Assembly: GCA_017547525.1 (NCBI GenBank)
Contig: JAFYPL010000012.1
Location: 1 to 34,786, forward strand
From: Oscillospiraceae bacterium
GTDB taxonomy: Bacteria > Bacillota > Clostridia > Oscillospirales > Ruminococcaceae
Direction: 5' to 3'
Length of the DNA stretch: 34,786 bases
Below, piece after piece: positions 1 to 34,786 of the stretch. The position numbers and the translations under genes were made by a program. Each line of letters opens with the position of its first letter. The stretch's first letter is position 1. The notes under the pieces were generated by a model that saw only the letters and a program-made list of their open reading frames with translations, searched no databases and was not told where the DNA came from.

Positions 1-447
1 CCTGAAAGAAAGGTCATTATCAAACGAGGTAAAGAAGCAACAGAATACTTCAAATACTGCGAAGAAGTTGGCTGTGATGTATGGGGATTGCTTTGCAGTA
101 TGAAAGCAATTAGCGGTGAGCCTGTATGTTTATGGCTTCCCCAAAACTACATCAAAGCAGGGACATCTGAATATGTGCAGGGTGTAGAGGTCGCAATGGA
201 CTATGTGGGTGAAGTCCCAGAGGGATTTGATGTTATTGAACTGCCTAAATGCAAATATATTATGTTCCAAGGTGAACCTTTTGAGGAGGAGGACTTTGTC
301 GAGGCAATTCAGCAGGTATGGGATGCAATCAAAAAATATAACCCTGAAAGCATTGGATATTCTTGGGATAATAGCAACCCCCGTATTCAATTAGAGCCTA
401 TCGGCACAAGAGGATATATTGAACTGCATCCAGTAAAAAGCATTTAA
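1..447 (+). CDS. AraC-type regulator, C-terminal effector-binding (GyrI-like) domain, 5' truncated by window
   Basis: The reading frame is open from base 1, so the N-terminal helix-turn-helix part lies outside the window; the first internal ATG at 88 is not the real start. The visible ~148 residues read like the small-molecule binding domain found at the C-terminus of many Firmicutes AraC regulators: a stretch ending in CDVWGLL, then the WLP motif, EVPEGFDVIELP, and a closing beta strand (RGYIELHPV). Such domains sense a hydrophobic or cationic effector and switch the attached DNA-binding domain. The stop is followed by a strong terminator at 469-504, so the gene ends its transcription unit. 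The family assignment rests on resemblance of these motifs; the effector cannot be told. Confidence 0.75.
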   Translation, partial: PERKVIIKRGKEATEYFKYCEEVGCDVWGLLCSMKAISGEPVCLWLPQNYIKAGTSEYVQGVEVAMDYVGEVPEGFDVIELPKCKYIMFQGEPFEEEDFVEAIQQVWDAIKKYNPESIGYSWDNSNPRIQLEPIGTRGYIELHPVKSI

Positions 448-468
448 CAAATCCCAATTTTAAAATAG

Positions 469-504
469 TACAAAAGCCTCCCATGTGAAAGTGAGGCTTT
501 TGTA
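469..504 (+). terminator. Rho-independent terminator of the AraC-type gene
   Basis: A perfect 12-bp stem (TACAAAAGCCTC pairing with GAGGCTTTTGTA) around a 12-nt loop. It begins 22 bases after the stop codon at 447. The T-rich right arm gives the uridine tract on the plus strand. Confidence 0.8.
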
Positions 505-545
505 GTTTATAGCTGTTTACAAAATTCCAATTCCCCAACAAAAAT

Positions 546-576
546 ATCCTCCCCGCTAGAATCTCACGGGGAGGAT
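546..576 (-). terminator. Terminator of the leftward amidohydrolase-like gene
   Basis: A perfect 10-bp GC-rich stem (ATCCTCCCCG / CGGGGAGGAT) with an 11-nt loop. On the minus strand the stem is followed by ATTTTTG. It lies about 50 bases past the stop of the gene at 628-1581. Confidence 0.8.
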
Positions 577-627
577 TTACCGTTTTGTTAGTGACCGGAT
601 AGCTCGGACAGGTTATTTATGTATTCA

Positions 628-1581
628 TTATACTTCTATACCAAAAAACTTTGCAGCATTTTTGTACAGAACTTTTTCTTTGATTTCATCACTGAATGGC
701 CATTCTTCCACTGATTTGATAAGTGATTCCAGTGTTTTGCCTTGACTGTTCCAGTCAGATGAGAAGAAGAATTTATCCTGTATGCGTGGCATCCAGTGCA
801 GGTATGGTTCGTAGCCACTGCCCTGTACTGTAATAAGTGCAGGATTATGTGTTTCCATATTGAGGTACACATTTTTGTGACGGAGTGCCAGGCCGATAAA
901 GTCCAGTGTCCATGGCCAGCCACTTACAGAGGCCAGAATTTTCAGTTCAGGAAAATCGCGTGCTACTTCGTCAATATAGCGTGGGTGACCAATATCATAA
1001 GGCACTGCGGCGGACAGGTTCATACTGGAGTAAATAAACACCGGTACATCCAGTTCCACACATTTAGCGTATATTGGGTAATTATGTTTGTCATTTGCAG
1101 GCAGATGAGTTCTGAAGGCTGTGATATATACACCTTTCATTCCCAGTTCTTTCACTGCGTATTCCACTTCACGCACAGCTTTCATGCCGTCCAGTGGGTT
1201 TACAAAGCAGAAACCACCCAGTCTGTCAGGGTACTGTCTGCATATCCGTGCTGTTTTTTCGTTGTCGTGGCTGTTATGGCAGGTCATACCCCATAGTACA
1301 CCCAGATCATCCATTTCTTTTACAAAGCTGTCCAGAGTAGGAGCATTTTTATGCGCCGCTTCTGTGATAAGCTTCATAAAGGCTTCCCTGCCTTCGTTTT
1401 CCAGTGTGGCATCCATTTCCCGGAAGGTAAGACCTATCTTCTTTTCAATACCACCGTTGAAATTTTCACGGTAGCCACCCCAGGCTTCTTTGAATTCAGG
1501 CAGGCAGAAATGCATTGCTGTTCTGATCAAGTCCTCCTCAAAATCTGGCATGTCAAGACATAAATCAATAACTTTTCTCAT
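628..1581 (-). CDS. Amidohydrolase-2 (ACMSD-like) fold protein lacking the metal-binding histidines
   Basis: A 317-residue protein with the length and order of amidohydrolase family 2 (PF04909; decarboxylases and hydrolases related to ACMSD). The fold landmarks are there: an N-terminal beta strand (VIDLCLD), VPVFIYSS near 179-186, KILASVSGWPW near 214-224, LRHKNVYL near 233, and SSDW at 274-277. The usual metal ligands are not: the N-terminal HxH is C8/D10, the histidine normally in PVxIH is Y184, and the one in the IAHxGxPW motif is V219. Only the late Asp (D276) remains. It may bind no metal, or use another chemistry. ATG at 1581 is preceded by GAAAGGATG; a good promoter lies upstream and the gene stands alone between terminators. 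Family confident; substrate unknown. Confidence 0.8.
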   Translation of the reverse strand: MRKVIDLCLDMPDFEEDLIRTAMHFCLPEFKEAWGGYRENFNGGIEKKIGLTFREMDATLENEGREAFMKLITEAAHKNAPTLDSFVKEMDDLGVLWGMTCHNSHDNEKTARICRQYPDRLGGFCFVNPLDGMKAVREVEYAVKELGMKGVYITAFRTHLPANDKHNYPIYAKCVELDVPVFIYSSMNLSAAVPYDIGHPRYIDEVARDFPELKILASVSGWPWTLDFIGLALRHKNVYLNMETHNPALITVQGSGYEPYLHWMPRIQDKFFFSSDWNSQGKTLESLIKSVEEWPFSDEIKEKVLYKNAAKFFGIEV

Positions 1582-1617
1582 TTTTGCTCATCCTTTCTTC
1601 GGTTGTAATTTATATCC

Positions 1618-1646
1618 ATACTACCACCAAGGTCAATATATTGCAA
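1618..1646 (-). promoter_or_regulatory. Sigma-A promoter of the amidohydrolase-like gene
   Basis: On the minus strand TTGCAA (1641-1646) and TAGTAT (1618-1623) are separated by exactly 17 bases. The start codon is 37 bases further on. Confidence 0.6.
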
Positions 1647-1680
1647 GCATATTTGTCTATTTTTTAACATATATTTACAT

Positions 1681-1705
1681 GAAAAAGCAGGCTGTAAGGC
1701 CTGCT
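1681..1705 (-). terminator. Terminator of the SGNH hydrolase gene
   Basis: AGCAGGC (1686-1692) pairs with GCCTGCT (1699-1705). On the minus strand the stem is followed by TTTTTC. It begins 8 bases after the stop at 1714. Confidence 0.75.
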
Positions 1706-1713
1706 CTCTGTAT

Positions 1714-2847
1714 TTATTTCAATATTTCAGCATTAACAGCCTGTGCCATAGCTTTATAACCTGCGCCACTTGGGTGCAGATGGTCACCGCTGTCATATGC
1801 AGGCAGGAAACGGGTTGGGTCTGCCGGGTCTGCCAGTGCTTTATCAAAATCAACACAACCATCCACCAGGTCTGTTGTACGCAGCCAGTTATTGAATTCA
1901 TTGCGCATTTCTTCACGGAACGGTGCGTATGTACGCCAGCCGCCTATAGGCAATAGTGTACCCACATATACTTTGTACCCAAAGCTGCGTGCCTGTGCGA
2001 TATATTTTTTCATTCCTTCTATCAGCTGTTCAACTGTAGGCAGGTCACTCATTGGGCGGAATGGGTTTACGTCTGTACCTACAGGGTGAATGATATCATT
2101 TATACCCTGCTGAATCAGCACGCAGTCAGCCCCGTCAGTAGGTACTTCATGATGGAAACGTCTGTCACCTTTCAGACCATAAGATTCGTATGTGATACAG
2201 CTGTATTCACGGAGAATTCGGCTGCCGGATGTGGCACGGCGGATAACCGCTGTGTTTTTATAACCTTCTTCTTTGCAACGGAGAGTCAGATAGTCCGGCC
2301 AGTCCTGTGCTGTAATGGAGTCACCGTAACACACCACAGTTCTGTTTGCTTTTTCTGTGTAAACAGATACATTACTGAGGAAGTAGAAATAATGAGTACT
2401 GCGGGAAATATCTATATCAAATTTTTCCGCCTCTGTCTGGTCACCGATTGCATAACTTCCCACAGAAAGAGGGCCTTTTGTAAATACAACTGAACGCATC
2501 TGGGTATAATCTGCCAGATAAAAGCTTACGTTCATAGTATCACCGGCCGCAACAGTAAAATTCACAGGGTCAGAAACCGCATTTTCTCCTGCAGGGATAG
2601 TAACAGCACCGTAGCCGCCAAAAGTAACAGTATGGAAAACACCATTATGCAGTACAGTAGTTTTTTCTATAGTTATTGGTTCTGTGCCACAATAGTTATC
2701 AAAAGTAAGTTTTACTGATGTACCGCCAAACCGTGAGTATACCGGATAGCGCAGCGTAATATTTTTACTGAAAGATTCTGGTCTGTTTTCAGCAATAGAA
2801 ACCGCATTGCCCCATACAGACGCCCAGTGCATATTCTGATTATTCAC
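1714..2847 (-). CDS. SGNH/GDSL-family hydrolase (esterase-like), two-domain
   Basis: A 377-residue protein. Residues ~1-165 form a beta-rich domain, like the jelly-roll domain before SGNH esterases. Residues ~170-377 are the SGNH hydrolase: block I YGDSIT with nucleophile S177, block II glycine near G208 (SGSR), block III GIND at 248-251, and block V DHLH at 355-358 supplying the catalytic Asp and His. All four SGNH blocks are intact, so it should be an active ester hydrolase, plausibly a deacetylase of polysaccharide. No signal peptide is visible, which implies a cytoplasmic substrate or an unusual export route. The start is GTG at 2847, seven bases after a clear AGGAGG; the gene stands alone with its own terminator. 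Exact substrate unknown. Confidence 0.85.
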   Translation of the reverse strand: MNNQNMHWASVWGNAVSIAENRPESFSKNITLRYPVYSRFGGTSVKLTFDNYCGTEPITIEKTTVLHNGVFHTVTFGGYGAVTIPAGENAVSDPVNFTVAAGDTMNVSFYLADYTQMRSVVFTKGPLSVGSYAIGDQTEAEKFDIDISRSTHYFYFLSNVSVYTEKANRTVVCYGDSITAQDWPDYLTLRCKEEGYKNTAVIRRATSGSRILREYSCITYESYGLKGDRRFHHEVPTDGADCVLIQQGINDIIHPVGTDVNPFRPMSDLPTVEQLIEGMKKYIAQARSFGYKVYVGTLLPIGGWRTYAPFREEMRNEFNNWLRTTDLVDGCVDFDKALADPADPTRFLPAYDSGDHLHPSGAGYKAMAQAVNAEILK

Positions 2848-2920
2848 AATAATCCTCCTATATGTTTGTCATATATTTACTATACGATAAACTGATAAAA
2901 ATATCCAGTAATATTTCAAT

Positions 2921-2947
2921 AAAAAAAGGCCATCTTTTCAGATGGCC
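2921..2947 (-). terminator. Terminator of the ZIP transporter gene
   Basis: GGCCATCT (2928-2935) and AGATGGCC (2940-2947) form an 8-bp stem with a TTTC loop. On the minus strand it is followed by seven T. It starts 12 bases past the stop at 2959. Confidence 0.85.
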
Positions 2948-2958
2948 ATTTCTGTAAA

Positions 2959-3798
2959 CTATGCAAAAATTATAAACAGACCTACCAGCATACCGCCTAT
3001 AGCTGAAAAAGCCGGCCGTTTGCTGTGGTACATAAGGATTGCCTGTGGCAGGATTTCACCGAATACCACATACAGCATTGCACCGCTGGCAAAACCAAGG
3101 CTGAGTGCCAGACCCAGAGGGCCGATTTCCCCCAGCATAAAGCCCAGCAGAGCACCGATAATAGTAGGAATACCTGATGATGCTGTAATCAGAACAGCTT
3201 TCCATTTAGGCATACCACCTGCAATAAGCGGCACGGATACTGCCATACCTTCAGGAATGTTGTGCAGACCGATAAGAATAGCCAGTACGATAGCCGCACT
3301 ACCCATCACACCGTCATTACTTGCATACGCCGCACCTATAGTCATACCTTCCGGTACATTATGCAGTGCAATTGCACTGGCCATAACCACACCAGCGACA
3401 AACAGGGCCAGTTTGCTGTCTTTGTTTGTTGTATGAAGTTCCAGATGGTCACTGTGGATAAGTTCTTTCAGGTCATCGGCTGTTTTCGGATGGTTCTCAT
3501 CAATATGAGGTATTTCCGGATTAGTTTTAATATCAATAAGATAGTTTAACCGCCAGATTACCAGAACACCGATAGCGATGGCACCAATAACCACCATAAC
3601 GCCTACTTCTGTTTCTATAGCTTCTGTTACAAGGTCAAAACATACCACACTTATCATAACACCAGCTGCAAAGCTAAGCAAAAGGCTGGCAATACGATCA
3701 GAATCCTTCTGAAGAAAAGCACCTATAATACCACCAAGTCCTGTGCCTACAACACCGGCAATGGCTGTAGTTGCTACCAAAGTTCCAATAACGCCCAT
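2959..3798 (-). CDS. ZIP-family divalent metal transporter (ZupT-like)
   Basis: A 279-residue membrane protein with about eight hydrophobic segments, as usual for bacterial ZIP proteins (PF02535). The two signature helices carry the metal-binding repeats HNVPEG (146-151) and HNIPEG (179-184). The cytoplasmic loop between the third and fourth helices (about 93-128) is histidine-rich (H98, H103, H115, H118, H122), a feature linked in ZIP proteins to metal sensing or chelation. It should take up zinc, iron or manganese into the cytoplasm; the metal cannot be decided from sequence. ATG at 3798 follows GGAGATATATT. A promoter at 3864-3892 and a ~60-nt leader with repeated CGCTA units suggest regulation, possibly by a metal-responsive repressor (inference). 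Confidence 0.88.
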   Translation of the reverse strand: MGVIGTLVATTAIAGVVGTGLGGIIGAFLQKDSDRIASLLLSFAAGVMISVVCFDLVTEAIETEVGVMVVIGAIAIGVLVIWRLNYLIDIKTNPEIPHIDENHPKTADDLKELIHSDHLELHTTNKDSKLALFVAGVVMASAIALHNVPEGMTIGAAYASNDGVMGSAAIVLAILIGLHNIPEGMAVSVPLIAGGMPKWKAVLITASSGIPTIIGALLGFMLGEIGPLGLALSLGFASGAMLYVVFGEILPQAILMYHSKRPAFSAIGGMLVGLFIIFA

Positions 3799-3863
3799 AA
3801 TATATCTCCATTTTAATAATCATCATAAAAGCAGTTACGCTACGCTAACGCTTCTGCATGTAC

Positions 3864-3892
3864 ATGATAACATATTATTAAAAATGTTACAA
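3864..3892 (-). promoter_or_regulatory. Sigma-A promoter of the ZIP transporter gene
   Basis: Minus-strand TTGTAA (3887-3892) and TATCAT (3864-3869) with a 17-base spacer. The leader that follows holds the CGCTA repeats near 3836-3852. Confidence 0.5.
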
Positions 3893-3910
3893 GTGTGACA
3901 GATACACAAA

Positions 3911-3935
3911 AAAACCACCGGTAACCGGTGGTTTT
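3911..3935 (-). terminator. Terminator of the iron alcohol dehydrogenase gene
   Basis: An 11-bp perfect stem (AAAACCACCGG / CCGGTGGTTTT) with a TAA loop. A run on the left and T run on the right make it look bidirectional. It lies about 80 bases past the stop at 4013. Confidence 0.8.
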
Positions 3936-4012
3936 TAATACAATATTTTAAATATGTAACCATTCAGAATCTTATTTTTAAATATTTATTGAATCGCAGT
4001 TCTGACAGGTGG

Positions 4013-5221
4013 TTATATATTCCAATCTGCAATTTTATAATAAAACTGTTCCAGCTCTTCTGCTGTCATAAGTACAGGTACAGGATACAGCGGATTTGAT
4101 TCTTTTTCTGCGTGGGCAGCCATTTCAGATATATCTTCTTTTATGATACCCTGTAATTTTTCAGGAATAGACATATTTCTGTTTAGCTGTCTGATTGCTG
4201 CAATAAATTTTTCAGCGCCATCTTTAATGCTGTCATTTTCACCGCATACACCTGCAACTACACCAAGGTGATGCAGTTTTTTGTACACTTTTTCACCGTA
4301 ACCATCCAGCACATATGGCATAATTACTGCGTTTGCCAGACCATGAGGAATACCGTATTTACCGCCTAATGAATGTGCTATACCGTGAATATAGCCCACG
4401 TAAGATTTTGAAAATGCTTCACCAGCTTTGTATGCGGCCAGAAGCATATTCTGTCTGGCCTCATAATTGTTACCTTCATTATAAGCCGTTTCAATATTTT
4501 CAAACACCAGTTTTATTGCTTCACAGGCCAGTTTTCTTGTCTGTGCAGTAGTAGAGCGGCCTAAATATGCTTCAACTGCATGTGTCAGTGCATCCATACC
4601 TGTTGTGGATGTGAGATGTGGTGGCAGTGAATATGTAAGTGTTGCATCCAGTACTGCGTAGCTTGGTATAAGTGGAAAGCTCATAATGGCATACTTATCA
4701 TGCTTTTCATCGTCAGTAATAACCGCCGCAAGGGTTACTTCACTGCCTGTGCCAGCTGTAGTAGGTACAGCAACCAGAAGAGGAGTTTTCTTCAGTACAC
4801 GGAGTACTCCCTTCATCTGGCCCACAGTTTTACTCGGATATGCTACTCTTGCCCCAACAGCTTTTGCACAGTCCATAGCTGAACCGCCACCTACTGCTAT
4901 TACAACACTGCATCTGCTGTCATTATAAAGTCTGAAAGCTTCCTCTACATTTTTCACTGTAGGATTAGGCTGGGTTTTATCATATATAGTATAGGATATT
5001 TTCTGATTTTCCAGTGCTTTTTCCAGTGAACTGGTAAGATTATTTTTCACAATACCTGCGTCTGTAACTATAAGTACAGAATCCACATTTTCTTTTTTAA
5101 GAACTGGGCCAAGGTCATGACACGAATTTATAATTACTGGCTCCCTGTATGGCAGAACAGGCAGGGCCAGTCTGAATGCTGTCTGAAAAACACGACAGAA
5201 TATAGCTTTTGGTAAAAACAT
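4013..5221 (-). CDS. Iron-containing alcohol dehydrogenase (group III)
   Basis: A 402-residue member of the Fe-ADH family (PF00465), which reduces aldehydes to alcohols or the reverse with NAD(P)H in the cytoplasm. The dinucleotide-binding signature GGGSAMD is at 111-117 and the PTTAGTGSEVT segment at 153-163. The four predicted metal ligands have the same spacing as in FucO-type enzymes: D210 and H214 in GMDALTHAVEAY, H279 and H293 in the IHGIAHSLGGKYGIPHG stretch. All catalytic parts are intact. The first ~20 residues are hydrophobic and basic, slightly longer than in many relatives. ATG at 5221 follows AAGGAG. The gene is monocistronic; the substrate (fermentative aldehyde, lactaldehyde or butanal) is not decidable. 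Confidence 0.9.
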   Translation of the reverse strand: MFLPKAIFCRVFQTAFRLALPVLPYREPVIINSCHDLGPVLKKENVDSVLIVTDAGIVKNNLTSSLEKALENQKISYTIYDKTQPNPTVKNVEEAFRLYNDSRCSVVIAVGGGSAMDCAKAVGARVAYPSKTVGQMKGVLRVLKKTPLLVAVPTTAGTGSEVTLAAVITDDEKHDKYAIMSFPLIPSYAVLDATLTYSLPPHLTSTTGMDALTHAVEAYLGRSTTAQTRKLACEAIKLVFENIETAYNEGNNYEARQNMLLAAYKAGEAFSKSYVGYIHGIAHSLGGKYGIPHGLANAVIMPYVLDGYGEKVYKKLHHLGVVAGVCGENDSIKDGAEKFIAAIRQLNRNMSIPEKLQGIIKEDISEMAAHAEKESNPLYPVPVLMTAEELEQFYYKIADWNI

Positions 5222-5335
5222 AAAATCTCCTTATAATTCACTATGTATTGCAAAAGTTGTCTACATATTAAAGAGTATATAATATAATAAATAAAAAATC
5301 CACCGGAAAACCGATGACTAAAACAAACAAAAAAA

Positions 5336-5357
5336 GACCACCGATTTCTCGGTGGTC
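5336..5357 (-). terminator. Terminator following tRNA-Pro
   Basis: GACCACCGA / TCGGTGGTC, a 9-bp stem with a TTTC loop, followed on the minus strand by TTTTTTTGTTTG. It starts one base beyond the encoded CCA of the tRNA. Confidence 0.85.
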
Positions 5358-5358
5358 A

Positions 5359-5435
5359 TGGTCGGGATGACAGGATTCGAACCTGCGGCATCCTGGTCCC
5401 AAACCAGGCGCTCTACCAAACTGAGCCACATCCCG
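5359..5435 (-). tRNA. tRNA-Pro (UGG anticodon)
   Basis: The minus strand folds into a full cloverleaf: acceptor stem CGGGATG / CATCCCG, D arm with GTGGCTCAG, anticodon arm CCTGG-TTTGGGA-CCAGG giving anticodon TGG, and T arm with GGTTCGAATCC. The discriminator is A and the CCA tail is encoded (5359-5361). A single tRNA gene, with its own terminator. Confidence 0.95.
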
Positions 5436-5517
5436 TTGCGTTCTCTCTCGAGTGCTTAGTTATTATAACTCAAGTATCAGCAAATGTCAACACTTTTTTC
5501 AAAGTTTTTTTATTTTT

Positions 5518-6024
5518 TTATAAACTCGCCATAAATTCGTCAAGTTGCCTTTGATTCTTTATAATCGCCACTTTATTACTGTGCTTTTTGCACATATTTT
5601 CATAGCCTTTTCTCTTCTTTAAAGTACGGCCGTCTTTCAGAATCCATCTGATAAATTCAGAATCAATTTTTTCATTACATCCTTCTGCAATATCCGGACG
5701 CGATTTACCACGATATTTTAACCATCTTTTCATCCGGCGCCAGAAACAGGTGTAACGATTAAAATCAAAAAACAGAATTTTATCTGCAGATTCCAGACGG
5801 TCTGACTGTAATAACGCCTTATAATTTCCGTCTATAATCCAACTGTTATTCTGTTCCATAAATTCTCTGACAATTTCTTTGCTTTCTTCCACAGGGCGTA
5901 CCTGCCAGTCCGGCATCCAGTGTACTGTATCCAGATGCAACACAGGTATATTATATTTTTCACCCAGCATACGGGCTGTTGTAGACTTACCGCTGCCTGT
6001 ATAACCTACGATAGCTATCTTCAT
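5518..6024 (-). CDS. FlaR-like P-loop nucleotide kinase ("topology modulation protein" family)
   Basis: A 168-residue adenylate-kinase-like P-loop protein. The N-terminus MKIAIVGYTGSGKST carries the Walker A motif (GxxGxGKS/T) at residues 7-15, followed by LHLDTVHWMPDW and WIIDGNY, the hallmark of the FlaR / DNA-topology-modulation family; a basic stretch (FWRRMKRWLKYRGKSR) follows. The family binds ATP, but its real substrate is poorly known. The frame is open further upstream, to 6138, but the ATG at 6024 has a near-perfect GGGGAGGT six bases before it and starts exactly at the conserved motif; the extension would run through the divergent promoter and operator, so it is rejected. Divergent from the TetR operon at 6187. 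Confidence 0.82.
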   Translation of the reverse strand: MKIAIVGYTGSGKSTTARMLGEKYNIPVLHLDTVHWMPDWQVRPVEESKEIVREFMEQNNSWIIDGNYKALLQSDRLESADKILFFDFNRYTCFWRRMKRWLKYRGKSRPDIAEGCNEKIDSEFIRWILKDGRTLKKRKGYENMCKKHSNKVAIIKNQRQLDEFMASL

Positions 6025-6102
6025 GCTGTACCTCCCCTGTGTAAAAGCTGGTTTGATTCTATCACAAAACCATTTCAGATTCAACAACATACCTTTTAGC
6101 CG

Positions 6103-6126
6103 CTTATTGACTGCGCAGTCAATAAG
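6103..6126. promoter_or_regulatory. 24-bp perfect palindrome, predicted operator of the TetR gene at 6187
   Basis: CTTATTGACTGC followed by its exact reverse complement. It covers the -35 box and most of the spacer of the promoter at 6107-6135, so bound repressor would block RNA polymerase. TetR dimers commonly bind such palindromes beside their own gene. It also sits in the leader/promoter region of the divergent FlaR-like gene. Confidence 0.75.
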
Positions 6127-6135
6127 TAATATAAT
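6107..6135 (+). promoter_or_regulatory. Strong sigma-A promoter of the TetR / CoA-ligase-like operon
   Basis: TTGACT (6107-6112) and a perfect TATAAT (6130-6135) with a 17-base spacer. The start codon is at 6187 after ATGGAGGC. Confidence 0.8.
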
Positions 6136-6186
6136 CAAATCAAGATACTGTACGCGTGGTTAATACCTGACTTATATGGAGGCATT

Positions 6187-6831
6187 ATGTCACTGAAAAC
6201 TTTTGAAAATCTACCACTGGAAAAACAGGAAATTATACTGTCTGTTGGTATAAAAGAATTCTCCACAAAAAGCTACAATGATGTACGTACCGACAATATC
6301 ATACAGAAATGCGGAATATCCAAAGGAATTTTATTCCATTATTTTGGTTCAAAGAAAAATTTTTATCGTTACTGTCTGGAAAAATCTATGGAAAGGCTTA
6401 CTGAAAAGACCGCATATGTTTCCGATGGGGATTTTTATCATATTCTTTTCGAAAACATCAGTCAGAAAATTGCTGTATGTATGAAATATAACGATGAAAT
6501 GCATATGATAAACATGGCTACCCGTGAATCTTCAGCAGAAGCGATACAGATAAAGGCTGATGTGCTTGGGCGTTATATGTTGTCTGTAAAAGCTGAATCC
6601 GCACTGATGTTGAGACAGGCACGGTCAAAAATAAAATTCAGAAACGATGCTGATAACCGGATTGCAACTGAGAGTGTTTATATATACATAAATGCCGTGC
6701 TGAACAAATATCTCGCCAAATATCAGCAGACCCCGGACCTGTTTTTTGAAAACAGTGAGCAAATAAAAAAGGAAATGAAACAACATCTGGATATAATGCT
6801 TTACGGTGTTATGGATAAGGAGGATACATGA
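6187..6831 (+). CDS. TetR/AcrR-family transcriptional regulator
   Basis: A 214-residue regulator with the TetR DNA-binding domain at about residues 12-60: a first helix (KQEIILSVGIKEFSTKSY), then the helix-turn-helix region TDNIIQKCGISKGILFHYFGSKKNFY. The rest is an all-helical ligand-binding and dimerization domain without recognizable sequence signature. It very likely represses its own two-gene operon through the perfect palindrome at 6103-6126. The last codons overlap the start of the next gene by four bases (ATGA), so the two are translationally coupled and the ligand probably relates to that enzyme's substrate or product (inference). The start codon follows GGAGGC with normal spacing. 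Confidence 0.9.
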   Translation: MSLKTFENLPLEKQEIILSVGIKEFSTKSYNDVRTDNIIQKCGISKGILFHYFGSKKNFYRYCLEKSMERLTEKTAYVSDGDFYHILFENISQKIAVCMKYNDEMHMINMATRESSAEAIQIKADVLGRYMLSVKAESALMLRQARSKIKFRNDADNRIATESVYIYINAVLNKYLAKYQQTPDLFFENSEQIKKEMKQHLDIMLYGVMDKEDT

Positions 6832-8195
6832 AAAAGACAGGATTATTCAAAGCTATGAAACTTTGTATGGATTACAAAAAAGCAGGTGAAACAGAAAAAC
6901 GGAATATCCGTCAAAAACGCCTGGATGATTTAATCAGTCACGCCAGAGAAAACAGCCCATATTACAGTAATCTTTACTGTAACCTGCCACAGGATGCATC
7001 TTTTTCTGACCTGCCTCCTGTAAACAAAAAAGACCTGATGGAAAACTGGAATGACTGGGTATGTGACCGCAATCTGACTCTGGCAAAAGTCGAGAAATTC
7101 ATGGAGGACAAAGACAACATCGGCCGCTGGCTGGATAATAAATACCTTGTTTTCACTACTTCCGGCTCCACAGGTAATCCGCTGGTAGCAGTGTATGACA
7201 AAACAGCAAACAATATTATGGGTGGTATTGCAGCCTGCCGCAGTTACGCCAGAAAAGAAGACCTGAAAGCCTTTATGAAGCGTGGCCGCAAAAGTATGGC
7301 GGTTTTTGCTGACGGTGGCTTTTATCTGGGTAACAGCAGTGTCCGTTCCCGTTTACTTTCCATGCCATGGAAAAAGAAACAAATGGCCATATCCAGCGCA
7401 TTATATCCTGTTGATAAAATTGTACAGCAGCTGAATGACTTCCAGCCGGATATGCTGGGCGGTTATCCTTCCAATCTTGAGCTATTGATAGATGAGGCCA
7501 ATGCCGGCAGACTTAATATCTCCCCTGTAATAATTATGACTGGTGGCGAATATCTGTCTGATGATTTGCGTGCACGCCTTTCAGAAACCTTTAAATGCTA
7601 TGTACAGACCGCTTATTCCTGTACTGAGGGTGGTACTGTCGCCTGTGAATGTTCCAATCAGCATTTCCATATAAACGACGACTGGCTGATTGTAGAGCCT
7701 GTGGACAGCGACGGCAATCCGGTGCCTGACGGCGTACTGTCAGACAAAATTTACCTGACCAACCTCTATAATTACACCCAGCCATACATCCGTTATGAAA
7801 TAACCGACCGCGTGATAATGCATCACTCACCATGTGGCTGTGGGAACACTTCTCCATGGATAGAACTGGAGGGCCGTACAGATGATGTGACCGTATTTGA
7901 TGCCGGTGAAAATAAAGTCAGAATACCGCCTCTTTCCATGTACGCTGTAATGAAAGAAATGGCTGGCATCCGCCGTTTTCAGCTGTTGGTTTACGATGAC
8001 AACAAAGTGGAAATGCGTCTGGAAGAAGCTGATGGCGCAGATAAAAATGCAGTATTCTCCACCGCCTGCCATAAACTGAAAGAATGGCTGTGCAGTCAGG
8101 GTGTGACTTCTGTTACTGTTACATTAACAGAAGATTTACCACAGCAGAATCCTGACAGCGGTAAATACAAGCATGTAATCAATATGCAGAAGTAA
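6828..8195 (+). CDS. Phenylacetate-CoA-ligase-like (PaaK/CapK-type) adenylate-forming enzyme
   Basis: A 455-residue member of the adenylate-forming superfamily closest to PaaK-type ligases, which activate an aryl or acyl acid with ATP as the acyl-adenylate and usually pass it to CoA. Visible motifs are the phosphate loop TSGSTGNP (111-118), the active-site YSCTEGG (263-269), YEITDR (323-328), and GRTDD (349-353). Cys pairs CEC (273-275) and PCGC (335-338) resemble the zinc-binding cysteines of this branch. The C-terminal small domain has an SGKYKHV end, as in PaaK. It stands alone with its TetR regulator; no thioesterase, dehydrogenase or polyketide genes are near, so the acid substrate is unknown. 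Terminator at 8217-8247. Confidence 0.82.
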   Translation: MKKTGLFKAMKLCMDYKKAGETEKRNIRQKRLDDLISHARENSPYYSNLYCNLPQDASFSDLPPVNKKDLMENWNDWVCDRNLTLAKVEKFMEDKDNIGRWLDNKYLVFTTSGSTGNPLVAVYDKTANNIMGGIAACRSYARKEDLKAFMKRGRKSMAVFADGGFYLGNSSVRSRLLSMPWKKKQMAISSALYPVDKIVQQLNDFQPDMLGGYPSNLELLIDEANAGRLNISPVIIMTGGEYLSDDLRARLSETFKCYVQTAYSCTEGGTVACECSNQHFHINDDWLIVEPVDSDGNPVPDGVLSDKIYLTNLYNYTQPYIRYEITDRVIMHHSPCGCGNTSPWIELEGRTDDVTVFDAGENKVRIPPLSMYAVMKEMAGIRRFQLLVYDDNKVEMRLEEADGADKNAVFSTACHKLKEWLCSQGVTSVTVTLTEDLPQQNPDSGKYKHVINMQK

Positions 8196-8216
8196 CCCTC
8201 TATCTTATGAAAAAGT

Positions 8217-8247
8217 AATCCCCGAACTGGTATCCAGTCCGGGGATT
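8217..8247. terminator. Bidirectional terminator between the CoA-ligase-like gene and atpC
   Basis: A 14-bp stem with one mismatch around a TAT loop (AATCCCCG..., 8217-8230 with 8234-8247). T-rich tracts follow on both strands. It serves both convergent transcription units. Confidence 0.85.
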
Positions 8248-8252
8248 GTTTA

Positions 8253-8654
8253 TTATTTTTCTGTTTTTACTGCTTCACGGACAAGTTCGCGCTGAACTCT
8301 GATTTTTGCCATTTCGATATCTTTTTTATCTGTGGCTTTTTTCAGTTCTTCTTTGTATCTGGCAAGATTTTCTTTTGCTCTTTCCAGATCAATCTCTTCT
8401 TTCCATTCAAAAGTAGATGCCAGAACTGTAACTTCATTTTTTAGCACGGAAAGTACACCTGAAGAACAGGCGGCTGTGCGTTTTTCACCGTCAGCTGTAA
8501 CTGATGCTTTACCAGTGCCCAGTGCAGTAACCATATTGATATGGCCAGGCAGTACAGATAAATCACCTGTAACACCACGCACTGTGATGGAGCTGGCTTC
8601 GCCCTGGAAGTGAACACCGTGTGGTGTCACAATTTTAAGGTTGAATACTGCCAT
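8253..8654 (-). CDS. atpC: ATP synthase F1 subunit epsilon
   Basis: A 133-residue protein with the N-terminal beta-sandwich typical of epsilon (LKIVTPHGVHFQGEASSITVRGVTGDLSVLPGH is split here only by family-typical residues) and a C-terminal two-helix hairpin (about 90-130). Epsilon sits at the foot of the central stalk, couples gamma to the c ring, and its helices inhibit ATP hydrolysis. It is the last gene of the atp operon, three bases after the atpD stop, with a GGGGGA ribosome site overlapping the atpD end. A bidirectional terminator follows directly. Confidence 0.96.
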   Translation of the reverse strand: MAVFNLKIVTPHGVHFQGEASSITVRGVTGDLSVLPGHINMVTALGTGKASVTADGEKRTAACSSGVLSVLKNEVTVLASTFEWKEEIDLERAKENLARYKEELKKATDKKDIEMAKIRVQRELVREAVKTEK

Positions 8655-8657
8655 CAG

Positions 8658-10076
<1,419 letters not shown>

Positions 10077-10099
10077 TTATATAAATATAGGAAATTTTT

Positions 10100-10954
10100 T
10101 TAAGCTTCGCCTGCGCCTGCAACGATTTCTGTGATTTCCTGTGTGATAGCGGCCTGACGGGCGCGGTTGTATTCCAGTGACAGGTTAGCCACGATTTCTT
10201 TGGCGTTTTTAGAGGCGGCATCCATAGCGGTGCGGCGTGCAGCCAGTTCACTGGCCCAGCTTTCTGTAACGGCACCGTATGTCATACCGGATACATATAT
10301 AGGCACTATCATATCAAACAGTGCTTCTGCACCCGGGTCGTATTCAATAGCAGACTGTTTTTTCTTTTCACCATTGTTTTCAATGCTTACAATAGGAAGA
10401 ACCTGCACCATTTCAGGTGACTGTGACAGCATGGAAACAAATGTAGTGTAACCGATGAAGAATTCATCTATCTTGCCTTCCGCAAACAGGCCAGCCATAA
10501 CGCCACCTATATCCGAACAGTCAGCAGTAGTGATATCTTCCACCTGTGCATATCTGTCTGTTACTATTTCAATGTTTCTTCTTTTACAAAATTCTACTGC
10601 CTTTTTGCCTACAGGGATAACACATACGTTTTTGCCTTCACTGTGTTCAGTAAAGTATTTGAACATATTGTTGTTATAACCGCCTGCCAGGCCTCTGTCA
10701 CCGGCAATCAGCACATAGCCTGATTTTTTCACAGGACGCTGTACCAGATATTCAGAAGAAAAATCGGTGTTGGCAGCCACAATATCGCTTAAGGTTTCGT
10801 GCAGTTCCAGAAAATACGGTCTGGCTTTTTCTACCTTTTCGCGGGCTTTTCTCAGTTTGGAAGAAGCAACAAGTTCCATGGCTTTGGTTATCTGCATGGT
10901 GCTTTCTACGCTTTTAATGCGTAATTTTATTTCTTTCATTGAACCGCTTGCCAT
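10100..10954 (-). CDS. atpG: ATP synthase F1 subunit gamma
   Basis: A 284-residue central-stalk subunit. The N-terminal helix KLRIKSVESTMQITKAMELVASSKL is split across the conserved gamma signature (here given only in part: MQITKAMELVA), and the C-terminal helix carries the matching conserved ASELAARRTAMDAA segment. These two helices form the coiled coil that turns inside the alpha-beta hexamer. The chosen ATG at 10954 has GGAAGGTG upstream; an ATG five codons later is the alternative. The gene starts 21 bases after the end of atpA. Confidence 0.97.
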   Translation of the reverse strand: MASGSMKEIKLRIKSVESTMQITKAMELVASSKLRKAREKVEKARPYFLELHETLSDIVAANTDFSSEYLVQRPVKKSGYVLIAGDRGLAGGYNNNMFKYFTEHSEGKNVCVIPVGKKAVEFCKRRNIEIVTDRYAQVEDITTADCSDIGGVMAGLFAEGKIDEFFIGYTTFVSMLSQSPEMVQVLPIVSIENNGEKKKQSAIEYDPGAEALFDMIVPIYVSGMTYGAVTESWASELAARRTAMDAASKNAKEIVANLSLEYNRARQAAITQEITEIVAGAGEA

Positions 10955-10974
10955 AGCTTACACCTTCCTTTCTT

Positions 10975-12507
<1,533 letters not shown>

Positions 12508-12521
12508 TCAAGATTTCGGAT

Positions 12522-13061
12522 TTACCGATTTATATTTTTAAGTTGATTTTTCAATGTTTCAAGTTTCTGTGCGATAGAGTCATTTATCTGCATATCACTG
12601 AACTGCAGGATTACGCCACCCAGGCATTTTTCATCCACTTTGTTTGTGAGAACGATTTTTTTACCTGTAACTTTTTCCAGTTTTTCAGTGAGTTTTGCCT
12701 GCAGCTCCCGGCTCATAGGCACAGCTGTAACAGCCACAGCTTTTTCAATATTGAAATGCTTGTTGTACAGTTTTTCGTACTGTGCAAAGCTTTCAACAAG
12801 AACTTCTGCGTCTTTGCGCTGAATCATTACTTTAATAAAGTTCAGCAGATTTTTATTTATACCATTACCGAATACTTTATCTACAAATTCAGTCTTTTCT
12901 TCTTTTGTAATCATCGGTGCAGAAAGGAATTTTGCAAAATCTGCATTTTCTTTTACTGCCTGTGTGATTACCGCAGACTGAGTAAGTATTTCTTCAGTCA
13001 GGTTTTCCTCCAAAGCTATTTCAAAGAGGGCGTCTGCGTATGCAGAGGACAGATTGCTCAT
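12522..13061 (-). CDS. atpH: ATP synthase F1 subunit delta (OSCP)
   Basis: A 179-residue peripheral-stalk subunit joining the b dimer to the top of the F1 head. The N-terminal helical domain (SSAYADALFEIALEE) and the C-terminal conserved VDEKCLGGVILQFSDMQINDS-type segment (positions about 141-161) are the family marks. Its ATG overlaps the atpF stop as TAATG, so translation is coupled to atpF. The position between atpF and atpA is the standard order. Confidence 0.95.
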   Translation of the reverse strand: MSNLSSAYADALFEIALEENLTEEILTQSAVITQAVKENADFAKFLSAPMITKEEKTEFVDKVFGNGINKNLLNFIKVMIQRKDAEVLVESFAQYEKLYNKHFNIEKAVAVTAVPMSRELQAKLTEKLEKVTGKKIVLTNKVDEKCLGGVILQFSDMQINDSIAQKLETLKNQLKNINR

Positions 13062-13567
13062 TACACTTCACCCACATTCTCAATAAACTGTGAGATAAGA
13101 GCTTCGTGGTCAGCTGCAGAAATTTCGCGCTGTACCATTTTGCCTGCGATAGCCACAGAAATATCAGAAATTTCGTTTTTGATTTCCTGATATGCTTTTT
13201 TGCGTTCCTGTGCAATTTCAGCTTCTGCTCTTTTTGTCATAATAGCGGCTTTTTCCTGTGCGTCAGAAATGATTTCCTGTTCTCTTCTCTGGGCAGAAAG
13301 TGTAGCCTGTTTGATAATTTCACCGGCTTCTTCTCTGGCCTGTGCCATTCTTTCGGAATATTCTTTTTCCATTTCTTCTGCATTTGTCTGCGCCTGCTGT
13401 GCAGTCTCATACATTGTGTTTATTTCATTTTTACGCTGTTCGAGCATATTATTTACTGGCTTAAACAAAAACTTTTTAATCAGTGAATACAGAATAAAAA
13501 GGTTGAGCCATGTAAAAATCAATGTCCAAGGTACAAATGAAACAAGATCTAAATAAGTATTTGGCAC
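13061..13567 (-). CDS. atpF: ATP synthase F0 subunit b
   Basis: A 168-residue peripheral-stalk subunit: one N-terminal membrane helix (about 10-32, with PWTLIFTWLNLFILYSLI) followed by a long charged helix rich in Glu, Lys, Arg and Ala (40-150), which dimerizes as a right-handed coiled coil and binds delta. The FKPVNNMLEQRK segment right after the membrane helix is typical of b. The start is GTG at 13567, with GAAAGGAGAG about eleven bases upstream, rather long; no better start is in frame. The stop overlaps the atpH start. Confidence 0.95.
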   Translation of the reverse strand: MPNTYLDLVSFVPWTLIFTWLNLFILYSLIKKFLFKPVNNMLEQRKNEINTMYETAQQAQTNAEEMEKEYSERMAQAREEAGEIIKQATLSAQRREQEIISDAQEKAAIMTKRAEAEIAQERKKAYQEIKNEISDISVAIAGKMVQREISAADHEALISQFIENVGEV

Positions 13568-13609
13568 TTTATTAGTACTCTCCTTTCATTTATTTTTCTA
13601 AACGAAAGA

Positions 13610-13903
<294 letters not shown>

Positions 13904-13935
13904 TTAATTATTATTAAGCTACGAATAGCAAATTT

Positions 13936-14643
13936 TTAATCTTCTGCCATGCTTACATAAACCATGGTCAGCATAATGAAAATGTATGCCTGCAAAAAGC
14001 TGGTAAACACGTCAAAATAAATTGACAGGAACGCAGGCAGACCAACCTGTAAAACAGGAATCTGCTGGATAAAGCTGATTGGTATCAGATTCAGTATTAC
14101 TGTACTGAAATATGCCAACGCTGCATACAGCAATGTAGTGATAACCACGCCCGCTGCTATGTTACCAAAATGACGGAATGTCATTGAAACAGGGGTAGCG
14201 ATTTCACTGATAAGGTTCAATGGGTTAAGGAACTTTTTGAAATGTCCCCAGAAACCTTTAGCTTTGATACCTGTAACCTGAATCATAGTGAATGTCACTA
14301 ATGCCATAGCAAGTATTATTGACAGGTCACTGGTAGGAGCACGTACGCCAGTAAGGCCGGACATGCTGGATACAAAACTGTACGCAAACAGCGCTGCAAC
14401 ATATGGTGCAAAGTTTCTCCACTTTTTACCCATTGTAGAATCTGTCAGGTCATAAACCATAGACACAAGTTTTTCTGCAACTATCTGCTTTTTGGTTTCC
14501 GGTACCGGTTTAAGGTCCTTTGTCAGCCAATAACATACTGCTACAATCAGAGCTATAATAACCCATGAAGTTACTATAGTGTTCGTTACTACTACAGGAC
14601 CTATGGTAAATAGGACCTTAGGACCTGTTATTTCAACAGCCAC
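13936..14643 (-). CDS. atpB: ATP synthase F0 subunit a
   Basis: A 235-residue polytopic membrane protein that makes the ion half-channels beside the c ring. The essential arginine is R157 within MTFRHFGN, preceded by ISEIATPVS; the PxxF-rich C-terminal helices (FLSIYFDVFTSFLQAYIFIMLTMVYV region) follow. The start is GTG at 14643 with GGAGGAG upstream; its ribosome site overlaps the end of atpI, three bases away. The organization matches a Na+-type enzyme, but subunit a alone does not prove the ion. Confidence 0.95.
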   Translation of the reverse strand: MAVEITGPKVLFTIGPVVVTNTIVTSWVIIALIVAVCYWLTKDLKPVPETKKQIVAEKLVSMVYDLTDSTMGKKWRNFAPYVAALFAYSFVSSMSGLTGVRAPTSDLSIILAMALVTFTMIQVTGIKAKGFWGHFKKFLNPLNLISEIATPVSMTFRHFGNIAAGVVITTLLYAALAYFSTVILNLIPISFIQQIPVLQVGLPAFLSIYFDVFTSFLQAYIFIMLTMVYVSMAED

Positions 14644-14646
14644 AAT

Positions 14647-15027
14647 TTACTCCTCCTTATTCTTAAAATTGATTATCATAATGGATATGCGTGTAAAAAA
14701 CACCGTGAAGAACATTGCAACCCAGCTGCATACAGGTGAATTGATAGCAAATACGAATGCTATTGCAAAAAATGCAACCCTTACCATGTATGTGCTTTGC
14801 ATATACATCTGTGCCTGCTTCTGTTCTTTTTCCATTGCTTTCTGCACACTGATGCCTATCCATAAAAATGTTATAACAGATACAGCATAGCCTAATAATG
14901 AACCGTTAAGCACTGTAATATCCCACTGTTTGATCAACAAGAAAACAATATTTTCCAGCACTGTCAGCCCCAGGTTATATACTGCTATTTTTCTCAGATT
15001 TTCTTTAACTGCCGGTGACAATTTCAT
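14647..15027 (-). CDS. atpI: ATP synthase accessory subunit I
   Basis: A 126-residue protein with four predicted membrane segments (about 14-34, 40-62, 78-97 and 99-118), matching ATP synthase I (PF03899). AtpI proteins help assemble the c ring and may assist cation supply. Its ATG overlaps the stop of the preceding atpZ gene in a TAATG arrangement, so both are translated together. The assignment rests on topology, size and position at the head of the operon. Confidence 0.85.
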   Translation of the reverse strand: MKLSPAVKENLRKIAVYNLGLTVLENIVFLLIKQWDITVLNGSLLGYAVSVITFLWIGISVQKAMEKEQKQAQMYMQSTYMVRVAFFAIAFVFAINSPVCSWVAMFFTVFFTRISIMIINFKNKEE

Positions 15028-15287
15028 TATTCAAAATCACTCCTGGATTCTTCATTTTTCTCTATTTTTTTCAGATAGTCTTTCATAAAACCAAAAAATG
15101 TTTTAATACCGCTTGCAGTGCCCAGCACAATGCCGGCTACCACAATCCAATCGCCCATTCCAAATTTGTTTTTGATATAGGTGGATAAAACTACCATCAG
15201 CAGAATAGGAGAAACCAATGACAAAGCCATTTGGCTTATAAGGCTGAGATTATACAAAATTTCTTTTCTGTAAGTTCTTTTATCCAT
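15027..15287 (-). CDS. atpZ: AtpZ/AtpI-like membrane protein at the head of the ATP synthase operon
   Basis: An 86-residue protein with two membrane helices (about 14-37 and 48-69) and a charged tail, like the F0F1 ATPase gene 1 family (PF09527, AtpZ/AtpQ). This family accompanies sodium-type F-ATPases and is thought to assist c-ring assembly or form a cation channel with AtpI. The frame stays open to 15314 with a TTG, but no ribosome site precedes it; GAGGAAAG sits properly before the ATG at 15287, so that start is chosen. An ATG at 15299 overlaps this ribosome site. It is the first gene of the operon, behind the promoter at 15316-15345. Confidence 0.8.
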   Translation of the reverse strand: MDKRTYRKEILYNLSLISQMALSLVSPILLMVVLSTYIKNKFGMGDWIVVAGIVLGTASGIKTFFGFMKDYLKKIEKNEESRSDFE

Positions 15288-15315
15288 GACTTTCCTCATA
15301 CAATAATCATCCAAT

Positions 15316-15345
15316 ATTATATATTATTTTCTATATAAATGGCAA
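15316..15345 (-). promoter_or_regulatory. Predicted promoter of the atp operon
   Basis: Minus-strand TTGCCA (15340-15345) and a perfect TATAAT (15316-15321) with an 18-base spacer, about 29 bases before the atpZ start. Confidence 0.6.
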
Positions 15346-15670
15346 TCCAATTATTGACTAAAATTCGCACTCTATTTGGATATTTTTTTATCGATTTGAA
15401 CTAAAATCAATAAATATTTACTTATATACATCATTTTCTTAATAAAATTCAGAATATTTTCAAATCTAATATATTAAAATCAACCTTTTTCTTTATTTTT
15501 ATTTTCTTCATTAAATATAATAGTATCTATTTGTGCTAATTCATCAAAAAATCCGTGTGTTTTTTGTGTATTACACAGATTTTCAAAAAAACATTCATTT
15601 TCTTTGATTTATTCGTTCTTGAGCTATACTTATGTAAAAATGTTGTAAAATCCGGTATAGCAAAAAGAAA
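15346..15670. other. Very AT-rich gene-free spacer upstream of the atp operon
   Basis: About 325 bases with stops in all frames and no RNA gene I can recognize. The only structure noted is an imperfect hairpin at 15548-15583 (11-bp stem, one mismatch, 14-nt loop). It may hold upstream elements for the atp promoter; nothing more can be supported. Confidence 0.5.
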
Positions 15671-15691
15671 ACAGCAGGTCTGACCTGCTGT
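15671..15691 (-). terminator. Terminator of the GH2 / DUF1653 operon
   Basis: ACAGCAGGTC pairs with GACCTGCTGT (in practice 8 bp with a 5-nt loop), followed on the minus strand by TTTCTTTTTG. It begins 10 bases past the stop at 15701. Confidence 0.85.
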
Positions 15692-15700
15692 TTTTATCTT

Positions 15701-15913
15701 TTATTCATCTTTTATAAATTCAAAACGAGGAAAAGTTTTTCCCTCTCTGGTCACAGTTTCCCGGAACATTGCAGCTGGACGTACCCATATGCCCATTTCA
15801 CCATAAAGAGCCTGATATACTACCATTTCTTCCATAGTTTCAGAGTGTCTGGCATTGTAAAGCACTTTATACATATTACCTTTGAAGTGTCTGTATATAC
15901 CTGGTTTTATCAT
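15701..15913 (-). CDS. DUF1653-family small protein
   Basis: A 70-residue protein matching the short DUF1653 family (PF07866): the start MIKPGIYRHFKGNMYKV, then HSETMEEMVVYQALYGE and the VRPAAMF strand. The family has a small SH3-like beta fold and no established function. ATG at 15913 is chosen because GAAAGGAAAAG sits eight bases before it; a TTG at 15931 would place the start inside that ribosome site. The gene begins 14 bases after the glycosidase stop, so it is the second gene of that operon and ends at a clear terminator. Confidence 0.82.
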   Translation of the reverse strand: MIKPGIYRHFKGNMYKVLYNARHSETMEEMVVYQALYGEMGIWVRPAAMFRETVTREGKTFPRFEFIKDE

Positions 15914-15927
15914 AGTTTCTTTTCCTT

Positions 15928-17724
15928 TCAACCGTTTAGTTTATGTTCGAATGCAGTGTACAGCCGCTGTGCCATATCCTGCATGGCTTTTTCGTCCACT
16001 TTTATCACCTGTCGGTCGTATGTCACCAATCCGTTTGTTTCGTCTTCCACGTCACTTACCTGTGTAAGCACTGCCGCATTGAGACCGTTACCGATAGCTG
16101 TTACAATTTCGTCCAGATACATATCGCACAGGCCCTGTGACAATTCTTCTGTAGATGAAAACTTTTTGTAACCATATTCGTTATCAAGATTGAATGAGTG
16201 ACCTTCCACTTTATGTGAATAACCGCCAAATTCTGACAGCACCAATGGTCTGGATGGTTTTGCTTTCAGTTTCACTTTACGGAAATAAATATGGTGGCTG
16301 TCCACATCGCTGTCTTTTTCAAAGAACCAGCCTGATGTGGCGTCCCATATACGGGTAGGGTCGTATGCTTTCAATTCAGCGTAGTTTCTGTCTGCTTCGT
16401 ACTGACCCCAGCCTTCGTTGAAAATGGTGTAATAAACCAGTGATGGGTGATTATAAAGTAAATCTGCTATTTCTCGGCATTCTTTTTCAAAGAATTCTCT
16501 GCGCAGCCGGCTTGGTTTATGGGTTATACCACGTTTTAAGCCTATGGTTGGCAGTGCAGTATCTATAATAAAATTGTACACACCTGTATTCATCATATCC
16601 TGGAATACCAGCATACCGTATTTATCGCAGTAATAATAAAACAGGTCTGGTTCCACTTTTATATGCTTACGCAGAGTGTTGTACCCCAGTCTCTTCATTG
16701 TGAGTATATCGTATTCAAATCCCTGTGGTGTGGCGGGTGTATAGATACCATCTGAAAAATACCCCTGATCCAGCAGTGCATGGAAGAAAAACGGTTTGCC
16801 GTTGAGACAGATGTATTTCTGGCCTTTTACTTCTTCTATGGTAACTGTACGCAGAGCAAAGTAAGAATCCACTTTGTCCTCACCACTATATAATGTGAAT
16901 TCATACAGATATGGATTGTCCGGTGTCCAGTTTACAGGATCAGCAATCTTCACCGTGGTCTTATCACCTGTGAATGTGTGTGTAACATAACCGGCAGGTG
17001 TATTTATCACCATTGTTTTTTCAGCTACACCACCAACAGTTTCCACTGTCACACTGTCCATATCAGGTGTGAGACGTATAGACTCAATGTGGCTTTCGCA
17101 TACACTTTCCATCCATACCGGCTGCCAGATACCGCTGACAGGTGTGTACCACATACCGCCACGGGTTTTTGTCTGTTTACCAAAAGAGAATTCCACATCC
17201 AGTTTATCTTCTGCTTCCACGGTGATTGTATTTTCGCCATTGTTCAGCAACCCGGTTATATCAAAACTGAAAGGTGTATAACCACCACGATGTGTACCAG
17301 CTAGCTTTCCGTTTACCATAACCACTGTGTGAGTGTCTACCGCACCAAAATGCAGTATTACTTTGGCTTTTACAAATCCTTCCGGCAGAGTAATCTTTTT
17401 GGTATACAGCCAGGTTTCATTTTCCTTCAGCTGTCGTTCAATACCGGAAATCCGGCTTTCCGGTGGATATGGCACAATAATATCACCCAGTTCAGTAAGG
17501 GTAAATTTATCTGTCTGCTGTTCAGACGCCCAGCCAAACGCAAAACGGCTGTAGACTTTTGCAGCTGTTTCATATTTTTTTACCGCCAGTTGCCACCGGC
17601 CACACAGTGAAAAATAGCTGTCACGTTTAAACTGTGGGCGTGGGTAGTCCTGCCATGAGCGTGTGGTGTCAGTTTCAAACGGTGTCTTTAACTGACTAAG
17701 ACGTGGATTTTTATTGGTTGCCAT
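15928..17724 (-). CDS. Glycoside hydrolase family 2 (beta-galactosidase/beta-glucuronidase-like)
   Basis: A 598-residue enzyme with the GH2 layout: N-terminal sugar-binding jelly roll (~30-205, with the WLYTKKI and GxHRGGYTPFSFDIT patches), an immunoglobulin-like domain (~210-295), and a TIM barrel (~300-598). The general acid/base is E437 in FNEGWGQ and the nucleophile E498 in LSEFGGYS; both are intact. It has no signal peptide, so it cleaves imported oligosaccharides. It is shorter than LacZ and resembles the many small gut Firmicutes GH2 enzymes whose substrate cannot be told from sequence. Divergent from a TetR gene with a dyad cluster between them, so it may be under that regulator (inference). 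ATG at 17724 follows CGAGGT. Confidence 0.92.
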   Translation of the reverse strand: MATNKNPRLSQLKTPFETDTTRSWQDYPRPQFKRDSYFSLCGRWQLAVKKYETAAKVYSRFAFGWASEQQTDKFTLTELGDIIVPYPPESRISGIERQLKENETWLYTKKITLPEGFVKAKVILHFGAVDTHTVVMVNGKLAGTHRGGYTPFSFDITGLLNNGENTITVEAEDKLDVEFSFGKQTKTRGGMWYTPVSGIWQPVWMESVCESHIESIRLTPDMDSVTVETVGGVAEKTMVINTPAGYVTHTFTGDKTTVKIADPVNWTPDNPYLYEFTLYSGEDKVDSYFALRTVTIEEVKGQKYICLNGKPFFFHALLDQGYFSDGIYTPATPQGFEYDILTMKRLGYNTLRKHIKVEPDLFYYYCDKYGMLVFQDMMNTGVYNFIIDTALPTIGLKRGITHKPSRLRREFFEKECREIADLLYNHPSLVYYTIFNEGWGQYEADRNYAELKAYDPTRIWDATSGWFFEKDSDVDSHHIYFRKVKLKAKPSRPLVLSEFGGYSHKVEGHSFNLDNEYGYKKFSSTEELSQGLCDMYLDEIVTAIGNGLNAAVLTQVSDVEDETNGLVTYDRQVIKVDEKAMQDMAQRLYTAFEHKLNG

Positions 17725-17756
17725 TTTAAATACCTCGTTTATATGTGCTGGGTATG

Positions 17757-17786
17757 ATTATACCACAACATGTATCTGACAAACAA
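17757..17786 (-). promoter_or_regulatory. Promoter of the GH2 operon
   Basis: Minus-strand TTGTTT (17781-17786) and a perfect TATAAT (17757-17762), 18-base spacer, 32 bases before the start codon. Confidence 0.6.
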
Positions 17787-17862
17787 TAATAGCCCGTCTT
17801 TATTTTTATTCATATTCACCTATTTTTCTATATAGCATTTTGTTGTTAATGCACAATTTACA

Positions 17863-17906
17863 ACAATATATATTTAAGTATATTGTATTTTTTCACAATA
17901 TATTGT
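17863..17906. promoter_or_regulatory. Two ACAATAT inverted repeats, predicted TetR operators
   Basis: ACAATATA and TATATTGT (17863-17870, 17879-17886) flank an 8-base spacer; the perfect 12-bp palindrome ACAATATATTGT lies at 17895-17906. The dyad centres are 26 bases apart. They sit just before the TetR start at 17945 and cover its likely promoter, in the spacer shared with the GH2 operon. Confidence 0.6.
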
Positions 17907-17944
17907 ATATTGATACTGATTATATATCGAAAAGGAGTGTTAAC

Positions 17945-18529
17945 TTGGCACGACACAAAGAATTGTCCGACGAGAAAGTGTTGCAGGATATTTACAACGC
18001 CGCAGTGGACACACTGGCGAAGGATGGAACGGACGGGCTGTCCATAAGAAAAATATGCTCCCTGGCAAATATTTCCACCGGCACTTTTTATAAATACTAC
18101 CCTACCAAACTGGATCTGATCCGCAGACTGTTTGACTATATGGAAAATTTCTACAGAGACGATGTAGTCCCACACCTGACAGGCAGCGGTACACAGATGC
18201 TATATGACCTCTGTATGTCTTTTGTAAACAGAATTTTGCGCCGTGATCTTGATTACTCAAAAAAAATGATAGACTTCAACAATCACGACAACCTTACACT
18301 GGAAGATTTCAAACAACTGTATGTGTCAAAATTGTTTATGTCCACCGCACAGAAGTGTATTGATGACGGTGAAATAAAACCCGGCTTTACCCGGATGGAT
18401 ATCACCCTTATGGCAAAATCCATATGCCATGGATGTATAATGAATCATACAAACCTTAACGGCACAATAGATACCATTGATATTTCCCATAAAACAATCA
18501 CAGCATTTATAGATGGTATCAAAGCATAA
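17945..18529 (+). CDS. TetR-family transcriptional regulator, divergent from the GH2 operon
   Basis: A 194-residue regulator. The DNA-binding domain lies in the first ~60 residues: ARHKELSDEKVLQDIYNAAVDTL, then the helix-turn-helix RKICSLANISTGTFYKYYPTKLDL. The remainder is the helical ligand domain. The start is taken as TTG at 17945 because AAAGGAG lies eight bases before it and the protein then begins as TetR proteins usually do; the longer frame back to 17840 would run through the operator-like repeats and adds a non-TetR leader. It probably represses itself and perhaps the glycosidase through the ACAATAT dyads. A strong terminator follows. Confidence 0.85.
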   Translation: MARHKELSDEKVLQDIYNAAVDTLAKDGTDGLSIRKICSLANISTGTFYKYYPTKLDLIRRLFDYMENFYRDDVVPHLTGSGTQMLYDLCMSFVNRILRRDLDYSKKMIDFNNHDNLTLEDFKQLYVSKLFMSTAQKCIDDGEIKPGFTRMDITLMAKSICHGCIMNHTNLNGTIDTIDISHKTITAFIDGIKA

Positions 18530-18534
18530 AATAA

Positions 18535-18568
18535 CCCCCCGCAGGTTAACTGCGGGGGGATTTTTTTT
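18535..18568 (+). terminator. Strong terminator of the second TetR gene
   Basis: CCCCCCGCAG / CTGCGGGGGG, a 10-bp stem with a GTTAA loop, followed by ATTTTTTTT. Confidence 0.92.
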
Positions 18569-18580
18569 GGTACAAAATAA

Positions 18581-18610
18581 AAAGTGACTACCCTTTCGGA
18601 TAATCACTTT
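18581..18610 (-). terminator. Terminator following the CAU tRNA
   Basis: AAAGTGACTA pairs with TAATCACTTT (one mismatch), loop of 10. On the minus strand it is followed by TTTATTTTG. It starts two bases beyond the encoded CCA. Confidence 0.6.
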
Positions 18611-18612
18611 AT

Positions 18613-18689
18613 TGGTGGACCTTCACGGACTCGAACCGTGGACCGTCCGGTTATGAGCCGGATGCTCTAACCAACTGAGCTAAAGGTCC
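18613..18689 (-). tRNA. tRNA with CAU anticodon (tRNA-Met elongator or tRNA-Ile2)
   Basis: Full cloverleaf on the minus strand: acceptor GGACCTT / AAGGTCC, D arm TAGCTCAGTTGGTTAGAGC, anticodon arm TCCGG-CTCATAA-CCGGA with anticodon CAT, T arm GGTTCGAGTCC, A discriminator and encoded CCA. The first base pair is G-C, so it is not the initiator. The GGACCTTTAGCTCAG opening resembles Firmicutes Ile2 tRNAs, whose C34 is modified to lysidine, but Met cannot be excluded by eye. Confidence 0.92.
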
Positions 18690-18756
18690 TTAGCTAAATT
18701 GTGCTTAAATATTATATAATATTAAACTGTGGTTGTCAATATTCTTTTTTGTCTGA

Positions 18757-18782
18757 AAAAGGCACCCTGATGGGTGCCTTTT
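18757..18782 (-). terminator. Terminator of the PfkB sugar kinase gene
   Basis: An 11-bp stem (AAAAGGCACCC / GGGTGCCTTTT) with a TGAT loop; on the minus strand the T run follows. It lies 12 bases past the stop at 18794. Confidence 0.9.
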
Positions 18783-18793
18783 GATATCTGTAA

Positions 18794-19690
18794 TTATTTC
18801 AGTTCCAGTTCTGTTGCCATTACTACATCTTTTGTAGGGATGGAATCAGCAGCACCAGGCTGTGAAACAGCGATAGCGGATGCTTTAGCTGCCATAGACA
18901 TGATTTCCAATGGTTTCATGCCTTCCAGCAGACCATTTAGGAAGTAACCTGTGAATGTATCGCCAGCTGCAGTAGTATCTACAGCTTTTACTTTGTAGAT
19001 GCCGTGTTCGTACACGTTTTCACCGTCAAAGTATCTGGAACCATCGGAGCCCAGTGTAATAACGATTTTTGATTCTGGGTATTTAGCATGAAGAACTTCG
19101 ATAGCTTTTTCAGGATCTTCGCTGCCTGCGATAGCTGCTGCTTCGATTTCGTTCATGATAAAGTATGTAACTTTTGACAGGTCGCATTTCAGCAGTTCAT
19201 CATCCATTGGTGATGGGTTCAGTGCTACCAGCATGCCTTTTGCATGAGCCTGGTCGATGATGTAATCCATAGCATTGATTTCGTTCTGCAGCAGAATGAT
19301 ATCGCCTGCTGTAAAGTCTGCCAGTACTTCGTCAACTTCGGCATGTGTGATTGTTCTGTTTGTACCGCCGTAAAGGATAATGCAGTTCTGGCCGTTTTTA
19401 TCTACCTGAATGATAGCGTGGCCGGAAAATTCTTTTTCATCGATGAAAACGTGTTTTGTAACAACATCAGCATCTTTCAGTTCAGCCAGCAGGAATGCGC
19501 CGTCTGCACCGATTTTACCTGCCATGTAAACATCACTGCCTGCTTTTTTACATGCGATAGCCTGATTCAGACCTTTACCACCAGAGAAAGTACCCAGAGC
19601 CTGTGAGCTGAGAGTTTCGCCTGGCATTACAAAATGGTCTACAGTGTATCTGCGGTCAATATTAAGGGAACCAAAAACCAAAATTTTCAT
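18794..19690 (-). CDS. PfkB-family carbohydrate kinase (ribokinase-like)
   Basis: A 298-residue sugar kinase. The first PfkB signature is SGGKGLNQA (36-44), and the second, DTTAAGDTF (238-246), contains the catalytic base D244 and the anion hole. The N-terminus MKILVFGSLNIDRRY, and the substrate-side NPSPMD (158-163), fit ribokinase-type enzymes that phosphorylate ribose or a related sugar with ATP. Naming it rbsK would be a guess, since no ribose transporter or RbsD is adjacent. It follows the fructose bisphosphatase gene by about 107 bases without an obvious terminator, so the two could be co-transcribed. A 21-base dyad lies just upstream of the start. Confidence 0.88.
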   Translation of the reverse strand: MKILVFGSLNIDRRYTVDHFVMPGETLSSQALGTFSGGKGLNQAIACKKAGSDVYMAGKIGADGAFLLAELKDADVVTKHVFIDEKEFSGHAIIQVDKNGQNCIILYGGTNRTITHAEVDEVLADFTAGDIILLQNEINAMDYIIDQAHAKGMLVALNPSPMDDELLKCDLSKVTYFIMNEIEAAAIAGSEDPEKAIEVLHAKYPESKIVITLGSDGSRYFDGENVYEHGIYKVKAVDTTAAGDTFTGYFLNGLLEGMKPLEIMSMAAKASAIAVSQPGAADSIPTKDVVMATELELK

Positions 19691-19706
19691 AATAATGCTC
19701 CTGACT

Positions 19707-19727
19707 AAAGCTATTGTTTATAGCTTT
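19707..19727. promoter_or_regulatory. Dyad AAAGCTA-N7-TAGCTTT before the sugar kinase gene
   Basis: A perfect 7-bp inverted repeat ending 17 bases before the start codon at 19690. A third AAAGCTA copy is at 19790-19796. It could be an operator or a leader hairpin; this cannot be decided. Confidence 0.4.
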
Positions 19728-19797
19728 TATATTTTTACATGTTTTCCTAAATTTAATTTTAACTGCAATAGCAATTCCTGTCAACAAACAAAGCTAT

Positions 19798-21765
19798 TTA
19801 TATTTCGCTTTGCTGTTTGATAACACCCTGTGTATATGCACTGATAAGCATTTTAAGGTCTGCTATTGTTTCGCGTATTTCCTTACCGGTATCAGTATCT
19901 TCCATCAGCATACGTTTTTTCATTGTTTCAAAAACATTTACCTTGCTTTCGATATCACGGTTATTATAAACCACATCCTGCAGACTGGTAAATGGCTGAT
20001 GTGCGCGCAGTGAGATACCACGTGAAGAATAAACCATAGTGTATCCGGCAATACCTGTTTTATCATGGTAAGCACGGCTGAAACCACCGTCAATAACAAT
20101 GATTTTACCACCGGCTTTCAATGGGTCTTCACCGGATTTTACCTTTACCGGTACATGGCCATTGATAATACGGCACTGTGGGCCTTCCAGACCAAACTCT
20201 TTCAGAATAGCGTCTGCAACCACACTGTCTTCCTGAAACATGTAGTATGGGTCTTTACCTTCCACTTTCAGTTCTTTTTCTTCCAGATAGATGTTTTCAA
20301 AAGTAGTCATTTTGCTACGGCCAAACATAGGGCTGTTTTTGCCGCACCACAGATACCACAGAATGTCCTGACCTATGCGGCGCTGCAGGCTGCCATGGTC
20401 ACCAAAGTAAGCTACACGGCACATGTGGTCCACATAATCCATAAGTTCTTTGCCTTTGTAGCCTTTACCGCCGAAACGTACTGTGCGGAAGTTGCCGTCT
20501 TCGTCGAGAGGTACCACACCGTGATACATTAGAATACCGTTTTCAACTTTATAGCATGAACCATGAGAATAAAGGAAACGGGCGTGTTCCTGAAGTTTTC
20601 TGCTTTCGATAAAACTCTGGCACAGTTTCTGGATAACATCTATTTCACCTTGTGACAGTTTTGCAGGGTTGTCTGGGTCTACTGTAGGGAAATCAGGGTC
20701 TTTCAGCACATAGTCTTTACCATCTATATTTACTGTACCCTTTTTGAAGTCTACCATCTGCAGCAGACGGCGGTCATTCATTTCAAAGTTAGGGTTTCTT
20801 GTAATAACCTGACATTCCAGTTTATACATGATAATGGAAATAGCCTTGTGCATTTTTGCAACCAGTGCTTCGTCATCATTATTGTAACCCAGTGCTTTCC
20901 TTGGTTTGAAAACCGGGCAGTTGCCATATGTATTCTGTGCAAATATAGCCAGCGGACGCAGGTTGATACCATAGCCTTCCTCAAGAGCCTCCAGATTGTT
21001 GTATGCCGCACAGATTCTGATAACGCTGGCTACACCCAGAGGAGAACCTGTGGCACCGCACAGCCACAGTACATCGTGGTTACCCCACTGGATATCCACA
21101 GAGTGATGAGCCATCAGCTTATCCAGAATAATATCCGGTCTCCGGCCACGGTCAAAAATATCACCTACAATATGTAGTTTGTACACAGCCAGTCTTTTAA
21201 TAACTGTACTGATAGCTTCTATAAACTGATCAGCTGTTTCAGTTTCTATAATAGCATTTATAAACTGATTGTAGTATGCCTCTTTGTTATGGTCTTCGAA
21301 GTGGGCATGCATCAGTTCGTCAATTATATATTCATAACCCCGTGGGATAGCTCTACGCACCCACTGACGCGTATTTTTACTGGACACGTGACGGCATACA
21401 TCTATCAGACGGTAAAGTGTGATACGGTACCAGTTATCCATATTTCTGGTTACCTGTTTGATTTCTGCCAGTTTCTGCGCTGGATAATATATAAGGCTGG
21501 CATATACAGCATTTTCTTCCGGTGTGGTTATACCTGCCAGTGCAACGTCAATTTTTTCCCTGATTACGCCAGAGGCATTGTTCAGCATGTGTGTAAAAGC
21601 CCGATCTTCACCATGCAGGTCAGACATATACATTTCTGTACCTTTAGGCAGTTTCAGTTTTGCTTCCAGAGAAATTATTTCACTGGATGCACGCTGGATG
21701 GTAGGATATTCCTTTGCCAGCAATGACAGATATTTCTTGTTTGCTTCCAATATTTTTCTATCCAT
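19798..21765 (-). CDS. fbp: Fructose-1,6-bisphosphatase, class III (Firmicutes type)
   Basis: A 655-residue enzyme of the FBPase class III family (PF06874), which hydrolyses fructose 1,6-bisphosphate to fructose 6-phosphate in gluconeogenesis. It carries the metallophosphatase motifs SDLHGE (48-53), GDIFDRG (201-207) and WGNHD (227-231). The length agrees with Bacillus/Clostridium Fbp. ATG at 21765 is chosen because AAAAAGGTG lies just before it; the longer frame to 21810 has no ribosome site. It lies next to the aldolase that makes its substrate, though each has its own promoter. No terminator was found before the sugar kinase gene downstream. Confidence 0.95.
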   Translation of the reverse strand: MDRKILEANKKYLSLLAKEYPTIQRASSEIISLEAKLKLPKGTEMYMSDLHGEDRAFTHMLNNASGVIREKIDVALAGITTPEENAVYASLIYYPAQKLAEIKQVTRNMDNWYRITLYRLIDVCRHVSSKNTRQWVRRAIPRGYEYIIDELMHAHFEDHNKEAYYNQFINAIIETETADQFIEAISTVIKRLAVYKLHIVGDIFDRGRRPDIILDKLMAHHSVDIQWGNHDVLWLCGATGSPLGVASVIRICAAYNNLEALEEGYGINLRPLAIFAQNTYGNCPVFKPRKALGYNNDDEALVAKMHKAISIIMYKLECQVITRNPNFEMNDRRLLQMVDFKKGTVNIDGKDYVLKDPDFPTVDPDNPAKLSQGEIDVIQKLCQSFIESRKLQEHARFLYSHGSCYKVENGILMYHGVVPLDEDGNFRTVRFGGKGYKGKELMDYVDHMCRVAYFGDHGSLQRRIGQDILWYLWCGKNSPMFGRSKMTTFENIYLEEKELKVEGKDPYYMFQEDSVVADAILKEFGLEGPQCRIINGHVPVKVKSGEDPLKAGGKIIVIDGGFSRAYHDKTGIAGYTMVYSSRGISLRAHQPFTSLQDVVYNNRDIESKVNVFETMKKRMLMEDTDTGKEIRETIADLKMLISAYTQGVIKQQSEI

Positions 21766-21819
21766 AGTGTACACCTTTTTAATAACACGATATTTATCGC
21801 ATTTGCTCATATATAAATA

Positions 21820-21848
21820 ATTTTATCACAATGTACTATTTTTTACAA
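21820..21848 (-). promoter_or_regulatory. Promoter of the fructose bisphosphatase gene
   Basis: Minus-strand TTGTAA (21843-21848) and TAAAAT (21820-21825) with a 17-base spacer, about 55 bases before the start. Confidence 0.5.
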
Positions 21849-21943
21849 CTATTATCCATATCAAACCACGAACCAAATACAGAAATGCATTTATTTTGTA
21901 ATATTATATATAATTATAACTAATTGTAATATATTTTAGCATT

Positions 21944-21965
21944 AAAAAAGCAGGCCGGAGCCTGC
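21944..21965 (-). terminator. Terminator of the fructose-bisphosphate aldolase gene
   Basis: GCAGGC (21950-21955) and GCCTGC (21960-21965) with a CGGA loop; on the minus strand TTTTTTAAT follows. It lies 19 bases past the stop at 21984. Confidence 0.8.
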
Positions 21966-21983
21966 CTTTTTGTATTCAGATAA

Positions 21984-22847
21984 TTAAGCTTTGTTAACAG
22001 AACCGAACAGTTCCATTTTTTCTTTTACTGTAGCTTTGATACCTTCGAAACCTGGTGCCAGGAGTTTTCTTGGGTCGTAGCCTTTACCCTGCTGATCTTT
22101 ACCTGCTTCGATGTATTCTCTTGTTGCAGCAGCAAAGGACAGCTGGCATTCTGTGTTTACGTTGATTTTTGCAACGCCCAGAGAGATTGATTTTTTGATC
22201 ATTTCTGCTGGGATACCTGTACCGCCGTGGAGAACCAGTGGCATACCTGCTGTTGCATCTTTGATTTTTTCCAGAGCTTCAAAGTCAAGACCCTGCCAGT
22301 TTGCTGGATATTTACCGTGGATGTTACCGATACCTGCAGCCAGGAAGTCGATACCCAGTGCAGCGATCATTGCACATTCCTGTGCATCAGCAACTTCGCC
22401 TTTGCCTGTAACGCCATCTTCTTCACCACCGATAGAACCTACTTCTGCTTCAACAGAAATACCCTGTTCGTGTGCGAAAGCAACGATTTCTTTTGTTTTT
22501 TCTACGTTTTCTTCGATGCTGTAGTGGCTGCCGTCAAACATAACTGATGTAAAACCAGCTTCGATGCATTTTTTAGCACCTTCGTAGCTGCCGTGGTCCA
22601 GATGAAGAGCAACAGGAACAGTGATATTCAGTTCTTCAACCATAGCTTTTACCATAGCAGCAACTGTTTTGTAACCTGTCATATATTTACCAGCACCTTC
22701 GGATACACCCAGAATAACAGGGCTGTTGCATTCCTGTGCTGTCAGCAGTACAGCTTTTGTCCATTCAAGGTTGTTGATATTGAACTGGCCAACTGCATAG
22801 CCTTCATTTTTTGCTTTGATAAGCATATCTCTTGCATTAACGAGCAT
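21984..22847 (-). CDS. fba: Class II fructose-1,6-bisphosphate aldolase
   Basis: A 287-residue zinc-dependent aldolase that splits or forms fructose 1,6-bisphosphate in glycolysis and gluconeogenesis. Key residues are visible: HLDHG with catalytic D84 and zinc ligand H85, the EAEVGSIGGEEDG loop (133-145), zinc ligands H177 (GNIHGKY) and H207 (LHGGTGI), and the phosphate-binding KINVNTE segment. The length is that of the short Firmicutes FbaA type. ATG at 22847 follows AAGGAG, with a strong promoter at 22874-22902. Tagatose-bisphosphate or ketose aldolases are close relatives, but FBP is most likely given the neighbouring bisphosphatase. Confidence 0.94.
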   Translation of the reverse strand: MLVNARDMLIKAKNEGYAVGQFNINNLEWTKAVLLTAQECNSPVILGVSEGAGKYMTGYKTVAAMVKAMVEELNITVPVALHLDHGSYEGAKKCIEAGFTSVMFDGSHYSIEENVEKTKEIVAFAHEQGISVEAEVGSIGGEEDGVTGKGEVADAQECAMIAALGIDFLAAGIGNIHGKYPANWQGLDFEALEKIKDATAGMPLVLHGGTGIPAEMIKKSISLGVAKINVNTECQLSFAAATREYIEAGKDQQGKGYDPRKLLAPGFEGIKATVKEKMELFGSVNKA

Positions 22848-22873
22848 AGTGATATCTCCTTTATTCTATATAT

Positions 22874-22902
22874 ATTATACTTTGTTACTCTATATATTAT
22901 AA
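22874..22902 (-). promoter_or_regulatory. Promoter of the aldolase gene
   Basis: Minus-strand TTATAA (22897-22902) and a perfect TATAAT (22874-22879), 17-base spacer. It lies within the 64-base gap behind the DNA glycosylase gene, so some read-through from that gene is also possible. Confidence 0.6.
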
Positions 22903-22911
22903 CTTTTCGTA

Positions 22912-23745
22912 CTATTTTTCAAGATTAAATCGTGCGTACTGAAAAATATATTGCTGGGCTATACCCTCCAGACCTTTTATACATTCTGGCAGTCCATCCG
23001 GAAACATCTGTTCCAATGCGCGGTTTATCCACACGTCTTTAGGGAAGCTTTCCCATTTTTCACAGGAAAACAGCAATACGCAGTCTGCTACTTTAGGCCC
23101 TACCCCTTTTATCTGCATCAGGTGTTTTTTTGCAGTTTCGTAATCGGATTCTCTGATAAACTCCTCACTTACCTGACCGGACAGTACTTTCTGCACAGCA
23201 TCGTATACATATTTTGAGCGGAAACCCATGCGCAGTTCATTGTACTGTTCAACAGTCACACCTGCCAGCTGGTCTGCCTGTGGAAAAGCATACATACCAC
23301 CTGTTTCTGTGCCGTAAGTCCGGGCCATGGCATCAACTATTTTTTTGATTCTTGGTATATTGTTATTCCGGCTGATTATAAAAGTAATCAGTGTTTCAAA
23401 AAACGGCTGTGTCATCACTCTGATACCCGGTGCGTACTCTATGGCCTTTTTCATCATTTCATCCCGGCTGAACTTTTCCCTCAGTGCGGCATAGTCCATA
23501 TCCAGAGAAAGGTAATGCGCCATATATTTGCCGAATGTTTCCATATCTTCCACAGGGTTAAAACTGTTTACAACTATTTTATCATCTGTCTGATACACAT
23601 AACACTGATATGGACCTGCAAAACCGCGCCATCCGTCCTGCCACTGGTCCCAGCGGAAACACTGCCCGCAGGTAAAGGTCTGCTGCAGGTCTACATCTGT
23701 AATCCCATCAAAAACAACTGTATATTCATCATTATTCAGTATCAT
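22912..23745 (-). CDS. 8-oxoguanine DNA glycosylase (OGG1 type)
   Basis: A 277-residue base-excision repair enzyme that removes 8-oxoguanine and cuts the strand. The N-terminal OGG_N domain opens with FTCGQCFRWDQ (24-34), the equivalent of the GQSFRW motif of human OGG1. The helix-hairpin-helix is IKGVGPKVADCVLLFS, with the predicted Schiff-base lysine at K218, followed by the catalytic aspartate D237 in FPKDVWI. This is the bacterial OGG1-like family known from Clostridia, not MutY or Nth. ATG at 23745 has a distant GAGG (13 bases), so initiation may be weak. It has its own promoter and no clear terminator before fba. Confidence 0.92.
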   Translation of the reverse strand: MILNNDEYTVVFDGITDVDLQQTFTCGQCFRWDQWQDGWRGFAGPYQCYVYQTDDKIVVNSFNPVEDMETFGKYMAHYLSLDMDYAALREKFSRDEMMKKAIEYAPGIRVMTQPFFETLITFIISRNNNIPRIKKIVDAMARTYGTETGGMYAFPQADQLAGVTVEQYNELRMGFRSKYVYDAVQKVLSGQVSEEFIRESDYETAKKHLMQIKGVGPKVADCVLLFSCEKWESFPKDVWINRALEQMFPDGLPECIKGLEGIAQQYIFQYARFNLEK

Positions 23746-23784
23746 TTTGCAAAAAAACCTCGGTTTATTGAATATTATGTATGC

Positions 23785-23813
23785 ATTATACCATACATTT
23801 ACAGTGTTGGCAA
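23785..23813 (-). promoter_or_regulatory. Promoter of the OGG1-type glycosylase gene
   Basis: Minus-strand TTGCCA (23808-23813) and a perfect TATAAT (23785-23790) with a 17-base spacer. Confidence 0.7.
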
Positions 23814-23929
23814 AAGTTGGAATATAGGTGTTTTGATTAAATCAAGTCTTAAAAAGCCAAAATTTATATATAATTTTCAGCATAACAACCAATTGACAAA
23901 TATGCATATTACTACAGGTTTTAAACAGA

Positions 23930-24051
23930 GTTTTCAACATCGTGTTGAAAACTATAGGTTTTCAACAGCCCCTTTAAGTTGAAAAAAGCCCTTGTTTTAA
24001 GGCTTTTTCAACTGTTTCAACAGAGTTTTCAACATTTTTTAGTTTTCCACA
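23930..24051. repeat. Cluster of DnaA-box-like TTTTCAACA / TTTTCCACA motifs (candidate origin-like locus)
   Basis: The gene-free stretch from 23746 to 24132 holds TTTTCAACA at 23931-23939, 23959-23967 and 24026-24034, its inverse TGTTGAAAA at 23943-23951, related copies at 24005-24013 and 24014-24022, and TTTTCCACA at 24043-24051. The canonical DnaA box is TTATCCACA; the copies differ by one or two bases. The first pair forms a perfect 10-bp inverted repeat (23930-23952). An AT-rich patch (about 23860-23900) lies directly to the left, and flanking genes are transcribed away on both sides. These are the features of a bacterial oriC or a DnaA-binding control locus, but dnaA and dnaN are not here. 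Motifs are seen directly; the role is inferred. Confidence 0.5.
23977..24013. terminator. Orphan terminator-like hairpin inside the motif cluster
   Basis: AGTTGAAAAA(A)GCC pairs with GGCTTTTTCAACT (13 bp, one bulged A, 10-nt loop). T-rich on both strands, yet no gene ends nearby, so it may insulate the two divergent units or simply arise from paired inverse motifs. Confidence 0.45.
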
Positions 24052-24132
24052 AGTTTACAAAATGTAATCTGTACTTTACTTTTTGTCATATAAACCTGTA
24101 AAAGTGCATAAAAAAACAGTTCGGAGGATAAT

Positions 24133-24384
24133 ATGAAGGGATTACATCACAGTGTAATAGAAATAAAAGACACCGAAAATGATAAAATCGACAGAATTCT
24201 GGTTTTTCTGAAGCCGGGACACAGCAAAATCGATTTGGCCGCTGCCCGCAGTGATGCCCACACCATTTTACAAAGAGTAAAAGTACACAGAAAACTGCCA
24301 CCACAACTGACTGACAAGCTTTTTATCAGCAGTATATTGCTATTTGGCGCTGTGCTTATCATACGGGCCATATTACTGGGGTAA
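24133..24384 (+). CDS. Small protein of unknown function with a C-terminal membrane anchor
   Basis: An 83-residue protein I do not recognize. Residues 1-60 are soluble, opening MKGLHHSVIEIKDTENDKI and then DRILVFLKPG, with a basic stretch (QRVKVHRKLPPQ) before the end; residues ~62-82 form one hydrophobic helix (LFISSILLFGAVLIIRAILLG), so it looks tail-anchored in the membrane with the body in the cytoplasm. A clear CGGAGGATAAT precedes the ATG, which supports it as a real gene. It is the first rightward gene beyond the DnaA-box-like cluster and 115 bases before rlmB. No catalytic motif is visible. Confidence 0.75.
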   Translation: MKGLHHSVIEIKDTENDKIDRILVFLKPGHSKIDLAAARSDAHTILQRVKVHRKLPPQLTDKLFISSILLFGAVLIIRAILLG

Positions 24385-24499
24385 AAATATATAACTATTT
24401 ATTGATTTATGTTAAAAACTTCTTTTAAAATATACTTTTATTTGTTATACTATATTATTATGATTATAAAAATATAATATATTTTATAAGGAGCATTTT

Positions 24500-25261
24500 A
24501 TGCAGCAGAAAAACGAAGAAATCATCTACGGTAAAAACGCGGTTACTGAACTGCTGAAAAGCAAAGAAGGCGTTGATACTGTTTTTATAAGCGATAGTCT
24601 GAACCCTAGCGTAGCATCATACTACATGGCACTGGCAAAAGAATGCGGCGCAGTAGTAAAAAAAGTACACCCTACAAAACTGAAAAACCTGTGTGGCAGT
24701 GATAACCATCAGGGTGTGGCAGCATTTGCCAGCACAGTGGAATATGTTTCCATTGCTGAGATCCTGCGAAAAGCAGAAGAAAAAGGCGAAGCACCTTTCA
24801 TTATCCTGTGTGACGGTATTGAAGACCCACACAACCTGGGTGCTATCATGAGAAGCGCATACCTGCTGGGTGCACATGGCATCATCATCCCTAAACGCGG
24901 TGGTGTATCCGTAACAAGCATCGTGCACAAAACAAGTGCTGGTGCGTCCATGCATCTGCCTGTAGCTAAAGTTGCAAATATTGCACAGGCAGTAAGAAAT
25001 CTGAAAGAAAACAATATTTTTGTATACTGTGCAGATATGAAAGCACAGCCACTGTACAAGCAGAACCTGACCGGCCCTATTGCACTTGTAGTAGGCAGCG
25101 AAGGTAAAGGTGTACAGCCACTGGTAAAAAGCCTATGTGATGACGTGGTATGCATTCCTATGCATAACGCCGGCACAAACGTAGACTCTTACAATGCGTC
25201 TGTAGCTGCAGGTATCATCATGTACGAAATCAACCGTCAGAGAGATCTCAACGCAAAATAA
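24500..25261 (+). CDS. rlmB: 23S rRNA (guanosine-2'-O)-methyltransferase, TrmH/SpoU family
   Basis: A 253-residue SpoU methyltransferase of RlmB type, which methylates the ribose of a guanosine in the 23S rRNA peptidyl-transferase region with S-adenosylmethionine. The N-terminal substrate-binding domain starts IIYGKNAVTELL. The three knot motifs are DGIEDPHNLGAIMRSA (motif 1, catalytic arginine included), VVGSEGKG (motif 2), and DSYNASVAAGI (motif 3, with Y where many have L). ATG at 24500 follows AAGGAG. Only 35 bases separate its stop from the start of the next gene, so they form an operon. RlmB versus a TrmH tRNA enzyme is decided by the N-terminal domain; fairly sure. Confidence 0.9.
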   Translation: MQQKNEEIIYGKNAVTELLKSKEGVDTVFISDSLNPSVASYYMALAKECGAVVKKVHPTKLKNLCGSDNHQGVAAFASTVEYVSIAEILRKAEEKGEAPFIILCDGIEDPHNLGAIMRSAYLLGAHGIIIPKRGGVSVTSIVHKTSAGASMHLPVAKVANIAQAVRNLKENNIFVYCADMKAQPLYKQNLTGPIALVVGSEGKGVQPLVKSLCDDVVCIPMHNAGTNVDSYNASVAAGIIMYEINRQRDLNAK

Positions 25262-25296
25262 TCTCATTTTAATTTATGGTAAAAGGAGGGGCACTG

Positions 25297-28137
25297 GTGG
25301 CACAGTCAGATATCGATAAAATACTGGAAGATATCCGAAAAAGAAAAGAACAGTCACAAGGCAGACCTGCACCACAGGAAACTGAAGTGGTAACCAAATC
25401 TGAAGAAGTTATCCTGCCGGAAAAAGAAACTGTAACGCCACAGCCAGAAATAAAACAGGACACTATTTCTGAAAGTGGCCGTCAGGCACTGTCCGCTTTT
25501 ATGAACAATACTCTGCAGGAAGAAACTCTACAGGAAGAAATTCTGGATACAACAGCTGAAAATACAGACTATGTAAGCAAAAAAAGCGAAGATTACATCG
25601 ATGAAAACTTCGTAAAGTTTTTTACACAGTCCGTCATCGTTACAAAATCTCCTGAAGAAACCAGCCAGTTACAGGTAAAACGCAAAAAAGGTGGATTTTT
25701 CAAAAGAAAATACATCACAGACAGTTTGTCCCTGAATATGGAAAGCCTGGAAGAAAAAGAAGAAAATAACGAAGAAAAAGGCGTAAAATTCAGAAAGAAA
25801 AACAAAAAACAGGCTGCCGAAAGTATGCCTATAGTAAAAACCGCCGGCGATTCATGGCTGGAACGCAATACTGCTGATACAGAAACACCACATGATCTCG
25901 GCGAAGTACGGCCTGAGCCTGAAACACAGCCTGCTGTATCTGTAGAACAGCCTGTACAGACTGAAGAAGCACCTGTAAAAGTGTACAAGCCTAAAGAAAC
26001 CAGACAGAGTCTGAACACTATTCTGGGCGATGACAAAGATGCTGACAGTCTGGTAAGCAAAATTCTGCGGCAGAGAAAACAGGCTGAAGCACAGGTTACT
26101 CCGGCTGAAGAAACACTGCCTGCCGATAATGAAGATGCTGTAAAAGAACCTACCGTGGAAATAGTGAAAGAAGACCCTGTTCCACAGCCAGTACCGGTAT
26201 CACCGGAAGAAGACAGCATCATCAGCAGCATTTATACATCAATTATAGAAAAACAGGCTGAAGAAGAATTACTGGCTGAACAGATGACAGGATACATCCC
26301 TGAAACAGGCGAAGAAGAACCTGTAATGGAAGAAACTGTACCAGCGGAAGTAACTGAAGAAGGAACCGAAGAAGAGGAAGTATTTGAAAAATACATCAGC
26401 AAAAGTGAGTTTCTGGATGGTCCTGATGGCGAAAGCGAAGATATACAGAGCGAACTTATATCTTTCAGACAGACTCTGAACATGCGAATCCGGCTGGGTT
26501 TTGTATGCGGGGCAATACTTACTTACTTTAATATGGGCACAGTAAACGGCTGGCCTATGCCACGGTTTATCATGCCTGCTGCACAGCCACTGATGTACAC
26601 AATAGCCTGTGCAGTGATTTACGCCATAGTGTTTGTAGGTTTCCTGCCTACCATTATTTCCGGCTTCATGTCACTGAAAGAATCCCCTGCATCAGACAGC
26701 TTTATCAGTCTGGGTGCAGTTATGGCGATGCTGCAGCTGGTGATGATGATTTTCACCAGCGGTACAACAGACCTGACAGAAACAACCATTTTTGCGGCCT
26801 TTGTTTCTATTGCCATGGGTTTCAATGCCATGGGTAAAAAAATATCCACAACAACTATCATTAAAAACCTTACACTGGCAAATGCCCCTAGCGGTATCAA
26901 TGCCGGTTATATAGTAACAGACACAGATGCTGTAAAACGACTGGCACGCACACTGGATGAAAAAATTCCTAAAGTGCTTGTATCCAGAAAAGCAGGTGCT
27001 ATCACTAACTTTGTGAAAGCCGGTTTCTCCATTCACAAAAGTGACTATACTGCACGCAAAGTAGCCGCCATAAGCTACGTGGTTACTGCAGTGTGTTTTG
27101 TAATGGGCCTGGTACTGTCCAAAAGTTTTATTACAGCTGTATTCTGTGCAACAGGCGCTGCTGCTATGCAGATACCACTGTCCCACACACTGGTAAACAG
27201 TGTACCTAGCGCACTGATGCAAAAAACACTGGAAAAAGTAGGCGCACTGGTAAATGGCTGGCAGGGTATCCACCAGCTGTCCAACACCACACACGTAAAC
27301 TTTGACGCAAAGCACCTGTTCCCTCGCGGCACAGTAATACTGCACGGTATCAAAACTTTCGAAAAAGAACGAATCGACCTGGCCATCCTTTATGCTGCCA
27401 GCGTTCTTATAAAAGAGTGTGATGTATTACGTCCTGTTTTCATGGAAGTAATTGATGGTAAAACTGATATTCTTCCTGAAGTGAACAGCTGTGAATACAT
27501 TGAACTGCAGGGTTATGTTTCCTGGATTGAAAATAGCCGTGTAATCATCGGTAACCGCACACTGATGGAAAAATACGATGTGGCCATGCCACCTGTAAGT
27601 ATGGAATCCAACTTCATAAGTCAGGGCAGAAAACCTGTTTATCTGGCTGTAGGCGGTAAACTTTTCGGTATGTTTGTATTCAGCTACCGCGCTGACGATA
27701 TAGTAAAAGTAAACCTGGAACGCCTGATGGAAAAAGGTGTAAGCATTATCCTTTCTTCCAACGACTTCAACATAGATCCTGACCTGATCGAAAAAGTGTA
27801 TGGTATTCCAAGAGACTATGTAAGCGTACTTAATCAGAAAGAAACTGCATTGCTTTCACAGTTTACAGAATACAGTGAAGAAAGTGAATGCTGCGTGGCT
27901 CATCTGGACAGCCTGTCCAGTCTGGTAGCAGGTTTCTGCGGTGCTGAAAGCGCCAGACGTGCAGAAGATGTATGCAGTATTATCCAGACTGTCAGCGTAA
28001 TTATAGGCGCTGTGCTGGCTGTGATGTTCACATACGCACAGACTATAATGCATTTACCTCTGGCAAGCATGATGCTGCTGGGCTTTGGCTTTATGGGTCT
28101 GGCTATGCTTACAGCTGTTGCAAAAAATTACGATTAA
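25297..28137 (+). CDS. P-type ATPase-like membrane protein with lost catalytic motifs and a long acidic N-terminal region
   Basis: A 946-residue protein. Residues 1-~385 are a charged, low-complexity Glu/Pro/Lys/Gln-rich tail with two basic patches, no cysteines and no heavy-metal domain. From ~400 the membrane order of a P1B-type metal ATPase follows: four helices (~400-505), two more (~590-640), a soluble region, and two final helices (~899-941). A conserved-looking stretch aligns with the ATPase core (PxALMQKTLEKxGALVNG, then FDAKHLFPRG). But CPC is IPL (626-628), DKTGT is D670-AKHL, TGDN is SSND (820-823), and TGES and GDGxND are absent. ATP-driven pumping is thus doubtful; a receptor or scaffold is possible. 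The GTG at 25297 is chosen over ATG 25276 because AAGGAGG lies seven bases before it. In operon with rlmB. Confidence 0.8.
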   Translation: MAQSDIDKILEDIRKRKEQSQGRPAPQETEVVTKSEEVILPEKETVTPQPEIKQDTISESGRQALSAFMNNTLQEETLQEEILDTTAENTDYVSKKSEDYIDENFVKFFTQSVIVTKSPEETSQLQVKRKKGGFFKRKYITDSLSLNMESLEEKEENNEEKGVKFRKKNKKQAAESMPIVKTAGDSWLERNTADTETPHDLGEVRPEPETQPAVSVEQPVQTEEAPVKVYKPKETRQSLNTILGDDKDADSLVSKILRQRKQAEAQVTPAEETLPADNEDAVKEPTVEIVKEDPVPQPVPVSPEEDSIISSIYTSIIEKQAEEELLAEQMTGYIPETGEEEPVMEETVPAEVTEEGTEEEEVFEKYISKSEFLDGPDGESEDIQSELISFRQTLNMRIRLGFVCGAILTYFNMGTVNGWPMPRFIMPAAQPLMYTIACAVIYAIVFVGFLPTIISGFMSLKESPASDSFISLGAVMAMLQLVMMIFTSGTTDLTETTIFAAFVSIAMGFNAMGKKISTTTIIKNLTLANAPSGINAGYIVTDTDAVKRLARTLDEKIPKVLVSRKAGAITNFVKAGFSIHKSDYTARKVAAISYVVTAVCFVMGLVLSKSFITAVFCATGAAAMQIPLSHTLVNSVPSALMQKTLEKVGALVNGWQGIHQLSNTTHVNFDAKHLFPRGTVILHGIKTFEKERIDLAILYAASVLIKECDVLRPVFMEVIDGKTDILPEVNSCEYIELQGYVSWIENSRVIIGNRTLMEKYDVAMPPVSMESNFISQGRKPVYLAVGGKLFGMFVFSYRADDIVKVNLERLMEKGVSIILSSNDFNIDPDLIEKVYGIPRDYVSVLNQKETALLSQFTEYSEESECCVAHLDSLSSLVAGFCGAESARRAEDVCSIIQTVSVIIGAVLAVMFTYAQTIMHLPLASMMLLGFGFMGLAMLTAVAKNYD

Positions 28138-28142
28138 AATAT

Positions 28143-28172
28143 ATGCCATTCCGTTTAACTGCGGAATGGCAT
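28143..28172 (+). terminator. Terminator of the rlmB / P-type ATPase-like operon
   Basis: An 11-bp perfect stem (ATGCCATTCCG / CGGAATGGCAT) with an 8-base loop, followed by TATTATTT. The U tract is imperfect. Confidence 0.8.
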
Positions 28173-28192
28173 TATTATTTACAATATATTGA

Positions 28193-28221
28193 TTGAAAAT
28201 ACGGACAGAATTACATATAAT
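28193..28221 (+). promoter_or_regulatory. Promoter of ymdB
   Basis: TTGAAA (28193-28198) and a perfect TATAAT (28216-28221) with a 17-base spacer, 30 bases before the start codon. Confidence 0.75.
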
Positions 28222-28251
28222 AGCAATAGATAAAATTCTGAGAGGTACAGT

Positions 28252-29022
28252 ATGAAAATACTTTTTATAGGTGATGTAGTTGGTTCAAACGGCATGAATC
28301 TGCTGCGCAGAGGTCTGCCTGAACTGAAAAAACAGTATAAGCCAGATGTATGTATAGTAAATGGTGAAAACTCCAACGAAAACGGCAAAGGTTTAACCAA
28401 AAATGATGCTCAGGAAATTTTTGCCTGCGGCGCTGACGTAATCACCGGCGGCAATCACTCCATGAGAAAAGCTAATATCAGCTTTTATGAAGAAAATGAA
28501 TACATCCTCTGCCCTGCCAACCTGCTTTATGGCGAAACAGAGTATGGTGTATGCCATGTAGATTTAGGCAGAGAGAGTCTGTATGTAATCAATCTGCTGG
28601 GTGTGGCATTTATAGAAAACCACCGCAACCCATTTTTTGAACTGGATAAAATCCTGAAAACTGTGGACTGTAAAAACATCATCGTAGATTTTCATGCGGA
28701 ATCAAGCGCTGAAAAATATGCATTTGCTCATTATGCTGATGGCAAGGTTTCTGCTGTAATCGGCACACATACCCATGTTCAGACAAACGATGACCATATT
28801 CTGCCGGGTGGCACAGGCTACATTACAGATGCCGGTGCTGTATGTGCGCTGGACTCTGTACTGGGTGTGCAAAAAGAGCTGGCAATTGAAAAGCAGAAAT
28901 ACCTGAAACCGGTACAGTTCAAAGTGGCCGATGGTCCTGGTTATATAAACGGTGTTTATCTGGAAACAGACAAACAAGGCAAAACTGTAAAAATGGAAAA
29001 AATTCACATAATGTTCAATTAG
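28252..29022 (+). CDS. ymdB: YmdB-family metallophosphoesterase (2',3'-cyclic nucleotide phosphodiesterase)
   Basis: A 256-residue enzyme of the YmdB/TIGR00282 family, calcineurin-like phosphodiesterases acting on cyclic nucleotides and, in Bacillus subtilis, controlling biofilm versus motility states. The binuclear metal residues can all be read: D8 (FIGDVVG), E39 and N40 (NGENSN), N68 and H69 (GGNHSM), H148 (VDFHAES), H173 and H175 (GTHTHVQT). The length is normal. ATG at 28252 follows AGAGGT; a sigma-A promoter lies directly upstream. In B. subtilis the order is rny-ymdB-spoVS; here spoVS follows ymdB as expected but no rny precedes it. Confidence 0.94.
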   Translation: MKILFIGDVVGSNGMNLLRRGLPELKKQYKPDVCIVNGENSNENGKGLTKNDAQEIFACGADVITGGNHSMRKANISFYEENEYILCPANLLYGETEYGVCHVDLGRESLYVINLLGVAFIENHRNPFFELDKILKTVDCKNIIVDFHAESSAEKYAFAHYADGKVSAVIGTHTHVQTNDDHILPGGTGYITDAGAVCALDSVLGVQKELAIEKQKYLKPVQFKVADGPGYINGVYLETDKQGKTVKMEKIHIMFN

Positions 29023-29092
29023 TTTCACAAAGGTTTAACCCATTTTTCACTTATTGGATGTAGTATATTTTATATAGAAATTACAAAAATAA

Positions 29093-29116
29093 TAAGACAG
29101 GTTGTTATCTGTCTTA
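29093..29116. promoter_or_regulatory. Inverted repeat before spoVS
   Basis: TAAGACAG and CTGTCTTA (8-bp arms, 8-base spacer) lie 36 bases before the spoVS start. No T run follows on the plus strand, so it is more likely a leader hairpin or operator than a terminator. Confidence 0.45.
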
Positions 29117-29151
29117 AGACTATACTACACAGACCAGTAAGGAGAAACAGC

Positions 29152-29412
29152 ATGAACGTATTAAAAGTTTCATCAAAATCAAATCCGGTATCCGTAGCCG
29201 GTGCAATTGCGGGAATTATCAGGGATCACGGCACTGTAGAAGTACAGGGCATAGGCGCAGGGGCAGTAAATCAGGCGCTGAAAAGCGTGGCCGTAGCTCG
29301 TGGTTATCTTGCACCTGCCGGCATAGATCTGGTATGCGTGCCATCATTTACCTCTGTAGAAGTGGATAATGAAACCAAGACAGCCATGAAACTGACAGTA
29401 GAAAAAAGATAA
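29152..29412 (+). CDS. spoVS: Stage V sporulation protein S
   Basis: An 86-residue Alba-fold protein, nearly identical in layout to Bacillus SpoVS: starts VLKVSSKSNPVSVAGAIAG, then VEVQGIGAGAVNQALKSVA and ARGYLAPAG-DLVCVPSFT. SpoVS binds nucleic acid and is needed for efficient coat formation and late sporulation in Bacillus; relatives are also kept in non-sporulating clostridia. The ATG follows AAGGAG at proper distance. It lies 129 bases after ymdB with a leader hairpin in between, and ends at a bidirectional terminator shared with folA. Confidence 0.96.
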   Translation: MNVLKVSSKSNPVSVAGAIAGIIRDHGTVEVQGIGAGAVNQALKSVAVARGYLAPAGIDLVCVPSFTSVEVDNETKTAMKLTVEKR

Positions 29413-29416
29413 AAAC

Positions 29417-29438
29417 AGCCGGGATTCATATCCCGGCT
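29417..29438. terminator. Bidirectional terminator between spoVS and folA
   Basis: AGCCGGGAT / ATCCCGGCT, 9-bp stem with a TCAT loop; T-rich tract on the plus strand, A-run giving T on the minus strand. The genes converge here. Confidence 0.88.
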
Positions 29439-29445
29439 TTGATTT

Positions 29446-29916
29446 TTATTTTTTTCTGGTGTAGGTCACATATCTGTATGTTACAGGATATGTAAATTCA
29501 CCATCCACTTTTCTTTCAAATTTTTCAGCGTCAAATTCAGGGAAATATGTGTCCCCTTCCACATCGGCATCTATCTCGGTGATATACATTATATCCACAA
29601 TATCCAGAGCTTCCCGGTAGAGTCTCCGGCCACCGGAAATAAACACATCTCTGTCTCCTGCTAATTCTATGGCCTGTGGCAGGCTATCGGCAGTCAGCAG
29701 ATTTTCACCAGTGTACTTCATGGTTGAAGACACAACAATGTTCAGCCTGCCCGGCAGCGGACGACCTATACTTTCATATGTCCTGCGCCCCATGACAACC
29801 GCACCACCCATGGTAACTTCCCTGAAATGTTTCAGTTCCTGCGGAATATGCCATGGCATTTTACCATCTTTACCTATTACGCGGTTTCTGGCGTGTGCCA
29901 CAATAAGACAAATCAC
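29446..29916 (-). CDS. folA: Dihydrofolate reductase
   Basis: A 156-residue enzyme that reduces dihydrofolate to tetrahydrofolate with NADPH. Markers: ICLIVAHARNRVIGKDGKMPWHIP is the substrate-loop region (W22 and the acidic E27 after it), VMGRRTYESIGRPLPGR the NADPH-binding segment, VFISGGRRLY the second cofactor strand, and YITEIDADVEGDTYFPEF the C-terminal strand. The start is GTG at 29916, with GGAGAGGTG in front; the frame is open to a TTG at 29934 which lies in that ribosome site. It is divergent from the ypsA-like gene, with separate promoters in the 111-base gap. Confidence 0.95.
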   Translation of the reverse strand: MICLIVAHARNRVIGKDGKMPWHIPQELKHFREVTMGGAVVMGRRTYESIGRPLPGRLNIVVSSTMKYTGENLLTADSLPQAIELAGDRDVFISGGRRLYREALDIVDIMYITEIDADVEGDTYFPEFDAEKFERKVDGEFTYPVTYRYVTYTRKK

Positions 29917-29933
29917 AATATCACCTCTCCACA

Positions 29934-29962
29934 ATTATATATTATTTGTGATAAAAACTCAA
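29934..29962 (-). promoter_or_regulatory. Promoter of folA
   Basis: Minus-strand TTGAGT (29957-29962) and a perfect TATAAT (29934-29939) with a 17-base spacer. It lies back to back with the ypsA-like promoter. Confidence 0.65.
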
Positions 29963-29968
29963 AGACTA

Positions 29969-29996
29969 TTTACTTTCCCCAGAAATATGGTAAAAT
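29969..29996 (+). promoter_or_regulatory. Promoter of the YpsA-like gene
   Basis: TTTACT (29969-29974) and TAAAAT (29991-29996) with a 16-base spacer, directly followed by a dyad at 29997-30011. Confidence 0.5.
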
Positions 29997-30011
29997 ACAA
30001 CTAACAGTTGT
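29997..30011. promoter_or_regulatory. Dyad ACAACT-N3-AGTTGT at the predicted transcription start
   Basis: A perfect 6-bp inverted repeat immediately after the -10 box of the YpsA-like gene, where a repressor or start-site hairpin would act. No matching regulator is adjacent. Confidence 0.35.
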
Positions 30012-30027
30012 ATAAATGAGGTGGAAT

Positions 30028-30501
30028 ATGGACAAAAGATGTTGTTTTACCGGTCATAGAGTGATTCCGGATGATAAATACGTAAAGATTATGCAGTCAT
30101 TACGCCATCATATACTGAAACTGTATACTGAAGGATATACTGTATTCAATATCGGCGGCGCACAGGGTTTTGATACCATGGCCGCACAGGCTGTGCTGAA
30201 ACTGAAAGAAAATTTTCCGGATGTACAGTTACATCTGTACCTGCCATATCCGGGGCAGTCCGACAAGTGGTCAGGGACTGACAGAGAGGTTTACCGGCAT
30301 ATTCTCCGCCATAGTGATAAGGCTGTCTATTCTGCACAGGACTATACACCGGGATGCATTAATTCCCGTAACCGTGCATTGGTGGATAATGCGGATATAT
30401 GCATTGCGTTCTGTAACCAGACATCCGGCGGCACCGTTTACACAATTGGTTATGCACTGGATAATAATGTGAAAGTAATAAATATTGCGGCTGAAATATA
30501 A
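30028..30501 (+). CDS. YpsA-like SLOG-superfamily protein (DUF1273)
   Basis: A 157-residue protein of the DUF1273/YpsA family, part of the SLOG nucleotide-binding superfamily. The family marks are CCFTGHR near the start, GGAQGFDTMAA at the phosphate-binding loop, LYLPYPGQSDKW, and ALVDNADICIAF with SGGTVYTIGYA near the C-terminus. In Bacillus and Staphylococcus YpsA affects cell division and stress; biochemical function is not settled. ATG at 30028 is preferred over the ATG at 30016 because GAGGTGG between them is an ideal ribosome site. Alone in its unit, ends at a strong terminator. Confidence 0.85.
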   Translation: MDKRCCFTGHRVIPDDKYVKIMQSLRHHILKLYTEGYTVFNIGGAQGFDTMAAQAVLKLKENFPDVQLHLYLPYPGQSDKWSGTDREVYRHILRHSDKAVYSAQDYTPGCINSRNRALVDNADICIAFCNQTSGGTVYTIGYALDNNVKVINIAAEI

Positions 30502-30529
30502 AAAGACAAGGGATTAACCCTTGTCTTTT
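30501..30529. terminator. Bidirectional terminator between the YpsA-like gene and the M18 aminopeptidase
   Basis: A 12-bp perfect stem (AAAAGACAAGGG / CCCTTGTCTTTT) with an ATTAA loop, T-rich on both strands, between two convergent genes. Confidence 0.9.
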
Positions 30530-30532
30530 ATT

Positions 30533-31834
30533 TTATTCTACAGTGATTTTATAATCGCCGTCTTTTGTGAATTTCAGAGTAAAGAATTTTTCACATACTT
30601 TAATCAGATCCAGAGTATCTTTCACACCGCCTGTTTCGTACGCAGAATGCATAGCCAGTGCAGGCAAGCCAATATCAACCGTATTCAGTGCAACCTGATT
30701 GTTGGAAATATTACCCAGTGTACCGCCGCCCAGAATGTCACTGCGGTTTGCAAATGTCTGGTATGGTACATCAATGTCATTCAGGATGCCTTTGAAAATA
30801 GCCGCAGAAACAGCATCTGTTGTGTAACGCTGGTTTGCATTGTATTTGATAATGATACCTTTGTTGATTGCAGGTCTGTTTGTAGGGTCAGAAATACCTG
30901 GCTGATTAGGGTGCATAGCATGTGCATTGTCAGCAGAAATCATAAAGCTGTTTGCCAGTGCTTTTCTGTAATCGTGGTCTTTACCGCCCAGTGCCTTGAC
31001 AACTCTGTTCAGTGTGTCATACAGGAATGTAGATGCTGCACCCTGTTTTGTACTGCTGCCCACTTCTTCATTGTCAAACACAGCCAGTACAGGCATAGCT
31101 TTTTCATCTTTGGAAGCAATAAAGCCTGCCATAGAAGCGTAAACACACTGCAGGTCATCCAGTTTACCACAGGACACCAGATCTTCTTCTGCGCCCAATA
31201 CAGTGCCTTTCTGACGGTTATAAAGGAAAAGGTCATGACCGATAACATCTTTTTCTTCCACGCCTGCAGATTCAGCCACCATAGCCATAAAGGATTTGCC
31301 GTCTTTGTTAAGGCTGTACAGAGGAATCATATCCACCTGTGGATTGAATTTTTTACCATCATTCTGTGTTCTGTCCATGTGGATAGCAAGATTAGGGATA
31401 ATCAGCAGGTCACGGTCGATGTTAACCAGTTTCTGCACGAATGTATTGCCTTCACGCACCATAACACGACCTGCAACAGACAGTGGTCTGTCCATCCATG
31501 TAGACATAATCATACCGCCGTAACGTTCAGTATTGAGAGTTACATAAGTACCTGTTGTCATCTGTGGATTTTCTTTGATTTTGAATGTAGGGCTGTCGCA
31601 GTGGCTGGCCACAATATTGAAACCAAATTTCACTGCTGTAGGTATTCTGAAAGCCAGTACAGAGGACATATTGCGGCATACATAGTAGCCTTTGCCTGCT
31701 TCCAGTTTCCAGTCATCCTGTTCATACAGGCGTGTGTAGCCTGCATCGTCCAGCTGCTGTGCGATATTTGCCACAGCGTGGAAAGGAGATGGGCTACCGT
31801 CGATAAATGAAAGCATATTTTTTATATTTTCCAT
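30533..31834 (-). CDS. apeB: M18 family aminopeptidase
   Basis: A 433-residue zinc aminopeptidase of peptidase family M18 (aspartyl aminopeptidase-like), releasing N-terminal residues from peptides in the cytoplasm. Metal-site and catalytic motifs are all there: ASHCDSPTFKIKENP (H and D ligands), GKLDDLQCVYA, VFDNEEVGSSTKQGA (the general base glutamate pair), SADNAHAMHPN, and ALAMHSAYE near the end. The ATG at 31834 has TGGAGTT in front, a weak site; promoter at 31865-31893 has a perfect TTGACA. The gene stands alone and converges with the YpsA-like gene. Confidence 0.92.
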   Translation of the reverse strand: MENIKNMLSFIDGSPSPFHAVANIAQQLDDAGYTRLYEQDDWKLEAGKGYYVCRNMSSVLAFRIPTAVKFGFNIVASHCDSPTFKIKENPQMTTGTYVTLNTERYGGMIMSTWMDRPLSVAGRVMVREGNTFVQKLVNIDRDLLIIPNLAIHMDRTQNDGKKFNPQVDMIPLYSLNKDGKSFMAMVAESAGVEEKDVIGHDLFLYNRQKGTVLGAEEDLVSCGKLDDLQCVYASMAGFIASKDEKAMPVLAVFDNEEVGSSTKQGAASTFLYDTLNRVVKALGGKDHDYRKALANSFMISADNAHAMHPNQPGISDPTNRPAINKGIIIKYNANQRYTTDAVSAAIFKGILNDIDVPYQTFANRSDILGGGTLGNISNNQVALNTVDIGLPALAMHSAYETGGVKDTLDLIKVCEKFFTLKFTKDGDYKITVE

Positions 31835-31864
31835 AATTTTAACTCCATTTCAAATGATAAAATA

Positions 31865-31893
31865 ATCATAGCTTACGGCACCATGTTTGTCAA
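31865..31893 (-). promoter_or_regulatory. Promoter of the M18 aminopeptidase gene
   Basis: Minus-strand perfect TTGACA (31888-31893) and TATGAT (31865-31870), 17-base spacer. Confidence 0.7.
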
Positions 31894-31909
31894 CAACAGG
31901 TATTTTCCA

Positions 31910-31938
31910 TAGACATACATCGATATTTCATTTATAAT
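31910..31938 (+). promoter_or_regulatory. Promoter of the MBL-fold hydrolase gene
   Basis: TAGACA (31910-31915) and a perfect TATAAT (31933-31938) with a 17-base spacer, 52 bases before the start. Confidence 0.6.
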
Positions 31939-31990
31939 TATGGTATAAGATAAGTCGTTTTCCCGCATATCCGGGTGAAAGGAGCTATAT

Positions 31991-32707
31991 ATGAGCAACC
32001 GTACTTTTCCTGAATATAAACCTGTACAGATAAGCGATGGTTTCTGGGCTATAGAACAGAATGGTGTCCGTTGCTGGCTGTTTGAAGGTGATGACATGGC
32101 ATTGCTGGTGGATGCCGGCTTTGGTGGTGATTTAAAAAGTGTGGTACAAACACTTACAGATAAACCTGTACAGCTGATACTGACACATGCGGATATGGAC
32201 CACATAGGCGCCGCATGGCAATTCGGCCCGGTAATGATGCACCCGGCAGAGTTTTCTTATTACGAAATGAGAAACGGCAGACTCCCTGAAACAATACCGG
32301 TATGGGAGGGCGAAACCATAGATATAGGCAGATACTGTTTTGAAATTATTCTTATCAGCGGACATACACCGGGCAGTGTAGCATTACTGGAGAAAAATCA
32401 CCGCTTTATCATAACCGGTGACACTGTTGGTAAAGAACCCGTATATATGTTTGGCAACGGCAGAAATATGCCTGCCTACCTTGCTGCAATACGCAAATTA
32501 AAAGGCATTAAATCAGATTTTGATGTTATTCTTGCTTCTCATGGCAAAATGAACATTGAGCCTGAATTTCTTACACAGCTTTGTTTACTGGCTAGTGAAA
32601 TATGCTTTGGCAAACTGCCACAACCACAGCCTGCACCAGCCCATATGCCGGAAAGTGTAAAAGTATATAAAAAAGGGGACGCCGCCTTTTATCTGGAAAG
32701 TAAATAA
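31991..32707 (+). CDS. Metallo-beta-lactamase-fold hydrolase
   Basis: A 238-residue MBL-fold enzyme. The metal motif is THADMDHIG (65-73) with H66, D68, D70 and H71, so the second histidine of the usual HxHxDH is aspartate. H125 (SGHTPGSV), D144 (ITGDTV) and H184 (ASHGK) complete the binuclear site. HxDxDH variants occur in the superfamily, so activity is likely, but the metal may be different. No substrate-specific domain is seen; it could be a glyoxalase II-like or lactonase-like hydrolase. ATG at 31991 follows AAAGGAG. It converges with the lipoprotein gene at a shared terminator. Confidence 0.85.
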   Translation: MSNRTFPEYKPVQISDGFWAIEQNGVRCWLFEGDDMALLVDAGFGGDLKSVVQTLTDKPVQLILTHADMDHIGAAWQFGPVMMHPAEFSYYEMRNGRLPETIPVWEGETIDIGRYCFEIILISGHTPGSVALLEKNHRFIITGDTVGKEPVYMFGNGRNMPAYLAAIRKLKGIKSDFDVILASHGKMNIEPEFLTQLCLLASEICFGKLPQPQPAPAHMPESVKVYKKGDAAFYLESK

Positions 32708-32711
32708 AGTT

Positions 32712-32745
32712 AATCCTCACTGTGAGAAATTTCACAGTGAGGATT
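32712..32745. terminator. Bidirectional terminator between the MBL-fold gene and the lipoprotein gene
   Basis: A 14-bp perfect stem (AATCCTCACTGTGA pairing with TCACAGTGAGGATT), 6-base loop, T tract on the plus side. Confidence 0.88.
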
Positions 32746-32752
32746 TTATATT

Positions 32753-32782
32753 CAGTTCGTCAAATTGGGATTTATCGAACTG
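32753..32782. repeat. 30-nt hairpin repeat, copy A
   Basis: CAGTTCG, a 16-base loop containing AAATTGGGATTTAT, then CGAACTG: a perfect 7-bp stem. Copy B at 34159-34188 has the same layout and orientation, with a compensated base pair in the stem (A-T in A, T-A in B). The two lie just outside the lipoprotein gene. Confidence 0.6.
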
Positions 32783-32798
32783 TTTTCTTTATTGGAAA

Positions 32799-34013
32799 TT
32801 ATGTAACATATTTATATGTCATTTCATTGAATCTTAAAAAAGTGTTTCCATCTTCTGTCATCACATCAAAGTAAACAGTAAAATTGTATTTTTCTTCCGC
32901 TTCGGGGTTTTCAGCATAGATAAGTACTTTTATTTTGCTGTCTGACACATATTCTGCAGAAATTTGCCTTGACTGAGGACCAAAGCCCCAGCCTATTTCA
33001 GTAGGGTTAGTATAGGTCATTGTTTTACTGTTATAGTCAGTGGTAGGTACAAACCAATTTTCAAACCCATACAGCTGGTATGCTATCATTTGTGCGTGGT
33101 TTAAATTATAAATTATATCTCCACCCCTGTCATCCACATATTTTACAAGATTCTTATACGGATAGTTTTCGTCATAACTTTTACTGTTTTCAAATGTGAA
33201 AATATAATTTGTCATAAACAAACGGTTTGCATTTTCTGGTTTTACATCAGCCAGTTTATAGTTGTCACTGCGGCCGTATTCAACCATATGTTTTGCCAGT
33301 GCAGCTGCTATATCTGGTAGTTTTTCTGTATTAAAGTTTACAGCAGGGTATGGTTCTGTCTGTGGCGGTGTTATATTGTATTTATTGGCAGTATATTGCC
33401 AGCCATTGTCAGTCTGTTTTGCCTGCATAATACGCTGGTGGCTATTGCCGTTATAGTACTGTGCAGTATATTCCACTGTTATACAGCCGTCATCTTCACT
33501 GTAGTCCGTAATATATACAGGTTTCATTGACGGTTCGTGGGAATAGGTGTCAAATGTATATACATTTTGCTCTGCCTTATAATTGCCAGTTTCTTTCAGA
33601 AAATCTGCCGTTACTCCAAAAGTGTCACAAAGGTGTTTTTCATATACCTCTGCTGGTACAGCCAGATAATCCTTCTGATATAATTTCACTGTGCCATACA
33701 AATCTATGAATTTATCAATATCTTTGCCTATAACACAGTTTTCATAGTATGAATTCAGTCTGTAGAGCAGGTCGCCCTCTCCGTTTTCCAAATTCCAGTA
33801 TACCATCTCGCTGTATACCAAATCATACAACAGTTTTTTCGCATATAATGGCGCATCACCGCCTATGGTTTCTTCTTCCCTTGGTGTATGAACAGGCTGT
33901 ATCTGTGATGTAGTTTTACTTTCACCTGTAGAATTACTGTTGTCTGTTTCAGGGGCGCTTACACAACCTGTAAACATAATAAAACATAAAATTATTGCCA
34001 TCAGACTTTTCAT
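32799..34013 (-). CDS. Putative lipoprotein of unknown function
   Basis: A 404-residue protein with a lipoprotein signal peptide: MKSLMAIILCFIMFTGC, with the lipobox cysteine at C17. A Ser/Thr-rich linker (about 18-50) follows, then a ~350-residue domain of alternating strands and helices rich in Tyr and Asn that I do not recognize. It should be anchored on the outer face of the membrane. It lies alone, with its own promoter (34036-34064), between two copies of a 30-nt hairpin repeat. The ribosome site is weak (GGGAT), so expression may be low. No catalytic motif is visible. Confidence 0.8.
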   Translation of the reverse strand: MKSLMAIILCFIMFTGCVSAPETDNSNSTGESKTTSQIQPVHTPREEETIGGDAPLYAKKLLYDLVYSEMVYWNLENGEGDLLYRLNSYYENCVIGKDIDKFIDLYGTVKLYQKDYLAVPAEVYEKHLCDTFGVTADFLKETGNYKAEQNVYTFDTYSHEPSMKPVYITDYSEDDGCITVEYTAQYYNGNSHQRIMQAKQTDNGWQYTANKYNITPPQTEPYPAVNFNTEKLPDIAAALAKHMVEYGRSDNYKLADVKPENANRLFMTNYIFTFENSKSYDENYPYKNLVKYVDDRGGDIIYNLNHAQMIAYQLYGFENWFVPTTDYNSKTMTYTNPTEIGWGFGPQSRQISAEYVSDSKIKVLIYAENPEAEEKYNFTVYFDVMTEDGNTFLRFNEMTYKYVT

Positions 34014-34035
34014 AATACATATCCCGTATTGATTT

Positions 34036-34064
34036 AGTATAATTTATACAAATTTGCCTTTCAA
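34036..34064 (-). promoter_or_regulatory. Promoter of the lipoprotein gene
   Basis: Minus-strand TTGAAA (34059-34064) and TATACT (34036-34041) with a 17-base spacer. Confidence 0.6.
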
Positions 34065-34158
34065 AATTGAGTTCTCTCTTAAATTAAGAAAATTCATATT
34101 TTCAATTATATCTTATCAAGCAAATGTGAAAATTTCTATCAATTTTTAATATAATCAT

Positions 34159-34188
34159 CTGTTCACAAAATTGGAATTTATCGAACAG
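34159..34188. repeat. 30-nt hairpin repeat, copy B
   Basis: CTGTTCA, a 16-base loop with AAAATTGGAATTTAT, then CGAACAG. It matches copy A in 24 of 30 positions, in the same orientation. A weaker relative is at 513-542 near the other end of the window. Confidence 0.6.
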
Positions 34189-34209
34189 TTCAGTTTATCA
34201 AAATTGTTC

Positions 34210-34248
34210 CAAAACAAAAGGCAACCTTTACAGTTGCCTTTTGTTTTG
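34210..34248 (-). terminator. Terminator of the glucuronate isomerase gene
   Basis: A 15-bp perfect stem (CAAAACAAAAGGCAA / TTGCCTTTTGTTTTG), 9-base loop. It starts 37 bases past the stop at 34285 in the leftward direction. Confidence 0.8.
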
Positions 34249-34284
34249 ATAAGAGAATTGAGGTTTATGTAAAACACAAAAAAT

Positions 34285-34743
34285 TTAAAAACCGAAAAAT
34301 TCTATTGCGTTTTTACAACATATATTCTGCACCATTTCACCAAATGTTTCCATATCACAAGGATACTGCCCATCCTCCACCAAAGTGCCGATTTTGTTGC
34401 ACAGTATACGGCGGAAATATTCGTGGCGTACAAATGATGTAAATGCACGGGAGTCTGTAAGCATTCCCACAGAGCCTGACAGCAAACCAGTTTCCATAAG
34501 CTGGTCAAGCTGGTCGCTGATTCCACGGATATGGTCAAGCAGCCACCACGCAGCACCATACTGCACCTTTGCACCGTTTGCTGCAAAGTTTACTGCCATT
34601 GTGGACATCATTGCACTGTCAACAGGATTCAAATTGTACAGTATTGTTTTTGGCAGTTTATCAGCCTTTTCCATATCTCCGAGAAATTCACTGAGCAGGA
34701 AAGGGTTTGTGATTTCACCCATACTGTCACCGCCTGCATCTGC
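34285..34743 (-). CDS. uxaC: Glucuronate isomerase (UxaC), C-terminal third only; 5' end broken
   Basis: The open frame codes for ~152 residues that match the end of UxaC: ADAGGDSMGEI, LPKTILYNLNPVDSAMM, GAKVQYGAAWWLLD, VGMLTDSRAF, and RHEYFRRILCNKIG, and it stops normally. UxaC isomerizes glucuronate to fructuronate in uronic acid breakdown and is about 465 residues long, so roughly 310 residues are missing. An in-frame TGA at 34744-34746 ends similarity right before ADAGG, where the family would go on. The first ATG in frame is at 34722 and has no ribosome site. It is either a pseudogene fragment or an assembly join; the upstream 40 bases read as another protein. Confidence 0.85.
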   Translation of the reverse strand, partial: ADAGGDSMGEITNPFLLSEFLGDMEKADKLPKTILYNLNPVDSAMMSTMAVNFAANGAKVQYGAAWWLLDHIRGISDQLDQLMETGLLSGSVGMLTDSRAFTSFVRHEYFRRILCNKIGTLVEDGQYPCDMETFGEMVQNICCKNAIEFFGF

Positions 34744-34786
34744 TCAGAAAAAACCGCTTCGTCTTCTACTATCGCAATATGGTACA
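34740..34786 (-). other. Possible N-terminus of a response regulator joined to the uxaC fragment
   Basis: In a different frame from uxaC the minus strand reads YHIAIVEDEAVFSEQ from 34784 to 34740. IAIVEDE is the usual first strand and acidic pocket of response-regulator receiver domains, typically starting MYxIAIVEDE; the base before the window edge would complete ATG. Beyond residue ~15 the frame turns into unrelated sequence, exactly where uxaC similarity begins. The identification rests on only 15 residues. Confidence 0.35.

Follow-up and report, generated by a model that had tools for sequence, protein, structure and literature searches.

P-type ATPases are among the best understood of membrane enzymes, and the locus considered here raises the question of what role a pump fold can have when pumping is impossible. 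The window, as we call the whole stretch of 34,786 nucleotides of Oscillospiraceae DNA that was analysed, contains on its forward strand a gene (25297..28137) for an apparent pseudo-P-type ATPase. The initial annotation had described an open frame of 946 residues, and this is confirmed from the GTG at 25297, which is preceded by the sequence AAAGGAGG; an alternative in-frame ATG at 25276 would give a protein of 953 amino acids. A relative with 91% identity comes from an Oscillospiraceae bacterium of roe deer rectum.

The protein consists of an acidic arm, residues 1-385 (25297..26451, delimited by composition and by dN/dS; D+E 23.4%, K+R 11.9%, pI 4.39), and a membrane core, residues 386-946. 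The 385 acidic residues had been described as a tail; they are present, but at the N-terminus, in front of the core. Near the start of the arm lies a linear motif, SDIDKILEDIRKRK (residues 4-17; 25303..25356), matched by profile A3 with E 1.6e-5, the window protein itself being one of the rows of that profile. The core, with all features on the same forward strand, begins with a membrane block (26452..26880, ends approximate) that the profile alignment equates with MA, MB, M1 and M2 of the P1B ATPases; its helix count is given by homology, because in hydropathy no part of it but residues 436-454 and residues 469-487 rises above the threshold. A shortened A-domain remnant follows, recognised by its aligned length and by the loss of TGES (26881..27048), and then a block corresponding by profile alignment and motif counts to M3-M4 (27049..27198), with IPL (residues 626-628; 27172-27180) replacing CPC. 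The segment FDAKHLFPRG (residues 669-678, including D670; 27301..27330) occupies the position of the phosphorylation loop, as judged from column counts in the members, and is followed by an N- and P-domain-like region (27331..27900) marked by the conserved columns G739, G752 and D823, with SSND at residues 820-823. Two C-terminal helices (27961..28134; hydropathy peaks at residues 892-910 and 920-938) would be M5-M6 by position and lie outside the profile alignment. IPL, FDAKHLFPRG and SSND are all where they had been reported, and DKTGT, TGES and GDGxND are found nowhere in the window protein.

By profile comparison, the core is related to the heavy-metal (P1B) P-type ATPases far beyond what chance would give. 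An hhalign comparison of the family profile with one made from 11 intact pumps (profile A4) gave a probability of 99.9 and an E of 6.9e-34 over 461 columns; it spans core positions 17-484, with the A-domain as a large gap, and sets FDAKHLFPRG on the DKTGT segment, while the C-terminal part beyond position 484 found no alignment in this comparison. The best solved relative in a search of PDB profiles with the 29-member profile A1 was 3rfu (E 1.3e-16), the CopA of Legionella. These two results back the descent from P1B pumps that had been proposed from motif order; the line-up had been said to hold from the sixth helix onward, but it begins well before that. Used as a single sequence, the window protein gives NCBIfam matches to CopA (E 1.1e-9) and to a heavy-metal ATPase model (E 2.7e-7), both far under the models' curated cut-offs. 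The profile search originally suggested as a check thus gives matches to P1B profiles, but not the predicted ones to Hydrolase and E1-E2_ATPase, as no Pfam model recognises the window protein, nor did a Pfam scan up to E 10 match an HMA domain in it. Across 29 family members Pfam gave Hydrolase in seven (best E 0.0017) and E1-E2_ATPase in one (E 0.0063), all weak matches.

The motif losses are not peculiar to the window. Of 136 collected rows (those of the earlier loci below 80 bits being excluded from the member set), 113 remained once duplicates had been taken out. These members come from 113 different genomes, spread over 22 families of the order, and we compared them with 18 intact canonical pumps as controls. 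By sequence, the residues on which the P-type transport cycle depends are missing from all 113. DKTGT and GDGxND each occur in 0/113 members versus 18/18 controls, and TGES at the aligned place in 0/113 versus 17/18, so that the loss first seen in one protein is borne out and extended to the family; homologues with an intact DKTGT at the same place, named earlier as the sign of a merely decaying copy, number none among the 113. Looser searches of the last 600 residues find TGE[SA] away from its place in two members, TG[DE]N in one, DKT in six and D.TG in 13. The His of the S.HP motif of the N-domain is at its aligned place in no member (HP[LIVF] occurs anywhere in the last 600 residues in nine), and at the CPC site of M4 the first Cys is kept in three, the second in one, and CP in two. 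The A-domain stretch comprises 66 model positions, versus 128-132 residues in the ten of the 18 canonical pumps in which it could be measured.

The phosphorylation aspartate is less strictly kept than was first supposed. D670, reported as kept, is present in 16/16 members of the window's genus, but in only 52/113 overall; Asp stands at this column or one residue later in 93 members (later only in 41) and at neither place in 20, and a Lys directly after the column is found in none of the 113. D670 as a strictly retained active site is accordingly rejected. Other parts of the head are conserved: on the aligned columns, the pocket glycines and the aspartate of TGD have remained without the phosphoryl-transfer residues (G739 in 111/113, G752 in 113/113, D823 in 111/113), and F675 and P676 (100/113 each) and Y797 (98/113) are newly conserved. 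A metal sensor, one of the roles initially put forward, does not fit a protein with no CPC and neither a GMxCxxC stretch nor a Pfam HMA match at its N-terminus, and was rejected.

The family is present throughout the window's order, Oscillospirales, and nearly always in single copy. Profile A5, built from 51 members, finds the family at E <= 1e-55 in 291 of the order's 297 genomes; G538 has two matches and every other matching genome a single one. A narrower first profile had found 257 of the 297; of the 20 misses listed, the rlmB region was inspected in 16; in 15 of these a member follows rlmB, and in the other the contig breaks off there, and true absence from 40 genomes was rejected in favour of a limit to that profile's sensitivity. 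When 291 genomes of the whole class were searched with A5, the 12 belonging to the window's order scored 357-693 bits over nearly the full profile, and none of the 279 from other orders exceeded 134.4 bits; the matches listed in those orders cover only about profile positions 203-511, as ordinary pumps do.

The members form one clade under purifying selection, with catalysis lost throughout. When 42 of the 113 members were placed in a tree with the 18 intact pumps, the family made up one side of a 100/100 branch, many of the branches being long. In nine same-genus pairs dN/dS is 0.027-0.131 for the core and 0.15-0.27 for the arm, and rlmB gives 0.021 and 0.078 in two pairs for comparison, all of these ratios being rough, since dS approaches or exceeds 1 in several cases. 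The initial annotation had held the gene to be maintained rather than decaying and had looked to purifying selection among homologues for confirmation; the core values, the 291 genomes and the single clade agree with it on both counts.

The acidic arm, the faster-evolving part, has a recurrent element of its own. The motif [STDNE][VIL][DE][DEK][IL][IL] is found within the first 70 residues in 51 of the 101 members with a closed 5' end (the 12 with an open 5' end being left out of the count) and in 0.35% of shuffled N-termini. It is present in 34 of 40 members from the window's own family, 6/7 in family f24 and 4/10 in f13, and in none of those from f21 (0/8), f17 (0/6) and f10 (0/4). Because the f10 proteins are only about 550 amino acids long, with no arm, and because the motif is not recognised in many families, recruitment by the arm cannot be what the family as a whole is kept for.

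The bare motif is not specific, being found in unrelated proteins as well. A DNA pattern for the presumed docking motif gave 23 matches in 11 of 12 genomes, versus one for the reversed control, and these fall in seven pseudo-pumps, one ABC-2 permease, one sortase and 14 other proteins or frames. Among 41 distinct sortase-like frames, three carry the motif in their first 70 residues (L204, L205 and L206, of which two share a genus); all three have long N-terminal arms, and for the L204 protein PF04203 was confirmed by scan (as L132). The ABC-2 permease, in G408 (L126; PF01061, E 6e-17), begins with a like motif, and the form [ST][VI]D(D/E)I[IL] starts the three sortase-like proteins and the permease nearly as it does the pseudo-pump. 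From these similarities, thin as the evidence is, a docking site shared by pseudo-pump, sortases and permease is pointed to. A membrane-like protein with no Pfam match (L118) ends, rather than begins, with a similar motif.

Because the parts needed for pumping are missing and yet the gene is kept in nearly every species of the order examined, this rlmB-adjacent pseudo-pump probably has a job other than pumping. The explanation we favour, and consider fairly probable, is that of an order-wide family of pseudo-P-type ATPases, derived from a P1B-like pump and now serving as a membrane-anchored scaffold or sensor. The ancestral P1B-like pump would have lost its phosphorylation, dephosphorylation and metal-binding residues no later than the base of the order; the A-domain would have shrunk, and a variable acidic arm would have come to stand in front of the core in most lineages. 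The N/P-like cytoplasmic head may now bind a partner, or a ligand that it does not turn over, and the arm may recruit a cytosolic protein to the membrane by way of a predicted [SD][VI]D(D/K)IL helix. A receptor or scaffold role of this kind is what we infer from homology, loss of catalysis, the gap in distribution between orders, the single clade, selection and adjacency to rlmB, and further from the new F675, P676 and Y797, the retained G739, G752 and D823, the enrichment of the motif and its occurrence in sortases and the ABC-2 permease. Against it can be set the Asp that 93/113 members have in the phosphorylation column or beside it, for which some role is possible, and the fact that the P-type fold beyond the profile alignment rests on sequence, with distant members only 13-20% identical to the window protein; linkage to rlmB, too, is no proof of a functional tie.

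That linkage is nevertheless a constant feature of the locus. The rlmB gene, for 23S rRNA (guanosine-2251-2'-O)-methyltransferase (24500..25261, forward strand; NCBIfam TIGR00186, E 1.6e-67), ends 35 bases upstream of the GTG, and the neighbourhood noted in the window holds for the order: in 40/40 loci rlmB is found upstream and in the same orientation, and in 39 it is the immediate neighbour. The intervals in these 39, taken from where the rlmB match stops to the start predicted for the member, run from -101 to 134 bases. In the one exception (L094) about 2.7 kb, including masked bases, separate the two. Such constancy shows that the two genes share a transcription neighbourhood; it may also reflect a tie to translation or ribosome maturation. 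Two other genes lie close by in the window. An 83-amino-acid open reading frame upstream of rlmB (24133-24381, forward strand) falls in a cluster of small proteins whose C-terminal stretch is hydrophobic. Such proteins are encoded no more than seven genes away in 9 of the 40 neighbourhoods, in seven cases immediately before rlmB, and a member of the cluster gave no NCBIfam match. A YmdB/TIGR00282-type phosphoesterase gene (28252-29022, forward strand) follows the pseudo-pump gene here and in L089 (cluster 58), and is not recurrent in the other neighbourhoods clustered.

The alternative that survives best, though we are doubtful about it, is that the protein is functionally coupled to RlmB and to translation; it might, for instance, hold ribosomes or late 50S assembly at the membrane. 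Besides the adjacency itself, 10 of the 40 neighbourhoods (the window counted, L093 not) have an EF-G-like gene (NF009381) as the following gene in the same orientation, but it is missing at that position in the other 30. Six of the 297 genomes are without a family member; five of these give no good rlmB match either, with hits of just 27-34% identity or no hit, and the sixth is the one whose contig stops near rlmB, while four relatives searched beside the rlmB-less genomes have rlmB at 38-49% identity. This joint absence is suggestive only, the genomes being drafts in which one assembly gap could remove both neighbours together, and no ribosome-binding feature was identified in the protein. 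A broader version of the favoured explanation takes in the translation link: a metal pump would have become a membrane receptor or scaffold encoded in fixed position beside rlmB, its former ATP-binding head sensing a ligand and its docking motif organising a membrane assembly tied to translation or to the cell envelope. We put this forward very tentatively.

The protein might also still be a transporter or channel, driven in some other way or not driven at all; its membrane half would conduct or flip a substrate, and its soluble half would serve only for regulation. The membrane blocks do align with P1B, and the M4 proline, Pro627, is kept in 91/113 members; but the CPC cysteines are gone, and of the helix columns just two, G456 and P627, neither of them polar, reach 80% conservation among the members. 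We regard continued transport as unlikely. Still harder to credit is the idea that it assists an active P-type pump of its own cell, as a regulatory subunit or a partner: an intact P1B pump is indeed also seen in ten genomes of the order (loci L256-L261 and L270-L273), but the family gene is tied to rlmB, and clustering of the neighbourhoods brought out no recurrent pump gene.

Intact pumps do occur beside rlmB elsewhere in the class. In another order (16 genomes, 14 with rlmB), an intact P1B ATPase gene lies directly after rlmB, on the same strand, in 5/14 (G077, G111, G165, G187 and G138). These loci (L304, L305, L306, L310 and L313) have a copper-type P1B ATPase with an HMA-like start in the slot of the pseudo-pump; DKTGT, CP[CHG] and an N-terminal GMxCxxC stretch are present in all five. 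TGD and GDGxND are there too in the three whose sequence could be followed to its end; the remaining two loci break off before that point. In 47 genomes of other orders no P-type open reading frame was seen downstream of rlmB, a few of the stretches ending early. One of the 47 (G114, locus L280) has a P-type-like open reading frame (135.5 bits with the canonical profile) that ends directly upstream of rlmB.

Synteny suggests that an intact pump behind rlmB may have been the original arrangement. The trees are against this: a union of the family with the rlmB-linked pumps was rejected (p-AU 0.024, long branches being involved), and the tree of rlmB, a single gene that resolves the orders weakly, does not place that order beside the window's. 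Descent from an rlmB-linked intact pump is accordingly not supported. Because a union with six other canonical pumps (C_L261, L267, L268 and L270-L272), which are shorter and presumably of Zn/Cd type, was not rejected (p-AU 0.12), the exact parent within P1B is not fixed. A decaying pump gene left open by chance, for which one could cite the lost motifs, the intact pumps after rlmB in the other order and a single in-frame TGA in the otherwise open frame of one member (L027 / L052, G058), can be dismissed, because the pseudo-form is order-wide, one clade across 22 families, and its core is under purifying selection.

A literature search, over titles and the openings of abstracts and with few subscription papers among them, turned up nothing on this pseudo-pump family. 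A free-standing bacterial family without catalytic residues, near-universal in its order, tied to rlmB and unrecognised by Pfam would represent a new job for the fold, and the family is a candidate for a core function of abundant gut bacteria.

Three known systems invite comparison. The rlmB-linked intact pumps of the other order share with the window family their position, immediately after rlmB and in its orientation, and the P1B fold, but they have the DKTGT, CPC and GMxCxxC that the window family does not, and the tree does not join the two. With P1B CopA, as represented by 3rfu, the family shares the order of the membrane segments up to M4, the M4 proline, the line-up of the N- and P-domains, the second G of GxG, the G of GN and the Asp of TGD; it differs in having no DKTGT, TGES, GDGxND or CPC, no HP at the aligned place, an A-domain loop of about half the length and no HMA domain that we could find, and in the acidic arm set in front. 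Finally, apicomplexan guanylyl cyclases carry a catalytically dead, P4-like P-type domain, and such eukaryotic domains resemble the window protein in keeping a P-type architecture, with catalysis lost, for a use other than pumping; they are P4-like and fused to a cyclase, however, whereas the window protein is free-standing, bacterial and P1B-like.
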